Origin: Streptomyces antimycoticus | GTDB taxonomy: Bacteria; Actinomycetota; Actinomycetes; Streptomycetales; Streptomycetaceae | Reading direction: 5' to 3' | NCBI RefSeq assembly: GCF_005405925.1 | Contig: NZ_BJHV01000001.1 | Coordinates: forward strand, 5,518,001 to 5,582,000 | Length of the DNA stretch: 64,000 bases | In this document: in pieces, positions 1 through 64,000 of the stretch | Numbering within the stretch: the stretch's first letter is position 1 | Layout of the letters: every line of letters begins with the position of its first letter | The notes under the pieces: generated by a model | What the model saw: the letters and a program-made list of their open reading frames with translations, nothing else | Told to the model about the DNA's origin: nothing | Databases searched by the model: none | Program-made: the position numbers and the translations under genes

Positions 1-118
1 GGCCGGTTCCGTACGGCGGAACAGCCGGGCCAGCGCGGCGATCTTCTCCGAGCGGGCGGCGGTGGCCGCGACCTGGCGGGAGGTCAGTGCGACATCAGCC
101 AGCAGCATGGCTCCAGCC
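1..118 (-). CDS. ATP-dependent DNA ligase, N-terminal fragment (cut by window edge)
   Basis: Reading down from an ATG at 118 gives 39 residues beginning MLLADVALTSRQVAATAARS, followed by a leucine-rich stretch ending LFRRTEPA at the window edge. From memory this matches the N-terminal ligase domain of actinobacterial ATP-dependent DNA ligases, which begin with MLL and a helix of the form VAATSARS-K-ALLAELFR. Such ligases seal nicks with ATP through a lysine adenylate; the catalytic motif lies outside the window. No ORF of this frame continues past 118. The Shine-Dalgarno is weak (CTGGAG). The call rests on a short segment, so the family is probable rather than certain. Confidence 0.6.
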
Positions 119-160
119 TGCCCCGCACCCCGCCGGGAAGCCAGGCACCGTGGCTCTCAC

Positions 161-637
161 TCAGGCCGTACGTCCCGCCTCGCCGCGTCCTCCCGCCTCG
201 CCGCGTCCTCCCGCGCCGCTGCGGCTCGGCCCGGCGCACAGCGACCAGATGACGAGGGCGTCGACGATGAGCAACACGGTGGCCCAGACCGGGTAGTACG
301 GCAGCCACAGGAAGTTGGCGATCAGCGCGAGCCCGGCCAGCGCCACGCCCACGATACGGGCCCACATCGCACCGGTGAACACCGCGAACCCGGCGAGCAG
401 GAGGGCGATGCCGACGCCGAAGTGGACCCATCCCCAGCCGGAGAGGTCGAACTGGAAGATATAGCTCTGGGTGACCAGGAACACCTGGTCGGTCCGGATG
501 GCCGAGATGCCCTGGAGCAGGTTCATCAGCCCACTGAAGATCATCATGACCGCCGCGAAGACGAGCCATCCGCTCACCGCCCGGTGCGCGTGGCCCGGGG
601 CGACCCCTGTCTGAACTCCACCGGCGTGACTGGCCAT
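161..637 (-). CDS. DUF7144-type small integral membrane protein
   Basis: A 158-residue protein starting at the ATG at 637, chosen because GAAGGAG lies just upstream; a longer in-frame reading to 811 lacks such a site. The N-terminal 30 residues are hydrophilic. Four hydrophobic segments follow, carrying motifs such as GWLVFAAVMMIFSGLMN and WGWVHFGVGIALLLAGF, typical of the four-helix DUF7144 (vegetative-cell membrane protein) family common in Streptomyces. The C-terminus is a Gly/Arg/Glu low-complexity tail encoded by a short direct repeat (GGRGEAGGRGEAG). The molecular role is unknown. A 10-bp inverted repeat lies 23-47 bp upstream of the start. Confidence 0.75.
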   Translation of the reverse strand: MASHAGGVQTGVAPGHAHRAVSGWLVFAAVMMIFSGLMNLLQGISAIRTDQVFLVTQSYIFQFDLSGWGWVHFGVGIALLLAGFAVFTGAMWARIVGVALAGLALIANFLWLPYYPVWATVLLIVDALVIWSLCAGPSRSGAGGRGEAGGRGEAGRTA

Positions 638-659
638 GTCGGGCTCCTTCGTCAGGCGC

Positions 660-684
660 AATCGGTGCCGCGCTGGCACCGATT
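660..684. repeat. inverted repeat upstream of the DUF7144 gene
   Basis: Perfect 10-bp arms, AATCGGTGCC and GGCACCGATT, separated by GCGCT. It lies 23-47 bp before the DUF7144 start, so it could be an operator or a 5'-UTR hairpin for that gene. It is not followed by a T-run on either strand, so a terminator role is unlikely. Confidence 0.5.
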
Positions 685-885
685 GACGGCGATAAGGGTG
701 AATTGCCCTTTTTCTCAGATTCGCATAGACCCCCGCCATCGGCACCTCGCCCCACGTGAATACATCCCTCAAGAGCGGTCCGTAATCGGGTCGGTACGGA
801 AAGTCGCGCACCGCGTGCGCGTTATCGTGGCCGCCTGGCCGATGGAAGCGGAGATTCGCCTTCCAGGATTTCCCGGTGTAGATGT

Positions 886-3642
886 ATGTGTATGGCCCGG
901 TTTATGGGTCGATCGTGGGCTGCCCGCATGATCCCCGGTCGGCGCCCACGGAGTCGGCGCCGGGAGCGCCCGGAGGTGGCGGGCCGGCGCTTTCGATCGT
1001 GGCTGAGCGTCCGCAGCGTCGCCGGCCAGGTCTTCGTCCTCCAACTCGTCATCGTGCTGCTGCTCGGCGCGGCGGCGACCACCGCCCTGGTGCTCCAGGT
1101 GCGGCACGACGCCACCGACGAGGCCCGCGGCCGGTCCGTCGCGGTTGCCGAGGCCTTCGCCAACTCCCCCGGCATCGTCCAGGCCCTGCACAGCCGCAAC
1201 CCGACCAAGGTGCTCCAGCCGAAGGCCGAGGCCGTCAGGAAGAAGTCCGGGCTCGACTTCGTCGTGGTGACGACCGACAAGGGCATCCGGCTCACCCACC
1301 CCAAGCTCAACCGGATCGGCAAGCACTACGTCGGCAACATCGAGCCGGCGCTGCGCGGGCACCCCACGGTCGATACCGGCCCCGGCACACTGGGCGAGGC
1401 GATGGATGCGGTGGTGCCCATCTTCGACAGCCACCACAAGGTCGTCGGTGCGGTGGGCGCGGGGATCACGATCAAGAAGGTGAGCGGGCTCGCCAACCGC
1501 CAGCTCCCGCTGCTCGTCGGCGCCGTCTCCGCCTCCCTCGTCCTCGCCACCGGTGGCACCGCCCTGGTGAGCAGGCGGCTGCGGCGGCAGACCCGCGGCC
1601 TGGACCCGGTCGAGATGACGCGGATGTACGAGCACCATGACGCGGTGCTGCACTCGGTGCGCGAGGGCGTGCTGATCGTCGGCGGCGACGGGCGGCTGGT
1701 GCTGGCCAACGACGAGGCGTCCCGGCTGCTCGATCTGCCGCCGCGGCCGGAGGGGCGGCTGGTCGACGATCTGGGCCTGGAGCCCCATGTCGCCGACGTC
1801 CTGGCCTCCGGGCGCGATGTCACCGACGAGGTGCTGGTGGCCGGCGACCGGCTGCTGGCCATCAACAACCGGCTGACCGACCGCGACGGCGGCCCGCCCG
1901 GCAGCGTCGCCACCCTGCGCGACTCCACCGAACTGCGCGCCCTCTCCGGCCGTGCCGATGTGGCGCAGAAGCGGCTCAAACTGCTCTACGACGCGAGCGT
2001 GGAGATCGGCACCACGCTCGATGTGGCCCGGACCGCCCAGGAGCTGGCGCAGGTGGCGGTGGACCGCTTCGCCGACTTCGTCACCGTCGACCTGGCGGAG
2101 CCCGTGGCGCGCGGCGATGAGCCGCTGGCGGTCGGCGGTGTCGAGATGCGCCGGGAGGCGGTCCACGGGATCCGGCCCGGCCAGGACCACCCCTTCTACC
2201 CGGTCGGCCGGGTGTTCTCGCTCGTCCCGACCTCGCCCCAGGCGTTCGGGCTGAGCGGCGGTGAGCCGGTCGTCGAGGACGATCTGACCGAGGCCACCGG
2301 CTGGCAGGCGCAGGACCCCGAGCAGACCGCCAAGGTCATCGAATATGGCGTCCGGTCCCTGGTCACCGTGCCGCTGCGGGCCCGGGGGGTGCTGCTGGGC
2401 GTGGTCAACTTCTGGCGGATGAAGCAGCGCGAGCCCTTCGAAGAGGAGGAGGTGTCCCTCGCCGAGGAGCTCGCCGCGCACGCCGCGGTCTGTATCGACA
2501 ACGCCCGCCGCTACACCCGTGAGCACACCATGGCGGTCACCCTGCAGCACAGCCTGCTGCCCCGCGCCCTGCCGGAGCAGAACGCGCTGGATGTGGCCTT
2601 CCGCTATCTGCCGGCCGAGTCGGGGGTCGGGGGCGATTGGTTCGATGTCATCCCGTTGCCGGGGGCGCGGGTGGCGCTGGTGGTGGGCGATGTCGTCGGG
2701 CACGGTCTGCACGCGGCGGCGACGATGGGGCGGCTGCGGACGGCGGTGCACAACTTCTCCACCCTCGACCTGCCGCCCGATGAGATCCTGTCGCACCTCG
2801 ACGATCTGATCGCCCGGATCGACCAGGACGAGGGCCCCGGCGGGCCGGAGGGCGAGGGCGCCGGCAGTGAGGGGATCACGGGGGCGACGTGTCTGTACGC
2901 GATCTACGATCCGGTGACGCGGCGGTGCACGATGGCGCGGGCCGGTCATCCGCCGCCCGCGCTGGTGCGTCCGGACGGTTCCGTGGAGTTCCTCGATCTG
3001 CCCGCCGGGCCGCCGCTGGGCCTGGGCGGGCTGCCGTTCGAGACCGCCGAGGTGGAACTGGCCGAGGGCAGCCATATCGTCCTCTATACCGACGGGCTCA
3101 TCGAGGACCGCCGCCGGGAGATCGACACCGGTCTGGAGATGCTGCGCGACGCCCTGTCCCACCCCGGCCGCACGCCCGACGAGATCTGCACCGAGGTGCT
3201 GGAGGCGCTGCTGCCCAGCAACCCGAGCGATGACATCGCCCTGATCGCCGCCTGTACCCAGGTCGTGGGCGGCGACCGGGTGGCCTCCTGGGATGTGCCG
3301 TCCGACCCCGCCGCCGTGGCCGGGGTGCGCGCCGAGGTGATGCGGATGCTGGGGGAGTGGGGGCTGGACGAGGCGGCGTTCACCGCCGAGCTGGTGCTCA
3401 GCGAACTGATCACCAACGCCATCCGCCACGCCACCGGCCCGATCCGGGTGCAGTTGCTCCGCGACAAGGCCCTGATCTGCGAGGTATCCGACACCAGCAG
3501 CACCTCCCCGCATCTGCGGTACGCGGCGACGACGGACGAGGGCGGCCGGGGGCTCTTCCTGGTCGCCCAGTTCGCCGAGCGCTGGGGCACCCGCTACACC
3601 TCGGACGGCAAGGTCATCTGGGCCGAGCTGGCGATTCCATGA
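886..3642 (+). CDS. Membrane sensor PP2C phosphatase (Cache-like, PAS, GAF, SpoIIE, HATPase)
   Basis: A 918-residue multidomain signalling protein. Order: basic N-terminus, membrane helix about 47-69, extracytoplasmic Cache/PAS-like sensor about 70-205, membrane helix about 208-226, PAS about 252-350, GAF about 365-545, SpoIIE-type PP2C phosphatase about 560-785, and an anti-sigma-factor-like HATPase from about 795. The phosphatase motifs GGDWFDV (from residue 582), GDVVGHG, AGHPPP and LYTDGL are present, as is the HATPase N-box SELITNAIRH. Such proteins dephosphorylate anti-anti-sigma factors and may act as switch kinases in partner-switching control of sigma factors. No STAS or sigma gene is adjacent. 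The start is uncertain: ATG at 886 has no clear ribosome site, and ATG at 904 or 928 is possible. Confidence 0.9.
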   Translation: MCMARFMGRSWAARMIPGRRPRSRRRERPEVAGRRFRSWLSVRSVAGQVFVLQLVIVLLLGAAATTALVLQVRHDATDEARGRSVAVAEAFANSPGIVQALHSRNPTKVLQPKAEAVRKKSGLDFVVVTTDKGIRLTHPKLNRIGKHYVGNIEPALRGHPTVDTGPGTLGEAMDAVVPIFDSHHKVVGAVGAGITIKKVSGLANRQLPLLVGAVSASLVLATGGTALVSRRLRRQTRGLDPVEMTRMYEHHDAVLHSVREGVLIVGGDGRLVLANDEASRLLDLPPRPEGRLVDDLGLEPHVADVLASGRDVTDEVLVAGDRLLAINNRLTDRDGGPPGSVATLRDSTELRALSGRADVAQKRLKLLYDASVEIGTTLDVARTAQELAQVAVDRFADFVTVDLAEPVARGDEPLAVGGVEMRREAVHGIRPGQDHPFYPVGRVFSLVPTSPQAFGLSGGEPVVEDDLTEATGWQAQDPEQTAKVIEYGVRSLVTVPLRARGVLLGVVNFWRMKQREPFEEEEVSLAEELAAHAAVCIDNARRYTREHTMAVTLQHSLLPRALPEQNALDVAFRYLPAESGVGGDWFDVIPLPGARVALVVGDVVGHGLHAAATMGRLRTAVHNFSTLDLPPDEILSHLDDLIARIDQDEGPGGPEGEGAGSEGITGATCLYAIYDPVTRRCTMARAGHPPPALVRPDGSVEFLDLPAGPPLGLGGLPFETAEVELAEGSHIVLYTDGLIEDRRREIDTGLEMLRDALSHPGRTPDEICTEVLEALLPSNPSDDIALIAACTQVVGGDRVASWDVPSDPAAVAGVRAEVMRMLGEWGLDEAAFTAELVLSELITNAIRHATGPIRVQLLRDKALICEVSDTSSTSPHLRYAATTDEGGRGLFLVAQFAERWGTRYTSDGKVIWAELAIP

Positions 3643-3646
3643 AAGT

Positions 3647-3731
3647 TCGGGGGCCTGACGCTGCCGGGTCCGTGACGTCTCCGGGTCCGTGTCGTCTCCG
3701 GATCCCTGACGCTTCCGGGTCCGTGACGCTT
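3647..3731. repeat. Five 17-bp tandem repeats just after the phosphatase stop codon
   Basis: Units start at 3647, 3664, 3681, 3698 and 3715. The core is CCGGGTCCGTGACGTCT; the first unit is more diverged. The array begins 4 bp after the stop codon. Units 1, 3 and 4 plus the fifth carry a TGA triplet, and because 17 is 2 mod 3 successive TGAs fall in different reading frames. The rest of the gap to 3922 shows no gene; a weak TTGACG at 3788 has no convincing -10 partner. Confidence 0.85.
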
Positions 3732-3922
3732 GCGAGCGATGGCAGCGGCATATGCGTCCGGAAGGTGACGCTTCTCGACGCTCCAACTTGACGGACCGTC
3801 ATGCTCCATGTGATGAGCGGGACCGGTCAAAGCGACGTGACTCTACTAACATGTGGCGCCCACGGCTTGATGTCCGCGTGGTCCAGCCAAAAACCCTCAA
3901 CGCGCCCATGAGGACCTGATAG

Positions 3923-5497
3923 ATGTCAGCACACATATCCAGCCATCCGTACAAAGGGCCCTCGGTGACACGTGGGGCCCTGACCGTCCCCCTGCTGGCC
4001 GCCGTCGTCGCCGGTGGAGCGGGACTGTGGGTGACCACCGCCGTGCCGTCCGCCCAGCGTGCCGCCGTCGCCGTCTTCTGCGGAGTGGCCGCCGTGCTGC
4101 TGGGGGTGGTGCTCGCGGTCGCCACAAACCGCTCGCGGACCATCGGCCGCCTCCAGGAGCGGGTCACGGAGCTGGAGACCACGGCCGCCGCCAAGGAGAT
4201 CGAGGCCACCCGGCTCGCCGAGGAAACGATTCCGTCCGCGGTCCGCAGACTGCGCGAGGGCGGCTCGGTGGACACCGTGATCACCCGCATGGAGCGCCCC
4301 ACCAGCAGGGCCCATCAGCTCCTGCTGCGGGCGTTGCTGCGCGAGATCGGCGACGGTGAGCGGATGCGCGCCTCCGCGATGGCCGCGTGCGCCAACGCCG
4401 CGGGCCGTGTCCAGGCGCTGGCCACCAGCATGCTGGCCGATCTGCGGGAGATGGAGAACCGCCACGACGAGACCGTCCTCGGCGATCTGCTGAAGCTGGA
4501 CCACACCACCGCCCAGGCGGGCCGGATCGCGGACAGCATCGCGGTGCTGACCGGTGCCCGCTCCGGGCGCCGCTGGACCAAACCGATCGTCATGGAGTCC
4601 GTGCTGCGCGGCGCGATCGGCCGGATCAGCGCCTTCCAGCGGGTACGGGTCCACTCGGCCAGCAACGCCGCGGTGGCCGGTTACGCGGCCGAGGGCGTCA
4701 TGCACGCCCTCGCCGAACTGATGGACAACGCCGCCAGCTTCTCGCCTCCCACCGAGGAGGTGCATGTGTACGTCGAGGAGACGCACGCGGGCGTCGTGGT
4801 GACCATCGAGGACGGCGGGCTCGTGATGGGCCCGGCCGCCCTGGACCGCGCCCAGAAGTCCGTCTCCTCCGAGAGCCTGGACCTGATGAGCCTGTCCGGC
4901 ACCCGGCTGGGTCTGGCGGTCGTCGGCTGTCTGGCCCGTAAGCACGGGCTGACCGTCTCCTTCCGGCCGTCCGCGCGGGGCGGCACCGGTGTGGTCGTCC
5001 TGATCCCGCAGCAGCTGATCACGCACGTCAACCAGGACGCGGTCGTCCTCGACGCACCGGGCTCTGTGCGCTCCGGGGTCCCCCGGCAGGCGTCCGCCCA
5101 GGCTGTCGCGTCCACGGCCACCGCCACCGCGGCCCCTGCCGCGACGGCCCCCGCACCCGCCACCTCGCCGTCCCCTTCGCCGTCGTCCGCGCCCGATCCC
5201 GCCGCGCCGGAGCCCGCCGCGCAGCCCTCACGGCCCGTCAACGGACTGCCCAAGCGGCGCCGTGGCGAGACGTTGGCCGCCGCCACCCGGGCGGCCGCCC
5301 AGGCGGCCGAGGCGGAACCCAAGGCCAAGACCAGCCGTCCACGACCCGAGGAAGCCGGAGCCCGCTTCGGCGCCTTCCGCCAGGCGGCCCGTGGTGGTTT
5401 CACCGCCGGTGCTCCGTGTGACGCCGAGCCTTCGGTATCCGCAGATCACCACGAGTCCGCCGAGTCCGCCGAGCCTGCCGAGAACGACAAGCCGTGA
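3923..5497 (+). CDS. cvnA: Conservon protein CvnA, nitrate/histidine-kinase-like ATPase
   Basis: A 524-residue membrane sensor-kinase-like protein, first gene of a five-gene conservon. Two hydrophobic helices lie near residues 18-38 and 45-65, then a coiled-coil segment, then a HATPase domain about 240-370 with N-box ALAELMDNAASFS and a G-box region GTRLGLAVVG. No phospho-accepting histidine motif is evident, as is usual for CvnA. The last 150 residues are Ala/Pro/Ser-rich, ending in a short ESAESAEPAE repeat encoded by 9-bp units at about 5450-5486. In characterised conservons CvnA forms a membrane complex with CvnB, C and D resembling a G-protein receptor. Start chosen at the ATG preceded by GAGG 9 bp away. 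Confidence 0.9.
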   Translation: MSAHISSHPYKGPSVTRGALTVPLLAAVVAGGAGLWVTTAVPSAQRAAVAVFCGVAAVLLGVVLAVATNRSRTIGRLQERVTELETTAAAKEIEATRLAEETIPSAVRRLREGGSVDTVITRMERPTSRAHQLLLRALLREIGDGERMRASAMAACANAAGRVQALATSMLADLREMENRHDETVLGDLLKLDHTTAQAGRIADSIAVLTGARSGRRWTKPIVMESVLRGAIGRISAFQRVRVHSASNAAVAGYAAEGVMHALAELMDNAASFSPPTEEVHVYVEETHAGVVVTIEDGGLVMGPAALDRAQKSVSSESLDLMSLSGTRLGLAVVGCLARKHGLTVSFRPSARGGTGVVVLIPQQLITHVNQDAVVLDAPGSVRSGVPRQASAQAVASTATATAAPAATAPAPATSPSPSPSSAPDPAAPEPAAQPSRPVNGLPKRRRGETLAAATRAAAQAAEAEPKAKTSRPRPEEAGARFGAFRQAARGGFTAGAPCDAEPSVSADHHESAESAEPAENDKP

Positions 5498-5511
5498 CAG
5501 AAGGAACGCCG

Positions 5512-5940
5512 ATGAACACCACTGACCGCAGCTTGGACTGGCTGTTGGAGAACCTGCTGGAGAAGACCCCGGGGTCACGCCACGCGCTGGTGCTGTCGCG
5601 GGACGGGCTCAAACTGTGCCTCTCCTCCGGGTTGTCCGTGGACCAGGCCGATCAGCTGGCGGCCATCGCGTCGGGCATCCAGAGCCTCGCCCATGGCGCG
5701 TCCATCGAGTTCGGCGACGGCAGCGGCGGCGTACGGCAGTCGATGACGGAGTTCCACGGGGGAATTCTGTTCATCGTCGAGGCCGGCGAAGGCGCCCATC
5801 TCGCCGTGGTGGCCCATGACGACGCCGATGTCGGCGTCATCGGCCACAACATGAACGAGCTGGTCGAGCAGATCGGCGACCATCTGCGAGCCGCCCCGAG
5901 GGTGGTCGCGGGCGACAGCGGCGGCGGGGCGACGGCATGA
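5512..5940 (+). CDS. cvnB: Conservon protein CvnB, roadblock/LC7 domain
   Basis: A 142-residue roadblock/LC7 protein. The ATG at 5512 is preferred over the GTG at 5494 because GAAGGAA lies directly upstream. Motifs include DWLLENLLEKTPGSRHALVL and the glycine-rich FGDGSGGVRQ region typical of CvnB. Roadblock proteins commonly partner Ras-like GTPases as activators or scaffolds; here the partner is CvnD three genes on. It ends with an ATGA overlap onto cvnC, so translation is coupled. Confidence 0.92.
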   Translation: MNTTDRSLDWLLENLLEKTPGSRHALVLSRDGLKLCLSSGLSVDQADQLAAIASGIQSLAHGASIEFGDGSGGVRQSMTEFHGGILFIVEAGEGAHLAVVAHDDADVGVIGHNMNELVEQIGDHLRAAPRVVAGDSGGGATA

Positions 5941-6263
5941 TCCGAGGGCGGCTGGACAAGGAGGGGCCGGACCGGCTGTACACCGTCACCGGCGGCCGCA
6001 GCCGGGCCGACGAGAGCCGGTTCGACATGGTCACGCTGATCGTCAGCGAAAGCGACCCCACTCCCGGGATGCAGTCCGAGCACGTCCGGATCCTGCGGAT
6101 GTGCCGCCGCCCCCTGTCGGTCGTGGAGATCTCCTCGTATCTGGAACTGCCCGTCAGCGTGGTCAAGATCCTGCTGTGCGATCTGCTGGACACCGGCCGG
6201 ATCACCGCGCGCCATCCGCATGCGGCCCGCCCGGCGGCCGGCTGCCCGGGCCCGAAACCCTGA
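5937..6263 (+). CDS. cvnC: Conservon protein CvnC, DUF742 domain
   Basis: A 108-residue DUF742 protein. It shows the family features: an N-terminal RLYTVTGGRSR-like stretch, then a winged-helix-like segment with CRRPLSVVEISSYLELPVS and VKILLCDLLDTGRI. Starts in an ATGA overlap with cvnB. DUF742 proteins occur almost only in conservons and similar GTPase operons; they are thought to bind CvnA or CvnD, though the biochemical role is not settled. Confidence 0.92.
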   Translation: MIRGRLDKEGPDRLYTVTGGRSRADESRFDMVTLIVSESDPTPGMQSEHVRILRMCRRPLSVVEISSYLELPVSVVKILLCDLLDTGRITARHPHAARPAAGCPGPKP

Positions 6264-6275
6264 AGAAGGTGCTCG

Positions 6276-6920
6276 TTGCACTCCAGAATCTCTGACGACA
6301 CCGTCAGCATGGCACTTCCCGGCAGCACCGGACACGCTCCGCTGCCGGAGAGCGCGAGCAACGGTCTCAAGATCGTGATCGTGGGCGGGTTCGGCGTCGG
6401 CAAGACGACGATGGTGCAGTCGGTCAGCGAGATCCGCCCGCTGAGCACCGAGGAGACGATGACGCAGGCGGGCGTCGGCATCGACGACGCCTCGTTCGTG
6501 CGGCACAAGACCACCACCACGGTGGCCTTCGACTTCGGGCGGATCAGCCTGGACGAGCAGATGGTGCTCTATCTGTTCGGCGCCCCGGGCCAGGAGCGGT
6601 TCTGGTTCCTGTGGGACCGGCTCTTCTCCGGGACCCTGGGCGCGGTCGTCCTGGTGGACACCAATCGGCTGTCCGACTCCTGGTACGCGCTGGACCGGCT
6701 GGAACACCACGGCACGCCGTTCATCGTGGCCCGCAACAACTTCACCGAGCCGCAGCACTCGCTGGAGGAGGTGCGGGAGGCCCTCGACCTCCCGCCCGAG
6801 GTGCCGATGATCGACTGTGACGCCCGCGAGCGCGACTCCAGCAAGGCCGTACTGGTCGCGCTCGCCCGCTACCTCTACTCCCTTTCCGCCAACGGCGCCG
6901 CCGGGGAGAGCCCCGCGTGA
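6276..6920 (+). CDS. cvnD: Conservon protein CvnD, Ras-like small GTPase
   Basis: A 214-residue small GTPase. The start is a TTG at 6276 with GAAGG just upstream; an ATG at 6309 is the alternative. P-loop GGFGVGKTT spans residues 37-45, and the switch II motif is FGAPGQERF, which is the usual CvnD variant of DxxGQE. Switch I contains the conserved Thr in KTTTTVAFDFG. In other conservons CvnD binds and hydrolyses GTP and shuttles on the CvnA membrane complex. Overlaps cvnE by GTGA. Confidence 0.92.
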   Translation: MHSRISDDTVSMALPGSTGHAPLPESASNGLKIVIVGGFGVGKTTMVQSVSEIRPLSTEETMTQAGVGIDDASFVRHKTTTTVAFDFGRISLDEQMVLYLFGAPGQERFWFLWDRLFSGTLGAVVLVDTNRLSDSWYALDRLEHHGTPFIVARNNFTEPQHSLEEVREALDLPPEVPMIDCDARERDSSKAVLVALARYLYSLSANGAAGESPA

Positions 6921-8275
6921 CCACCCCTGACCCCACGTCCCCGTTCGAGGACCCGTCGGAGGACCCGTCGGAGGACCCGTCGGAGGACGCGCCGGAGGGC
7001 CTGTCGGAGGACTCGCCCGAGGACCCGCCCGAGCCCGTCTTCCGGTCCGCCCCCGCGCCGCCCGACGGGGTGGTGCCCGCCGGGTCGGTGCCGCTGGACT
7101 ACCAGCGGTTCCGGGCCGAGCCGCTGGAGCTCTACCGGGAGCTGCGCCGGGACCACGGCCCGGTCGTGCCCGTCCTGCTGGACGGCACGATCCCCGTCTG
7201 GGCGGTGCTCGGCTACCGCGAGGTGCTCAAGGTCACCACCGATCCCCATCTGTTCGCCCGCGACTCCCGCCGCTGGCACTCCTGGCATCTGGTGCCGTCC
7301 GACTGGGAGTTGATGAGCTTCGTCGGCTACCGCCCGACCATGCTGTTCAGCGAGGGCGCCGAGCACCAGCGGCGGGCCGAGGCGATCTGGGACGGTCTGG
7401 CGGCGGTGGACCAGTTCGAACTGCGCGCGCAGTGCGAGCGCGTCGCCGACCGGCTGATCGACACCTTCGCGGGCAGCGGCCGGGCCGATCTGGTGGCCGA
7501 GTACGCCAGCCAGATCCCGCTGCGGGTGGTGACCCGGCTGTACGGCCTGGACGACACCGAATCCGCCGCCATCCAGGACGATGCGCTCCACCTCACCGGG
7601 AACGACGCACCCCTCGCGCTGCGGAATATGCAGACCCGGACGGAGGCGCTGATCAAGCGCGTCCGGGAGGACCCCGACCAGGTCAACATCGCCGCCCATC
7701 TGGTGGCCCACCCGGCCGGGCTCACCGACGACGAGATCGTCAACGACCTGCTCGGCAGCGTCTACGCCGTCCAGCAGCCCACCAGCGATCTGATCGCCAA
7801 CGCCCTCCGGCTGATGCTGACGGACGAACGGTTCGCCATTACCCTCTCCGGCGGCCGGCGCAGCGTCGGCCAGGCGCTCAACGAGGTGCTGTGGGAGGAC
7901 ACCCCGGTCCCGTTCTGGATCGGCCGCTGGGCCGCCGAGGACACCATGCTCGGCGGACGCCGCATCAGGAAGGGCGACTGCCTGATGCTCGGCCTCGCCG
8001 CGGCCAACGCCGACCCCGACGTACGCCCGGACTTCCACTCCGGCGCGGGCGGCAACCAGGCCCATATGGCCTTCAGCCACGGCAAGCACGGCTGCCCCCC
8101 GGCCGCCCGTGAGATCGCCCAGGTCATCGCCGGCGCCGCGGTCGAGGTCCTGCTCGACCGCCTCCCGGACGTCACCCTGTCCGTCGACCCGGACGACCTC
8201 GAATGGCGGGTCACCCTGATGATGCGCGGCGTGGCAGCCCTCCCGGTGCGGTTCACCCCGGCCCACCCGCACTGA
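6917..8275 (+). CDS. cvnE: Conservon cytochrome P450, CvnE
   Basis: A 452-residue P450 ending the conservon. The heme loop reads FSHGKHGCPPAARE with the thiolate Cys at residue 393. The I-helix lacks the usual AGxxTT; instead it has AVQQPTSD, so oxygen activation may be atypical, a feature I believe is shared by conservon P450s. The first about 40 residues are an acidic Glu-Asp-Pro-Ser repeat encoded by seven 12-bp units (6947-7030). Starts in a GTGA overlap with cvnD. In conservons the P450 is the likely effector enzyme, substrate unknown. Confidence 0.9.
   Translation: MTTPDPTSPFEDPSEDPSEDPSEDAPEGLSEDSPEDPPEPVFRSAPAPPDGVVPAGSVPLDYQRFRAEPLELYRELRRDHGPVVPVLLDGTIPVWAVLGYREVLKVTTDPHLFARDSRRWHSWHLVPSDWELMSFVGYRPTMLFSEGAEHQRRAEAIWDGLAAVDQFELRAQCERVADRLIDTFAGSGRADLVAEYASQIPLRVVTRLYGLDDTESAAIQDDALHLTGNDAPLALRNMQTRTEALIKRVREDPDQVNIAAHLVAHPAGLTDDEIVNDLLGSVYAVQQPTSDLIANALRLMLTDERFAITLSGGRRSVGQALNEVLWEDTPVPFWIGRWAAEDTMLGGRRIRKGDCLMLGLAAANADPDVRPDFHSGAGGNQAHMAFSHGKHGCPPAAREIAQVIAGAAVEVLLDRLPDVTLSVDPDDLEWRVTLMMRGVAALPVRFTPAHPH
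6947..7030. repeat. Seven 12-bp tandem repeats coding the acidic N-terminus of CvnE
   Basis: Unit GAGGACCCGTCG. Three perfect copies from 6947 to 6982 are followed by four degenerate ones. The unit length keeps the reading frame and gives EDPS-type repeats right after the cvnD/cvnE junction. Confidence 0.85.
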
Positions 8276-8292
8276 CCGGTCGACGCACGCCC

Positions 8293-8327
8293 CCGTCCCC
8301 CGGTGGTAGGGCACCACCGGGGGACGG
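8293..8327. terminator. Bidirectional terminator between cvnE and the MarR gene
   Basis: Perfect 15-bp stem (8293-8307 with 8313-8327) around the loop AGGGC, in the gap between two convergent genes. No T-run follows, which is common for Streptomyces terminators. Confidence 0.8.
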
Positions 8328-8397
8328 CCGGCTGACCCCGGCCCTGTCCCCGGTGGTGCGTTGTCACTGCCAGCGGGGAGCGGGGCTCTTCCGGGAC

Positions 8398-8964
8398 TCA
8401 GGGGGTGGATTCGGCCGGTCCGCTTCCGGCCGACCTGTTGCCGTTGCCGTTGCCGTTGCCGTTGTCCTCGCCCTTGCCCTTGCCGGAAGCGTGCTGCTCG
8501 ACGTTGGTGGTCAGCCGACGCAGCAGCTCCTGCGCGGTCTTGATCTCGTCATCGCCGAGCCCGATGGCGTCGCCGATCGCCAGCGGGACGGTGCGGATGC
8601 GCTCGCGGAGTGCGGCGCCCTGGGGAGTGAGCGCCACCTCGACCACCCGTTCGTCGTCGGGGCGGCGCTGCCGCTTGAGCAGACCGTGCGTCTCCAGCCG
8701 CTTGATCAGCGGTGTGAGGGTGCCGTAGTCCAGGTGCAGGGTGGTGACCAGGTCCTTGACGGGGGCGGTGCGGTGCTGCCAGAGCACGAGCATGACCAGG
8801 TACTGGGGGTAGGTCAGCCCGACCTCGTCGAGGAGGGGGCGGTAGACACTGGTCACCGCGCGTGAGGCGGCGTACAGCGTGAAGCAGAACTGGTCGTCCA
8901 GCAGCAGCGAGGGCTCGCCGGGCCGGCCGGGTTCGCCGGATGTCGGGGTGGGGGTGTCGCTCAC
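8398..8964 (-). CDS. MarR-family regulator of the OhrR type
   Basis: A 188-residue winged-helix regulator. The GTG at 8964 is chosen because GAGGAGGGG precedes it; the longer in-frame reading from 9063 lacks this. Residues 24-60 (DDQFCFTLYAASRAVTSVYR) match the N-terminus of OhrR with the peroxide-sensing cysteine at position 27, followed by DEVGLTYPQYLVMLVLW. The C-terminus ends in an Asn-Gly repeat encoded by CCGTTG hexamers (8435-8467). OhrR proteins repress detoxification genes until an organic peroxide oxidises the cysteine. The divergent gene is an exported hydrolase rather than ohr, so the target here may differ. A double operator lies between them. Confidence 0.85.
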   Translation of the reverse strand: MSDTPTPTSGEPGRPGEPSLLLDDQFCFTLYAASRAVTSVYRPLLDEVGLTYPQYLVMLVLWQHRTAPVKDLVTTLHLDYGTLTPLIKRLETHGLLKRQRRPDDERVVEVALTPQGAALRERIRTVPLAIGDAIGLGDDEIKTAQELLRRLTTNVEQHASGKGKGEDNGNGNGNGNRSAGSGPAESTP

Positions 8965-9054
8965 CGGTCCCCTCCTCTTCTTTGGCCGTCGGTCGGTCGC
9001 GTGAGCAGCCATTGTCGCACTTATCTCGCCCTCTAGAAGCTCGCCGTCCATAAG

Positions 9055-9084
9055 CTTGTGCACGAGTTACTTGCGCACGAGGTA
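9055..9084. promoter_or_regulatory. Candidate MarR/OhrR double operator
   Basis: Two 15-bp direct copies: CTTGTGCACGAGTTA at 9055 and CTTGCGCACGAGGTA at 9070. Each begins with a near-palindrome CTTGNGCACGAG. The second copy covers the -35 of the hydrolase promoter, so binding would block transcription. Assignment to the divergent MarR protein is inference from position. Confidence 0.6.
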
Positions 9085-9099
9085 ATCGGTCGCTAGGTT
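9071..9099 (+). promoter_or_regulatory. Probable hydrolase promoter
   Basis: TTGCGC at 9071-9076 and TAGGTT at 9094-9099 with a 17-bp spacer, a good vegetative-type promoter about 84 bp before the hydrolase ATG. Confidence 0.5.
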
Positions 9100-9182
9100 T
9101 CTCGGTGTCGCCCCGGACAACAAACCAGGGCCGCAGACGAAGGCGCTGTCGTCGCGCCCCTGAGAAAAAGGAGGGTTCCGCC

Positions 9183-10030
9183 ATGAACCTCACGTCCCTG
9201 CTTCGCCCGATCCGCACCCAGGCCGTCCTCGCCGGCTCGCTCGCCGCGCTGGCCGCCCTGTCACTGGCGGCCACGACCCCGGCCACCGCCGCCAAGGCCG
9301 CACACCGCCCGGCGGAGAAGAAGCCCACGGTGGTGCTGGTGCACGGCGCGTTCGCGGACTCCTCCAGCTGGAACGGCGTCATCAAGCGCCTGCGGCACGC
9401 GGGTTACCCGGTCCTCGCCCCGCCAACCCGCTGCGCGGCCTGGCCGGCGACGCCGCCTACCTGCACAGCGTCCTCAAGAGCGTCCAGGGCCCGATCGTGC
9501 TCGTCGGCCACTCCTACGGCGGCGCCGTGATCAGCGAGGCCGCCGTCGGCGACCCGGACGTCAAGGCGCTCGTCTACATAGCCGCCTTCGCCCCGGACAA
9601 GGGCGAGAGCGCGCTGGGGCTCTCCAACAAGTACCCCGGCAGCACCCTCGGCGAGACCCTCAACTCCGTCCCCTTCCCGCTGCCCGACGGCGGCACCGGG
9701 ACCGACCTGTACATCAAGCCGGAGAAGTTCCACGACCAGTTCGCGGCCGACGTCCCCGCCGCGCAGACCGACCTGATGGCCGCCACCCAGCGCCCGGTCG
9801 CCGCCTCGGCCCTGGAGGAGAAGGCGACCACGCCCGCCTGGAAGACCGTCCCGTCCTGGTATCTGCTCGCCACCCAGGACAAGAACATCCCGCCGGTCGC
9901 CCAGCGCTTCATGGCCGACCGCGCCCACTCCCACACCGTGGAGATCAACGCCTCCCACGCCGTCTCCGTCTCCCACCCCCAGGCCGTCACCAACCTGATC
10001 GACCAGGCCGCCACCGCCACCACGCACTGA
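9183..10030 (+). pseudogene. Secreted alpha/beta hydrolase, frameshifted
   Basis: Start at 9183 follows AAGGAGGG. The N-terminus is a signal peptide (basic start, Leu/Ala core, Ala-rich cleavage region near residue 37), then TVVLVHGAFADSSSWNGVI, the start of an alpha/beta hydrolase fold. The frame breaks at the CCCC run 9418-9421; one more C would restore ANPLRGLAGDAAYLHS and lead straight into VGHSYGGAVISEA with the nucleophile-elbow serine. The restored protein would be 282 residues with an acid and a final His (INASHAVSVSHP). It resembles the small esterase/hydrolase family often paired with MarR or TetR regulators. Probably intact in life. Confidence 0.85.
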
Positions 10031-10045
10031 CCCGCCCCTGAGCCC

Positions 10046-10085
10046 GGCGAAGGCCCCGGACCACCTACGGTCCGGGGCCTTCGCC
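10046..10085. terminator. Terminator after the hydrolase
   Basis: Perfect 17-bp stem (10046-10062 with 10069-10085) and loop ACCTAC, 16 bp after the hydrolase stop codon. Strong intrinsic-type hairpin without a T-run. Confidence 0.85.
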
Positions 10086-10168
10086 GTCAACGCGTCGTCC
10101 ACCTGTGCGCGGGCCCTGCTGGTATCGGGCCGGGAGCGTCGCACGGTGGGAAGGAGAGGGGGCGTGCT

Positions 10169-10198
10169 GGACCTTCCTTCCCCTCGTGAGGAAGGTCC
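10169..10198. repeat. Inverted repeat upstream of the TetR gene
   Basis: Arms GGACCTTCCT and AGGAAGGTCC, 10 bp each, spacer TCCCCTCGTG. Second hairpin in the 337-bp gap between hydrolase and TetR gene; function not clear. Confidence 0.5.
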
Positions 10199-10219
10199 GG
10201 CAACTCTGCGCCCCGTTGG

Positions 10220-10245
10220 CCTAATGCGCTGTCGCGCGCATTAGG
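10220..10245. promoter_or_regulatory. Long palindrome, possible TetR operator
   Basis: Arms CCTAATGCGC and GCGCATTAGG with 6-bp spacer TGTCGC; flanked by CCGTT and AACGG, which extend the symmetry with a one-base bulge. It lies about 120 bp before the TetR start. The perfect arms fit a dimeric regulator site; autoregulation by the TetR protein is inference. Confidence 0.5.
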
Positions 10246-10367
10246 TAACGGGTGTCACAATAGCGAGGGGCGTGTACGCCGTGCAATGGGTTACCCGGCG
10301 TAGGGCGCCCGGATGTCGTGAAGATCTGGTGCTCACGAGGGTGGAGGGGCCGTACAGTCGGCGCGTC

Positions 10368-10991
10368 ATGACAGAGCGACCACCGCATGGGTCGGCTCGC
10401 CCCGGGGGGCGTACGGCCCGGACTCGTGCCGCCGTGTTGGCGGCCGCTTACGAGGAGCTCGACCGCGATTCGTTCGCCGCGCTCACCCTGGACCGGCTCG
10501 CCCGGCGGTCGGGGGTGCATGTGTCGACCATCCGGCGGCGCTGGCGCACGGTGGAGGGCGTCGTCGTCGAGCTGCTGGCCGAGCGCGGCTCGACGCTGCC
10601 GACCCCGGACACCGGTGACTTCCGGCGGGACCTGACGCAACTCACGCAGGCCATCGCGGACTTCAACAACGCGCTGCGCAACCGCAACGTACTCCAGGGG
10701 CTGCTCGCGGCCGCCGCGCACGATCCCCGGGTCGAGGAGATCGTCCGCGCCGCGTTCGTGCGGCGGATCGAGGAGGTGACCCTGATCGCGCGGCAGGCGG
10801 TCGAGCGGGGGGAGATCCCCGAGGACACCGATCCGCGGGAGGTCATCGCCGCGCTGGCGGCGCCCCTCTACTACCGAGTGCTCATTCTGCGCGGGTCCAT
10901 CGACGAGCGGCTGGTGCACACCACCGTCGAGACGACGTATCAGGCGGCCCGCTCCGGGGTGTTCGTACACAAGGGGGATCGCGAGGGGTGA
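10368..10991 (+). CDS. TetR/AcrR-family transcriptional regulator
   Basis: A 207-residue regulator starting at ATG 10368. The helix-turn-helix occupies about residues 20-60 with RTRAAVLAAAYEELDRD and LARRSGVHVSTIRRRW; the ligand-binding C-terminal domain follows (FNNALRNRNVLQGLLAAAAHD). TACAGT at 10353-10358 ends 9 bp before the ATG, and no ribosome site sits at normal spacing, so a leaderless transcript is likely. Nearest neighbours give no clear target; an upstream palindrome at 10220 may be its operator. Confidence 0.85.
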   Translation: MTERPPHGSARPGGRTARTRAAVLAAAYEELDRDSFAALTLDRLARRSGVHVSTIRRRWRTVEGVVVELLAERGSTLPTPDTGDFRRDLTQLTQAIADFNNALRNRNVLQGLLAAAAHDPRVEEIVRAAFVRRIEEVTLIARQAVERGEIPEDTDPREVIAALAAPLYYRVLILRGSIDERLVHTTVETTYQAARSGVFVHKGDREG

Positions 10992-11018
10992 TGGCGCCCC
11001 CGGGGCGGGGGCGCCATC
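10990..11018. terminator. Shared terminator between TetR gene and DUF305 gene
   Basis: Perfect 12-bp stem, GATGGCGCCCCC with GGGGGCGCCATC, loop GGGGC. It overlaps the TetR stop codon and serves both convergent genes. Confidence 0.8.
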
Positions 11019-11027
11019 GGCGGGGCG

Positions 11028-11741
11028 TCAGGAGGACGCGCCGCGTGCCTTGAGCATGTCGGCCATCAGCTGGATCTCCGACTGCTGGCCCTGGACCATG
11101 GTCGTGGCCAGATGCTTCTCGGTCGGGTCCTTGACCAGTTCGACCGCGCCCTTCGCCATCTCGACGCCGCCCTTGTGATGGGCGGTCATCAGCTTCAGGT
11201 AGAGCACCTCGGCCGCCTTGCCCTTGGCCTTGCGCAACTCGTCGAGCTGGGTGTTGGTGGCCATGCCCGGCATGAGCGAGCCGTCGTGCGGCTTGTACGC
11301 GCCGCCGCCGTCCGTGCCCTTCATCGAGCCGTGGTCCATGCCCTCCATACCGTCCATGCCGTTCTTCATCCACGTCATGGGCGGGTCCTCGGACGTCTTG
11401 CCCAGCCCCCACATGTCCAGCCAGCCCTGCAGCATGCCGCTCTGGGTGGCCTGCGTGCTGGCGATGTCGAACGCCAGCCGCCGCACCTCGTCGTCGCCGG
11501 TGCGGTCGCGCACGATGAACGACATCTCCACCGCCTGCTGGTGGTGGACGGACATGTCGCGGGCGAAACCGGCCTCGGCGGAGGTGTCCTTCGGCGTACC
11601 CGTGTCGGTCGTGCCCTCCGAGCGGTCGCTCGTCAGCCACAGCACGGCCACCGCCACCAGCGTCAGCAGCGCGAGGGCGGCGGCGATCCCCGCCACCAGC
11701 GGCTGGCGTGCGGCGCGGCCGATGGCGGTCCCGTCGCTCAC
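11028..11741 (-). CDS. DUF305 family exported His/Met-rich protein
   Basis: A 237-residue protein with one N-terminal membrane anchor (residues about 13-33), then two ferritin-like DUF305 repeats marked by MSVHHQQAVEMS and MTAHHKGGVEMAKGAVEL. The middle carries a Met-rich stretch (MDGMEGMDHGSMKG) reminiscent of copper-binding sequences. The GTG at 11741 overlaps the stop of the upstream DUF3105 gene (GTGA), so the two are translationally coupled. DUF305 proteins are often found with copper or redox genes; metal binding is inferred, not shown. Confidence 0.88.
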   Translation of the reverse strand: MSDGTAIGRAARQPLVAGIAAALALLTLVAVAVLWLTSDRSEGTTDTGTPKDTSAEAGFARDMSVHHQQAVEMSFIVRDRTGDDEVRRLAFDIASTQATQSGMLQGWLDMWGLGKTSEDPPMTWMKNGMDGMEGMDHGSMKGTDGGGAYKPHDGSLMPGMATNTQLDELRKAKGKAAEVLYLKLMTAHHKGGVEMAKGAVELVKDPTEKHLATTMVQGQQSEIQLMADMLKARGASS

Positions 11742-12406
11742 GAGGTCTTTCCGTTGGTGCAGTAGGCGCCGGGCTCGGGCGTCTGCTTGCCCTGGACGAA
11801 CTTCTTGAAGAAGGCGGCCACCCGCGGGTCCGACGCGTGTCGGATGTCCAGCTGGTTGCCCCAGGCGTTGAGGACGATGGGCGCGTCCTGCTCCTGGTAG
11901 GGGCTGATCATCGAGTAGGGGGTCTTCTTCACCCGCTCCGAGAGGGTGGCGATGTCCTCCTTCGACGCCTTGTCGGTGTACGTCACCCACACCGCGCCGT
12001 GCTCCAGCGCGTGCACCGCGTTCTCCTTCGCCAGCGGCTTGGTGTAGACGTCGCCGTTGCAGTTCTGCCAGACCTGGTTGTGGTTTCCGCCGACCGGCGG
12101 CGACATCGCGTACTTCACCGTGCCCTGGACATGCGTCCGGCCCAGGTTCTTCCAGGTCTTCATGCCCTTGAACTCGCCGGTCTTCACGACCGCGGAGGTG
12201 ACCTTGGCCTCCTTCTCGTCCTTCTTGTTGCTCGCGTCGACGAGGAAGTAGCCCCCGACGGCGAGCCCGGCGACGATCACCGCGACGGAGGTGATGGTGA
12301 TGGCCCGGAACCTGCGCTCGCGAGCCTTCTCCGCGCGGCGCAGTTCCTCTATCTTCGCGCGGCGGTCGGCCGCGGTGCCCTTCGTCTTCGATCCCTTGGA
12401 GCCCAT
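11738..12406 (-). CDS. DUF3105 membrane-anchored protein
   Basis: A 222-residue protein starting at ATG 12406. A lysine-rich cytoplasmic stretch (GSKGSKTKGTAADRRAKIEE) precedes one membrane helix near residues 37-58, then an external DUF3105 domain with the family motif YAMSPPVGGNHNQVWQNC and HALEHGAVWVTY. It is the first gene of the pair with DUF305, a very common Streptomyces arrangement. The function is not known; the conserved His and Cys residues suggest metal or redox chemistry. Confidence 0.9.
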   Translation of the reverse strand: MGSKGSKTKGTAADRRAKIEELRRAEKARERRFRAITITSVAVIVAGLAVGGYFLVDASNKKDEKEAKVTSAVVKTGEFKGMKTWKNLGRTHVQGTVKYAMSPPVGGNHNQVWQNCNGDVYTKPLAKENAVHALEHGAVWVTYTDKASKEDIATLSERVKKTPYSMISPYQEQDAPIVLNAWGNQLDIRHASDPRVAAFFKKFVQGKQTPEPGAYCTNGKTS

Positions 12407-12493
12407 GGCTGTCCTTGTCCTCGGAGTGCTCACAGTTCGCGCAGTGCGCACGCTGGATGGGTGGAGCGGTACATCGCGGTTACCGGCGCCGGC

Positions 12494-12958
12494 CTAGGTC
12501 CGAAGCACTTGGAGCTGATGGAGGCCGAGGGCACGGACGGGGCGGTCGGGCGGCGCCCGGACGGAGTCCGGATTCCGGTGGCCGCCGGGCGGCGGAACCT
12601 CGGCGAGGAAGAGCGGGGGTACGGGCGTGGGCACCAGAGCCTGGACCACGCCCCGGGGGCCCGTGACACAGTCGTCGCCTCCGGAGCCGGTGCCGGAGCC
12701 GGAGACGTCGGACGGGCCGTGCCCGGGAGACGGATAGGTGACCGGCTTCTCGAGCGGCTCGGCCCACGCGGCGGTGTCCGCCGGGCGGCGCGGGCACCCC
12801 GTCGACAGGCCGTTGTGGTCGGCGGCGGGATGGACGCACGAGGGCGCCACCCAGATCGCCGCGGCGAGCAGCAGCACGGCACGGCAGAGGACGGACGGCA
12901 CGGTGCCGCGCACCGCGTCCGTCCGTATGTGGCCCTCTCCGCCCTGCCCTCTCCCCAT
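12494..12958 (-). CDS. Small exported hypothetical protein
   Basis: A 154-residue protein from ATG 12958. A hydrophobic segment (LCRAVLLLAAAIWVAPSC) looks like a signal peptide or lipobox-like anchor; the mature part is Pro/Gly-rich with several cysteines and no recognised domain. TACGAT lies 7 nt before the ATG with no ribosome site, so the transcript may be leaderless. It reads toward the DUF3105 gene 87 bp away. Frame and GC-position bias look coding, but family is unrecognised. Confidence 0.55.
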   Translation of the reverse strand: MGRGQGGEGHIRTDAVRGTVPSVLCRAVLLLAAAIWVAPSCVHPAADHNGLSTGCPRRPADTAAWAEPLEKPVTYPSPGHGPSDVSGSGTGSGGDDCVTGPRGVVQALVPTPVPPLFLAEVPPPGGHRNPDSVRAPPDRPVRALGLHQLQVLRT

Positions 12959-13101
12959 CGCGCCAGATCGTAACCACTGCGCCTGTCGCGACTGAATGGG
13001 TCCATGGCGGAACGTGGGCAAACGCCTGGTGAGGGCGGGGTGTCAGGCGTGCCGTCCGGCCGCCCGGTGTGGGCCAGGCGCCGCCCGCCGTACGCCGCTT
13101 G

Positions 13102-14202
13102 TCAGTAGACGCCCTCGATCACGACCTCGTCGTCGAACATCGCGACCGGCCCCACATCCGCCACCGAGTCCCCGGCCGCGCCCTCGGGCGGCGGGACGCG
13201 GATCGCCAGATCGCGCTCGAGGTTGTTGGGCAGCAGAGCGGACTTGCTGACGTGGTTCATCACCACCTGGCCGCGCTCGCCGTACGGCACCGGCTCCCCG
13301 CTGGCCGGGTCCACCACCGAGAAGGTGACGAACGGCGTGCGCGGATCGAAGACACACGGCTCGTCCGGGCCGAGCCCCAGCCGCTCGGTGGCGCCGCCGA
13401 GGATCATGGTGTTGCCGTAGGTGCCGTAGAGCGCACAGCCGGGGAAGACCTCGGTGCGCAGCAGATCGCGGGTGTCGGCGTCCATATGGGCGCCGCCCCA
13501 CATGATGCCCTTGACCTTCTCCCCGATCAGTTCGATCAGATCGTCATGCCGGGCCAGCCGCTCCAGCAGCGGCGGGGTGGTCATCAGCACCCCGATCTCC
13601 TGGGTGCGCAGGACGTGCGCCGCCTGCTCCACCAGGTGGCTCACATAGGCGTCGGTCTCCTCGGCCTTCCCGGCGGAGATCAGCTTCTTCACCCACCGCG
13701 GATCCATGTCGACGCGGAACATCAGCCCACCGTGCCGGGCGGCCGTGCCCGCGACCATCTCGCCGACCATATGAGGGCCGCTGGGCGCGATGGCGAGCCA
13801 GTCCACCCCGCGCGGGATGCCGAGGCCGTCGAGGTCGGCGCTCAGCCCGTGGGTGAGACGGTCCAGCCAGTCGCGCAGACACACGATCCGCTTGGGTGCG
13901 CCGGTGGTGCCGCCGCTTTCGAACACACCGACGATCCGGGCGTCGGCGCCGTAGCCCTGGGGGATCAGATCGCGCACCGGCACCTCGCGCAACTCCCCGG
14001 TGACATGGGGGAAGAGCGCGAGATCGGCGACGCCCTTGACGTCCCGGCGCGGATCGAAGTCCAGCGTGCGTGCCTTCCGCAGCCAGAACGGGGAGCCGGT
14101 GTCCGGGCCGAAGTGCCACTCCATGGCGGCGCGGATGTACTCGTCGGGGTCGGGGCGCTCGTCGAAGGGGACGTCGAGCACGGAAAGGGAAGCTGTCGGC
14201 AC
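13102..14202 (-). CDS. AMP-forming carboxylate-activating enzyme, EhpF/LuxE-like
   Basis: A 366-residue adenylate-forming protein. GTG start at 14202 has GAGGAG 6 bp upstream. The phosphate-binding loop is ESGGTTGAPKRI near residues 94-105, and WGGAHMD and GTYGNTMILG resemble the later adenylation motifs. It is shorter than a typical acyl-CoA ligase, matching the LuxE/EhpF group, which activates a carboxylic acid and passes the acyl group to a reductase. The gene just upstream in the same operon encodes an aldehyde-dehydrogenase-like protein, as in phenazine modification (EhpF/EhpG). The pair probably reduces an acid to an aldehyde; substrate unknown. Confidence 0.8.
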   Translation of the reverse strand: MPTASLSVLDVPFDERPDPDEYIRAAMEWHFGPDTGSPFWLRKARTLDFDPRRDVKGVADLALFPHVTGELREVPVRDLIPQGYGADARIVGVFESGGTTGAPKRIVCLRDWLDRLTHGLSADLDGLGIPRGVDWLAIAPSGPHMVGEMVAGTAARHGGLMFRVDMDPRWVKKLISAGKAEETDAYVSHLVEQAAHVLRTQEIGVLMTTPPLLERLARHDDLIELIGEKVKGIMWGGAHMDADTRDLLRTEVFPGCALYGTYGNTMILGGATERLGLGPDEPCVFDPRTPFVTFSVVDPASGEPVPYGERGQVVMNHVSKSALLPNNLERDLAIRVPPPEGAAGDSVADVGPVAMFDDEVVIEGVY

Positions 14203-14229
14203 GGGGTGCTCCTCATGCTCCTCGTGGGG

Positions 14230-14316
14230 CGGGCGACGCCGGGTCGGCGCCGTCGGGACAGGCGGCGCGGGGTCGGCGTCATCAGGACGGGCGACGCCGG
14301 GTCGGCGCCGTCAGCC
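14230..14316. repeat. Three 29-bp tandem repeats at the 3' end of the reductase gene
   Basis: Units start at 14230, 14259 and 14288. The outer two share 25 identical leading bases; the middle one is diverged. The last unit contains the stop codon of the reductase gene (14311-14313). Confidence 0.85.
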
Positions 14317-15741
14317 GCGGATGACGGCCTTCGTACGCATCAGGAACTCGCCGAGATACGCGTCGTGCGGGATGCCCGGGGCGATCCAGTGCGTGGGGTG
14401 GTCCCCGATGTAGAGGTTCTTGATGCTCGGCTCGGCGAGCAGCGCGTCCAGCAGCGCCTCGTCCCCGGTGATCGCCGTGACGACCAGGCTGTCCCGGAGC
14501 GCGGCGACCCCCGCCGCACGCGTCCAGGGGGCCACCCAGACGCAGGGGAACGACAGCTCCATGCCCAGTCGCGGGTCCCGCGGATCGTCGAGCTGGAGGA
14601 CGGCGGGGCGCAGGGCGGCGCTGCCGTCGCCGAGGTCGTCCACCACCCCGTCGCCGCCCAGCCACGCCCGGGCGCCCGCCGCCTTGCCGAGCAGCAGGCG
14701 CTCGAAGCCGCGGGCGGTCTCGACCGGATGGACCGGCAGTACCGCCGTCTCGTCCTGCGGCGGCAGGCTGGGGAGCGCGGCGAGCCGTTCCGCCAGCGCC
14801 TCGGCGACCGGCGCCGGATCGCCCTCGACGAGTACGGCGGTGGCGTTGACGCACGCGGTGCCGCCATGGCGGGCGATCGAGTCCACGACGACATCGAGGT
14901 GGTCGCGCCACTCCCGGTCGGCGGTGAGCAGGATCTTGGAGCGGCCGGGGCCGTTGGGCAGCACGGCCGGATCGGCGGCGTAGCGGTCGATGACCTCCTG
15001 GCCGCCGTAGACCATGGACAGATCCGCACCGTGCAGGATCTCCCCGGCCGCGTCGTGGTCGGTGGGCAGCAGCACCACCTGATCCGTCCCGAAACCCGCC
15101 TCGCGCAGGGCGCTGACCAGCCGGTACGGGGTGAGTGGCTCACGGCGGGAGGGGCGTACGGCCACTCGGTAGCCCAGCGCCAGCGCCTCCAGCCACAGGG
15201 CGTGCACGGCGGGGTGGTTGCCCGCGGCGTGCACGGCGAAGACATCGCCGCGCCGGATCCACACCGCGGTGCCGCCGCGGGCGTACGGATCGCGCCAGTC
15301 GCCCACCGCCCCCACTGGGCGGGCCGCCTGGACACTGCGGTACGCCTCGGTGGCGCTGAGCCGTATCGCCTCCACGGCGATCCGCACATTGGCGAGCGGG
15401 GTGCCCGACATCCGGCACACCGCGCTCTCGTACGCCGCCGCCGTCATCCCGGCGACGGTGCCGGTGGCGAACAGCTCCCCCGCCCGCTTCAGCGCGGCCA
15501 GCCGCTCCTCCAGTGGCGGGGTGGCGGCGGCGCGCAGCGCGGCCAGTGCCCGGGTGACGAACAGCCGTGGCACCAGGGAGAGTTCGGCCATGGGGGTGCC
15601 GGTGACATCGCTGATGGTGAGGCGGTGACGGGAGCGGTAGGGCCCCTTGGGGCCGAGGGCGTCCAGGGCCTGCAGGGGGTCCGGGGCGTCCGGGGTACGC
15701 GGCGCGTCCAGGGCGTCCGGGGTGGTGGCGGGCTGGGACAC
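14311..15741 (-). CDS. Aldehyde-dehydrogenase-fold acyl reductase, EhpG/LuxC-like
   Basis: A 476-residue protein. GTG 15741 is chosen because GAAGGAG lies 6 bp upstream; a GTG 33 bp earlier is possible. It has the nucleotide-binding half with VHAAGNHPAVHALWLEALAL and the catalytic-cysteine region HGGTACVNATAV. It lacks the classic FTGS loop, having MVYGGQEVIDRY, which fits acyl-reductases rather than ordinary aldehyde dehydrogenases. It lies 108 bp upstream of the EhpF-like gene on the same strand. Together they likely form a carboxylate-to-aldehyde module. It is divergent from an OmpR-type regulator. Confidence 0.8.
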   Translation of the reverse strand: MSQPATTPDALDAPRTPDAPDPLQALDALGPKGPYRSRHRLTISDVTGTPMAELSLVPRLFVTRALAALRAAATPPLEERLAALKRAGELFATGTVAGMTAAAYESAVCRMSGTPLANVRIAVEAIRLSATEAYRSVQAARPVGAVGDWRDPYARGGTAVWIRRGDVFAVHAAGNHPAVHALWLEALALGYRVAVRPSRREPLTPYRLVSALREAGFGTDQVVLLPTDHDAAGEILHGADLSMVYGGQEVIDRYAADPAVLPNGPGRSKILLTADREWRDHLDVVVDSIARHGGTACVNATAVLVEGDPAPVAEALAERLAALPSLPPQDETAVLPVHPVETARGFERLLLGKAAGARAWLGGDGVVDDLGDGSAALRPAVLQLDDPRDPRLGMELSFPCVWVAPWTRAAGVAALRDSLVVTAITGDEALLDALLAEPSIKNLYIGDHPTHWIAPGIPHDAYLGEFLMRTKAVIRG

Positions 15742-15927
15742 GCTGGCTCCTTCGCGGGCGGAGGACACACCGGCCCCTTGGCGGGCGCGGCGGGAAAGGG
15801 GTGAACCACGCTTATCCCACGGCGCGGACGGGACAGAGTCAATTGGCCCAAAGGCCATACCGGTCCCCTGGGGCGGGCCGGGCACACCACGCGCCACGTA
15901 CCATGCCCGGCCGGAGGTGGTAGGGAC

Positions 15928-16647
15928 ATGGGAGAGACAGGTGGCGGTCGCGTCCTGGTGACCGACGACGACGCGGCCATACGGCGGTCCTTGGAGCGCG
16001 GGCTGCGGCTCAACGGGTTCTCCGTGACCCTCGCGGACGGCGGCCACGCCGCGCTCGCCGCGGTGCGCGACGGCGCGCCCGATGTGGTGGTCCTGGACAT
16101 CTCCATGCCCGACCTCAGCGGTATCGAGGTGTGCCGTGCCCTGCGCGGGGACGGCAATGACGTCCCCGTCCTGATGCTCTCGGCGCTCGACGAGGTGGCC
16201 GACCGGGTGGCCGGGCTGCAGGCCGGGGGCGACGACTATCTCGTCAAGCCGTTCGCGCTCCAGGAGTTGGTGCTGCGGCTGCACGCCCTGCTGCGCCGCC
16301 GTCCGCCCGCCGCCACCGACCGGGTGCGGGCCGGTGCGCTGGAGATGGCGCCGGAGGCACGGGAGGCGTGGCTGGACGGGACGCCGCTGCGGCTCACCCG
16401 GCGCGAGTTCGAGCTGCTGGACATGTTCGCCCGCAACGCCGGGATCGTGCTGACCCGCGATCAGCTGCTGGACCGCGTCTGGGGCTATGACTTCGAGGTG
16501 CGGACGGACGCCGTGGACACCTTCGTCAGCTATCTGCGCCGCAAGCTGGAGGCGGGCGGCCGGCCCCGGATGCTGCACACCGTGCGCGGTGTGGGCTTCG
16601 TCCTGCGGCCGTCGGGAACACCGGAGGGCCGTCCAACAGGCCCGTGA
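15928..16647 (+). CDS. OmpR/PhoB-family response regulator, orphan
   Basis: A 239-residue regulator with receiver domain 1-120 (acidic pair at Asp13-Asp15, phospho-acceptor Asp57 in VVVLDISMPD, Lys in YLVKPFAL) and a winged-helix output domain 140-230 (LTRREFELLDMFARNAG, VSYLRRKLEAGG, HTVRGVGFVLR). Start ATG 15928 follows GGTAGGG. No histidine kinase gene is next to it, so it is an orphan in this window. It is divergent from the EhpG/EhpF-like operon and may control it. Confidence 0.92.
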   Translation: MGETGGGRVLVTDDDAAIRRSLERGLRLNGFSVTLADGGHAALAAVRDGAPDVVVLDISMPDLSGIEVCRALRGDGNDVPVLMLSALDEVADRVAGLQAGGDDYLVKPFALQELVLRLHALLRRRPPAATDRVRAGALEMAPEAREAWLDGTPLRLTRREFELLDMFARNAGIVLTRDQLLDRVWGYDFEVRTDAVDTFVSYLRRKLEAGGRPRMLHTVRGVGFVLRPSGTPEGRPTGP

Positions 16648-16761
16648 GGGGGACTGTTCCGGCCCACAGAGTTTCCACAAAGAAGGCTCCTAGGTTTTTC
16701 CCCAGTCCGGGGCGGCCCGGCTCCTCCCGGGCCGTCCGGCCCCCAGGGAAGGAACAGCACC

Positions 16762-17186
16762 ATGCACCGTGGAAAGAGCGTCATCGTGGCCTGCGCGGCC
16801 ACCGCTGCCCTGCTCGGTCCGGTGGGCGCCGCGGCGGCGAACGGCAGCGCCCCGGCCTCGACACCGGCCGCCGCCCCGAGCGCGAAGCCGCACAAGGGGC
16901 GGGGGACGGCTCCCAGGGGCTGTGCAAGCGCGCCAAGAAGATCGACAAGCGGCTGGACCGGGCGCTGAAGCGGCTGAAGGGCCAGGCGAACGTCAAGGGG
17001 TCGGTGGCCCGGCTGGCGAAGCGGGTCGAGCGGGCCAAGAAGGCGGACCACACCGAGGTCGAGACCTTCCTCAACCACAAGCTCACCTTCCGCAGGTCCC
17101 TCGTGACCACGCTCGAGCAGCGCCAGAAGGACCTGTCGAAGGTCCAGACGTGGTGCGCCTCGCGCGGTGAGGGTTCCGGCACATGA
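16762..17186 (+). pseudogene. Small secreted coiled-coil protein, frameshifted
   Basis: An N-terminal signal peptide (HRGKSVIVACAATAALLGP, Ala-rich cleavage near residue 26) leads into a Pro/Ala linker. The frame breaks at the GGGG run 16896-16899. One more G restores GAGDGSQGLCKRAKKIDKRL and a Lys-rich helical domain down to QTWCASRGEGSGT. The restored protein is 141 residues with two cysteines bracketing a helical hairpin. Family unrecognised beyond similar Streptomyces secreted proteins. It overlaps the next gene by ATGA. Confidence 0.75.
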
Positions 17187-17440
17187 GGCGCGGCGAGGCC
17201 GTGCGGCGCGGCCCCTGGGCCGTGGCGGCCACGGCGGTGCTCTGCGCCGCGCTGGCCACCGGCTGCGGTGGCGGCAAGGGCGGTTCGGACGACGCGGACG
17301 GCTCATCGGGGTCGTCGTCCGCCCCGTCGGCCACCGCACCGGCTCCCTCCACCTCCGAGCTGGACGAGCTGAACAAGCTGGTGGACGACGCCGAGTCGGC
17401 GGCCGACAAGGCGGACTCCGACGCCGCGAGCGACAACTGA
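17183..17440 (+). CDS. Small putative lipoprotein
   Basis: An 85-residue protein starting in an ATGA overlap with the upstream gene. A signal sequence ends in the lipobox LATGC at about residue 28, followed by Gly/Ser linker and a short acidic helix (STSELDELNKLVDDAESAAD). It is probably exported and coupled to its secreted neighbour. Role unknown. Confidence 0.7.
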   Translation: MRRGEAVRRGPWAVAATAVLCAALATGCGGGKGGSDDADGSSGSSSAPSATAPAPSTSELDELNKLVDDAESAADKADSDAASDN

Positions 17441-17514
17441 CTCCGAGCGACAACTGACTCCGAACGACACCTGACTCCGAACGACACCTGACCCCGAACC
17501 AGACCTGACCACAA
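17430..17514. repeat. Five 17-bp tandem repeats spanning the lipoprotein stop codon
   Basis: Units of GCGACAACTGACTCCGA type start at 17430, 17447, 17464, 17481 and 17498. The first unit contains the real stop codon TGA. Each unit repeats a CTGAC core, so TGA recurs in every reading frame in turn. Confidence 0.9.
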
Positions 17515-17563
17515 GGTGCCCGGAGGCCCGGCCCCCGGCGCGGCATCGCGCCGGGGACGCCCC

Positions 17564-17949
17564 TCAGACGAGGGTGACCGAGGCGATCAGACCGGCGGTG
17601 GATCCGGCCGGTACGGGGTTGGCCTCGGCGCTGACCAGATCGCCGCTCTCCATGACCCCGGAGCCGCTGACGTCCACATGGACCCGCAGCCCGTAGTTGT
17701 CGCCCGGGACCAGCTCACCCGGGACGGTCACACTGAACGGGACATGGCCCCCCGGGCTCAGCGGCACATCGGTGAGGACCCGCGCCGCCACGATCGACTC
17801 GGGGGTATCGGAGCGGGACACGTTGCGCACCTCCACCACCACCCGCGCCGCCCGCCCGGCGGGGGCGTCGGGGGCAGGGTCACGATGCCGCTCAGGACAC
17901 AGCTCACTCCGAGATGTTTTCCCCCTGGACGGAGGACTTGTTCCGCCAT
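17564..17949 (-). pseudogene. YbaY-family protein, frameshifted
   Basis: Reconstructed from ATG 17949 (or GTG 17907). The first frame gives SGIVTLP; the GGGGG run at 17870-17874 breaks it, and one more base restores PPDAPAGRAARVVVEVRNVS. The rest, TPESIVAARVLTDVPLSPGG and YGLRVHVDVSGSG, matches the YbaY (type III secretion chaperone-like) beta-sandwich family. Restored length is 128 residues. In E. coli YbaY is an outer-membrane lipoprotein; the Streptomyces relatives lack a clear role. Confidence 0.7.
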
Positions 17950-17989
17950 CCGGGTGGGAACGCCGTTCGGGCCGGGCAGCACGGTGTCG

Positions 17990-19755
17990 TCAGTCCGCGC
18001 AGGGGCGGCCGTTCAGGGTGAACGACCCGGGCGGCCGGTTGCCGTCGTTCCAGGTGCCGAGGAAGCCCACGGAGAGGGAGCCGCCCGCCTTGACCCGCTT
18101 GTTGTAGTCGGCGGCGGTGGCGGTCACCTTCGCGCCGGCTTGAGTGAACTCCCCGTCCCACATCTGGGTCACCCGCTGGGAGTCGCGGAAGGTCCAGGTG
18201 ACCCGCCAGTCGTCGAGGGGCTTGCGGGAGGTGAGGGTGACGGCGGCCTTGAAGCCCTCGGGCCATTCGGTGATCAGCTGGAAGCGGGCCGTGCAGTCGG
18301 CGTATGCGCCGGGCGTCCGGCCGGAGGGCGGCCTTCCGCCGTGGCCGGAGGCGGAGCCGGAGTCGCCCTTGGAGGGCGAGGGGGACGCGGAGGGGGAGTG
18401 ACCGGGCTTCCTCGTCGAGCCCTTGCCGGGGTCGTGGCCGGAGCCTTCGCCCGGGTCCTTGCCGTCGCTCCCGCCCGTCGAGGGGCTCGGGAGGCGGTGC
18501 CGCCGGGGTTGTGCGGTGAGGAGGTGGCGGGGGCCAGGCTGCCGTAGGTCTCGTCCGGGCCCATGGACCCGCCGCTGCGGTCGTCGGAGTCCGTGGCGGT
18601 TCTGGTCATCGCGACCAGTGCGGCGAGGGCGACGACGGCTATCACCGCCAGGATGACCGTCGTACGGGCTCTGCGTAACCGGCGGCGGGAGGCGCGGCTC
18701 CGGCCGACCCGATGCCCGCCGGCGCGGGAACCACCCGCACCATCGGCCCCGCCCGCTCCGGCTCTGCCGCCCGCGTCACCGGCCCCTCTGCCACCGGCCC
18801 GTCTGCTCCGTCGCCCCCCGATCGCGTCCAGGACCCGGTCGCGCAGCCGCTCCCACAGCGGTGCGCGGACCGCGTGCGCGGTGGGCGCGGCGGCGCGGGC
18901 GCTGGGCGCGGTGCCCGGGGCCCGCTCGGCGAGCGCGCGGCGCTGCGCGAGATAGGGGTGCGCGCCCCAGCCGATGACCCCGCTCGTCAGCGCGCCGGGC
19001 AACCCCTCGCCGTCCACATACATGCAGGTGGCGGCGTCACGGCAGGGCCGGCAACGGGCGAGGTGCTGCCACAGGTCGGCGGGTGAGGGGGAGTCGGGTG
19101 CCCGGGTGGCGGCGTCCAGCAGCTTGGCGTAGCTGCGGCACTCCTCGTCGGTGAGGGTCTCCACATGGGCGCGCTGACACCGTTCACGGAAGGCCGCGCG
19201 GACCCGGGTGATCTCCTCGGTGGCGTACTCCGGGTCGTAGCCCAGCTGCCGGGCCACCGCCTCCGTGGACCGCGCCTCCACCTCGACCAGCCACAGCAGC
19301 TCCCCGTCCGCCTCCGGCAGATCCCGCAGAGCGCGCAGCGCGAGCGGCTGGTCGCGGGGCGGGGCGGCGAAGCGGGCGGCGAGGTCGGAGGTCAGCCACG
19401 TCCGCAGCTCGGGGTTGAGCCGGTCGCCGTGGCGGTGGGCGTGCCAGTCGGCGGCGGTCTTGCGTACGGAGGTCAGGAAGAGCGGCAGCCACGGGAGACG
19501 CTTGCCGAAGCCCCGGGTGCGGCGGTGGCGGGTCTCCCGAATACCCCGCCGGAACGCCTCGGTCGCGAGCCGCATCCCGTCTTCGGGAGTGGTCGTGCAC
19601 AGTTCCGCGTAATCGGCGACCGCCTCCCAATAGGCGCCCAGCAGCGCCGTCGCGGAGGCCGCGCCATCGACTTCCTCGGCGGGCGCTTCGGCGAGACCGG
19701 GGCGCGCCGGGGAGCCGTCCCCGGGAGATTCCCTGGGCGATGAGTGGTCGGGCAT
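17990..19755 (-). pseudogene. Sigma-like/zinc-finger membrane protein with C-terminal CBM2 domain, frameshifted
   Basis: From ATG 19755 (GAGGAA upstream). Residues about 40-220 look like a sigma-70-type region; a putative zinc-binding segment HLARCRPC (H-x3-C-x2-C) follows near 240, as in zf-HC2 anti-sigma proteins. A membrane helix (TVILAVIAVVALAALVAM) lies near 375. The frame breaks at the GGGG run 18482-18485; one more base restores a Ser/Gly linker and a cellulose-binding CBM2-like domain (WRVTWTFRDSQ, GFLGTWNDGNRPPGSFTLNG) with paired cysteines. Restored length 588 residues. The layout suggests the outside domain binds polysaccharide and the inside part touches transcription. Ordinary ECF function is unproven. 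Confidence 0.75.
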
Positions 19756-20232
19756 GGAGGCAATTCCTCACTCACGAACAGCGGCGCCCCCGCCGGGGGG
19801 CAACCCTCTCATAAACGGGCTGCGGGGTGGTCAGCCAACAGCACAGCTCTGCCTCGGAGTTGGGGATTCCCCTTACGGGGCGGGCCGAGCCTTTCACGCC
19901 GGTGACCTGGCTGACAAGAGACGTAGAGCAGTCCCCGTTTAGGGATTTCGAGCCGCCTGACAAGCCGTGAGGTCGTGTCGAATTGAGGTGAATAGTAGTC
20001 ACGTTCACTGCTCAAGGCGACACAAAGTTCCCCGCCGCAAAAGGTCCAGACCGCACTGTTCGCCGTGTGAACTCCTGTGCGTTTCCGGTGACTTCCGGTG
20101 ACGCGCGCCCCGGTCTCCGGTCCAGCGTCCTATTGCCATAACCAGCCGCGTGCCGAGGTCTGTGCGGTGTGACATTGCACTGTTACCGTTGAACGGACAA
20201 GTGGCCTGGTCCCCTCCCCGAGAAGGTTCCGC
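19756..20232. other. 477-bp intergenic region with candidate structured RNA
   Basis: No gene supported. Read on the minus strand, towards the CBM2 gene, 19830-19915 is closed by an 8-bp stem (GTCAGCCA with TGGCTGAC). Inside are CTCGG/CCGAG (19853-19857 with 19885-19889) and CCCC/GGGG (19869-19872 with 19877-19880). A further GC hairpin sits close to the CBM2 start at about 19785-19800. This could be a 5'-UTR control element; I could not match it to a known riboswitch. The right part, 20010-20232, has TTCCGGTGAC twice near 20082 and serves as the promoter region of the hydroxyproline operon. Confidence 0.35.
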
Positions 20233-21153
20233 ATGCCCGAGATTCCCGGTGTTTCCGCGCCCTGGCGTGGCGTTCACGTCGCCACGGCGCTTCCGTTCCA
20301 TGACGATGACGAGCTGTCGGTCGACTACGAGGGATACGCCGCCCATGTGCGGTTTCTCGCCGAGCACGGATGTGACGGGGTCTGCCCCAACGGGTCGTTG
20401 GGGGAGTATCAGACCCTGACGGACGAGGAGCGCGCGCGGGTGGTGCGGGTGGCTGTGGAGGCGGCGCCCGAGGGGTTCGGGGTGATGCCGGGGGTGGCGG
20501 CGTACGGGGCGCTGGAGAGCCGGCGGTGGGCGGAGCAGGCGCGGGAGGCCGGGGCGCGGGCGGTGCTGGCGCTGCCGCCGAACAGCTACCGCGCCGACCG
20601 GGAGGCCGTGGTCGGCCACTACCGCGAGGTGGCGCGGGCCGGGCTGCCGGTGGTGGCGTACAACAACCCCCATGACACCAAGGTCGACCTCACCCCGGAG
20701 CTCCTGGCCGAGCTGCACGGGGAGGGGCTGATCGTCGCGGTCAAGGAGTTCAGCGGGGATGTGCGGCGGGCGTACGAGATCGCCGAGCGCACCCCCGGGC
20801 TGGATCTGCTGGTCGGCGCCGATGACGTCCTGCTGGAGCTGGGGCTCGCCGGGGCCGTGGGGTGGATCGCCGGGTATCCGAACGCGATTCCCGAGTCCAC
20901 CGTGGAGCTGTACCGGCTCGCCACCTCGGGCGTCGGCGCGGACCTGGAGAAGGCGCTGCCGCTGTACCGCGCGCTGCATCCGCTGCTGCGCTGGGACTCC
21001 AGGACCGAGTTCGTCCAGGCCATCAAGGCGTCCATGGACCTCGCCGGACTGCGCGGCGGATCCTGCCGGCCGCCGCGCTCACGGCTGAGCGGCGAGGTGG
21101 GGGCGCGCGTCGTCCGGGAGACCGAGACGGTGCTCGGGCTGGGGTACCGGTGA
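20233..21153 (+). CDS. DapA-superfamily lyase/deaminase, probable pyrroline-4-hydroxy-2-carboxylate deaminase
   Basis: A 306-residue TIM-barrel protein of the dihydrodipicolinate synthase/N-acetylneuraminate lyase family. Tyr143 in VAYNNP and the Schiff-base lysine Lys171 in VAVKEFSGD are in place, and the N-terminal GVCPNGSLGEYQ is the usual substrate loop. Context decides the role: the following four genes encode a proline-racemase-like protein and a three-part flavin dehydrogenase, matching trans-4-hydroxyproline catabolism, where this enzyme deaminates the cyclic imine to alpha-ketoglutarate semialdehyde. ATG start with AGAAGG upstream. Its stop codon opens a tandem repeat. Confidence 0.85.
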   Translation: MPEIPGVSAPWRGVHVATALPFHDDDELSVDYEGYAAHVRFLAEHGCDGVCPNGSLGEYQTLTDEERARVVRVAVEAAPEGFGVMPGVAAYGALESRRWAEQAREAGARAVLALPPNSYRADREAVVGHYREVARAGLPVVAYNNPHDTKVDLTPELLAELHGEGLIVAVKEFSGDVRRAYEIAERTPGLDLLVGADDVLLELGLAGAVGWIAGYPNAIPESTVELYRLATSGVGADLEKALPLYRALHPLLRWDSRTEFVQAIKASMDLAGLRGGSCRPPRSRLSGEVGARVVRETETVLGLGYR

Positions 21154-21238
21154 AGGGCCCGTCCGCGAAGGGCCCGTCGGCGAAGGGGCGCCGGTGAGGT
21201 CGCGGCGACCGGTAAGGGGCGCTCGTGAGGTCGCGACG
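21152..21238. repeat. 15-bp repeats and a duplicated start region between two hydroxyproline genes
   Basis: GAAGGGCCCGTCCGC-type units start at 21152, 21167 and 21182 (third degenerate); the first overlaps the stop codon. A second, 31-bp period duplication follows: AAGGGGCGCNNGTGAGGTCG at 21183 and again at 21214. The second copy provides the ribosome site and GTG start of the racemase gene; the first is a decoy copy. Confidence 0.85.
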
Positions 21239-22226
21239 GGTCCTGCACACCGTGGAGTCCCACACCGAGGGCATGCCCACCCGGGTGGTCACCGGCGGGG
21301 TGGGGACGCTCCCGGGCGCGACCATGGCCGAGCGTCGCCGGTGGTTCATCGAGCACCGGGACGATCTGCGCACCCTGCTGATGTACGAACCGCGCGGCCA
21401 CTCGGCGATGAGCGGGGCCATCCTGCAGCCGCCGACCCGGCCGGACGCGGATCACGGAGTGCTCTTCATCGAGGTGTCCGGGGTGCTGCCGATGTGCGGG
21501 CACGGCACCATCGGGGTGGCCACGGTGCTGGTCGAGACCGGGATGGTCGAGGTGCGCGAGCCGGTCACCACCATCCGCCTGGACACCCCGGCGGGCCTGG
21601 TGGTCGCGGACGTCGCCGTGCGCGACGGGGCCGCGACCTCGGTGACGATCCGGAACGTGCCCTCGTTCAGCCTGGCCATGGACCGTACGGTGCGGGTGTC
21701 CGGCTTCGGCGAAGTGCGCTACGACATCGCCTTCGGCGGCAACTTCTACGCCATCGTGGAGCTGGACGCCCTCGGGCTCCCCTTCGACCGGGCGGCCGGG
21801 CAGGAGCTGCTGACCGCCGGGTTGAAGATCATGGAGGCGGTGAACGCGCAGGAGCCGCCGCACCACCCCGAGCGGCCGGACATCACCGGCTGCCACCATG
21901 TCTATCTGAAGGCCCCGGGGTCGACGGCGCGCCACTCCCGCCACGCGATGGCCATCCACCCGGGCTGGTTCGACCGCTCCCCCTGCGGGACCGGCACCTC
22001 CGCGCGGATGGCGCAGCTCTACGCACGCGGGGAGCTGGGCCTCGGCGAGGAGTTCGTGAACGAGTCGTTCATCGGGACGCGGTTCATCGGGCGGCTGCTG
22101 GAGGAGACCACGGTGGCGGGACTGCCCGCCGTCGTGCCCGCGATCACCGGGCGGGCGTGGGTCACCGGCACCGCGCAGTTCCATCTCGATCCCGACGATC
22201 CGTTTCCGGCCGGGTTTTTGATGTAG
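21225..22226 (+). CDS. Proline racemase family, probable 4-hydroxyproline 2-epimerase
   Basis: A 333-residue protein with the two catalytic cysteine motifs: MCGHGTIGVAT near residue 90 and SPCGTGTSARMA near residue 256. Both cysteines present distinguishes racemases/epimerases from the dehydratase members that have Ser or Thr at one site. Conserved HTEGMPTRVV near the start matches hydroxyproline epimerases. It converts trans-4-L- to cis-4-D-hydroxyproline, the first step of the pathway encoded here. GTG start at 21225 with AAGGGG upstream. Confidence 0.9.
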   Translation: MRSRRVLHTVESHTEGMPTRVVTGGVGTLPGATMAERRRWFIEHRDDLRTLLMYEPRGHSAMSGAILQPPTRPDADHGVLFIEVSGVLPMCGHGTIGVATVLVETGMVEVREPVTTIRLDTPAGLVVADVAVRDGAATSVTIRNVPSFSLAMDRTVRVSGFGEVRYDIAFGGNFYAIVELDALGLPFDRAAGQELLTAGLKIMEAVNAQEPPHHPERPDITGCHHVYLKAPGSTARHSRHAMAIHPGWFDRSPCGTGTSARMAQLYARGELGLGEEFVNESFIGTRFIGRLLEETTVAGLPAVVPAITGRAWVTGTAQFHLDPDDPFPAGFLM

Positions 22227-22248
22227 GGGACGTAGGGACGTAGGGGAG
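22223..22248. repeat. Three short repeats carrying stop codon and ribosome site
   Basis: Units GTAGGGGAC, GTAGGGAC and GTAGGGGAG. The first holds the racemase stop (TAG 22224-22226), and TAG recurs at 22233 and 22241. The last unit supplies AGGGGAG 7 bp before the next ATG. Confidence 0.8.
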
Positions 22249-22255
22249 CGTGGCG

Positions 22256-23511
22256 ATGGTGGGAGAGACATCCGATTCCCGTGGGCGCCCCTCCAGCACG
22301 ACTCCGGGGACCACCGAGGAGCCGCCGAGCACCGCCGACCTGGTCGTCATCGGCGCCGGAGTGGTCGGTGCGGCCGCGGCCTGGTTCTCCGCCCTGGCCG
22401 GACTGCGGGTCGTGGTGGTCGACCGGGGCGCCGTCGCGGGCGGCACCTCGGGCGCGGGTGAGGGAAACGTCCTGGTCTCGGACAAGGAGCCGGGCCCGGA
22501 GCTGGAACTCGCCCAGTACTCGCGGCAGGTGTGGGGCGAGGACCTGGGCGCGTACGGCGGGCTGTGGGAGTTCGAGTCGAAGGGCGGGCTGGTGGTGGCC
22601 TCCACCCCCACCGCCCTGGACGCGCTGCGGACGCTGGCCGAGCGGCAGCGGGCCCTCGGTGTCGACGTACAGGAGGTGCCCGGGGCGGAACTCCACGCCC
22701 TCGAACCGCGGCTGACCCGCGAGGCCGCCGGGGGCGCGCTGTATCCGCAGGACGCCCAGGTGCAGCCGATGCTGGCGGCGGCGCATCTGCTGAGGCTCGC
22801 GCGGCGGCGCGGAGCGGTGGTGCGGACGCGGACGGAGGTGGTGGGGTTCCTGCGGCCGGGTGGCGGGCGGCCGGGCGACGGGCATGCGGGCTCCCCGGTC
22901 ACCGGCGTACGGACCCCCCACGGCACCATCAGCGCCCCCGCCGTCCTGAACGCGGCGGGCACCTGGGCCGGTGCCGTGGCGGGGCTCGCGGGGGTCGAGC
23001 TGCCGGTGCTGCCGCGCCGCGGCTTCGTCCTCGTCACCGAACCCCTGCCGCCCGCGACCGTACGGCACAAGGTCTACGCGGCCGACTACGTGGACGCCGT
23101 GGCCAGTTCGGACGCGGAATTGCAGGCGTCGCCGGTCGTGGAGGGCACGGGTGGCGGCACGGTACTGATCGGCTCCACCCGGGAGCGGGTCGGCTTCGAC
23201 CGGCGGCCGTCCCCGCCGCCCTACGGGCGCTGGCCCGGGGCGCCATCGGGCTGTTCCCGGTGCTGGCGTCGGTGCGGGCGATGCGGGTGTACGCGGGCTT
23301 CCGGCCGTACTGCCCCGACCATCTGCCGGTCATCGGCCCCGACCCGCGCGCCCCCGGACTGTGGCACGCCTGCGGCCACGAGGGCGCGGGCATCGGTCTC
23401 GCGGCGGGGACGGGGAAGCTGATCGCGCAGGCTCTGACCGGGGAGGCGACGGAGCTGGACCTGGCGCCGTTCGCCCCCGAACGCTTCGCAGGCGAAGGAG
23501 GGCGTGGATGA
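22256..23511 (+). pseudogene. D-amino-acid-oxidase-like FAD subunit, probable D-hydroxyproline dehydrogenase, frameshifted
   Basis: Start ATG 22256 with AGGGGAG 7 bp upstream. The dinucleotide-binding motif VVIGAGVVGAAAAW is near residue 25, with the Glu/Asp end of the second strand at VVVVDRG. The frame breaks at the CCCC run 23211-23214. One more C restores PAALRALARGAIGLFPVLAS and the DAO C-terminus (GFRPYCPDHLPVIGP, HEGAGIGLAAGTGKLIAQ). Restored length 418 residues. In hydroxyproline catabolism this catalytic subunit works with a 2Fe-2S protein and a second flavoprotein, the next two genes. It ends in an ATGA overlap. Confidence 0.88.
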
Positions 23512-24044
23512 GTGAGCGCAGCACACGTAGTGGACCGCCGCCGTACCGGCTGACCTTCGACGGCGCGACGGTCACGGCGCTGCCCGGGCAGAGCGTGGGC
23601 GCGGCGCTGATGGCCGCCGGGATCGTGGCCTGGCGGACGACGCGGCGGGAGGGCAGACCACGCGGGCTGTTCTGCGGGATCGGGGTGTGCTTCGACTGTC
23701 TGATCACCGTGGACGGGCGGCCCGGGCAGCGGGCCTGTCTGGTTCCGGCACGGGACGGGATGCGGCTGTCGGCGGAGGGCGGCGACGGCGATGGCGGTGG
23801 CGGTGGCGGTGATGGCGGTGGCGGTGGCGGTGGCGGTGATGGTGCCGGTGCCGGTGCCGGTGCCGGTGGCAGCGGCGCTGACGCTGCCCGCGGCGGTGCC
23901 GGTGACCGAGGCAGTGACCGTGGTGGTGACATCGCCCTTGGCGGTGCCCGTGGCGGTGGCGGTCGGGATGACGGCGACCGTCGCGGTGTCGATGGCCGTG
24001 TAGATGGCGAGGGCGAGAACGGTGGTGATGGCGATGTCGACTGA
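23508..24044 (+). CDS. 2Fe-2S ferredoxin-like subunit with long Gly/Asp tail
   Basis: A 178-residue protein. The first 90 residues are a plant-type 2Fe-2S domain as in sarcosine oxidase or HcnA/Lhp small subunits: CGIGVCFDC (C-x4-C-x2-C) and a fourth cysteine in GQRACLVP. Relatives end near residue 95. Here about 85 extra residues of Gly, Asp and Ala are encoded by expanding GGTGGC-type hexamers, reaching into the next gene. The tail is almost certainly repeat growth through the old stop, not a domain. Starts in an ATGA overlap and transfers electrons between the flanking flavoproteins. Confidence 0.85.
   Translation: MSERSTRSGPPPYRLTFDGATVTALPGQSVGAALMAAGIVAWRTTRREGRPRGLFCGIGVCFDCLITVDGRPGQRACLVPARDGMRLSAEGGDGDGGGGGGDGGGGGGGGDGAGAGAGAGGSGADAARGGAGDRGSDRGGDIALGGARGGGGRDDGDRRGVDGRVDGEGENGGDGDVD
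23781..24003. repeat. Hexanucleotide-type low-complexity tract in the ferredoxin gene
   Basis: Runs of GGTGGC, GGTGCC and related hexamers from about 23781 to 24003, strongly G-rich on the plus strand. It fills the C-terminal extension of the 2Fe-2S protein. Confidence 0.8.
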
Positions 24045-25479
24045 TCCGCCGACGTATGACGTGGCCGTCGTGGGCGCGGGGCCCGCCGGGCTCTCCGCCG
24101 CCGTCGGCGCCGCCGAGGCGGGCCTGGACGTGGTCCTCATCGACGCGGGGCGCCTCCCCGGCGGCCAGTACTGGCGCCACGACGACGAACACCCTCCGCA
24201 CCCCGGCCACCGCGACGGGCGGCTCTTCGCCCGCCTCCGCGCCCGGCTGCACCACCAGCGCCGCCTCGGCCGCCTCCACTACCTCCCCGGTCATCAGGTC
24301 TGGCTGATCGATCGACCCCGCCCGGACACCGGGCCGTTCACCGTGCGCCTGAACGGTCCGTACGACACGGCCCCCGTCGGGCGGGACCGGGTGCGGGCCC
24401 GCGCCCTGGTGCTCTGCTGCGGCGCCCACGACCGCCAACTGCCGCTCCCTGGCTGGGATGTGCCCGGGGTGATGGCGGCCGGAGGCGTCCAAGCGCTGCT
24501 GAAGGGGCATCGGACGGCGGCGGGCCGCCGGGCGGTGGTCGCGGGCACGGGCCCGTTCCTGCTGCCGGTGGCGACGGGCCTGGCTCAGGCGGGCGTGCGC
24601 GTCCTCGCCGTATGCGAGGCCAACCCGGCGCACGGCTGGCTGCGTCACCTGGGCGGGGCGGCGCGGGTGCCCGCCAAGTCCGCCGAGGCGCTGCGGTACG
24701 CGGTGCTGATGGCCCGCCACCGCATCCCGTACCGGACACGGGCCGCGGTGACCGAGATCCTGGGCGAGGACCGGGTGCGCGGGGTGCGGCTCGACGGCGG
24801 CGAGGTGCTCGAGGCCGATCTGGTGGCGCTGGGCTGGGGGTTCACCCCCGCCCTCGAACTGCCCCTGATGGTCGGCGCCGACACCCGGCGCGACCTCGAC
24901 GGCTCCCTCGTCGCCGTGGTCGACGCCCGTCAGCGCACCACCGTCCCGGACGTCCTGGCCGCGGGGGAGACCACGGGCGTGGGCGGCGCCGCGCTGGCCG
25001 TCTCCGAGGGACGGCTGGCTGCCCTGACCCTGGCGGCGGCCCACGGGCTGCCGGTCGATCCACGCGCCGCGCGACGGCTGCGCACCACGATCCGCCACGG
25101 CCGGGCCTTCGCCGCCGCCCTGCACCGCACCTACCCCGTGCCCGCCGGCTGGACCGGCGGGTTGACCGAACGCACGGTGATCTGCCGCTGCGAGGAGGTC
25201 ACCTACGGGGAGCTGTGCCGCGCCCGCACCGAACTCGGCGCCGAGGACCCCCGCACCATGAAGCTCCTCGCCCGCCCGGGGATGGGCTGGTGCCAGGGCC
25301 GGATCTGCGGGTTCGCCGTCGCCGCCGTCACCGAGTCGCTGACCGGCCGCCCGGCCACGGCGGAGGATCTGCGGCCGCTCTCGGCACGGCCGTTCGCGGC
25401 CCCGGTGACGCTGGGGGAGCTGGCGGGGATGGCGGACGGGGACGGGGAGCCCGGAGCCGACGCGGACGACGAGCCCTGA
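24034..25479 (+). CDS. FAD/NAD(P) oxidoreductase with BFD-like 2Fe-2S domain (hydroxyproline/opine dehydrogenase large subunit)
   Basis: A 481-residue flavoprotein. FAD motif VAVVGAGPAGLSAAVGAAEA near residue 10 and a second nucleotide fold (VVAGTGPFLLPVATGLAQAG) mark a pyridine-nucleotide-disulfide type reductase. The C-terminus has the BFD-like cluster CRCEEVTYGEL and MGWCQGRICGF. This is the HcnB/LhpE/SoxA-like partner of the preceding two subunits. The ATG at 24034 (or 24028) overlaps the end of the ferredoxin gene. The three together oxidise the D-hydroxyproline made by the epimerase. Confidence 0.85.
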   Translation: MSTDPPTYDVAVVGAGPAGLSAAVGAAEAGLDVVLIDAGRLPGGQYWRHDDEHPPHPGHRDGRLFARLRARLHHQRRLGRLHYLPGHQVWLIDRPRPDTGPFTVRLNGPYDTAPVGRDRVRARALVLCCGAHDRQLPLPGWDVPGVMAAGGVQALLKGHRTAAGRRAVVAGTGPFLLPVATGLAQAGVRVLAVCEANPAHGWLRHLGGAARVPAKSAEALRYAVLMARHRIPYRTRAAVTEILGEDRVRGVRLDGGEVLEADLVALGWGFTPALELPLMVGADTRRDLDGSLVAVVDARQRTTVPDVLAAGETTGVGGAALAVSEGRLAALTLAAAHGLPVDPRAARRLRTTIRHGRAFAAALHRTYPVPAGWTGGLTERTVICRCEEVTYGELCRARTELGAEDPRTMKLLARPGMGWCQGRICGFAVAAVTESLTGRPATAEDLRPLSARPFAAPVTLGELAGMADGDGEPGADADDEP

Positions 25480-25589
25480 GCCTACGTTCGTCGGCGTCGC
25501 GCAGATGCCAGCCTTCGTACCCGAATCGTTGGACGGATACCACCTGACCGCCATGTACCGGCTCGCAGATGCGGCGCTACCATCGGCGG

Positions 25590-25979
25590 ATGCATACGTA
25601 CCGGATCGGTGAGGCCGCAGCTCTGATGGGGGTCAGCGCCGACACCCTGCGGCGCTGGGTCGACAGCGGACGGCTGACCGCCGAACGGGACGAGCAGGGG
25701 CGCCGGATCGTCCCGGGCCCGGCGCTCGCCGCGTTCGCCCGCGAGGTCGCCAGGAGCGCGGAGCGCGACAACCCCGGCTCCTCGGCCCGTAATCGCTTCT
25801 CGGGCATCGTCACCGAGGTGATCCTGGGCGATGTGTCCGCGCAGGTGGAGATCCAGGCCGGGCCGTTCCGCGTGGTGTCCATGATCAGCCGGGAGTCGGC
25901 GGAGGAGCTGAAGCTGGAGCCCGGCGTTCCGGCCGTCGCCGTCATCAAGTCGACCAACGTGGTGGTGGAAACCCCGTGA
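25590..25979 (+). CDS. Molybdenum-binding transcriptional regulator (HTH plus TOBE)
   Basis: A 129-residue protein. Residues 1-60 are a MerR/excisionase-type helix-turn-helix (YRIGEAAALMGVSADTLRRW); residues 68-128 are a TOBE/Mop molybdate-binding domain (NRFSGIVTEVILGDVSAQVE, VSMISRESAEEL). TACCAT lies 6 nt before the ATG, suggesting a leaderless transcript. It is the first gene of the mod operon; it probably senses molybdate and controls modABC. The end overlaps a GTG that could start an extended ModA. Confidence 0.88.
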   Translation: MHTYRIGEAAALMGVSADTLRRWVDSGRLTAERDEQGRRIVPGPALAAFAREVARSAERDNPGSSARNRFSGIVTEVILGDVSAQVEIQAGPFRVVSMISRESAEELKLEPGVPAVAVIKSTNVVVETP

Positions 25980-26050
25980 GCACGCGCGCCGAGGGCGGCA
26001 GTGGCACAGGCGGCAGCGGCAGCAGAGGCAGAGAGGGAGAGACAGACTCC

Positions 26051-26893
26051 ATGACGACCCGTTCCGTATCCGTATCCGGATCCCGACCCCGAGTCCGTTG
26101 GACCTACCGTGCGGTGGGCGGTTTCGCGCTCGCCACCATGGCACTCACCGCCTGCTCCTCCGGCGACTCCGACGACTCCTCCAAGGAGTCCGACTCCGGC
26201 TCGTCCTCGAAGAAGCCGTCCGGCACGGTGACCGTGTTCGCGGCGGCCTCGCTGAAGGAGAGCTTCACCGCCCTGGGCAAGACCTTCGAGAAGGAACACC
26301 CCGGCACCAAGGTCTCCTTCAACTTCGGCGGCAGCGACGCCCTCGCGGCCAGCATCACCTCCGGTGCGCCCGCCGATGTCTTCGCCGCCGCGAGCCCGAA
26401 GACCATGAAGACCGTCACCGACGCCAAGGACGCCAAGGGCACCCCGGCCACCTTCGTCCGCAACCAGCTCGAGATCGCCACCCTCCCGGGCAACCCGAAG
26501 AAGATCGCGACGCTGAAGGACCTCACCCGCTCCGGGCTGAAGGTCGCGCTGTGCGCCAAGGAGGTGCCCTGCGGCTCGGCGGCCCAGAAGGCGCTGGACG
26601 CGTCCAAGCTGAAGCTCACCCCGGTCTCGTACGAGCAGGACGTCAAGGGCGCCCTGACCAAGGTGCAGCTCAAGGAGGTGGACGCCTCCGTCGTCTACAA
26701 GACCGATGTGAAGGCGGCGGGCGGCAAGGTCGCGGGCGTGGAGTTCCCCGAGTCCGAGCAGGCCATCAACGACTATCCGATCGCCCTGCTGAAGAACGCC
26801 CCCAACGCCGAGGCGGCCACCGCCTTCATCGACCTGGTGAAGTCCGCGCAGGGCCAGAAGGTGCTTGGCGAGGCCGGTTTCCTCAAGCCGTGA
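26051..26893 (+). CDS. modA: Molybdate ABC transporter substrate-binding lipoprotein
   Basis: A 280-residue type II periplasmic-binding protein. The ATG at 26051 gives a lipoprotein signal ending ALTACSS (lipobox LTAC, Cys near residue 34); a GTG at 25976 overlapping the regulator stop is the alternative. TVTVFAAASLKESFTALGK, NFGGSDALAASI and GAPADVFAAAS are typical ModA ligand-loop segments. A Ser/Lys linker follows the lipobox. It binds molybdate outside the membrane and passes it to ModB. Overlaps modB by GTGA. Confidence 0.93.
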   Translation: MTTRSVSVSGSRPRVRWTYRAVGGFALATMALTACSSGDSDDSSKESDSGSSSKKPSGTVTVFAAASLKESFTALGKTFEKEHPGTKVSFNFGGSDALAASITSGAPADVFAAASPKTMKTVTDAKDAKGTPATFVRNQLEIATLPGNPKKIATLKDLTRSGLKVALCAKEVPCGSAAQKALDASKLKLTPVSYEQDVKGALTKVQLKEVDASVVYKTDVKAAGGKVAGVEFPESEQAINDYPIALLKNAPNAEAATAFIDLVKSAQGQKVLGEAGFLKP

Positions 26894-27768
26894 CGGATCA
26901 GAAGGCGGGGCCGGTGCCGGACGCCGTGACCGGCGCGGCGGAGGTTCTGGACGGCGGCTCGCGGCGACGGTCCGGCACCCCCCGCTTCCGGGCGGGGGTC
27001 CCGCTGCCGCTGCTGCTGCCCGCCCTCGGCGGCTTGGTCTTCCTGGTCCTTCCGCTGGTGGCTCTGCTGGTCCGCGCGCCGTGGCGGAGCCTGCCCGACC
27101 AGCTGACCAGCGTCGCGGTGTGGCAGGCGCTGCGGCTTTCGCTGATCACCGCGACCGCCGCCACCGCCGTGGCACTGGTGCTGGGCGTGCCACTGGCCTG
27201 GCTGCTGGCCCGCGCCCGCTTCCCCGGCCGCCGGCTGGTGCGCGCCCTGGTGACCCTGCCGCTGGTGCTGCCGCCGGTGGTGGGTGGTGTGGCGCTGCTG
27301 CTCGCGCTGGGCCGTAACGGGATCGTCGGCCGCTGGCTGGACTCGGCGTTCGGCATCACGCTGCCGTTCACCACGGCGGGGGTGGTGATCGCGGAGGCGT
27401 TCGTGGCGATGCCGTTCCTCGTGATCAGCGTCGAGGGCACGCTGCGGGCCGCCGATCCGCGTTACGAGGAGGCCGCCACGACCCTCGGCGCCTCGCGCTT
27501 CACCGCCTTCCGGCGCGTCACCCTGCCGATGGTCGCGCCCGGCGTGGCCGCGGGCGCGGTGCTGGCCTGGGCGCGGGCGCTGGGGGAGTTCGGCGCCACG
27601 ATCACCTTCGCGGGCAACTTCCCCGGCCGTACGCAGACGATGCCGCTGTCGGTCTATCTCGCGCTGCAGAGCGACCCGGCCGCCGCCATCGCGCTCAGCC
27701 TCGTCCTGCTCGCCGTCTCCATCGCGGTCCTGGCCGGACTGCGCGACCGCTGGATGGCCGCCTCATGA
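26890..27768 (+). CDS. modB: Molybdate ABC transporter permease
   Basis: A 292-residue permease with about five to six hydrophobic helices after a 40-residue polar N-terminus. The cytoplasmic EAA loop reads EEAATTLGASRFTAFRRV, the coupling motif to ModC; ALGEFGATI is typical for ModB. GTG start overlaps the modA stop. The 3' end is the first copy of a 62-bp tandem repeat. Confidence 0.93.
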   Translation: MTDQKAGPVPDAVTGAAEVLDGGSRRRSGTPRFRAGVPLPLLLPALGGLVFLVLPLVALLVRAPWRSLPDQLTSVAVWQALRLSLITATAATAVALVLGVPLAWLLARARFPGRRLVRALVTLPLVLPPVVGGVALLLALGRNGIVGRWLDSAFGITLPFTTAGVVIAEAFVAMPFLVISVEGTLRAADPRYEEAATTLGASRFTAFRRVTLPMVAPGVAAGAVLAWARALGEFGATITFAGNFPGRTQTMPLSVYLALQSDPAAAIALSLVLLAVSIAVLAGLRDRWMAAS

Positions 27769-27830
27769 CCACGGACACGTCTGTCGCCGAGAACGCACGG
27801 CCTCGCGACCGCTGGATGGCCGCCTCATGA
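27765..27830 (+). CDS. Coupled mini-ORF 1 (21 residues) between modB and modC
   Basis: Starts in an ATGA overlap with the modB stop and ends in an ATGA overlap with mini-ORF 2. It reads MTTDTSVAENA then PRDRWMAAS; the first part copies the ModC start and the last part the ModB end. Likely a by-product of junction duplication that keeps translational coupling. Whether a peptide accumulates is unknown. Confidence 0.5.
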   Translation: MTTDTSVAENARPRDRWMAAS

Positions 27831-27892
27831 CCACGGACACGTCTCCCGCCGAGAACGCCGGGCCTCACAACCGCCGGATGGCCGCCTCATGA
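27827..27892 (+). CDS. Coupled mini-ORF 2 (21 residues) between modB and modC
   Basis: Same design as mini-ORF 1, beginning MTTDTSPAENAG and ending RRMAAS. Its stop overlaps the modC ATG at 27889. It differs from copy 1 at several positions, so the duplication is not brand new. Confidence 0.5.
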   Translation: MTTDTSPAENAGPHNRRMAAS

Positions 27893-28986
27893 CCATGGAC
27901 GCCTCCCCCGCCGAAGACGCCGGGCGGCGCACCGGCGGCCTCGACGCCCGCCTCGTCGTGGACCGCGGCACCTTCCGCCTCGACCTGCGGCTGTCCGCCG
28001 CGCCCGGCGAGGTGGTCGCCCTGCTCGGGCCCAACGGCGCGGGCAAGACCACCGCCCTGCGCGCCCTGGCCGGGCTCACCCCGCTCACCACGGGGGCGCT
28101 GCGGCTGGACGGCCGGACCCTGGAGGAGCCGGAGCGCCGGCTGAGGACCCCGCCCGAACACCGCCCGGTCGGCGTCGTCTTTCAGGACTATCTGCTCTTC
28201 CCCCACCTCACCGCCCTCGACAACGTGGCCTTCGGCCCGCGCTGTCACGGCGTGCCGAAGGCGGAGGCCCGCGCCCAGGCGGCCGACTGGCTGGAGCGGA
28301 TGGGCCTGACCGACCGCGCGGGCGCCAAACCCCGCGCCATGTCCGGCGGTCAGGCGCAGCGAGTCGCCCTCGCCCGCGCCCTCGCCACCCGCCCCCGGCT
28401 GCTCCTGCTGGACGAGCCGCTCGCCGCGCTGGACGCCCGCACCCGCCTCGACGTGCGCGCCGGGCTCCGCCGCCATCTGGCCGAGTTCGAGGCGGTGGCC
28501 GTCCTGGTCACCCATGACCCGCTGGACGCGATGGTGCTCGCCGACCGGCTCGTGGTCGTGGAGGACGGCCGTACCGTCCAGGAGGGCGCCCCGTCGGACA
28601 TCTCCCGCCGTCCCCGTACCGACTACATCGCCAGCCTCGTCGGCCTCAACCTCTACCAGGGCCGCGCCGACGGCCACACCGTACGGCTCGACGGCGGCGC
28701 CACCATCACCACCACCGAGGACCTCACCGGCCCGGTCTTCGTCGCCTTCCCACCCGCCGCGGTCACCCTCCACCGCGACCGCCCCGACTCCAGCGCACGC
28801 AACCTGTGGCGGCTGGAGGTCGCCGGTATGGAGTCGCACGGCGACCAGATCCGCGTCGACCTCACCGGCGAACTCCCCCTGCTGGCCGACCTCACCACAC
28901 CCGCCGTAGCCGAACTCGCCCTCCACCCGGGCCGCACCGTCTGGGCCACCCTCAAGGCGACCCAGACCCACGCGTATCCGGCCTGA
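27889..28986 (+). CDS. modC: Molybdate ABC transporter ATP-binding protein
   Basis: A 365-residue ATPase. Walker A GPNGAGKTT (about residue 48), Q-loop VVFQDYLLFPHL, signature MSGGQAQRVALARAL and Walker B LLLLDEP are all present, plus the switch His in VTHDPLD. The C-terminal 100 residues form a TOBE domain, as in ModC. The start is coupled through ATGA to mini-ORF 2. It energises ModB for molybdate uptake. Confidence 0.93.
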   Translation: MTMDASPAEDAGRRTGGLDARLVVDRGTFRLDLRLSAAPGEVVALLGPNGAGKTTALRALAGLTPLTTGALRLDGRTLEEPERRLRTPPEHRPVGVVFQDYLLFPHLTALDNVAFGPRCHGVPKAEARAQAADWLERMGLTDRAGAKPRAMSGGQAQRVALARALATRPRLLLLDEPLAALDARTRLDVRAGLRRHLAEFEAVAVLVTHDPLDAMVLADRLVVVEDGRTVQEGAPSDISRRPRTDYIASLVGLNLYQGRADGHTVRLDGGATITTTEDLTGPVFVAFPPAAVTLHRDRPDSSARNLWRLEVAGMESHGDQIRVDLTGELPLLADLTTPAVAELALHPGRTVWATLKATQTHAYPA

Positions 28987-29038
28987 GCCGGGCCCCGGCC
29001 GGACGGGCCGTCGGGCCTTGCGCACCTGCAGCGCGACG

Positions 29039-29092
29039 CTTAGCCGGGTGTTAGCGGTGCGGCAGCCTTGCGATAGCGGCTCCGAGCAGAGT
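29039..29092 (+). promoter_or_regulatory. DUF4232-type promoter A: 11-bp repeats plus -10 box
   Basis: Repeats begin at 29039, 29050, 29061 and 29072 (CTTAGCC, GTTAGCG, GGCAGCC, GATAGCG). The last heptamer is followed after 8 bp by CAGAGT at 29087-29092. Same layout as sites at 48977, 52723 and 60738. Confidence 0.65.
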
Positions 29093-29143
29093 GGTTGTCG
29101 TACCGAGGAGACAACGACACCGACCGCCCCGGGGGGACCCGAA

Positions 29144-29857
29144 ATGAGCTCCAACACCACTGTCCGTACCGCTCGTCGCCGCACCGTCCGCATCGCCGCC
29201 GCGGCCCTGACCGCAGCCGCCGCCCTGACCCTGACCGCCTGCAACGGCTCGGACGCCAACGCCTCGAAGCCCGCGGCCGGCGCCGAGTCCAACGGCGGGG
29301 GCTCCTCCGCCGGAGCGCAGGGTTCCGGCGCCAAGGCGGACCCCGCTGCCAAGGTCGACACCGATGCGGGCGCCGCGGGCAAGCAGTCGAGCGGCGCGCC
29401 CGCCGCAGGCGGTGACCGGGCGGGCTCGGGCGTCGAGCGCTGCCACACCTCCGGCCTGGAGGCGTCGTTCGCCACGGGTGAGGACGCGGCCCCGGACCCG
29501 AACGCGGGTGGTTCGACGACCACCAGCATCGTGCTGACCAACGCCGGCGACCGCACCTGCAAGATCGGCGGCTTCGCGGGCGTGGACCTCACGTCCGAGA
29601 ACGGCGGTCAGGTCTGGTCGCTGGCCCGCTCGTCGGCCAAGTACGGCTCGATCACCCTGGGCCCCGGGGACAGCACCGACTTCACGATCAACCTCGGCAT
29701 GACCGACGAGAGCGAGGAGGGCTCCTACAAGCCCGCCTTCGCCGTCGTCACTCCGCCGAACGAGACCACCTCGCTGAAGCTGGAGTGGCCGTGGGGCGCG
29801 CTCGTCGACCAGCGAGCCGCCACCCACCCGGCCACCTTCGTCAACCCCATCGGCTGA
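29144..29857 (+). CDS. DUF4232-type secreted lipoprotein
   Basis: A 237-residue protein. Signal sequence ends in lipobox LTAC (Cys near residue 33), then a 60-residue Ala/Gly/Ser linker and a DUF4232-like beta-sandwich: CHTSGLEASFATGE, IVLTNAGDRTCKIGGFAGVD and FAVVTPPNETTSL, with two conserved cysteines. Four paralogues occur in this window under matching promoters. Likely surface-anchored; ligand unknown. Confidence 0.88.
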   Translation: MSSNTTVRTARRRTVRIAAAALTAAAALTLTACNGSDANASKPAAGAESNGGGSSAGAQGSGAKADPAAKVDTDAGAAGKQSSGAPAAGGDRAGSGVERCHTSGLEASFATGEDAAPDPNAGGSTTTSIVLTNAGDRTCKIGGFAGVDLTSENGGQVWSLARSSAKYGSITLGPGDSTDFTINLGMTDESEEGSYKPAFAVVTPPNETTSLKLEWPWGALVDQRAATHPATFVNPIG

Positions 29858-29951
29858 CCACGTCGGCGCTGCCTGGAATTGAGCCAAGACCATCTCCGAG
29901 CGGGAAGTCCGCTGCCCCGGTGTGCCACACCCCGGCAGCGGACTTTCCGCT

Positions 29952-30179
29952 TCACGCCTCGCGGCAGAGCGGTCGGCACACCCACAGCTCGACCTCCTGG
30001 GGCCTGTTGCCGCAGGTCCACTCGACCGTGCCGAGCAACTGATCGGCATACAGCCGCCGCCCGCACAGGGCACAGTGCCAGCCCTCCAGCTGCGGCCCGG
30101 TCAGCGTGTCGGGATCCGGCAACTCGATGCGGTGCGCTGCCGCGAGCGACTGCTGGGCGGCTGGACGGCAGTCGGTCAC
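29952..30179 (-). CDS. Small cysteine-containing hypothetical protein
   Basis: A 75-residue protein whose GTG overlaps the stop of the upstream gene (GTGA). It has a CALCGRRLY motif and two further cysteines (VCRPLC), which could bind a zinc ion. In other Streptomyces similar small proteins accompany the upstream partner beside XRE regulators. Function unknown. Confidence 0.65.
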   Translation of the reverse strand: MTDCRPAAQQSLAAAHRIELPDPDTLTGPQLEGWHCALCGRRLYADQLLGTVEWTCGNRPQEVELWVCRPLCREA

Positions 30180-30597
30180 CGATCGTCCCCCTCCTCGACC
30201 CCGAGTTCGGCGACGACCGCCCGAACCAGCGCCTCACGCAGCCGGTTGGCGTCCGTGAGGTATCGCCCCGGTCCGAGCGGGACGCGCCAATGCAGATACG
30301 GCCCGCTGGTGCGGTCGATGGGAGGAACGCCGATGTACGACGTCTCGACGCGGCCCGTACCAAGCGTCTGAACCTGCCGGATACGTCGCCAGTACTGCGC
30401 GGCTCCTGGGCGGATGAGCCAGTACATGAGGTTGTAGTCGGCGATGACGGCCCGGAGGCCCCACCGAGTAACTCCAGGGCCCGCCCGCCGAGCGCCTCCG
30501 GCGCCCGTACGACATCCCAGTGCGGGCCGACCTGGACCATCTGCACGTCGGCGCCGCTCGATGGCGTCCATGGCAGGACTTGCGGATTTGTCAGCAT
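30176..30597 (-). pseudogene. Hypothetical protein beside XRE regulator, frameshifted, with a TTA codon
   Basis: From ATG 30597 the frame gives GPHWDVVRAPEALGGRALEL; it breaks at the CCC run 30451-30453. One more base restores LGGASGAVIADYNLMYWLIR and continues to GPYLHWRVPLGPGRYLTDAN. Restored length 140 residues. No catalytic motif recognised. The Leu codon TTA at 30469-30471 would make it dependent on the bldA tRNA. It is divergent from the XRE gene and coupled to the small protein downstream. Confidence 0.7.
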
Positions 30598-30760
30598 GTT
30601 CGCCCCCGTGTCATCGAAGAAGGTTCTTGGGCACACGTCGAGATTGGCCGTGTGACCGCGATCACGGGATAACCCGGGGGTGTTACCGAGGCGGTAATAC
30701 GCTCGTTCTCTGCTCGGTACGAACATTGCTTGCGCCTACGATCCACCGGAAGTTGGCACC

Positions 30761-32221
30761 ATGGACGCCACCACGCCCGGGCTGCTCGCTCGAGACGTCC
30801 TTGACAGGGCTGACCTGCGCCGAGCCCTGGAAGAGCACGATTTCGCGGCAGCTTTCTCCCTGATCAAAAAATGGGGCGGGCTATCCCAGAACCGGATGGC
30901 TGCCGCTTGCCAGCTCACCCCCGGCAAGGTCTCCACGATCATGAACGGAACCAGCAGAGTCACCTCCGTAGAGGTCATCCGCCGGATCTCCGACGGGCTG
31001 GGTATCCCCGGGCACCTCGTGGGCCTCGCGCCCCGGCCCTGGGAGAGCGTGAATGTTGCACCGGATGAACCGCAGACGCCTGGCCCTCACGCCAGGCAAC
31101 GAGTTACCGACGCCGTACCGTGGCGGCCGGACACCACCACCGGCATGGCTGCCGATCTGACCAGGAGCGATCTCGTGATGGACCGCCGAGCCGCGACGCG
31201 CGCCCTTGCCGGCGCCGCCGTCACCGGCGCCCCACTTCTCGACGCCCTCGACGGCTGGCGCACACCAGCCGCCACTGATGACCGAGCGCGCCGCCCCGGC
31301 CGTCTGGGCGCACGTGAAGTGGAAGAGCTGGAGTCCACCGCCCGTGCCTTCCGAAAGTGGGGCCGCACCGGCGGAGGCGGGCTCCGCAGAAAGGCTGTCG
31401 CCGGTCAGCTCGCCGAAGTAACCACCGCTCTCGACGAGCACCAGGCCCCAGCCATCGAACGGCGTCTCTACCGAGTCATGGCCGAACTCGCGGGCACCGC
31501 TGCCTCAATGGCCTGGGATGTCGGCCAGCAGCGGCGCGCCCAGGACTACTACGGCCTGGCGCTCCGTGCAGCCCACGCGGGCGCTGACACCAGATTCGGT
31601 GCCAACGTCCTAGCTGGCATGGCCCGGCAGATGCTCTACAACGACCGGCCGCACGACGCCCTCGAACTCATCCGGCTCGCCCAGGACGGAGCGCGTCGCG
31701 CAGTGGGCCCAAGGCTACGAGCAATGCTCCACACACGGGAGGCGTGGGCCCTGGCCCGGATGGACCGGCCGTCCGGTTTCCGACGCGCAACCGGACAGGC
31801 TGCCGACGCGCTCAGTGACGCTGGACGACCCGACAGCGAGCCCTACTGGATCGGCTACTTCGACGATGCTGAACTCGCCGGGGTCACCGGTGGCAGGCTC
31901 CTGGACATGGCCCGCTCAGACCCACGTACCTACGCCGACCAAGCCGCCGACCACATCCGTGCCGCCCTGGACCGGCGCGGCCCAGAGGCTGGACGCGGCC
32001 ACGCTCTGGACTGGATCGGGCTCGCTGAATGCGCCTTCCTGATCGGCGACATCAGCAGTGCCGCCGACTACTCCTGTCGCGCTGTAGAGGTTGCGTCCGA
32101 TCTCCTCTCCGGGCGTGTGCGCGCACAGTTGGCGCAGTTGTATCCGTACATGGTGGGGGACGGCGTACCGTCGGCCGTTGCCGAAGTGCGCGCTAGCATC
32201 CGCACTCTGCTGACCGCATGA
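30761..32221 (+). CDS. XRE-family regulator with TPR-like C-terminal domain
   Basis: A 486-residue protein. A helix-turn-helix occupies about residues 35-90 (GGLSQNRMAAACQLTPGKVS, then VTSVEVIRRISDGLGIPGHL). A flexible stretch containing a twin-Arg-like hydrophobic patch (RRAATRALAGAAVTGAPLL) follows, and from about 210 the protein is helical and repeat-like (YGLALRAAHAGADTRFGANV, DRPHDALELIRLAQDGA), as in SARP-like and peptide-sensing TPR regulators. It is the large regulator of a cluster with a SLOG-like protein. Confidence 0.85.
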   Translation: MDATTPGLLARDVLDRADLRRALEEHDFAAAFSLIKKWGGLSQNRMAAACQLTPGKVSTIMNGTSRVTSVEVIRRISDGLGIPGHLVGLAPRPWESVNVAPDEPQTPGPHARQRVTDAVPWRPDTTTGMAADLTRSDLVMDRRAATRALAGAAVTGAPLLDALDGWRTPAATDDRARRPGRLGAREVEELESTARAFRKWGRTGGGGLRRKAVAGQLAEVTTALDEHQAPAIERRLYRVMAELAGTAASMAWDVGQQRRAQDYYGLALRAAHAGADTRFGANVLAGMARQMLYNDRPHDALELIRLAQDGARRAVGPRLRAMLHTREAWALARMDRPSGFRRATGQAADALSDAGRPDSEPYWIGYFDDAELAGVTGGRLLDMARSDPRTYADQAADHIRAALDRRGPEAGRGHALDWIGLAECAFLIGDISSAADYSCRAVEVASDLLSGRVRAQLAQLYPYMVGDGVPSAVAEVRASIRTLLTA

Positions 32222-32240
32222 TGAGGAGGGCAACGGCTCC

Positions 32241-32729
32241 ATGACGACGATCGCCGTGACCGGGCATATGGACCTCACCGACGAGTCGGTGCCGCTGGTC
32301 CGAGGGGCGCTGGACACACTCCTGGTCGGCTACGATCCCGCCACCTTGGTCGGCGTGTCATGCATCGCGAAGGGTAGCGACAGCTTGTTCGCCGACGCGG
32401 TCCTGGCAGTCGGTGGAAGCCTGGTCGTGGTGATTCCGTCGCAGGACTACCGGCAGGCGAAGGTCAAGCCGGACCACGCCGAGACCTTCGACCGTCTTGT
32501 GGAGGCCGCGGACGAGGTGCTGGTGATGCCGCATGAGACGGCGAACCGGCAGGCGTACGAAGCGGCGAACGCCGTGCTGCTGGAGCGGGCCGATCGGCTG
32601 ATGGCGGTGTGGGACGGGCAGCCGCCCTCCGGCAAGGGCGGGGGTACGGCGGACGTGGTGAGCGAGGCACGCCACGCGGGCGTCCCCGTGGATGTCGTCT
32701 GGCCGGACGGGGCATCCCGCAGGGCATGA
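32241..32729 (+). CDS. SLOG-like Rossmann-fold protein
   Basis: A 162-residue protein beginning MTTIAVTGHMDLTDESVPLV and containing GVSCIAKGSDSLFADAVLA and VVIPSQDYRQAKV, features of the SLOG (SMF/DprA/LOG) superfamily, which bind nucleotides or nucleotide-derived ligands. It follows the XRE-TPR gene after 19 bp with GAGGAGGG upstream and is probably in one operon. Proteins of this group near XRE regulators recur across Streptomyces; the ligand is unknown. Confidence 0.75.
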   Translation: MTTIAVTGHMDLTDESVPLVRGALDTLLVGYDPATLVGVSCIAKGSDSLFADAVLAVGGSLVVVIPSQDYRQAKVKPDHAETFDRLVEAADEVLVMPHETANRQAYEAANAVLLERADRLMAVWDGQPPSGKGGGTADVVSEARHAGVPVDVVWPDGASRRA

Positions 32730-32791
32730 CGATCCATCGGGCCCGTGCCCGTCCGGCCTGAAGTGGCCTCGGCTGGGGAAGGCTGGGGTAC

Positions 32792-33559
32792 ATGAGGCGG
32801 GGGGAGCACGGGGAGAGCGAACGCTTTGCGCGTCGGGGCGCGTGGCGTCGGTACATCGTCGCGTCCGTGGTGAGCGGTGTGGCGGTCGCGGTGGCGGTCA
32901 CGCATGTGCTGGCACCGGACCTGAAGATAGACAACGTCACCGTGGCGCTCCTGGTCGTGGCGGTCGTGCCCTGGCTGCGTGATCTGCTCAACAGCATCGA
33001 ACTGCCGGGCGGGTTCCGCGTGGAGTTCAAGGCCGTCGAGCAGCGCATCGAGGCCGCCGAGCGCATCGCCGACGCCGCCCTCGTCGGAAGCGGCGACGAC
33101 GGACCGGAGACCGACGACCCCACGGCGCTGGCGGACGTGCGCCGACTGGCCGCCGAATACCTCGAGGTCCGCCGGTCCATGGCCAGTGGATCCGCCCGTA
33201 CGCAGCGCATGAGCGGCATCTTCGCTCGGCTGGTGCGCACCACCCAGCGGCTCGCGGACCCCGACCTCGACGGCTGGCTCACCTCCCCGGACGGTGGATT
33301 GCGGCTGGCGGCGTACGCGCGGCTGTACGCGGTGCCGGTACCCGACGCGCTGACCCTCCTCGCCGAGGCCGTCGTCAAGGAGCCGCTCGCCTTCAACCAG
33401 TACTGGGGCATCCGCGCGCTCGACAAGGTCGTGGACGCCGTCGGGGTCGAGGATGTGCCACCGGGGGTCGTCCGCCGCCTGGAGGACTGCCGACCGCGTG
33501 GCAGCGACCGGGTGGCCCTCCTGCGACGTCTGATCACCAAGCTCCACGGCCTCCGATAG
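32792..33559 (+). CDS. Membrane-anchored hypothetical protein
   Basis: A 255-residue protein with two hydrophobic segments (about residues 21-40 and 48-66), then a helical region predicted to be coiled coil (VEQRIEAAERIADAA) and a helical C-terminal half. No family recognised. It begins 62 bp after the SLOG-like gene on the same strand. Confidence 0.7.
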   Translation: MRRGEHGESERFARRGAWRRYIVASVVSGVAVAVAVTHVLAPDLKIDNVTVALLVVAVVPWLRDLLNSIELPGGFRVEFKAVEQRIEAAERIADAALVGSGDDGPETDDPTALADVRRLAAEYLEVRRSMASGSARTQRMSGIFARLVRTTQRLADPDLDGWLTSPDGGLRLAAYARLYAVPVPDALTLLAEAVVKEPLAFNQYWGIRALDKVVDAVGVEDVPPGVVRRLEDCRPRGSDRVALLRRLITKLHGLR

Positions 33560-34090
33560 CGACGGCCCCTCCGGGTACCCCCGAAAAAACGCTTGATCTG
33601 AAGCAACTACTTTGTCAAACGATTTCGAGAGGGGTACCCCACCCCCCTCCCGGCTGTCCGGCACCAATCCCGGCCCCCCACCAGCTCAGCCGCCACCGGC
33701 GCCCACCCTCACCGACCCGGCGCCCGGCAGCGGCGCCGCGCCCCCCACCCCCGCCGCCGCTGCTCAATTGCGCCGAAGGCGCGAAACGGCGCCGCACCCA
33801 ACCACGCCGACCAGCCCGAACATCCCGACAACCCCGACAACCCCACAACCCCGACAACCCCAACGACCCCACAACCCCGACAACCCCAACGACCCACAAC
33901 CCCGACAACCCCAACGACCCCACAACCCCGACTACCCCCACCGGGTCCGTCGTACCAGCGGCGGACCCCCTCGCCCCCTCCCTACTGCGTTCTCAGTAGC
34001 GCGAACTGTCGGCAGGCGCACGACGACACGACCGCCCCCTCCCGGAGAGCCTGGGCGGACAGTCGGCACCAGATGTGGAGACCTCCTGCC
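33560..34090. other. 531-bp intergenic region with a G-rich minus-strand repeat
   Basis: No gene is supported; the open frames here are Pro/Arg-rich products of composition. From 33822 to 33940 a 26-bp unit (ACAACCCCGACAACCCCAAC plus GACCCC) recurs at 33845, 33871 and 33896, the middle copy one C shorter. The minus strand has many GGGG runs with 4-6 base gaps and could form G-quadruplexes. The MMPL promoter must lie in or after this region. Confidence 0.7.
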
Positions 34091-36370
34091 GTGGCTACTT
34101 TCCTTTACCGAGTGGGCCGTCTGGCCTTCCGGCGACGCTGGTACGTCGCCCTGGTCTGGGCGGCCGTCCTGGCCGCCGTCGGGCTGGGCGCCCTCAAGGC
34201 TCCGGGAGCCTCCGACGACGGGTTCTCCATGCCGGGCATCGAGTCCCAGAAGGCGTTCGACCTGATGGAACAGCGCTTCCCCGGAGCCACCGCCGACGGC
34301 GCGACCGCCCGGGTCGTCTTCGTCGCGCCGGGCGGTGAGAAGGTCACCGGCACCGAGAACAAGCGGGCCGTCGAGAAGGCCGTGGCCGACCTGGCCGACG
34401 GCCCGCGGGTCGCGAGCGCTGTCGACCCGTTCCAGGCGAAGGCCGTCAGCGAGGACGGCACGACGGCGTACGCGACCGTCACCTACAAGGTCGCCGCCGA
34501 CGACCTCACCGACGCCGACCGGACGCGGCTGGAGCGGGCCATCCACACGGCTCAGGACTCCGGGCTCACCGTCGAGGCCGGCGGAAGCGCGATGGACGAC
34601 GGTGGCGGGGCGGGCGGTGCGGCCGAGGTGATCGGTGTCGTGATAGCCGCCGTCGTGCTGCTGGTCACCTTCGGTTCGCTGGTCGCCGCTGGGCTGCCGT
34701 TGCTGACCGCTCTCATCGGCGTGGGCGTGAGCACGGCCACCATCCTGACCCTGTCCCAGGCGCTGGGTCTGTCCACGACGACCGGCACCCTGGCGATGAT
34801 GCTGGGCCTCGCGGTGGGCATCGACTACGCCCTGTTCGTCGTCTCCCGCTACCGCGAGGAGCGCGCCAAGGGCCGTGCGCCACAGGAGGCGGTCGGTCTG
34901 GCGGTCGGCACGGCCGGTTCCGCCGTCGTGTTCGCCGGGCTCACCGTGGTCATCGCGCTGGCCGGACTCGCGGTGGTCGGCATCCCGATGCTCACCAAGA
35001 TGGGCCTGGCCGCGGCGGGCGCGGTCGTCGTCGCCGTATTGATCGCGCTGACGCTGGTCCCGGCGCTCCTGGGCTTCTGGCCGAACGCTGTGCTCCGGCG
35101 GCGCGCCCGCAAGAGCGGACGGATCGAGGAAGAGGGCACCCGGAACAACGGGGGCAGCCGCTGGGCGCGGTTCGTCCTGCGGCGTCCGCTGCCCGTGCTG
35201 CTGCTCGGCGTGGTGGGCCTCGGAGCCCTCGCGGTGCCGATGACCGCCCTGCAGCTCGGCATGCCCGGGGACGAGGCCAAGTCGACCTCCACCACCGAGC
35301 GCCGGGCCTACGACGCGCTCGCCGAGGCTTTCGGACCGGGCTTCAACGGGCCGCTGACCGTCGTCGTGGACGCGAAAGCCAACACAGACGCGAAGGGCGC
35401 GGCCAACGCGAAGGGCGCCGCCGCAACCGTCGCGAAGGAACTCCGCGGCACCGAAGGCGTCATCTCCGTCTCCCCGCCCCGCTTCAACGAGGCCCGTGAC
35501 ACGGCCGTCCTCCAGGTCGTGCCGTCCACGGCGCCGACCGATGAGAAGACCAAGGACCTGGTCACGACCATTCGGGGCGAGCGGCCCGGAGTCGAGTCCG
35601 AGACCGGGGCGACCTTCGAGGTCACGGGCACCACCGCGCTGAACATCGACATCTCCGACAAGGTGCAGGCCGCGCTGATCCCTTACCTGGTCGTCGTCGT
35701 GGGTCTCGCGATCGTGCTCCTGCTGGTGGTCTTCCGGTCCCTGCTCGTCCCGCTGAAGGCGGCCCTCGGCTTCCTGCTGTCGGTGCTGGCCTCCCTCGGC
35801 GTGGTCGTCCTCGTCTTCCAGCAGGGCCATGGCGCCGGACTCCTGGGCGTGGAACAGACCGGCCCGATCATGAGCCTGATGCCGATCTTCCTGGTGGGCA
35901 TCGTCTTCGGCCTGGCCATGGACTACGAGGTGTTCCTCGTCTCGCGGATGCGGGAGGCGTACGTCCACGGCGAGGGACCCGGCCAGGCGATCACATCCGG
36001 CTTCCGGCACAGCGCCCGCGTGGTGGTGGCCGCCGCGCTGATCATGATCGCGGTGTTCGCCGGGTTCGTCGGCGAGAGCGACTCCATGATCAAGATGATC
36101 GGGTTCGGACTCGCCTCCGCCGTCCTGTTCGACGCCTTCGTCGTACGGATGGCGATCGTTCCCGCCGTGCTCGCCCTGCTCGGCGACCGGGCCTGGTGGC
36201 TGCCGAAGTGGCTGGACCGGCTGCTGCCCAACGTCGACGTGGAGGGTGAGGCCCTCAGCCGCCGAGGGGAAGCGGACGGGGGAGCGGGCCAGGGAACAGA
36301 CCAGGAAGCAGGCTCGGAGGCGGACCCGGATCCGGCCGGGACGCCCGGCCGCGAAGTGGCCCGCACCTGA
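34091..36370 (+). CDS. MMPL/RND-family transporter
   Basis: A 759-residue exporter from GTG 34091 (GGAG 10 bp upstream); ATG 34073 would add six residues. It has the MMPL plan: N-terminal helix, large external loop, a cluster of helices with GIDYALFVVSRYREE, a second loop and a second cluster with AMDYEVFLVSRMREA. MMPL proteins export lipids, glycopeptides or drugs using the proton gradient. The tail is acidic and repeat-like. Followed after 38 bp by a histidine kinase and regulator. Confidence 0.92.
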   Translation: MATFLYRVGRLAFRRRWYVALVWAAVLAAVGLGALKAPGASDDGFSMPGIESQKAFDLMEQRFPGATADGATARVVFVAPGGEKVTGTENKRAVEKAVADLADGPRVASAVDPFQAKAVSEDGTTAYATVTYKVAADDLTDADRTRLERAIHTAQDSGLTVEAGGSAMDDGGGAGGAAEVIGVVIAAVVLLVTFGSLVAAGLPLLTALIGVGVSTATILTLSQALGLSTTTGTLAMMLGLAVGIDYALFVVSRYREERAKGRAPQEAVGLAVGTAGSAVVFAGLTVVIALAGLAVVGIPMLTKMGLAAAGAVVVAVLIALTLVPALLGFWPNAVLRRRARKSGRIEEEGTRNNGGSRWARFVLRRPLPVLLLGVVGLGALAVPMTALQLGMPGDEAKSTSTTERRAYDALAEAFGPGFNGPLTVVVDAKANTDAKGAANAKGAAATVAKELRGTEGVISVSPPRFNEARDTAVLQVVPSTAPTDEKTKDLVTTIRGERPGVESETGATFEVTGTTALNIDISDKVQAALIPYLVVVVGLAIVLLLVVFRSLLVPLKAALGFLLSVLASLGVVVLVFQQGHGAGLLGVEQTGPIMSLMPIFLVGIVFGLAMDYEVFLVSRMREAYVHGEGPGQAITSGFRHSARVVVAAALIMIAVFAGFVGESDSMIKMIGFGLASAVLFDAFVVRMAIVPAVLALLGDRAWWLPKWLDRLLPNVDVEGEALSRRGEADGGAGQGTDQEAGSEADPDPAGTPGREVART

Positions 36371-36408
36371 GACGACTGCCCTGCCGACCCCACCGACCGG
36401 GGCCACCC

Positions 36409-37839
36409 GTGGCGAACGCCATGGGCGGTCCCGGCAGCCGTTCGCGCGGGGAGCGGGGAAACGGTCACGATGGCCCGAGAGCAACGACCGGAGAGCCCGA
36501 TGAGTACCTTGAGCGTTACACGGACCGTTTCGAGCAGTACGCCGACCGCTACCCCCGCGTCGTCGACGTGGTGCTCGTCCTGGCACTGATGGGCGGTGCG
36601 ACCCTCGGCAGCAATCTCAGCCTGCCCGGCGCCGACCCACCCGGCCAGGACAGGACCGCCATCGTCCTCATGGGCGTGTCCTGCCTCGCCCTCTTGAAGT
36701 ACCGCACCCACCCGCGCACCGCCGTCGTCGTGACCGCGGTCTGCACCGTGATCGCGATCTCGCGGGGGTATCTGCTCACCCCCCTGCTGCTGGGCCCCGT
36801 CATGGCGGCGCTCTACTGGCTGGCCACGCTCACCGACCGCAAGACCACACGCGTCTTCGGCGTCACCACCACGGCGGCGCTGATGGCTGCGGCGGTATTC
36901 GCCGACTCCATGGACAGCCACTCCCTGCTGCTCAGGACGATCGGTCCCTTCTTCTGGCTGCTGCTGCCGCTCGCCGCCGGCAACATGACCCGGCTGCGGC
37001 GCGCCTACCTGGCATCGGTGCAGGCCCGCGCCGAACACGCCGAGCGCACCCGGGAGGAGGAGGCCCGGCTGCGCGTCACGGAAGAGCGCATGCGCATCGC
37101 CCGCGAGCTGCACGACGTCGTGGCCCACCACCTGGCCCTGGCCAACGCGCAGGCGGGTACGGCCGCCCACCTCGCGCTCACCAGCCCGCAGCAGACGAAG
37201 AAGATCCTCACCGACCTCACCGGCACCACCTCCTCCGCACTGCGCGAGCTGTAGGCCACGCTGGGACTGCTGCGCCAGAACGACGACCCGGCCTGCGCAT
37301 CGCTGGAGCCGTCCCCCGGCCTGGCCCGTCTGCCCGAACTGGTCTCGGCGTGTGCGTCCGCGGGGCTCACCGTCACGGTCACCACCACAGGGGAGCCGCG
37401 CCCGCTCTCCCCCGGAGTGGACCTGACCGCGTTCCGGATCGTGCAGGAGGCGCTCACCAACGTCACCAAGCACGCCGCCGCGGACGCCGCACACGTACGC
37501 ATCGCCTACGCCGGATCCCGTTTGCTGATCACGGTCAGCAACGACGGTCCGGACACCACAGGCACCATGGGCCACACCGATGCCGCCGAGACCGGGCCGA
37601 GCCGGGGCTTCGGCGTCATGGGCATGCGCGAACGCGCCCACACCATCGGCGGCGAACTCCGCGCGGGCCCCCGCCCGGAAGGCGGCTTCGAGGTCACCAC
37701 CGCGCTGCCGCTCCAGCCCTCGGCACCCGAGACGGCACCCGAGACGGCACCCCAAGCGGCACCCCAGTCGGCACCCGAGGCGGCTCCCCCGGCGCCCGTA
37801 GCCGCCGCAGATGTTCCAGCAGGAGGAGAAGAGTCATGA
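36409..37839 (+). pseudogene. NarL-type sensor histidine kinase interrupted by in-frame TAG
   Basis: One continuous frame with a TAG at 37252-37254. Before it: about five membrane helices, then the HisKA_3 motif RIARELHDVVAHHLALA with the phospho-accepting His. After it: the HATPase with N-box RIVQEALTNVTKHA and G-box GFGVMGMRERA. A full-length product would be about 476 residues. The TAG replaces a residue in the loop LREL-x-ATLGLLR, where Arg or Gln is usual. The 3' end carries 12-bp repeats (about 37730-37790) and overlaps the next gene by ATGA. Start uncertain. Confidence 0.85.
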
Positions 37840-38516
37840 CCATCAGGGTGCTGCTCGCCGACGACCAGGCCCTGCTGCGGGCCACCTTCCGGATCCTGAT
37901 CGACTCCTGCGAGGACATGACGGTGGTCGGCGAGGCATCGGACGGCGCGGAGGCGCTGGAACTGACCCGCGCCCACCATCCCGACATCGTCCTCATGGAC
38001 ATCCGGATGCCGGGCACGGACGGTCTCGCCGCCACCTCCGCGATCTGCGCCGACCCCGAGCTGGCCGCCACCCGCGTCCTCATCCTGACGACGTTCGAGA
38101 CCGAGGACTATGTCGCCCAGGCGCTGCGCGCCGGTGCCAGCGGCTTCCTCGGCAAGGACGTCACCGCCGACACTCTGCTGGCCGGTCTGCGCACGGTGGC
38201 CTCCGGCGAGGCGCTGCTGTCACCCGCCGCGACCCGCACCCTCATCACGAACTTCCTCATGTCCCCCGCCCCCGACGCCCACCTCGCGCCCCCGGAGCGC
38301 CTGTCGGAGCTCACCGGCCGCGAGCGCGAGGTGATGGGCCTGGCCGCCGAGGGCAGGTCCAACACCGAGATCGCCGAGATCCTCACGCTCAGCCCGCTGA
38401 CCGTGCGCACCCACATCCACCGCGCGATGATGAAGCTCGGCGCCCGCGACCGTGCCCAACTGGTCGTCATCGCCTACCAGACGGGCCTGGTGCAGGCTGC
38501 TCCGCCCGCACCGTGA
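37836..38516 (+). CDS. NarL/LuxR-family response regulator
   Basis: A 226-residue regulator with ATG at 37836 overlapping the kinase stop and AGGAGGAG upstream. The receiver has Asp55 as phosphate acceptor (IVLMDIRMPG); the LuxR helix-turn-helix near the C-terminus reads LTGREREVMGLAAEGRSNTE and LSPLTVRTHIHRAM. It is the cognate partner of the preceding kinase and probably controls the MMPL gene. Confidence 0.94.
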   Translation: MTIRVLLADDQALLRATFRILIDSCEDMTVVGEASDGAEALELTRAHHPDIVLMDIRMPGTDGLAATSAICADPELAATRVLILTTFETEDYVAQALRAGASGFLGKDVTADTLLAGLRTVASGEALLSPAATRTLITNFLMSPAPDAHLAPPERLSELTGREREVMGLAAEGRSNTEIAEILTLSPLTVRTHIHRAMMKLGARDRAQLVVIAYQTGLVQAAPPAP

Positions 38517-38527
38517 CCGCCGAGGCC

Positions 38528-38559
38528 GGGGTCACGGGGTCACGGGGTCACGGGGTCAC
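38528..38559. repeat. Four 8-bp repeats between convergent genes
   Basis: GGGGTCAC repeated exactly four times from 38528. On the minus strand each copy contains TGA, in a different frame from its neighbours, 24-55 bp after the PhzF-like stop. Confidence 0.9.
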
Positions 38560-38582
38560 GCGTCGGTGATTCGCGCCGGGAC

Positions 38583-39493
38583 TCACCCGCTCCGCGGGAT
38601 CCGGACGGCCTGCCCGCTGACGCGCGCCCGGGGCTCGTCGGGCGTGACGTCGAGCAGGAGATCACTGGGTCGGCCCATGTCCTCGCCCTGGCGGATACGG
38701 ACCCGGGTCGGGCCGTCGACCAGGCCGAGTGCCCGCAGATAGCCGCCGAAGGCGGCGGCCGCGGCGCCGGTGGCCGGGTCCTCGACCACTCCGCCTACCG
38801 GGAACGGATCGCGGGCGTGGAAGACGAAGCCGTTCGTCACCTCGTCCGCCGAGCCACCCCCCGCCTCGCGCCACACCAGATGCACTGTCGTCCAGCCGCG
38901 CCGCCGCATCACCGCCTCCAGCGCTTCGTAGTCGTAGTCGAGGTCCGCCAGCCGCTCGCGGGTGACGGCGGCGAGGACGAGGTGGTCGTTGCCCGCGAAG
39001 GCGACATGCGGGGCAGGGCCGGGTCCAGGTCGTCCGCGGACCAGCGCAGCGCCGCCAGTGTCGGTTCGACCTCCGCGCCCGGGTCGGCCGGGCGCGACCG
39101 CGTGGGAACGCTGGTGAGCGTGGCGCGGGACGGGCCGTCGCCGTCGGCCGTGGTCTCGACGCGGATCTCGCCCGAGGCGGTGTCGAAGATCAGCTCACCG
39201 GGGCCGTCGCGGTCGGCGAGGGCGACGGCCGTGGCGATGGTGGCGTGCCCGCAGAAGGCGACCTCGGCGAGCGGGCTGAAGTACCGCAGCCGGTAGCGGC
39301 GCGCGGCCTCGTCCCGCTCGGTGATGAACGCGGTCTCCGAGTAGCCGACCCGTGCGGCGACGGCGGTCATGGCCGCGTCGTCGTCCGCGAGGGCCGCGGC
39401 GTCGAGGACCACACCGGCGGGGTTGCCGCCGTCGGGGTGGGTGGTGAAGGCGGAGTAGTGCAGAACGTCGATGTCTGTCGTGGGTGCCGTCAT
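38583..39493 (-). pseudogene. PhzF-family isomerase/epimerase, frameshifted
   Basis: From ATG 39493: DVLHYSAFTTHPDGGNPAGV is the PhzF N-terminus, with the catalytic Glu region VGYSETAFI and the AFCGHATIATA motif. The frame breaks at the GGGG run 39010-39013; one more base restores PHVAFAGNDHLVLAAVTRER and leads to DPATGAAAAAFGGYL. Restored length 303 residues. PhzF-like proteins isomerise small acids; most are not phenazine enzymes. Divergent from a LysR gene that may regulate it. Confidence 0.85.
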
Positions 39494-39600
39494 GCCGTCC
39501 ACGGTTCCACCGCGGCCGGTATCGCGTCCAACGATTCCTTTCGCTGGAGGCGATCGAGAAACCCGATGGGGCCAGGTGGGGGCTGCCTATCCTGACCGTC

Positions 39601-40500
39601 GTGGACACACGACTCCTGAGGACGTTCGCGGCGCTGGCGAGAACCGGCAGTTTCACCGCGACCGCCGCCGATCTGCATCTCGCCCAGTCCACCGTCACCG
39701 TCCAGATACGCACCCTGGAACGGGAGCTGGGCACCCGCCTCTTCGACCGGTTGCCGTCCGGCGCCCTGCCGACCAGCGCCGGCCGCCGGCTGCTGAAGGA
39801 GGCCGAGGAGGTCCTGGACGCCGAGGCCCGGCTGCGCGCGGTGGCGGCGGCCGGAAACGGCGATGGCGCGGACGGCACGGTGGAGGGCCCCGTCGCGCTC
39901 GGCGCGGGCGAGTCCCTGTGCGCTTCACACCTCCCCCGCGTGATCGCCTCGCTGCGCCGCACCCACCCCGGGCTCGATCTCCACCTCCACCCCGCGGGTA
40001 CCGCGGCGGCCGTCGAGGGACTGCGTACGGGACGGCTCGACCTCGCCCTCCTCCTCGAACAGGACGTGACCGACGCGGACTTGGTCGCCCGCCCCATCGC
40101 CCGCGAACCCCTCGTCTACCTCGCCGCCCCCGGCCACCCGCTGGCCGGACGCGAGGCTGACTGGGACGAACTGGCCGCGCAGAGCTTCTTCGTCCACGAA
40201 CAGGGCTGCTCCTACAGCGACCACCTCGTCCGCACCCTGCTCACTCTCCCCGGTCCGCCACCCCGCCTCACCCGCTTCGGCAGCATCGAGGCGGCCCGCT
40301 CCTGCGTCGCCGCCGGGCTCGGCCTGACGCTGCTGCCCCGCGCCACGGTGGAACGCCAGCTCGCCGACGGCCAGCTCGCCGAAGTCCATGGCCCAGCCAT
40401 CCCCCCGGTCCCGGTCCACCTCACCCGCCACCGCCGCCGCTGGACCAGCCCGGCGGCGCGGGCGGTGGCGGACGAGCTGACGCGGCTGCTTGCGGTGTGA
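39601..40500 (+). CDS. LysR-family transcriptional regulator
   Basis: A 299-residue regulator starting at GTG 39601. N-terminal helix-turn-helix TFAALARTGSFTATAADLHL and STVTVQIRTLERELGTRLF, then a two-lobed ligand-binding domain (PVALGAGESLCASHLPRVIA, AARSCVAAGLGLTLLPR). TATCCT at 39588-39593 ends 7 nt before the GTG, so the message is probably leaderless. Divergent from the PhzF-like gene, its likely target. Confidence 0.9.
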   Translation: MDTRLLRTFAALARTGSFTATAADLHLAQSTVTVQIRTLERELGTRLFDRLPSGALPTSAGRRLLKEAEEVLDAEARLRAVAAAGNGDGADGTVEGPVALGAGESLCASHLPRVIASLRRTHPGLDLHLHPAGTAAAVEGLRTGRLDLALLLEQDVTDADLVARPIAREPLVYLAAPGHPLAGREADWDELAAQSFFVHEQGCSYSDHLVRTLLTLPGPPPRLTRFGSIEAARSCVAAGLGLTLLPRATVERQLADGQLAEVHGPAIPPVPVHLTRHRRRWTSPAARAVADELTRLLAV

Positions 40501-40517
40501 GCCGTGGGCGCTGTGGG

Positions 40518-40949
40518 TCAGACGAGCGTGACGCCGTCGTGGGCGCGGACCGCCGGTGGGGCGGTGGCGTTGAGGGCGTCCAGGATGCGCACGGCGTACG
40601 CCTCGTCGGCGAGGTCGGGGACCTCGGCGCGGGTGGCCCAGCGCCAGGCGCGGGTGCGGGGGCCCGTGGCGGGGGTGCCGTCGAGGGCCTCGCAGCGGAA
40701 GACGAGGGAGACGGTGAGGTCGTTCATGTCCTTGTAGACCCCGGTGAGCGCGGCCGGGAGCGCGATCTTGACGCCCGTCTCGTCGAGGATCTCGCGCTGC
40801 AGGGCGTCGGGGAGGGTGGCGTCGGGCTCGAGCGCACCGCCCGGCGGTTCCCAGGTGCTGCCGTCGCGCCGTTTGATCAGCAGCGCTCGGCCGCGCTCGT
40901 CCACGATGACTCCGGCGACGCTGACGCGGTGCGGGCGGTCAGGGGTCAC
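40518..40949 (-). CDS. NUDIX hydrolase
   Basis: A 143-residue protein from GTG 40949. Nudix box GGALEPDATLPDALQREILD followed by ETGV has the conserved Gly and the REXXXE core (residues R, E, E). Such enzymes hydrolyse nucleoside diphosphate derivatives; substrate unknown. The longer frame to 41216 is Cys/Gly repeat sequence from the 9-bp array and is not protein. Converges with the LysR gene, 17 bp apart. Confidence 0.9.
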   Translation of the reverse strand: MTPDRPHRVSVAGVIVDERGRALLIKRRDGSTWEPPGGALEPDATLPDALQREILDETGVKIALPAALTGVYKDMNDLTVSLVFRCEALDGTPATGPRTRAWRWATRAEVPDLADEAYAVRILDALNATAPPAVRAHDGVTLV

Positions 40950-41061
40950 GTTCCTCGGCCCTCTCGGCTGGCTGGGTTTCTCACGGTAGCAACGGCCGGA
41001 CGGGGCCGGGGCCATGACCGGAGAGCCAGGCCCCGCCACCCATCCACCGACCCGGCCTGAC

Positions 41062-41250
41062 GAGCTGCACGAGCTGCACGAGCTGCACGAGCTGCACGAG
41101 CCGCACGGGCTGCACGAGCTGCACGAGCCGCACGGGCCGTACGGGCCGTACGGGCGGCACGGGCCGCACGGGCCGCACGGGCCACACGAGTCGTACAAGC
41201 CACGCGAGCCGTACAAGCCTTACGGGCTCGGCAGGCTTTACGGGTCTAAC
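41062..41250. repeat. Array of about 21 9-bp repeats downstream of the SPFH gene
   Basis: Unit GAGCTGCAC, diverging to GGGCCGCAC, GGGCCGTAC and AAGCCTTAC. Spacing is exactly 9 bp from 41062. The last unit, GGGTCTAAC at 41242-41250, contains the SPFH gene's stop codon (TAG on the minus strand, 41246-41248). Confidence 0.95.
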
Positions 41251-42388
41251 GAACCTCGACCGCGCCGTCGTCCGCCCCGCTCGGGCGCTTCGGCTCGTCC
41301 TTCGGACCCGGCGTGCCCATGTTGCGCCGCACCGCGTCCAGGATGGTCAGCCCCTGGCCGACCAGGCCCGCCGCGATCTCGCCCAGCCCGTCGGCCCCGT
41401 TGAGGACATTGACGTTGGCCCCGGACAGCCCGGAGGCGGCCTCCTTGACGATCTGCGGGAGTTGGTCGATCAGCATGCGGTCGAGCGCCACCCGGCCGTG
41501 CGAGGCCGCCGCCTCGGCCTGGATCTTCATCCGCTCCGCCTCGGCCAGCGCCACCACCCGGATCCGCTCGGCCTCCGCCTCCGCCGGCTTCACGATCTCG
41601 GCCACGAGCTGCTGCTGCCGCAGATCGGCCGCGCGCTGGGCCAACTCGGTTCGCGCGGCGAGCACTTCCCGCTGGGCATGCGCCTCCGCCAGCGGCCCCG
41701 CCTGGGCGGCCTCGGCCTGGGCGCGGTCGACCTCAGCGCTGTACCGCGCCTGGACCACCGCCGTCTGCCGTGCGTACTCGGCCTGGTTACGCGCCGCCTC
41801 CTGCTCCGCCTCGGCCGATGCCTGGCTGGCCTGCGCCTGGGCGATCTGGGCCTGCCGCTGGATGGCGGCCTTGTGCGGGGCGGACATCGCGTCGATATAG
41901 CCGGTGTCGCCGTCGTCGATCGACTGGATCTGCAACGAGTCCACGATCAGACCGATCTTCGCCATCTCCGCCTTGGAGGTGTCCAGCACCTCGGTGGCCA
42001 GCTTCTGCCGCTCGGTGATGATCTCCTCGACCGTCATCGAGCCGATGATGGACCGCAGATGGCCCGCGAAGATCCGCCCCGTCAGCACCGCCATCTGCTC
42101 CTGGTCGGAGAGGAACCGCTGACCCGCGTTGACGATGGACTCGGTGTCATTGCCCACCTTGAACGCGATCACCGAGCGCACCGTCAGCGTGATGCCCTGT
42201 CGGCTGACGCACTTCTCCTCGACCTCCGCCTCACACATCGCCAGCGTCAGGAAACGGACCTTGCGGAAGACCGGAAGCACGAACTTGCCGTGCCCGGTCA
42301 CCACGCGAAACGGCGCACCCCCCTGCCCACGCCTGCCCCCCGAGATCAGCATCGCCTGGTCGGGTGCGGGCACGCGGTAACCGAACAT
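41246..42388 (-). CDS. SPFH/flotillin-like membrane-associated protein
   Basis: A 380-residue protein. ATG 42388 with AGGAG 7 bp upstream; longer in-frame starts lack support. SPFH domain about residues 10-165 (MFGYRVPAPDQAMLISGG, GITLTVRSVIAFKVG), then a long Ala/Glu/Gln coiled coil (residues 190-310, ASAEAEQEAARNQAEYARQ) typical of flotillins. It scaffolds membrane microdomains. It follows an NfeD-like gene by 11 bp, the usual flotillin operon partner. Confidence 0.9.
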   Translation of the reverse strand: MFGYRVPAPDQAMLISGGRRGQGGAPFRVVTGHGKFVLPVFRKVRFLTLAMCEAEVEEKCVSRQGITLTVRSVIAFKVGNDTESIVNAGQRFLSDQEQMAVLTGRIFAGHLRSIIGSMTVEEIITERQKLATEVLDTSKAEMAKIGLIVDSLQIQSIDDGDTGYIDAMSAPHKAAIQRQAQIAQAQASQASAEAEQEAARNQAEYARQTAVVQARYSAEVDRAQAEAAQAGPLAEAHAQREVLAARTELAQRAADLRQQQLVAEIVKPAEAEAERIRVVALAEAERMKIQAEAAASHGRVALDRMLIDQLPQIVKEAASGLSGANVNVLNGADGLGEIAAGLVGQGLTILDAVRRNMGTPGPKDEPKRPSGADDGAVEVR

Positions 42389-42399
42389 CCTTCGTCTCC

Positions 42400-42650
42400 T
42401 CAGCCGGCGCCGTCGGCCATGCCGGACGACGCGTTCAATGGATCGGTCCACTCGATGACGTCGACCTGGCGGGAGCCACGGAAGTCGATCACGAGGACGG
42501 ACGCGCCTGGGGGCAACGGGTCGGCAGACCAGGCGAGGAACGTCTCCGAACCGCCTCTGACCCGCACCAGGACCTCACCGGGACCACCGGCCCCCGGGTG
42601 CCGAGTACCAGCACCCCGGTGCAACCGATCACAGGATCATCCGGTGTCAT
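42400..42650 (-). pseudogene. NfeD-like small protein, frameshifted
   Basis: From ATG 42650 (or GTG 42632) the frame gives VIGCTGVLVLGTRG and breaks at the CCCCC run 42591-42595. One more base restores AGGPGEVLVRVRGGSETFLA and then PGASVLVIDFRGSRQVDVI, an OB-fold of the NfeD C-terminal type. Restored length 83 residues. NfeD proteins work with SPFH/flotillin proteins, and an SPFH gene is directly downstream. Confidence 0.75.
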
Positions 42651-42768
42651 ACGGCGGCCGCCCCCCAGTCGTTCCGCTGCTGAAACCCGACGTTAGACCG
42701 TTTTCCCGGCGCCGGATACGGTTGTGCGCAGCGAGGACCGGATGAACCGCCACCCGCGCGGATGGCCG

Positions 42769-43437
42769 CTACGAGGTGGCGTCCTTGGCTTCGGTGTCCT
42801 TGGTGTCCTTGCTCTGGGCTTCCGCTTCGGCCTCGCCGTCCGCCGAGTCCTCGAAATACGCGTCGAGCACCGCGTCGAGCTCCGCCGTCCATTCCTTGAG
42901 GAGCTTGCGGGCGGGCGCCTCGACATCGGCCGTGTACCAACGCCGGTTGGTCATATAGACCGTGATCCCGAAACGCTTCCCGAACCGCGGGGTGTCGACC
43001 TCCACCGCGCCGATTTCGTCCCATCCGAACTCGGCCTTCTCGCCATCGAGTTCGAACGCGACGCCATGGCGCCCGGCCCGGATCGCACCGCGCCGGTCGG
43101 ACACGTCGAAGACGATGCCACCGTCCTCCTCCGCGCCCTCCGCTTCCTCTTCCTCGTCGTCGCCCGCTTCCCCGTCGGACGCGACGTCGCCCTTCGTATC
43201 GGCGTCGTCGTCGGACTCCGCCTCGGCGTCGGCGCCTTCTCCCTCGGCGTCTTCGACCTCGTCGACCTCATCGACTTCGTCCTCGGCGGTGACTTCCTCG
43301 GGCGGCCGCTCTGCTGCGTTGTCCGGTGCGTCCTCCTCCACATCGGCAGGGCGCGGGGACGTCAGGCCGGGGACATACCCCGGATCCGTCCCGGCTGTGT
43401 GCATGGGCGGGATGATCGGTCCAGTGCTCTGCTCCAC
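42769..43437 (-). CDS. Acidic low-complexity protein with PH-like C-terminal domain
   Basis: A 222-residue protein from a GTG at 43437; ATG 43406 is an alternative. Residues 30-110 are an Asp/Glu/Ala-rich tract (DEVDEVDEVEDAEGEGADAE), probably disordered. Residues 115-185 hold a beta-rich segment (GIVFDVSDRRGAIRAGRHGV, RFGITVYMTNRRWYTADVEA) like proteins with PH-type folds. Ends with a Glu/Ala/Lys tail. Function unknown. Confidence 0.65.
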   Translation of the reverse strand: MEQSTGPIIPPMHTAGTDPGYVPGLTSPRPADVEEDAPDNAAERPPEEVTAEDEVDEVDEVEDAEGEGADAEAESDDDADTKGDVASDGEAGDDEEEEAEGAEEDGGIVFDVSDRRGAIRAGRHGVAFELDGEKAEFGWDEIGAVEVDTPRFGKRFGITVYMTNRRWYTADVEAPARKLLKEWTAELDAVLDAYFEDSADGEAEAEAQSKDTKDTEAKDATS

Positions 43438-43818
43438 GGCGGGAAGTATTGCCGATAAACCTGTGCCGACGACAGGCAACCCCGTACCCAATCGAGCCGA
43501 CGGGGAAAAGCCGCAGGTTATGCGGAGCGCATCTCGACGCGGACCGGGGCGCGGGTCGGGGGCCCGCACCTTTACCGCCCCTTTACTATGGATGCGGGGA
43601 CACTGCCTTCCCCGGACATGTACGGATCCACCGGACGTCCCGGCGAGCCACCGACCAGCGATGAAGGAGCACCAGACCCGCGATGGGCGACCCTGACCCT
43701 CCCAGTACCACCCGTGCCACCCCCGCCCGCTCCTCACGAGAACGCCCCTCACCACGGCGTCCCTCACCACGGCGCCCTTCACCAGGGCTCTCCTGAGCGG
43801 GCAGACGGCGGTGGCACG
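43438..43818. other. 381-bp divergent intergenic region
   Basis: Lies between the acidic-protein gene and the first CorC gene. A TACTAT at 43583-43588 could be a -10 for the CorC operon but lacks a clear -35. Three 15-bp repeats with the core CCTCACCACGGCG sit at 43745-43789, shortly before the CorC GTG. No gene supported. Confidence 0.5.
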
Positions 43819-45354
43819 GTGACCGAGATCCTGTTGCTTCTCCTCGCGCTGGCCCTCACGCTCGCCTGCGCGCTCTTCGTGGCCGCCGAGTTCTCCCTCA
43901 CCACCGTCGAACGCGGTGAGCTGGAGCGCGCCGCCGAAGCCGGTGAGCGCGGGGCCGACAGCGCGCTGATGGCGGTGCGCCGGCTGACGTTCCAGCTCTC
44001 CGGGGCCCAACTGGGCATCACCGTCACCTCCTTGGTGATCGGCATGCTCGCCGAGCCCTCGCTGGCCGCCCTGCTCCAGAGCCCGCTCACCTCGCTCGGC
44101 CTGCCCGAGGGCGCGGCGTCGACGACCGCACTGGTGCTGGGCGTGGCCCTCTCCACGGTGGTGCTGATGGTCGCCGGGGAGCTGGTGCCCAAGAACTGGG
44201 CGATCTCCCGCCCCCTGCACGTGGCCAAGGCGGTCGCCGCCCCGCAGCGCGCCTTCACCGCCGCCTTCGCCCCGCTGATCCACCACCTGAACAACACGGC
44301 CAACCGCTTGGTGCGCCGTCTGGGCCTGGAGCCCGCCGAGGAGCTGGCCTCCGCCCGTACGCCGGACGAACTGGTCGCGCTGGCCCGCCACTCGGCCGCC
44401 GCGGGCGCGCTGGAGCAGGACGCGGCCGAGCTGTTCGTGCGTACGCTCCATCTGAGCGAGCTGACCGCCGAGAACGTGATGACCCCGCGCGTGGACGTCC
44501 AGGCGCTGGAGGCCCGCGCCACCGCCGCCGACGCCGCCAACCTCACCCTGGCCACCGGGCGTTCCCGCTTCCCCGTCTACCGCGACACCCTGGACGAGGT
44601 GGTCGGCACCGTGCACATCCGCGACGTCCTCGCCCTGGCCGTCGCCGACCGGGCCACCACCCCCGTCACGGACCTGGCCACGCCCCCGCTCCTGGTCCCC
44701 GACAGCCTCCCGGTGGACCGGCTGCTGGACCGGCTGCGCAGCGCGCACACCATGGCCGTCGTCATCGACGAGTACGGGGGCACGGCGGGGGTCGCCACCC
44801 TGGAGGACATCGTTGAGGAGATCGTCGGCGACGTACGCGACGAACACGACACCGACGAGACCCCCGGCCTGGTGCCCCTCGGCCCCGGCACCTTGGAGGC
44901 GGACGGGAGCGTACGGCTGGACGAGCTCACCGGCATCGGCCTGACCGCCCCCGAGGGGCCGTACGAAACGGTGGCGGGCCTGCTGGCCACCGCCCTGGAG
45001 CGGATCCCGGCGGCCGGGGACACCATCGAGATCGACGGCCGGCGGCTCACGGTCCTGAAGGTCGACCACCACCGCGCCGACCGCGTACGGATCACCGAGA
45101 CGGCCGAGACGGCCGAGACGGCCGAGACGGCCGAGACGGCCGAGACGGCCGAGACGGCCGAGACGGCCGAGACGGCCGAGACGGCCGAGACGGCCGAGAC
45201 GGCCGAGACGGCCGAGACGGCCGAGACGGCCGAGACCGCCGAGCCCGCCGAGCCCGCCGAGCCCGCCGAGACGGCCGAGCCCGCCGAGACCGCCGAGCCC
45301 GCCGAGACGGTCGAAGCCACCGAGCCCGCCGAGATCACCGAGGCCACGCGATGA
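43819..45354 (+). CDS. CorC/HlyC-type CNNM membrane protein 1 with TAE repeat tail
   Basis: A 511-residue protein from GTG 43819. CNNM/DUF21 membrane domain 1-190 (TEILLLLLALALTLACALFV, GAQLGITVTSLVIGML), a pair of CBS domains about 205-330 (ENVMTPRVDVQAL), and a CorC_HlyC domain about 345-425. Such proteins move or sense Mg2+ or Co2+. The last 85 residues are Thr-Ala-Glu and Pro-Ala-Glu repeats from 28 9-bp units. It overlaps the next, related gene by ATGA. Confidence 0.9.
   Translation: MTEILLLLLALALTLACALFVAAEFSLTTVERGELERAAEAGERGADSALMAVRRLTFQLSGAQLGITVTSLVIGMLAEPSLAALLQSPLTSLGLPEGAASTTALVLGVALSTVVLMVAGELVPKNWAISRPLHVAKAVAAPQRAFTAAFAPLIHHLNNTANRLVRRLGLEPAEELASARTPDELVALARHSAAAGALEQDAAELFVRTLHLSELTAENVMTPRVDVQALEARATAADAANLTLATGRSRFPVYRDTLDEVVGTVHIRDVLALAVADRATTPVTDLATPPLLVPDSLPVDRLLDRLRSAHTMAVVIDEYGGTAGVATLEDIVEEIVGDVRDEHDTDETPGLVPLGPGTLEADGSVRLDELTGIGLTAPEGPYETVAGLLATALERIPAAGDTIEIDGRRLTVLKVDHHRADRVRITETAETAETAETAETAETAETAETAETAETAETAETAETAETAETAETAEPAEPAEPAETAEPAETAEPAETVEATEPAEITEATR
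45097..45350. repeat. 9-bp tandem array in the 3' end of CorC gene 1
   Basis: Sixteen units of GAGACGGCC (the last a GAGACCGCC variant) from 45097 to 45240, then about twelve degenerate GAGCCCGCC-type units to 45350. Frame-preserving. Confidence 0.95.
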
Positions 45355-46850
45355 CCGTCCTCCAACTCGCCATCGGCGCCCTCACCCTCCTCACCAACGC
45401 CTTCTTCGTCGGCGCCGAATTCGCCCTGATCTCCGTGCGCCGCAGCCAGATCGAGCCGCGCGCGCAGGCGGGGGAGAAGCGGGCGCGCGGTGTGCTGTGG
45501 GCGCTGGAGCACCTGTCCGCGCTGATGGCCACGGCCCAGCTCGGCATCACCATCTCCTCCCTCGCCCTGGGCGCGGTCGCCGAACCGGCCATCGCCCATC
45601 TGCTGGAGCCCGTCTTCGACGCCGTCCACGTGCCGCACGCCCTGGTGCATCCGATCGCCTTCGTCGTCGCGCTCACGGCGGCCACGTATCTCCACATGCT
45701 CATCGGCGAGATGGTCCCCAAGAACATCGCCCTCGCCGCCCCCGAGCGCACCGCACTCCTCCTCGGCCCGCCCCTGGTGGCCCTCACCCGCCTCCTGCGC
45801 CCCGTCGTCTTCGGGGTCAACGCCTTCGCCAACGCCGTGCTGCGGCTGCTGAAGGTCGAGCCCAAGGACGAGGTCGAGGCGGTCTTCACCGACGACGAAC
45901 TCATCCGGCTGGTACGGGACTCCAGCGACGCCGGGCTGCTCGACAAGTCCGGTGGCGACCGGCTGCGCGACGCCCTGGAACTGGGCACCCGGCGGGTCGG
46001 CGACATCCTCGTCCCCCTTGACGCGATGGTCACCGTCGACCATCGCGTCACCCCCGCCGAACTGGAGCGCACGGCCGCCGCCTCCGGCTACTCCCGCCTG
46101 CCGGTCACCGGCCCCGGCGGAGCCATCCTGGGCTACCTCCACATCAAGGACACCCTCGGGGCCGTCGACCGGGACCGCCCGTTCCCCCGTACCGCCGTCC
46201 ACACCATCCCCCGTGTGCGGGCCGACACGCCGCTGGACGACACCCTCACCACCATGCGCGCCACCGGCACCCACCTGGCCGCCGTGACGGCCGACACCGG
46301 TAGGGCGGTCTTCGGCTTCGTCACGATGACGGACGTCCTGGACGAACTCGTGGCCCGGCCCCGGCATAACCACGCCGACCGCAGCCGCGTCGACCGCAGC
46401 CGCGTCGACCGCAGCCGCGTCGACCGCAGCCGCGTCGACCGCAGCCGCGTCGACCGCAGCCGCGTCGACCGCAGCCGCGTCGACCGTAGCCGCGTCGACC
46501 GCAGCCGCGTCGATCAGGACGGGGGCCGCGCCGAGGGACGGTCCGGGCGCACGGAGAACGCCGTGTCCCCGGCCGTCCCCACGATCGCGTCCTGGACGAG
46601 CACCACCCTCGGCTCCGTGTCCTGCGCCGCCGTCCCGGGGTTGTCCAGCGCGGCCGTGCGCCACGCCTCCGTGCCGTCGTCCACGTTCAGCGCCAGCAGC
46701 CGGCCGAAGCGGTTGGAGAAGTACAGCTGCCCGTACCGCCTTGACAGCACGGGTGCGGACAGGCTTTCCGTCTCCGTCGACCGCTGCCACAGCTCCCGGC
46801 CGCTGTCCGCGGACACCGCGGTGACCGTGCCGTTGGCACGGACGAAGTAG
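45351..46850 (+). CDS. CorC/HlyC-type CNNM membrane protein 2 with repeat tail and antisense overrun
   Basis: Starts in an ATGA overlap with the previous gene. CNNM domain with TAQLGITISSLALGAVAEP and IGEMVPKNIALAAP, then a CBS pair (DILVPLDAMVTVDHRVTP, GYLHIKDTLGAV). Homologous sequence ends near residue 340. A nine-unit 15-bp repeat (46376-46510) then encodes DRSRV five-residue repeats, and the frame runs on 340 bases antisense to the kinase gene. The real C-terminus probably lay near 46370 before repeat growth removed a stop. Residues beyond about 390 are not functional protein. Confidence 0.85.
   Translation: MTVLQLAIGALTLLTNAFFVGAEFALISVRRSQIEPRAQAGEKRARGVLWALEHLSALMATAQLGITISSLALGAVAEPAIAHLLEPVFDAVHVPHALVHPIAFVVALTAATYLHMLIGEMVPKNIALAAPERTALLLGPPLVALTRLLRPVVFGVNAFANAVLRLLKVEPKDEVEAVFTDDELIRLVRDSSDAGLLDKSGGDRLRDALELGTRRVGDILVPLDAMVTVDHRVTPAELERTAAASGYSRLPVTGPGGAILGYLHIKDTLGAVDRDRPFPRTAVHTIPRVRADTPLDDTLTTMRATGTHLAAVTADTGRAVFGFVTMTDVLDELVARPRHNHADRSRVDRSRVDRSRVDRSRVDRSRVDRSRVDRSRVDRSRVDRSRVDQDGGRAEGRSGRTENAVSPAVPTIASWTSTTLGSVSCAAVPGLSSAAVRHASVPSSTFSASSRPKRLEKYSCPYRLDSTGADRLSVSVDRCHSSRPLSADTAVTVPLARTK
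46376..46510. repeat. Nine 15-bp tandem repeats between CorC gene 2 and the kinase gene
   Basis: Unit CGACCGCAGCCGCGT, nine nearly perfect copies. It ends 4 bp before the kinase stop codon (46514-46516) on the opposite strand. Confidence 0.95.
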
Positions 46851-48774
46851 ACGACGCCGTGCAGCAGGGTCGGTTCACCCAGCACGGGGCGGCGCAGCGG
46901 GATCCGCTTGGTCTCGCCGGTGCTCGGGTCGACCCGGAGCATGGACGTGTACGGGCGCTCGTACCCCGAGTCGTACACCTCCTTGGCGGTCTGCGGGATC
47001 AGGAACAGCGGCTTGCCCGTGGCCGCGCCGATGGTCAGCGTCTTCTTCGGAAGAGTGGTGAGTTCGTGCTGCTTGCCGTCGGAGGCGTCGAACCGCAGCA
47101 GTTCGTACGGGCCCTCGGCGGCCAGGCCGTTGGAGGCCACGGGTGAGCACAGGCTGTAGGGTTCGCCGCCCAGCACCGTCGGCTCGCAGTACTTCCCCTG
47201 GGGCGCCGGTGACTGCCACAGCCGCTCACCCGACGTCCCGTAGGCGACGAGCTGATTGCCGTCCGGCGACAGCGTCAGCACCCCGCCGCGGAACAGCTGC
47301 GCCGGCGCGGAGCCGTTGATCCGCCGCTCCCACCGCTGTCGCTTGGTGGCGGCGTTCAGGGCCACCACCCACCGGTGGCCATCCTCCGACGCCTTGTAGG
47401 CGTAGGCGATTCCGTCCCGCACCCCGATCGGGCGCGCCGCCTGGGGGCGGGTGCCCCAGCGCCACAGGACGCGGCCGGTGGCGGCGTCGACCTTGGCGAT
47501 GGTGAACCCGTTTCCGCCGCAGTACAGGGTCCGGCCGTTATCCGGGACACATCCGGACTGTTGGTAGACGAGGGGCGGCCCCTCGGTCTCGACCCGTAGA
47601 TCCGTCCGCCACGGCTTCCAGCCCTCGGGGAGTGAGGCGGGCTTCTGGGACGGCGCGGTGGCGGAGGCGGCGGACGCGTCGCCCGACGACTCCGTCATGT
47701 CCGGGGCGAAGACCGCCGCCGCGACGGTCAGCCCGGTGACGGTCAGGGCCACCCCGGCGGAGGTGACGACGAGACGCCGCCGGGCTCCCCGCCGCGGTGC
47801 GGTCCGCCCCGGGCCGGGGGGCTGCCAGCCGGGGGCTGGGGAGCGGGCTGCGAGTCGGGCCGGGGAGCGTGGGCCGAGGAGGCGGGGGGATGCCCAGCGA
47901 CGGCAGCCCCGGGACCACCGTCCGCCCCGAGACCACCGGCGGTGACGACGCGCTCCGCCGCGGGGAAGTCCGGCAGCGCACGCAGCATATGGTGCAGTTC
48001 GTCCAGCTTTGGCCGGGCCTCCGGCTCCTTGGCCAGACAGCGTTCGGCGATGCCCCGCAGTGGCATCGGGACCTCGTCCAGCGTCGGATGCTCGTACATC
48101 ACCTGGTAGCCCGACAGATAGGGGCTGTCGGACTCGAACGGACTGCTGCCCCGCGCCGCGAACACCAGCAGCGACCCCAGCGAGAACACATCCGACGCCG
48201 CCGTGACGTCCCGCGGACTGCGCAACTGCTCCGGCGACATGAACGGCGGGGTGCCGAGCACCCGCCCGATGGTGACGGTGAGCGTCTGGCTGTCGACGGC
48301 GCGGGAGATGCCGAAGTCGATGACGCGCGGCCCGTCCTCGGCCATCAGGATGTTGGCGGGCTTCAGGTCCCGGTGGACCACCCCGGCCCGGTGGATCTCG
48401 CGCAGCGCCTCGACCAGCCCGAGGCCGAGCGTCCGCAAGGTGTGCCCGTCCAAGGGGCCGTTCTTCCGTACGACCTCGGAGAGGGTGCGCCCCGGCACAT
48501 ACAGCGTGGCCATCCACGGCCGGTCGGCCTCCGGATCGGCGTCCACGACGGGGGCGGTGAACGCCCCGCTCACCCGGCGCGCCGCCGCGACCTCCTGCCG
48601 GAAACGGGTCCGGAACTCCTCGTCCTGCGCGTACTGCTCGTGGACCAGCTTGAGCGCGACCTGCCGCCCCGACGCCGAACGCCCGAGATAGACGACGCCC
48701 ATGCCGCCCGACCCCAGCCGGTCGACCAGGGCGTATCCGCCTATGGATTCCGGATCCCCGGTGGCCAGCGGCAT
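46514..48774 (-). pseudogene. Ser/Thr protein kinase with PQQ-like beta-propeller, frameshifted
   Basis: From ATG 48774. Kinase domain 1-265: glycine loop GSGGMGVVYLG, Lys42 in VALKLV, catalytic HRDLKPAN with Asp136, and DFG with Asp153. A Pro-rich juxtamembrane region follows. The frame breaks at the GGGGG run 47831-47835; one more base restores QPPGWQPPGPGRTAPRRG, a membrane helix (VVTSAGVALTVTGLTVAA), and an external propeller of PQQ-like repeats (TIAKVDAATGRVLWRWG, GTVTAVSADSGRELWQRS). Restored length 753 residues. The outside propeller probably senses a ligand and the kinase signals inside. Confidence 0.88.
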
Positions 48775-48976
48775 CGCCGATCCCCTTCCCCGCGCTGTCT
48801 CCGCGTCTTGAACGGCCGTACCGGACTCCTAGATTAGGTCGGCGGGAGCATCGGCGGACCAGGTGGCCCAGGGCGTGGCGGAACGGTTACCAGCGGAGCG
48901 TCGGCCGGCGGGGGACAAATGGACGGACCGGCGGAGGGGCGGGTCGGCCAACTGGAGGTGAGGGCCGCGCGGTTGC

Positions 48977-49041
48977 GTTAGTGGCGCGTTAGCGGAACGG
49001 CGTTGCGGCGGCAGCTTTACACCAGCGCGGCACGGCAGGCT
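48977..49041 (+). promoter_or_regulatory. DUF4232-type promoter B: 11-bp repeats plus -10 box
   Basis: Heptamers at 48977 (GTTAGTG), 48988 (GTTAGCG), 48999, 49010 and 49021 (ACCAGCG), all on an 11-bp period; CAGGCT at 49036-49041 is 8 bp after the last. TACCGAGG 8 bp downstream of the -10 is shared with site A. The rest of the 337-bp gap before the gene shows no other feature. Confidence 0.6.
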
Positions 49042-49111
49042 CATGGCCATACCGAGGGCCGGAGAGGAACACCGGCCGGACCGCCGATCCGACCCACAAG
49101 GAGAAACCACC

Positions 49112-49777
49112 ATGAACGTCACCGCCTACCGCCGCGGCCGCACCGTCCGTACCATCGCCGCCTCCATGCTGGCCGTCGCCGCGCTCGGCCTGACCGCGGC
49201 GTGCGGCGGTAGCGAAGACGGAGGTTCGGACAACGCGGGCAAGGCGAACTCGTCGGCCTCGGCCTCGGCGGACAAGACGGCCAAGGGGGGCGACGCGGGC
49301 GCCAAGGATGCCAAGGACGCGAAGACGCAGGCCCAGAAGGCCGGGGCGGGGTCCGAGGAGGAGCCGATCGGCGACTGCGACATCAACAAGACGGTCTTCT
49401 CGGTCCAGAAGGTCAAGAACCCGATCAACCACCTGCTGCTCAAGGCGACCAACGGGGCCGGCGTGGACTGCAAGCTGGTCGGCTACCCCGGCCTGAAGTT
49501 CGGCGAGAACGCGCAGGCCGCCACCCCGGTGAACGAGGACAGCCAGCCGCAGTCCGTCGTCATGCTCGCCCCGGGCGAGAGCGCCTATGCGGGCATCACC
49601 ACCTCCGCGGGGGACGGCTCGGGTTCGGAGGGCAGCGAGGTCAACTCGCTCGAGGTGTTCGTCGACGGCAGCGAGGACCCGGCGAGCGTCGAGCTGCCCG
49701 GCGGCTCGGTCTACATCGACAGCGCCGCCCAGGTCACGTACTGGCAGACGACCGCGCAGGACGCCCTGACCTGGTAG
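49112..49777 (+). CDS. DUF4232-type secreted lipoprotein
   Basis: A 221-residue protein from ATG 49112 with AAGGAG upstream. Lipobox LTAAC near residue 31, a 55-residue charged linker (KDAKDAKTQAQKAG), then a DUF4232-like domain with two cysteines (GDCDINKTVFSVQKVKN, DCKLVGYPGLKFG). Likely exported and lipid-anchored. It shares its promoter layout with three others here. Confidence 0.85.
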   Translation: MNVTAYRRGRTVRTIAASMLAVAALGLTAACGGSEDGGSDNAGKANSSASASADKTAKGGDAGAKDAKDAKTQAQKAGAGSEEEPIGDCDINKTVFSVQKVKNPINHLLLKATNGAGVDCKLVGYPGLKFGENAQAATPVNEDSQPQSVVMLAPGESAYAGITTSAGDGSGSEGSEVNSLEVFVDGSEDPASVELPGGSVYIDSAAQVTYWQTTAQDALTW

Positions 49778-49925
49778 GTCCGCGCGGCCCTCGGGGTCAG
49801 CCACAAGTGCATATACGTGAACACTGTCTTGCATGGGAGACAGCACCCCTGGAGTATGAAGCGACGTCGCCAACGTGGAGAAGGAACAGCGGCGTCGCCG
49901 AGCCGGCGAACAGGGGGAGGAACGG

Positions 49926-50684
49926 ATGGGCATCGACTCGACGGCGCTGCTGGTGTCGGCCGGGGTGGCCTCCGGGCTCGCCGGTTCGATCGCGGGGCTG
50001 GCCTCGCTGTTCAGCTATCCGGCGCTGCTTGCGGTGGGCCTGCCGCCGGTGGCCGCCAATGTGACCAACACGGTGGCCCTGTTCTCCAACACCGTCGGCA
50101 CCGCGGCGGGATCCCGCGCCGAACTCCGCGGCCAGCGGGACCGTCTCCTCCGACTCGGCGTCATCGCGGCGCTGGGCGGCGCGGTCGGGGCCGCCCTGCT
50201 GCTGGGAACCCCGTCCTCCGCCTTCGAGACCGTCGTACCGTGGCTGATCGCCCTCGGCTCGGTGCTGATCCTGGTCCGCGATCCACTCCGCCGGCTCGTG
50301 GCCTCCCGCTCGCCCTCCCTCGCCCGCACGGCCCGGCCCACCCTCCCGCTCGCCTGCGCGGTCCTGCTGGTCGGCCTGTACGGCGGCTACTTCGGGGCGG
50401 CCTCGGGCGTCCTGATGCTGGCGGTGCTCTCGCTCTCCGCCACGGAGCCCCTCCCGGTCACCAACGCCGTCAAGAACATCGCGACCGGCGCGGCCAATGT
50501 GACGGCGGCCGTCGCCTACGTCGCCGTCGCCCCCGTGAACTGGGCCGCCGCCGTATCCCTCGGCCTCGGCGCTCTCCTCGGCAGTTGGCTCGGCCCTCTG
50601 GTCGTCCGCCGCCTGCCCGAAACCCCGCTCCGGATCGCCATCGCCCTCGGCGGCCTGGGCCTGGCCGTCTCGCTGTGGCGCTAG
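49926..50684 (+). CDS. TauE/SafE-type sulfite/anion exporter
   Basis: A 252-residue membrane protein with about eight hydrophobic helices from ATG 49926 (GGGGGAGG upstream). SLFSYPALLAVGLPPVAANV and VGLYGGYFGAASGVLMLAVL show the repeated helical halves of the TauE/SafE family, and AVKNIATGAANVTAAVAYVA the conserved polar loop. These move sulfur anions or organic acids across the membrane; substrate unknown. Confidence 0.9.
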   Translation: MGIDSTALLVSAGVASGLAGSIAGLASLFSYPALLAVGLPPVAANVTNTVALFSNTVGTAAGSRAELRGQRDRLLRLGVIAALGGAVGAALLLGTPSSAFETVVPWLIALGSVLILVRDPLRRLVASRSPSLARTARPTLPLACAVLLVGLYGGYFGAASGVLMLAVLSLSATEPLPVTNAVKNIATGAANVTAAVAYVAVAPVNWAAAVSLGLGALLGSWLGPLVVRRLPETPLRIAIALGGLGLAVSLWR

Positions 50685-50714
50685 GCGGTCACCTCTCGAC
50701 CCGGAGGATGGCGC

Positions 50715-51071
50715 TTACGTCCCGGACTCCTCCGGATAGAAGGTGATCAAGGTGGTGCTCCCGTCCGGCGCGACGACGCGAACGGCGGCCTCCGGGATGT
50801 CCTCCGTAGTCACATCGATCTCGGTGGGATGCCACACCATGTGCCGCAGCACCACCGGATACCGCGGCGACTTCCCGCCGACGGCACCGATCACCGTGTC
50901 GTCCTTCGGGTCGTAGCTGAGGGAGGAGAAGGGCAGTCGCTCGGCCTCGTACTGATGCCCGACCGACGGGTCCAGCACCTCGATGGTGGCGAGTTCCCCC
51001 TCGTGCTCGGCCGTGACCTGATCGAGCGTGGTCCGCCACTCCCCGCGATCGAACATTGTGGAACCGGCCAT
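50715..51071 (-). CDS. DUF5335-family protein
   Basis: A 118-residue cytoplasmic protein from ATG 51071, preferred over the in-frame start at 51296 because GGAGGGAGG precedes it. Motifs DRGEWRTTLDQVTAEHEGEL and LRHMVWHPTEIDV match DUF5335. Function not known. It is convergent with the TauE gene. Confidence 0.85.
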   Translation of the reverse strand: MAGSTMFDRGEWRTTLDQVTAEHEGELATIEVLDPSVGHQYEAERLPFSSLSYDPKDDTVIGAVGGKSPRYPVVLRHMVWHPTEIDVTTEDIPEAAVRVVAPDGSTTLITFYPEESGT

Positions 51072-51319
51072 CGTCGATCCTCCCTCCGCTGCTCCACTGC
51101 TCCACCTGCTGTGCCAACCCGTCCCACGGTGGACGCCACCGCCCCGGGCCGCCACGTCCACCCGGGTCGAATCGGTCCGGCCGGGCTTGACCTCCCCGGA
51201 CAAAATGGTCGGCCGCACCCCTTCCCCGGGGCCATTACCTGGGACGTAATCGCACCGCACCGCGGCCCCCGGCAGCATGGTGATCGCTTCCCGCAAGGCT
51301 TCCGATCGGAGGGATCACC

Positions 51320-51778
51320 ATGTCCTTGGCCGCACCCACGACCACCCGCGCCCTGGTGGCGGAACTGCTGCGCCGCATCGGTGAGGGTGACCCCGAGCGC
51401 ATCGCCGAGCTGTATGCCGAGCGCAGCGAGTGGAAGCTGGACTGGCCGGAGGCTGAGCACGGCCGCCCCGCCACTCCGTGGATTCGCCACCGCTCCACCC
51501 GCGCGGACGTGGCCGCCCACTTCCGTGAGCTGGCCCACCACCATGTGCCCGAGCAGGCGGCCACCGAGGTCGAGCGCATCCTCGTCGACGGTGACGACGC
51601 GGTCGTGCTGGGCGAGATCCGCCAGACCGCCCGGGCCACCGGACGCGCCTATCGTGCGCGGTTCGCCCTGCATCTCACCCTCGAAGACGGCCTCGTCACC
51701 CGGCACCACGTCTACGAGGACAGCCTCGCCGTCGCCCAGGCGTTCAGCACCCCGCAGGGCACGGCACAGGACAATTGA
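51320..51778 (+). CDS. SnoaL-like/NTF2-fold protein
   Basis: A 152-residue protein from ATG 51320 with GGAGGG upstream. The pattern ALVAELLRRIGEGDPERIAE, DVAAHFRELAHHHVPEQ and FALHLTLEDGLVTRHHVYED is that of the SnoaL-like polyketide cyclase/NTF2 superfamily. Substrate unknown; many such proteins are stand-alone and not part of antibiotic clusters. Confidence 0.85.
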   Translation: MSLAAPTTTRALVAELLRRIGEGDPERIAELYAERSEWKLDWPEAEHGRPATPWIRHRSTRADVAAHFRELAHHHVPEQAATEVERILVDGDDAVVLGEIRQTARATGRAYRARFALHLTLEDGLVTRHHVYEDSLAVAQAFSTPQGTAQDN

Positions 51779-51810
51779 CCACTGCGCCGTGCCCTCGAGG
51801 ACCCCCGGGA

Positions 51811-52368
51811 TCAGCCCGCGAGCAGGGACTCCACCCGGGACAGCGTGTCCAGAACATTGGCCTCGGTGATCGCCATCCGCGCCTCGTCCGGCGTCAGCCA
51901 GCGCAGCGGCGCGTCCGGGTTCTCCGGCCGTACCGCCTCGGGCACGTTGGTGGCCAGCACATAGCGCACATCGGCGTGTTCATGCGCCGGCTCCCGGCTG
52001 CTCGCGGGGACCGGGACGATCACCAGATGCCGTACGTCCGCGTCCGGCCACGGGGCCAGATCGGGCAGCCCCGTCTCCTCCTGCCCCTCGCGCAGGGCGA
52101 TGGCGAGCGGGTCGTACTCGCCCGGGTCGCCATGCCCGCCCACCAGCAGCCACGACTGGTGGCGCTGGTGCCAGCGCAGCAGCACACGGCCGCTGTCGGG
52201 GTGCACGATCAGGGCGGATGCGGTGATGTGGAGGGGCGTCGACCGCTCCCAGGGGGCGCCGCCCGCCTCGACAACGCCGAGCACCCGCTCGAGGTCGACG
52301 CATTCCGCGGTGGTCTTCGGCCGGTAGCCCGTAAGGACATGGGTGACTGCGTGGTCGGCTGTGGCCAT
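51811..52368 (-). CDS. NUDIX hydrolase
   Basis: A 185-residue protein from ATG 52368. TAGGAT ends 6-7 nt before the ATG, so it is probably leaderless. Nudix-type segment GGHGDPGEYDPLAIALREGQ followed by EETGL has the REXXEE core, with one extra residue before it compared with the MutT pattern. Hydrolysis of a nucleotide-linked compound is likely. Confidence 0.88.
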   Translation of the reverse strand: MATADHAVTHVLTGYRPKTTAECVDLERVLGVVEAGGAPWERSTPLHITASALIVHPDSGRVLLRWHQRHQSWLLVGGHGDPGEYDPLAIALREGQEETGLPDLAPWPDADVRHLVIVPVPASSREPAHEHADVRYVLATNVPEAVRPENPDAPLRWLTPDEARMAITEANVLDTLSRVESLLAG

Positions 52369-52722
52369 GCGCCGGATCCTAACGATGCGAGGCCGCCTAT
52401 GGCGCGCGGTTTTTGTCACCCGCAGGCCGCCGTGTCCACCAGACCCATGACGTGCTGCATCGGGGCGAGACGTTCATCCCGACGCCGGACAGGACGGTGT
52501 TGCCGCCGCGCTCGACGCGGATATCGGTGCAGTCAGATGAAGAGGAAGGTGCAGTACACGCTGTAACTCACCCTCGCATTTAAGCGGCTCGCTCCTGCGG
52601 ACGAAGAGACTGCCGGAGAAAGCGCCCTTCGACGGCCGCCGACGGTCAAAGCGCACGCAGCGGGCACAACGGCCCCATAGCCGGTCAGACGACAAAGTCC
52701 GAGGTCACAGCGTTGCCAGGCC
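52369..52722. other. Intergenic region without recognised gene
   Basis: About 350 bp between the NUDIX gene and promoter C. It is less GC-rich than its surroundings in places; no ORF has coding character, no hairpin of note. Could hold remnants of a lost gene. Confidence 0.5.
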
Positions 52723-52765
52723 GTTAACGGGGCGTTAGTTGATCGTCAGCGGAGCCGAACAGACT
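52723..52765 (+). promoter_or_regulatory. DUF4232-type promoter C: 11-bp repeats plus -10 box
   Basis: Heptamers at 52723 (GTTAACG), 52734 (GTTAGTT) and 52745 (GTCAGCG); CAGACT at 52760-52765 is 8 bp after the last. CCGARCAGA around the -10 is also seen at site A. Confidence 0.65.
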
Positions 52766-52817
52766 TGTCGTCACGGCCCCGGGGACGGGGACGACGCTCA
52801 CGACAGCTGAGGGACTC

Positions 52818-53459
52818 ATGTCGCACCGCATCACTCTTCGTCACGCTCGCAAGGTCGCCGCCGCCGCGGTCGTCGCAGTCGCCGCGTTCGGTCTGACCGC
52901 GTGCCAGGACAACGCGGACGCCGGCGGCGACTCGTCCTCCGCCGCCTCGTCCAGCTCCGGCGGTTCGGACTCCTCCGACTCGGGCACCTCGGGTTCCTCG
53001 GACAGTGGCTCCTCCGGTTCCTCCGGTTCGGGTTCCTCGGGCTCCGGTGGTGGCGGCAACGCCGGTTCCGATGCCTGCGCCACCTCGCAGCTCGCCTTCC
53101 GCAGCACCCACGGCATGGGTGAGGGCACCCTGATCGTCGACCTCAAGAACACCGGGTCGGCCACCTGCACGCTGCAGGGCTTCCCCGGCGTCGACCTGAA
53201 GAGCAAGAACGGCACCCTGAGCGCCAAGCGCAGCGACCTCGCGGCGCCGAAGACGAGCGTCAAGCCGGGTGAGGAGACCCGCTTCACGCTCTACTACCCG
53301 CCGAACACCTCCGGTGGCTCCGGCGAGACCTTCACCACGCTCGTCGTCACCCCGCCCAACGAGACCCACTCGCACTCCCTGCCCGTCAGCATCAACGTCC
53401 CCGTCACCGACGGCACCGGCTCCGACATCAAGGTGGACCCCGTCGGCACCGGCAAGTAG
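52818..53459 (+). CDS. DUF4232-type secreted lipoprotein
   Basis: A 213-residue protein. Lipobox LTAC near residue 29, a 55-residue Ser/Gly linker, then a DUF4232 domain with cysteines in CATSQLAFRSTHG and CTLQGFPGVDLKSKNG, ending TLVVTPPNETHSHSLPVSI. It is the closest paralogue of the protein at 29144. Likely surface-anchored. Confidence 0.88.
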   Translation: MSHRITLRHARKVAAAAVVAVAAFGLTACQDNADAGGDSSSAASSSSGGSDSSDSGTSGSSDSGSSGSSGSGSSGSGGGGNAGSDACATSQLAFRSTHGMGEGTLIVDLKNTGSATCTLQGFPGVDLKSKNGTLSAKRSDLAAPKTSVKPGEETRFTLYYPPNTSGGSGETFTTLVVTPPNETHSHSLPVSINVPVTDGTGSDIKVDPVGTGK

Positions 53460-53473
53460 ACAACGGACAGCGA

Positions 53474-53506
53474 AGCAACCCCGGGCCGCCGGCCTGGGGC
53501 TTTGCT
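53474..53506. terminator. Terminator after the DUF4232 gene
   Basis: Stem AGCAACCCCGGGCC (53474-53487) with GGCCTGGGGCTTTGCT (53491-53506) with one mismatch and a bulge, loop GCC. Lies 15 bp after the stop codon. Confidence 0.7.
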
Positions 53507-53529
53507 ATGAGCGCCGGGAGTCATGCGCT

Positions 53530-53545
53530 CGATCGATATCGATCG
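53530..53545. promoter_or_regulatory. Perfect 16-bp palindrome
   Basis: CGATCGATATCGATCG, about 150 bp before the DUF899 gene and after a terminator. A dimeric regulator site for the DUF899 gene is plausible; protein unknown. Confidence 0.45.
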
Positions 53546-53695
53546 TACGTTTGATTTCCGGCGCACCGGCGTGCGCCCTCGCCGGTGACGGCCGACCCTG
53601 GATGGTGGACGCGGGGAGCCCGCTGAGCAGCGCCCGGCTCACGTTCCCCTGGCCCAGCGCAGGAGCTCGGACCGAACTGGAAGGTGAACGTCACG

Positions 53696-54421
53696 ATGAA
53701 AACACCTCCGATCGTCTCGCCGCAGGAGTGGGAGGCCGCGCGTCAGGAGCTCCTCGGGGAGGAGAAGCAGCTCACCCGCGCCCGTGACGCACTGGCCGCC
53801 AAGCGCCGGCGGATGCCGTGGCTGGCGGTGGAGAAGGAGTACGCGTTCGAGGGTCCCCAGGGCCGGGTGAGTCTGCTCGACCTGTTCCAGGGGCGTCGTC
53901 AGCTCATCCTCTACCGCGCCTTCTTCGAGCCCGCCGTCTACGGCTGGCCCGACCACGCCTGCCGCGGCTGCTCCATGGTCGCCGACCACGTGGGCCACCT
54001 CGCTCATCTCAACGCCCGCGACACCACCCTCGTCTTCGCCTCGCGCGCGCCGCAGCAGGAGATCGAGCAGGTGAAGGCGCGGATGGGCTGGACGATGCCC
54101 TGGTACACGATCACCGACGACTTCGACGCCGACTTCGGTGTGGACGAGTGGCATGGCACGAACGCGTTCATCCGCGATGGCGACCGCGTATTTCGCACCT
54201 ACTTCATCAACGCACGGGGTGACGAGGCGCTGGGGAGCACCTGGAGCTATCTCGACATGACCGCGCTCGGGCGGCAGGAGGAGTGGGAGGACTCGCCGAA
54301 GGACTACCCCAAGACCCCGCCGTACGAATGGTGGAACTGGCACGACGCGTACGACGACGCCGCGCCGGCGCCGGAGTGGGTGGCCCAGACCCAACGAGGC
54401 ACCCAGGCCCAGCCGGGCTGA
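53696..54421 (+). CDS. DUF899 thioredoxin-like protein
   Basis: A 241-residue protein from ATG 53696 (AAGGTGA upstream). The N-terminal helix EWEAARQELLGEEKQLTRAR and later ACRGCSMVADHVGHLAHLNA (a CxxC) mark the DUF899 family, thioredoxin-fold proteins. TMPWYTITDDFDADFGVDEW follows. Probable disulfide or redox role; no partner visible. Confidence 0.9.
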   Translation: MKTPPIVSPQEWEAARQELLGEEKQLTRARDALAAKRRRMPWLAVEKEYAFEGPQGRVSLLDLFQGRRQLILYRAFFEPAVYGWPDHACRGCSMVADHVGHLAHLNARDTTLVFASRAPQQEIEQVKARMGWTMPWYTITDDFDADFGVDEWHGTNAFIRDGDRVFRTYFINARGDEALGSTWSYLDMTALGRQEEWEDSPKDYPKTPPYEWWNWHDAYDDAAPAPEWVAQTQRGTQAQPG

Positions 54422-54443
54422 GCCGTGCGCCAAACTGTGGGGC

Positions 54444-54905
54444 ATGGACGACCGCATCCGCCCCGCGACCGCAGCCGACGTTGGCGCAGTGGAGGCCGTC
54501 ACCGACGCGGCATACCGCCCCTACGTCGCCCGGATCGGCCTCCGCCCCGCGCCGATGGACGCGGACCACGCGGCCGATATCGCGGCGGGGCGCGTGTTCG
54601 TCACCGGCGACCCGGTCGTGGGGGTGCTGGTCCTGGTGGCCGAGCCCGACCATCTCGTCCTGGAGAGCATCGCCGTAGATCCGGGCGCGCACCGACAGGG
54701 CGTGGGCAGGCGCCTGCTCGCCTTCGCCGACCTGCACGCCCGCGCTCTCGGCCTCCCGGAGATCCGGCTCTACACCAACGCCGCCATGTGGGAGAACCAG
54801 GAGATCTACCCGAGGTACGGGTACGAGGTGACCGAGCGCCGCCAGGACGGCGCGTACGACCGGATCCACTACCGGAAGCGCATCTCCGAGGCAACGCCCG
54901 ACTAG
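54444..54905 (+). CDS. GNAT-family N-acetyltransferase
   Basis: A 153-residue acetyltransferase. The acetyl-CoA loop is HRQGVGRRLLAFAD (Q/RxxGxG/A) after LESIAVDPGA; the C-terminal GY(E)V strand is at YPRYGYEVTERRQ. Substrate unknown. It is convergent with the response-regulator gene and overlaps its end by 4 bp. Confidence 0.9.
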   Translation: MDDRIRPATAADVGAVEAVTDAAYRPYVARIGLRPAPMDADHAADIAAGRVFVTGDPVVGVLVLVAEPDHLVLESIAVDPGAHRQGVGRRLLAFADLHARALGLPEIRLYTNAAMWENQEIYPRYGYEVTERRQDGAYDRIHYRKRISEATPD

Positions 54906-55546
54906 CGGTGGGGCCGCTGCAGAAGCCCCCGCTCCATGGCCACCACCACCGCCCGCGTCCGGTCGTTCACATCCAGCTTGGCGAACAGGCGCAGCAGATG
55001 GGTCTTCACCGTGGCCTCGGCGATCACGAGGCGCCGTCCGATCTCGGCGTTGGTGAGTCCGTCCGCCACGGCGCCCAGGACCTCGGTCTCGCGGTCGGTC
55101 AGCGGCTCCTGAACGGGCCGCCGCAGCCGTGCGACCAGCTTCTCGGCGACCCGGGGAGCGAGCACCGTCTCGCCCCGCGCCGCCGCGTGGATGGCGTCGA
55201 CGAGTTGCTCACGGGTGGTGTCCTTGAGCAGATAGCCGATGGCACCGGCCTCCACCCCGCGCTCGATCTCCGTGTCGGTGTCGTACGTCGTCAGGATCAG
55301 CACCCGCGTACGGGGATACCGGGCGACGATCTCGGCCGTCGTCGCCACCCCGTCGAGCACGGGCATCCGCAGATCGACCAGGGCCACGTCGGGGTCGTAC
55401 CGATCGACCAGATCGAGCGCCGCGCGTCCGTCGCCCGCCTCGCCGACGATTTCGATGCTGTCCTCGGCGGCGAGCAGGGCGATCACTCCGGCCCGCATCA
55501 CGGTGTGATCGTCCACCACGACGATGCGCAGACCTCCCTCGCTCAT
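54902..55546 (-). CDS. NarL/LuxR-family response regulator
   Basis: A 214-residue regulator. Phospho-acceptor Asp58 in VALVDLRMPV; LuxR helix-turn-helix LTDREETEVLGAVAD-like segment with VIAEATVKTHLLRLFAKLDV. It overlaps the stop of its kinase (ATGA) and is the third gene of an MMPL-kinase-regulator operon. Confidence 0.94.
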   Translation of the reverse strand: MSEGGLRIVVVDDHTVMRAGVIALLAAEDSIEIVGEAGDGRAALDLVDRYDPDVALVDLRMPVLDGVATTAEIVARYPRTRVLILTTYDTDTEIERGVEAGAIGYLLKDTTREQLVDAIHAAARGETVLAPRVAEKLVARLRRPVQEPLTDRETEVLGAVADGLTNAEIGRRLVIAEATVKTHLLRLFAKLDVNDRTRAVVVAMERGLLQRPHR

Positions 55547-56742
55547 GCCTCCACCTCGCTCGCCAGGGGGATCATCGCCAGGATCCGCGTCCCGTCGCCC
55601 ACCGAACTCGTCACCGTGAGCCTCCCGCCCAGCTCCGCCAGTCGCTTGCGCATGCCGTCGAGTCCGAAGCCCGTCGACTCCTCCACCCGGAACCCGGTTC
55701 CATCGTCGGTGATCTCCAGCTCCACTCCGTGCGGACGCCGTACCAGCACCACGCCGACCATGGACGCGCGTGCGTGTTTGCGCACGTTGGCCAGGGACTC
55801 CTGGGTGCAGCGCAGCAGCGCGATACGGGTCTGCTGGTCACACTCCAGGTCTGCCAGGTCGGCGTCCACCGTCAGCCCGGTGTCCTCCGCGAAGCGGTCC
55901 AGCGTACGGCGCAGCGTCAGCGCCACCGAACCGGCCGCCACCTGGCCCGGGCCCGGCTGCCCCGCCGAGCCGACCAACTCCCGCGCCTCGGCGAGGTTCT
56001 CCCGGGCGGTGGACTCGATCGACCGCAGTTGCTGGGCGCTGGTCGCCGGTTCGTGGTCAATGCCCGCCTGAGCCGCCTCCGCGAGCACGATGATCGACGC
56101 GAAGCCCTGCGCGAGCGTGTCGTGGATGTCGCGTGCGATGCGTTCCCGTTCGTCCGCCGCGCCCTGTCGCTGGTGTGCCTCGGAGAGCTGCGCCTGCGTC
56201 CGCTCCAACTCCTCGATCAGCTGCGCCCGTTCACTGCTCTGCGCGACGACCGAGTGCGCCCACAGGCCGATCAGCACGCCCACCGCGACCACGATCAGGG
56301 TGGACATCAGCGTCTCGCCGAAGAACTCCGCCGACCAGCCCTGCCGGACCAGACTCCCCGCCAGCGTGGCAGCGGCCGCCACCCCGAGGAACCCCATCGA
56401 GGCCCGCGGAGTGCGCCCGAACATCCAGTAGTGCGGCAGCGTCACCATGAACAGCGCCGCATAGCTGCTGCCCAGATAGGCCAGCCCGCCGAGCCCGAGC
56501 ACAAGCACCGAGAGGTAGACCCGCGGCCGTACGACAGGATTCCCCGGGAAGCGGTCGAGCACCGCGTAGCACAGCACCACACAGCCCAGAAGCGCGACCG
56601 CCTGGTACTTGCTCCCCCCGGCCGGAGCCGTCGTCACCAGCCCGACGGCCATCGCGGCGAACAGGACCCAGCACACGGCGTTCCACCGGCGCAGCGAAGT
56701 GGCCCAGAAGGCGTCGGCCAAGGGGCTGGCGAGAGCGGTCAT
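55543..56742 (-). CDS. NarL-type sensor histidine kinase
   Basis: A 399-residue kinase from ATG 56742. Five to six membrane helices (1-190), a coiled coil, HisKA_3 with RIARDIHDTLAQGF (the phospho-accepting His), and HATPase with LRCTQESLANVRKHA and GFGLDGMRKRLAEL. It begins 5 bp after the MMPL stop codon and overlaps its regulator by ATGA. Confidence 0.93.
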   Translation of the reverse strand: MTALASPLADAFWATSLRRWNAVCWVLFAAMAVGLVTTAPAGGSKYQAVALLGCVVLCYAVLDRFPGNPVVRPRVYLSVLVLGLGGLAYLGSSYAALFMVTLPHYWMFGRTPRASMGFLGVAAAATLAGSLVRQGWSAEFFGETLMSTLIVVAVGVLIGLWAHSVVAQSSERAQLIEELERTQAQLSEAHQRQGAADERERIARDIHDTLAQGFASIIVLAEAAQAGIDHEPATSAQQLRSIESTARENLAEARELVGSAGQPGPGQVAAGSVALTLRRTLDRFAEDTGLTVDADLADLECDQQTRIALLRCTQESLANVRKHARASMVGVVLVRRPHGVELEITDDGTGFRVEESTGFGLDGMRKRLAELGGRLTVTSSVGDGTRILAMIPLASEVEA

Positions 56743-56747
56743 ACCGA

Positions 56748-58987
56748 TCAACGTACGTCGACCACCGGTCGCCCGTCGGCCAGATGAGCCGAGGCCGCCG
56801 CCGTTCGCCCCGCTGTCCGCGAGGGCCACCAGCTCGTCTCACCGAGCAGCAGCATCGCCGACGGCAGGACCATGATCCGGACGATGAAGGCATCGAGCAG
56901 CACGGCCGCCGCGAGGACGAAGCCGATCTGCTTCATCTCGATGATGTGCAGGAAGACGAAACTCACGAAGACGGTCGTCATCACTACCGCCGCACTCGTC
57001 ACCACACTCGCCGACCCGCGGATTCCCTCGAGCACGGCCTGCCGCGTGGACACGCCGGCGAGGACGGCCTCCCTGATCCGGCTCACCACGAACACCTGGT
57101 AGTCCATCGAGAGCCCGAAGAGGATCACGAAGAGGAACAGCGGTACGCGCGATCCGATCGACCCCGTGGAGTGGAAGTCCAACAGCCCCTCGGCCCAGGT
57201 CCCCTGGAAGACCAGGACGAGCAGTCCGAGCGCCGCCGCCGCGGACAGCAGATTCAGTACGACGCCGATCAGGCCCAGCACCACCGAGCGGAACGCGTAC
57301 GTCGTCATCGCGAAGGTCACCAGCAACAACGCCCCCAGGACCAGCGGGAGTTTGCTGTTCTGGTGAGCGGGATAGTCGGCGTACCGGGCGACATCCCCGC
57401 TCACTCCGAACTCCGCCCCCTCGACCCGGCCGACGGTGGCGGGCAGGTAGTCCTCACGCAGGTGGTCGAGGGAGTCGTACGCCTGGTCGGAGTTGCCCAG
57501 GTACGGCACCTTCAGCTCGAGCACACTGATCCGGTGGTCGGCGGAGGTCCGGATGCGCGAGGCGCCGGCGGACTTCGGATCGGTGCCGCCGGACTTCGGG
57601 TCGGCGCCGGCGAACAACGGGTCGGCGTCGGCGCGCCGGGCCAACTCGCGCAGCGCCCCGCCGACCTCGCCGGAGCGCTCGGCGTCGGCCCGTACGACGA
57701 CCTGGTGGGTGACCCGCTGCTCCGGGAACGCCGCGTTGAGCCGGTCGTACACCCGCATCGCGGCGATGTCGCGGGAGTGGGTGTCCCGGCTCATCTCCGT
57801 GATCTTCAACCCGGCCAACGGGGTGACGAGCGCGAGCAGGGCGAGAACCGAGACGCACAGGGTGGCCAGCGGATGCCGGCTCGCGGGTCGCAGCAGAGCG
57901 GCCCATACGCGGCCCCCGCTGTCGCCCCGGGTCCGGCGCGCGGGCTTTCCCCGCTCGGCACGGCGCAGCGCCCTGCGCTCCTCCCGCTGTCCGAGCGTGA
58001 CCAGCAGCGCGGGCAGCGCCGTCAGCGAACTGGCCACCGCGACCAGGACGACCACGACCGTGCCGGTGGCGAGTGAGGAGAAGATGACGTCGGAGGCGAG
58101 ATACAGGGTCGCTGTGGAGACCACGACCGCTAGTCCGGAGATCACGACAGCCCGGCCCGAGGTCGCCGCGGCCATGTCCACCAGCGCCTCGGAGCTCAGC
58201 CGGCCGCCCGAGCGGGCGCGCTCCTCGCGCTCCCGCTTGAGGTAGAAGAGCGTGTAGTCGACGCCGACCGCGAGGCCGATCATCAGGATGACGTTCGTGC
58301 CGACCCCGGCGTCGGGGGAGATGTGTGAGGCCACCATCGCAAGCCCGACGGCCGCCGCGATGGACGACAGTGCCAGCAGCAGCGGCACCCCCGCCATGGT
58401 CACGGATCCGAAGACGACCAACAGGGTGATCAGGGTGATGGGAAGCGTGATCTTCTCGGAGAGCGCCAGGTCATCGCCGCGCTGCTGGTCGACTCCCTTG
58501 CTGATGGAGGGACTCCCGGTCTCCTCCAGCCGCAGCCTTGGATACGCCTTCCCCACCGCGTCGGTCTGTCCGGCCAGGGCGTCGACCTTGTCCTTGGCGT
58601 CCCGCTCCTCGCCCTTCAGCGCCACCTCGACCATGAGGATCCGGCGATCCTCGGACAGCAGCGGATCGGCGACGCCCGCGACCTCGGGCAGCCGCTTCAT
58701 CCGGGCGGTCAGGTCCCCGGCCGCGGCCTCGGCCGCGTCCCGGTCGAAGGGTCCCGACCGGGAAGAGATCAGCACCTGTTCGGCGGCTCTGCGCTCCAGA
58801 CCCCCCTCGACGGCCATCGCCTCCGCCCGCCCGGCCTCGCCGACCCGGTAGTCGGCCGTGGTCGCGCTGTGGGTGCCGACGGCACTGCCGACCCCAGGCA
58901 CAGCGCCACGAACACCAGCCAGCCGACGATGGCCCGCCAGGGGTGCCGAGCGCTCCAGCGCGCCATGCGCACAGTGAATGAGTTCAT
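56748..58987 (-). pseudogene. MMPL/RND-family transporter, frameshifted near its N-terminus
   Basis: From ATG 58987: NSFTVRMARWSARHPWRAIV is the usual N-terminal helix. The frame breaks at the CCCC run 58892-58895. One more base restores CLGVGSAVGTHSATTADYRV and the rest of the exporter: GVDYTLFYLKREREE and SMDYQVFVVSRIREA mark the two helix clusters. Restored length 746 residues, the expected size. First gene of an operon with a histidine kinase and regulator; a perfect palindrome lies upstream. Confidence 0.9.
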
Positions 58988-59046
58988 GGCCAAAAGCGTT
59001 GCTGGCCAGTGCGGTTGGCGGACAGAGGTGCCCGGTTGAACTTCCC

Positions 59047-59064
59047 GTCCACCGATCGGTGGAC
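59047..59064. promoter_or_regulatory. Perfect 18-bp palindrome upstream of the second MMPL operon
   Basis: GTCCACCGATCGGTGGAC, centred about 68 bp before the MMPL start. A strong candidate operator for that operon; the binding protein is unknown. Confidence 0.55.
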
Positions 59065-59073
59065 GAGACAGGG

Positions 59074-59109
59074 CCAGGGCCAGGTCCCGGGATCGGGACC
59101 TGGCCCTGG
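59074..59109. terminator. Terminator after the VCBS-repeat gene
   Basis: Perfect 15-bp stem, CCAGGGCCAGGTCCC with GGGACCTGGCCCTGG, loop GGGATC, 20 bp after the VCBS gene's stop on the minus strand. Confidence 0.8.
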
Positions 59110-59128
59110 AGAGTGCGCCGGGGTGGGG

Positions 59129-59875
59129 TCAGGAGCAGGGCTTGTAGAAGTGCTTCCAGCCGTCGCCGGGCATGGCCGGCGGCTCGGCCGTGCTGCCGAA
59201 CTCCCCGTACTTCTCCTGCGTCGCGTAGTCGTAGTCCCCCGGGCCGCTGCCCGCGGTCGACAGGCGCACGTCCCGATCCAGCTGCCCGTCACCGGGGTTG
59301 TTGAGGATCGCGAGGTCCGGGTACGGGTCGTCGCCGTAGTTGGCGATCCGAAGCTGCTGGGCCTCGCCCTGGTCGCCGATGTCGGAGTGCCGGGCGTCGG
59401 CGGAGCTCAGGTCCGTCCGCGCGAGCGGGCCGGGGCGGTATTCCGCGACGCGCGCGGTCGAGGCGTCGTCCCCGTCGGCCGGCTCGACGATGTTGACGAC
59501 CATGTCCAGGGTGCCGTCGTTGCGGAAGTCGGCGACCGCGGCGGTCGCGACCTCCCCCTTCTTCGCACCGAGAAGTGCGCTGACGGCGTGCTTCTCGCCG
59601 AACGAGCCGTCCGCGGCGCCCCACTGGATGGTCATCTTGGTGCCGGTGTGCCCGGGGTTCGAGATCTTGTCCGGGTGGCCGTCGCCGTCGAGATCGCCGA
59701 TCAGCGTCGTGGCGTCGGCCAGACAGGGGCCCGTCGCCTCGCTGACCTTGCCGGACCGGTCCGCGCCGCCCGAGGGCGACGACCCGGACGCACTGGCCTG
59801 GTATCCGGCGATGGTCAGGGTCAGAGCGACAGCCGCGATCGGCGCGGCGATCAGACGTGACCGTTTGCGAAGCAT
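59129..59875 (-). CDS. Secreted VCBS/FG-GAP repeat protein
   Basis: A 248-residue exported protein with a signal sequence (LIAAPIAAVALTLTIAGYQA). LIGDLDGDGHPDKISNPG has the DxDxDG calcium-binding FG-GAP pattern, and VADFRNDGTLDMVVNI and YGDDPYPDLAILN are further repeats of an incomplete propeller. It ends with a CS pair. Lies 69 bp after the DUF4232 gene, probably in the same transcript. Confidence 0.85.
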   Translation of the reverse strand: MLRKRSRLIAAPIAAVALTLTIAGYQASASGSSPSGGADRSGKVSEATGPCLADATTLIGDLDGDGHPDKISNPGHTGTKMTIQWGAADGSFGEKHAVSALLGAKKGEVATAAVADFRNDGTLDMVVNIVEPADGDDASTARVAEYRPGPLARTDLSSADARHSDIGDQGEAQQLRIANYGDDPYPDLAILNNPGDGQLDRDVRLSTAGSGPGDYDYATQEKYGEFGSTAEPPAMPGDGWKHFYKPCS

Positions 59876-59910
59876 CTACGAACTCCTAACGTCGTTACTG
59901 CGAAGTGCGA

Positions 59911-59939
59911 GGGCCACCTTCACCGGGATGGGGTGGCCC
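59911..59939. terminator. Weak hairpin after the fourth DUF4232 gene
   Basis: GGGCCACC with GGTGGCCC and a 13-bp loop, just after the stop at 59945 on the minus strand. May be a partial terminator, leaving some read-through into the VCBS gene. Confidence 0.5.
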
Positions 59940-59944
59940 GCCGG

Positions 59945-60631
59945 TTACTGGTCCGTACCGCCGCCGAAGGGGACGGCGTCCGCCGGGGAGGTGTGCCAGT
60001 TGGTGACGACGGGCTTGTCGACGGTGATGGTGCCGACCGGCAGGGAGACCGGGTTGGCGTCCTCATTGCCGACGGCGACGATGATGCTGTCCAGTTCCTT
60101 GCCGTTGTTGTCGTTGGTGGTCTTCGGGTTCACCCCGGCATAGGCGGTGGTTCCCCCGCTCAACGTGACCGCGGGTCCTACGGACTGCTCCGCGGGACCC
60201 GCCTCGGTGCCGTCCGACCCGAAGGCCACCGTGGGAAGCGCGGCGGGCAGCACACAGGTGATCCCCGCCTTGGCCTTCGCCATGACCAGGATGTATCCGC
60301 CGGCCTGCGACTCGTCCCGGGTGCTCCAGGAAATGTCGTTGGCCCCGCACACCTGCCCGACCTTGCCGCGCTCGCCGTTGCCGGTGTCGGCACCGGAGCC
60401 GTCCTGGGCGCCCTTGTCCTTCGCGCCGGGGGACGTGGCCGACGAGTCGGCGGCGCTGTCCTTGTCGCCCGCGGCATCGGCCGTGGCCCCGGTCGTGGCC
60501 TTGGCGGAGGCAGACGAGTCACTGGACCCACTGCTCGTCTCGTCCGACTGGCAAGCGGTGGCGAACATCGCGGCAGTCACCAGCAGGCTGGCACCGGCGA
60601 ACATACGGACCCGGGGGCGGCTGATAAGCAT
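59945..60631 (-). CDS. DUF4232-type secreted lipoprotein
   Basis: A 228-residue protein. Signal ends at the lipobox ATAC (Cys near residue 27), followed by a 65-residue Ala/Ser/Asp linker and a C-terminal domain with cysteines in VCGANDISWSTRDESQAGG and ITCVLPAALPTVAF. The domain is more diverged from DUF4232 than the other three but shares its promoter layout and linker type. Likely surface-anchored. Confidence 0.8.
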   Translation of the reverse strand: MLISRPRVRMFAGASLLVTAAMFATACQSDETSSGSSDSSASAKATTGATADAAGDKDSAADSSATSPGAKDKGAQDGSGADTGNGERGKVGQVCGANDISWSTRDESQAGGYILVMAKAKAGITCVLPAALPTVAFGSDGTEAGPAEQSVGPAVTLSGGTTAYAGVNPKTTNDNNGKELDSIIVAVGNEDANPVSLPVGTITVDKPVVTNWHTSPADAVPFGGGTDQ

Positions 60632-60695
60632 GGGAAGACCTTCTTCGTCATCAGTGGTTCGTGCTCCCGGCGACGTTTCGCTCGGTGTGCCACTT

Positions 60696-60738
60696 ACCTT
60701 GCCGTTGGCCGCTACCGTTCCATTAGCGCTCCACTAAC
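60696..60738 (-). promoter_or_regulatory. DUF4232-type promoter D: 11-bp repeats plus -10 box
   Basis: On the minus strand heptamers begin at 60738 (GTTAGTG), 60727 (GCTAATG) and 60716 (GGTAGCG); CAAGGT at 60701-60696 is 8 bp after the last. It lies between the divergent DUF4232 and DUF1707 genes. Confidence 0.6.
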
Positions 60739-60807
60739 GAAGCGCTGACGCGATCACAAACCGGCTGACCCACCTGCGTATCGACGGCGCGCCAGTAGAG
60801 TGAAACG

Positions 60808-61359
60808 GTGACTTCTCTGCCGGAAGACCCGCCGTTACTCGTCAGCGAAGACGACCGCGACGCGGCCGTGCAGCGCGTGCAGGAGGCGTACGCCGAAGGG
60901 CACATCGCGCACGAGGACATGGACGAGCGCCTCCAGCAGGTGCTCACCGCCAAGACCCGCGGCGAACTGGCGTCGGCTCTGGCCTCGCTCCCGGAGGAGA
61001 ACGCGGGCACGACGTCCACGATTGCCGCCGCCGGCGGGCGGATCAAGCGGCGCGGCGCCTGGCAGGTGCCTCGGGTCCTGAAGGTCGCGTCCGCATTCGG
61101 AAGAGTGCGCCTGGACCTGTCGCGGGCGGTCATCGAGCATCCGGTCGTGGACATCGAGCTGCAACTCGGCACCGGCAGGGCCAAGATCACGGTGCCGCGG
61201 GACGCGATCGTCGATCTCGAGGGTCTGCACACCGGGTGGAAGGACACGCGCTACAAGCCCCGGCGGCACTCCGGCCCCGGCGGGCCGAGGATCCGGATCT
61301 CCGGGACCATGGGATTCGGACGGTTGACGATTCGCCACGCGCGTCGTTCGCCCTTGTGA
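60808..61359 (+). CDS. DUF1707 domain protein with a TTA codon
   Basis: A 183-residue protein from GTG 60808. DUF1707 occupies residues 10-60 (LVSEDDRDAAVQRVQEAYAE, DMDERLQQVLTAKTRGEL); the C-terminal half is basic and beta-rich (DIELQLGTGRAKITVPRDAI). TAGAGT ends 6 nt before the GTG, so the message is probably leaderless. Leu10 is TTA (60835-60837), implying bldA dependence and late expression. DUF1707 proteins are small actinobacterial regulatory or membrane-linked proteins of unclear role. Confidence 0.88.
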   Translation: MTSLPEDPPLLVSEDDRDAAVQRVQEAYAEGHIAHEDMDERLQQVLTAKTRGELASALASLPEENAGTTSTIAAAGGRIKRRGAWQVPRVLKVASAFGRVRLDLSRAVIEHPVVDIELQLGTGRAKITVPRDAIVDLEGLHTGWKDTRYKPRRHSGPGGPRIRISGTMGFGRLTIRHARRSPL

Positions 61360-61373
61360 CGGAACCCCGGCGC

Positions 61374-63347
61374 TCAGCCGACGTGGACGTGGGGCCGCCG
61401 GGCCCGGTCGGGCTCGGCCTCGCGCAGCACTTCCCGGGTGACGGGGGCGACCTCTCCCTGGCCGAACAGGAAGAACCGCAGGAACTGGGCGAAGGGGCTG
61501 CCCTCGGTCCACTCGAAGTAGATATGCGGCCTGCACCCGGTCACATCCCGTACGTGCAGCAGCAGCGCGGCCAGCGAGTTGGGGATGCTGGAGCCGTCGA
61601 GGGTCAGGACGCGGTAGCGGCCGTGCAGCACCTCGCCGTGCACGCGCAGCGCCGATTCGAAGTCGGACGGGTCGCGGACGGTGACCTCGACGAAGATCAG
61701 GTCCTCGTCGTCCGGGATGTCGTTGTCGGCTCGGATCTGCTGGATCTTGTCGCGGTACTCGGCCGCGTCCCGGTGGTCCGGCTCGTTGGCGATGAACCGT
61801 ATGCGGCGGGTGGCGCTGTCGCGGACGAAGCGCTCGGCCATGGCATCCAGATCCATGTCGGTGACCCGTAGCTCGAAGGCGCGGGCGAGCCGGGACAGCA
61901 GGGACACGGCGATGATGCCGGCGATGAAACAGGCGCCGATCTTGACGCCGTCGGGGCGTTCCACGACGTTGACCGCCGTGGTGTAGCCGAAGACCACCGA
62001 GATCACGCCGAAGCCGATGGTCCAGCCCCGCTGCCCGGCGCGGCGGGCGGCGATGGTGACGGCGACCGCGGCGGAGGTCATCAGCACCAGCACCCCGGTG
62101 GCGTAGGCACCGCCCTGGGCGTCCACATCGGCGTCGAAGAGCCAGGTGACCAGGAAGGCGATCAGGGTGAAGACGAGCACCATGGGGCGCACCGCCCGGG
62201 CCCAGTGCGGGGCCATGCCGTAGCGGGGCAGATAGCGGGGCATGAGGTTGAGCAGTCCGGCCATGGCCGAGGCGCCCGCGAACCACAGGATGCCGATGGT
62301 CGCCGCGTCGTAGACGCTGCCGAAGACGGATCCCAGGTAGTGGTGGGCGAGATAGGCGAGGGCTCGTCCATTGGCCTGGCCGCCGGCCTTGAACTCGTCC
62401 TGCGGGATGAGCACGGTGGTGATGAAGCTCGTGGTGATCAGGAAGACGCTCATGATCACGGCGGCGGTGGTGAGCAGCTTCCGGGTGTCCCGGATCCGCC
62501 CGGTGGGACGTTCCTCGGTGTCGCCGGGGCCGCCGTCCACATGGGGCATGACGGCCACACCGGTCTCGAACCCGGACAGGCCGAGCGCGAGCTTGGGGAA
62601 CACCACCAGCGCCAGACCGACCATGACCAGCGGGTTGCTGTGCTCGGCGGTCAGCGCCTGCGACCAGTCGGTGACCACGTGGGACGCGGTGGCCACATGC
62701 CACAGCCCGACGATCACGACGACCGTGTTCAGCGCCAGGTAGCCGCCGACGAGCACCACCGCCACCCCGATGGCCTCCATGAAGCCCTTGAGGAAGACGG
62801 CGCCGAGGAGGGCGACCAGCCCCAGCGTGATCGCCACCTCATGGCCGTGCAGTGTGCTGGTGAAGTGCGGGTTCTCCACCAGGTGGGTGGAGGCGTCGGC
62901 GGCCGAGAGGGTGATGGTGATCAGGAAGTCGGTGGCCGCGAACCCCAGCAGCGTCAGAACGAAGAGCTTGCCCTTCCAGAACGACAGCAGCCGCTCCAGC
63001 ATCGCGATCGACCCCTCGCCATGCGGGCTCTCCTTGGCCACCCGCCGGTACACCGGCAGCGCCCCGGCCAGGGTCACGGCCACCAGCACGACGGTGGCGA
63101 TGGGGGACAGCAGCCCGGCGGCGAGGGCGGCGATACCGGGCTGGTAGCCGAGCGTGGAGAAGTAGTCCACGCCGGTCAGGCACATCACCCGCCACCACCG
63201 CTGCCCCCGGTGCCCCTCGGGGACCTGGGCATGCGGTCCGGGTTGTTGTTTGGCCATATCGGACAGGCCCCGCAGCAGCCAGGCCCGCAGACGGCCTCCC
63301 GCGGGGGCCTCCGCCGGGCGGGGCTCCACATCGGTGGAGGTGGTCAT
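61374..63347 (-). CDS. APC-superfamily permease with C-terminal cytoplasmic domain
   Basis: A 657-residue transporter from ATG 63347 (AGGAG upstream). Twelve or so hydrophobic helices over residues 55-470, with [20 protein letters not shown] as the first, and [20 protein letters not shown] in the conserved mid helix. The last 160 residues are a soluble domain ([39 protein letters not shown]). Related APC permeases carry amino acids or potassium; the substrate cannot be told. Convergent with the DUF1707 gene. Confidence 0.88.
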
Positions 63348-63494
63348 GGTGCACTCCTGGTCAGCTCGGGGTTACCGAACATGTCGTCGAAAAGACTCGG
63401 CTGCCTCAGGGTAGGCAGGACCCTCTCCGGGCCCCACAGTGGCCTGCCCCTCACGGCCCTTCCGAGGGCACCCGGCCGGGGGCGGGAACGCCGA

Positions 63495-63535
63495 AGGGGC
63501 GGCGTCCGCGACATGTGTCGGTGGACGCCGCCCCT
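63495..63535. terminator. Terminator after the ABC-2 permease
   Basis: Perfect 13-bp stem AGGGGCGGCGTCC with GGACGCCGCCCCT. The loop itself holds a short palindrome CGACATGTGTCG. Lies about 40 bp after the permease stop, before the APC gene. Confidence 0.8.
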
Positions 63536-63577
63536 GGTGGGACGAGGTGTGGGAGATGGCCCGCGGGCACATCCCGG

Positions 63578-64000
63578 TTACTTCGGGTCGCGCTTGAACG
63601 ACGCCGTCGACCAGCGGTAGCCGAGCACGGTCAGGCCGATGGACCAGGCGAGGGCGAGCCACCCGTTGTGGCCGATCTCGGTGCCGAGCAGCAGACCGCG
63701 GAGGGTCTCGATGGCCGGGGTGAACGGCTGGTACTCGGCGATGGGCTGGAACCAGCCCGGGATCGAGTCGATCGGGATGAAGGCGCTGGAGATCAGGGGC
63801 AGCAGGATCAGCGGCATCGCGCTGTTGCTGGCGGCCTCGGCGTTCGGGCTGGCCATGCCCATCCCGACCGCGATCCAGGTGAGGGCCAGGGCGAAGATCA
63901 CCAGCAGTCCGAACGCCGCGAGCCACTCCAGGGCGGTGGCGTCCGTGGAGCGGAAGCCGATGGCCACGGCGATGGTGCCGACGAGGACCACGCTGGCGAT
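63578..64000 (-). CDS. ABC-2 type transporter permease, DrrB-like (cut by window edge)
   Basis: The visible 140 residues are the C-terminal helices of an ABC-2 permease: LEWLAAFGLLVIFALALTWI, then ASNSAMPLILLPLISSAFIP and FTPAIETLRGLLLG, ending STASFKRDPK. The start lies past the window. This pattern fits daunorubicin-resistance-type (DrrB) permeases, whose ATPase gene should be just upstream. Confidence 0.88.
   Translation of the reverse strand: MASVVLVGTIAVAIGFRSTDATALEWLAAFGLLVIFALALTWIAVGMGMASPNAEAASNSAMPLILLPLISSAFIPIDSIPGWFQPIAEYQPFTPAIETLRGLLLGTEIGHNGWLALAWSIGLTVLGYRWSTASFKRDPK

What the first reader, a model, noticed from the sequence alone, without database searches (positions are those of the whole stretch)
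29039..29092. Shared promoter architecture for four DUF4232 lipoprotein genes: site A
Heptamers on an 11-bp period end in GATAGCG exactly 8 bp before CAGAGT. The same layout occurs at 48977-49041, 52723-52765 and 60738-60696, each upstream of a DUF4232-type gene by 50-75 bp from the -10. In all four the final heptamer ends AGCG, and the -10 fits CARRST. Direct heptamers, 11-bp period, last copy 8 bp from -10 is the rule for SARP-family activators and resembles OmpR-type class II sites. I know no regulon described for this sequence (GTTAGYG), so this could be a new activator with a surface-lipoprotein regulon.
Basis: partly seen in the sequence, partly recalled or inferred. Interest (0 to 1): 0.78.

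Follow-up and report, generated by a model that had tools for sequence, protein, structure and literature searches.

The report
SARP-controlled surface lipoprotein promoter set
In Streptomyces-type bacteria, a set of scattered genes for surface lipoproteins share a promoter with repeated 7-base sites, and the pattern points to one activator of the antibiotic-regulator family, whose own gene sits next to one of these lipoprotein genes.

Summary
Heptamers on an 11-bp period, the last exactly 8 bp before the -10, lie upstream of all four DUF4232 genes. A sequence profile finds ten such sites in the 11.2-Mb genome with a clear score gap, all before lipoprotein genes (8 DUF4232, 2 other); an eleventh weak site also precedes one. 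One site lies between a SARP (BTAD+NB-ARC) gene and a DUF4232 gene, about 31 kb from the window. Relatives of that SARP were found by protein alone: 45 of 63 loci with >=50% identity carry the array at the SARP gene's 3' end, 0 of 17 with <=47%. In 25 genomes, the 13 with this SARP all have lipoprotein sites; the 12 without it have no credible one. Best explanation: this SARP activates a surface-lipoprotein regulon in the way AfsR activates afsS, with a different heptamer and a changed recognition helix. Binding and activation are inferred. My searches of open-licence papers found no description. It is a new regulon of a known activator kind, with an unusual non-antibiotic target set.

The parts
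29039..29078 (+). site A: four heptamers on an 11-bp period (CTTAGCC, GTTAGCG, GGCAGCC, GATAGCG)
29087..29092 (+). site A -10 hexamer CAGAGT, 8 bp after the last heptamer (TSS not mapped)
   Evidence: position rule tested
29144..29857 (+). DUF4232 lipoprotein gene downstream of site A
   Evidence: PF14016; lipobox LTAC in the translation
48977..49027 (+). site B: five heptamers (GTTAGTG, GTTAGCG, GGCGTTG, GGCAGCT, ACCAGCG)
49036..49041 (+). site B -10 hexamer CAGGCT
49112..49777 (+). DUF4232 lipoprotein gene downstream of site B
52723..52751 (+). site C: three heptamers (GTTAACG, GTTAGTT, GTCAGCG)
52760..52765 (+). site C -10 hexamer CAGACT
52818..53459 (+). DUF4232 lipoprotein gene downstream of site C
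60710..60749 (-). site D: four heptamers (GTCAGCG, GTTAGTG, GCTAATG, GGTAGCG)
60696..60701 (-). site D -10 hexamer CAAGGT
59945..60631 (-). DUF4232 lipoprotein gene downstream of site D

Best explanation
The arrays are operators of one SARP-family activator (OmpR-type DNA-binding domain + BTAD + NB-ARC), encoded about 31 kb from the window (G000:C1:5485069-5486850, - strand) directly upstream of one of its targets. SARP protomers sit side by side on successive heptamers, one per helical turn. The protomers nearest the promoter lie over the -35 region, 8 bp from the weak -10, and hold RNA polymerase as AfsR does at afsS. Shown here: the array geometry, its strong association with lipoprotein genes, and its conservation with the SARP gene. 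Inferred: that this SARP binds, that it activates, and that nucleotide binding by NB-ARC gates it. Also inferred: consensus distal heptamers (GTTAGCG) and degraded proximal ones (GGCAGCG) would load the proximal protomers cooperatively and give a switch-like response. The output is a set of surface lipoproteins, mostly DUF4232, some plasmid-borne. The inducing signal is unknown.
For: (1) Profile R1 in the own genome: ten sites at 46.4-30.8 bits, all before lipoprotein genes, next match 18.8 bits; 9 of the 10 were in the training set of 23, the site at 5106627 was not. (2) One site lies between the SARP gene and a DUF4232 start; the SARP product has BTAD, NB-ARC and Trans_reg_C. (3) 80 loci found with the SARP alignment alone: an R1 site begins -22 to +307 bp from the SARP stop in 45 of 63 with >=50% identity and in 0 of 17 with <=47% (recounted); 7 of the 45 were training sites, so 38 of 56 held out. 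(4) Co-occurrence: of 25 genomes, the 13 with the SARP at 54% or more all have a site before a lipoprotein gene, the 12 without have none with a ribosome-binding site. In 36 further genomes drawn without regard to the motif, 9 have such sites and all 9 have the SARP. (5) Geometry: period 11, and spacer 8 best, the published SARP rule (PMC10936776, passages seen). (6) Recognition helix: AfsR R87-T88-Y89 is Q-G-H in all ten aligned orthologues. AfsR T88 contacts the base pair at position 5 of the 11-bp repeat; if the shared CGTT is aligned, afs boxes carry T/C there and these heptamers A.
Against: No binding or expression data. 18 of 63 close SARP loci have no R1 site at the SARP 3' end. Of these, L117 and L144 have it further downstream, L166 has it before a DUF4232-like ORF on the other strand, and L153 and L158 score as arrays by the matrix; L131 has a DUF4232-like ORF without an array, L134 is a cut contig, and the other 11 have neither. 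Five of the 45 positive loci have no DUF4232-like ORF: L170 and L195 have another lipoprotein there, L145, L163 and L164 showed none by my pattern. 7 of the 15 DUF4232 genes in this genome lack the array (L041 judged by eye). The SARP is not next to a target in G086 and G019. Several sites share ancestry with their genes, and the genomes are related, so counts are not independent.
Confidence: 0.85

Rival explanations
1. Another regulator with an OmpR-type winged helix (a two-component response regulator such as a PhoP- or MtrA-like protein, or AfsR itself) binds the arrays.
For: OmpR-type regulators also use direct repeats near 11 bp (recalled), and AfsR and PhoP share a site at afsS (review PMC10972967, passage seen).
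Against: AfsR homologues occur in all 25 strains tabulated in that review, yet credible lipoprotein sites are missing in 12 of 25 genomes, the same 12 that lack the SARP. The afs box CGTT(T/C)ATCGNN differs from CGTTAGCG. No response regulator matched among the seven ORFs scanned around the SARP-adjacent site.
Confidence: 0.08
2. The shared upstream sequence is only inherited with the duplicated lipoprotein leader (promoter plus signal peptide copied as a cassette) and is not a regulatory site.
For: Site A, the plasmid copy L045 and L003 have similar leaders and similar bases between -10 and ATG.
Against: Heptamers diverge between species (GTTAGCG, GTCAGCG, GCAAGCG, GTGAGCG) while period 11 and spacer 8 persist. 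L003 and L023 keep the array before proteins without a Pfam match. Of 12 close SARP loci examined that have neither an R1 site nor a DUF4232-like ORF, 11 also lack an array by the matrix (L153 scores 30.6).
Confidence: 0.05
3. Chance or a low-complexity tandem repeat.
For: In this genome at <=2 mismatches the bare heptamer pair is no commoner than its reversed control (56 against 75).
Against: At <=1 mismatch all 6 matches precede lipoprotein genes; profile gap of 12 bits; 42 of 46 held-out regions beat all shuffles.
Confidence: 0.01

Closest known systems
AfsR and the afs box at afsS (Streptomyces coelicolor)
   Same: SARP + NB-ARC protein; direct repeats of 11 bp overlapping the -35 region, weak CA-type -10; both have a target gene beside the regulator gene (afsR-afsS order recalled).
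   Different: Clearly divergent in sequence (258 bits over residues 3-588 for the orthologue of G055); the short-form proteins end after NB-ARC; R87-T88-Y89 becomes Q-G-H; heptamer GTTAGCG instead of GTT(T/C)ATC; 3-5 repeats instead of 2; the target is a lipoprotein, not AfsS.
Medium SARPs such as CdaR, CpkO, FdmR1 (SARP + NB-ARC, about 600 residues)
   Same: Same domain plan (review PMC10972967, section 4 read; Pfam).
   Different: Those control antibiotic gene clusters; this one sits beside an M18 aminopeptidase gene and a lipoprotein gene and its sites lie before unlinked lipoprotein genes.
ActII-ORF4 / DnrI / PimR type small and LAL SARPs
   Same: Heptameric direct repeats, two or three copies, 4-bp spacers in PimR (review passages).
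   Different: Other heptamer sequences (recalled) and antibiotic targets.

Membership tests
SARP family (candidate regulator) | N-terminal OmpR-type DNA-binding domain followed by BTAD | tested here: met
   PF00486 36.5 bits (cut-off 26.2) and PF03704 135.3 bits (cut-off 22.1)
SARP family (target promoters) | direct repeats spaced 11 (or 22) bp | tested here: met
   period 11 in 38 of 46 held-out regions, other periods 7-16 in 0 of 46
SARP family (target promoters) | 3' repeat 8 bp from the -10 | tested here: met
   spacer 8 best of 3-14; exact at all four window sites; the -10 boxes are by sequence only, TSS not mapped
SARP family | protein binds the repeats and recruits RNA polymerase | not testable with these tools
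   needs EMSA, footprinting, in vitro transcription
Medium SARP | NB-ARC domain after the SARP domain, no TPR domain | tested here: inconclusive
   NB-ARC 38.1 bits (cut-off 23.5), no TPR match in the 594 aa scanned; most related proteins at 50-57% identity have open frames of about 880-970 aa from the match start and may be of the large class
AfsR orthologue | DNA-contact residues R87, T88, K95 of the recognition helix | tested here: not met
   Q, G and A at the aligned positions
AfsR orthologue | afs box CGTT(T/C)ATCGNN | tested here: not met
   consensus here CGTTAGCG; box from review passage
DUF4232 (PF14016) lipoproteins | PF14016 above curated cut-off | tested here: met
   all four window proteins, 46.1-80.6 bits against cut-off 27
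OmpR-type two-component response regulator | receiver domain in the candidate regulator | tested here: not met
   no receiver domain among the Pfam matches of the SARP

The most novel reading that the evidence does not exclude
A widespread Streptomyces module in which an NLR-like STAND ATPase of the SARP family senses a cell-envelope or intruder signal and switches on a dispersed, plasmid-extendable set of surface beta-sandwich lipoproteins: a SARP class devoted to the cell surface rather than to antibiotics, with an affinity gradient of 3-5 heptamers as a cooperative switch.
Probability: 0.25. Interest if true: 0.85.

Novelty: new variant of a known kind. Interest (0 to 1): 0.66.

Why it matters
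SARPs are known as activators of antibiotic clusters, and a 2024 review says that most medium and large ones are not well investigated (passage). Here a SARP clade is tied by sequence to a defined, conserved, non-antibiotic regulon with predicted sites at base resolution, so specificity rules (helix Q-G-H with heptamer AGYG, against AfsR) and STAND gating become testable with ready-made promoters. It also gives a lead on when DUF4232 lipoproteins, of unknown function, are made.

Full report
What is there. At site A the + strand reads CTTAGCC-N4-GTTAGCG-N4-GGCAGCC-N4-GATAGCG-N8-CAGAGT, then a leader and a DUF4232 lipoprotein gene starting at 29144. Sites B, C and D have the same plan with five, three and four heptamers. 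All four proteins match PF14016 above its cut-off and carry a lipobox by eye.

Chance. In the window GTTAGYG-N4-GTTAGYG with up to three mismatches gives 16 matches against 6.2 expected, none of 100 shuffles reaching 16. In the 11.2-Mb genome the three exact and three one-mismatch matches all lie upstream of secreted lipoprotein genes: site B, site D, a plasmid-contig gene, two further chromosomal DUF4232 genes, and one lipoprotein without a Pfam match. At two mismatches the pair alone is mostly noise (56 matches in all against 75 for the reversed control).

The regulon in this genome. The genome has 15 PF14016 genes. A matrix of heptamer and -10, trained on ten own sites, shows the array upstream of eight of them (A, B, C, D, L037, L035, L045, L043); of the other seven, five score like shuffles, L038 is equalled by 1 of 100 shuffles, and L041 was judged by eye because I could not place its start. 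A profile of 23 sites (R1; three of 26 sites dropped) finds ten sites from 46.4 to 30.8 bits and then drops to 18.8. All ten precede lipoprotein genes: eight DUF4232 and two without a Pfam match (L003, L023). A weak match (15.5 bits, L208) also has three heptamers, 8 bp and GAAGCT before a lipoprotein gene, so there may be eleven. Nine of the ten were in the training set; the tenth (5106627) was not.

The candidate activator. The site at C1:5484852 lies between the 3' end of a gene and a DUF4232 gene. That gene encodes Trans_reg_C, BTAD and NB-ARC domains, a SARP. The closest solved relative, asked with the 97%-identical orthologue of G055, is AfsR (8k60, 258 bits). The published SARP rule is direct repeats 11 or 22 bp apart, the 3' repeat 8 bp from the -10 (PMC10936776, passage). 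That is this layout.

Independent test by the protein. The SARP alignment (A1) was used to scan named genomes without reference to the motif; the best 80 of 193 relatives were kept. 45 of the 80 have a DUF4232-like ORF by an HMM that I built from own-genome proteins, 44 of them on the SARP strand and mostly just downstream. There were 48 such ORFs in the 45 loci; 46 (43 loci) got a start, and 42 of the 46 upstream regions beat all 100 shuffles. The misses are two second, more distant ORFs (L126, L127), L131, and one ORF in S. celluloflavus (L127) whose array lies just outside the 200 bp examined (R1 finds it with 43.8 bits). With R1 over the 80 loci and six plasmid loci (1.07 Mb), 60 matches have E <= 0.1. 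A match begins -22 to +307 bp from the SARP stop in 45 of 63 loci with at least 50% identity and in 0 of 17 with at most 47%; 7 of the 45 were training sites. Of the 18 without, two have the site further downstream, one before a DUF4232-like ORF on the other strand, two score as arrays by the matrix, one (L131) has the ORF without an array, one is a cut contig and 11 have neither. Five of the 45 have no DUF4232-like ORF; two of these have another lipoprotein there.

Co-occurrence. An exact heptamer pair occurs in 12 of 150 genus genomes; in ten of the twelve, the own genome included, it precedes lipoprotein genes, in G038 a gene for an exported protein, and in G085 it belongs to an odd tandem repeat. 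Among 25 other genomes (11 with the exact pair, 14 taken at about every tenth place) the SARP at 54% or more is in 13 and a site before a lipoprotein gene is in the same 13; the match list is capped near E 5e-48. In the 12 others the best SARP match is 39-46% and R1 gave five weak matches; two of these (L242, L255) satisfied my loose lipobox pattern but had no ribosome-binding site. Of 30 loci inspected out of 81 matches, all 19 at 30 bits or more precede lipoprotein genes, and 2 of the 11 below do. In 36 further genomes, 9 have sites before DUF4232 or lipoprotein genes (30 of 41 matches inspected) and all 9 have the SARP; two with the SARP (G103, G059) have only weak, diverged arrays; seven without any R1 match were checked and have no SARP of this clade with its DNA-binding part (for G107); 18 remain open. 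Related species are not independent, so no probability is attached.

Architecture. With the matrix trained on own sites only, period 11 passes in 38 of 46 foreign regions and no other period from 7 to 16 in any; spacer 8 is the best (38 of 46, spacer 6 next with 29). The promoter-distal heptamers are nearest GTTAGCG, the proximal ones often GGCAGCG. Heptamers drift between SARP subgroups (GTCAGCG, GCAAGCG, GTGAGCG) but mostly keep the AGYG core, and the helix keeps QGHVSRLR with few changes. In AfsR, R92 contacts T-38 and T88 the base pair at -36. Here R92 is kept, as is T at the same place of distal heptamers, while T88 is glycine and, with CGTT aligned, the next base is A instead of C/T. This is an argument from alignment, not a measurement.

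Mechanism. Most likely SARP protomers fill the array side by side, the proximal ones over the -35 region, and hold RNA polymerase on a weak -10, as AfsR does. NB-ARC would gate this by nucleotide. Strong distal and weak proximal heptamers suggest cooperative loading. The signal is unknown. The SARP has an M18 aminopeptidase gene upstream and a DUF4232 lipoprotein gene downstream; the seven neighbouring ORFs scanned gave no sign of an antibiotic cluster, but four of them have no Pfam match.

Plasmids. One own target is on the 130-kb contig C2. tblastn finds the site-A protein in 40 plasmid records. Of six that I fetched, three carry an R1 site just upstream of the DUF4232 homologue (39.9, 38.7 and 31.8 bits), among them pSTRVI01 of S. 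violaceusniger; three do not.

Novelty. The activator kind and the geometry are known. The heptamer, the clade-specific helix and a regulon of surface lipoproteins were not seen in the listings, which cover open-licence full text only and were partly capped.

Noticed in passing
L031:9067-10851 (G000:C1, about 31 kb before the window): The candidate SARP of this genome seems to shift frame near its 3' end compared with relatives (open frame ends ...SGRTPS; the homologous C-terminus is in another frame). Natural truncation or assembly error; not mended.
   Followed up: partly
L031 downstream of the DUF4232 gene; L091, L123, L125, L129: A second lipoprotein gene (..RR.LP.IAAAGIG..GCSG) follows the SARP locus in several genomes, also where DUF4232 is missing.
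   Followed up: no
L003 and L023 (targets without Pfam match): These lipoproteins share the leader type with DUF4232 targets but have other mature parts built of internal repeats (about 44-50 residues, two copies, by eye).
   Followed up: no
G107, L304: A protein 68% alike to the SARP's NB-ARC part begins, by eye, with an XRE-like helix-turn-helix instead of a SARP domain: a possible domain swap in a STAND regulator.
   Followed up: no
G000:C1, six places listed (1508060, 2816984, 4460615, 5753489, 5867762, 7369896): Six identical copies of GTTAGTGTGGAGTCATTG, probably in rRNA operons (not checked).
   Followed up: no
window:49370-49774: The DUF4232 domain is predicted as a confident beta-sandwich (pLDDT 92.2) with two cysteines invariant in 26 sequences (probable disulphide) and no clear solved relative.
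   Followed up: partly
G137, L092: A second SARP of the clade in one genome stands before its own lipoprotein with a different heptamer set (ATCAGCG, GTCAGCG, ATCAGCA, GTGACCA), hinting at paralogous regulator-lipoprotein pairs.
   Followed up: partly
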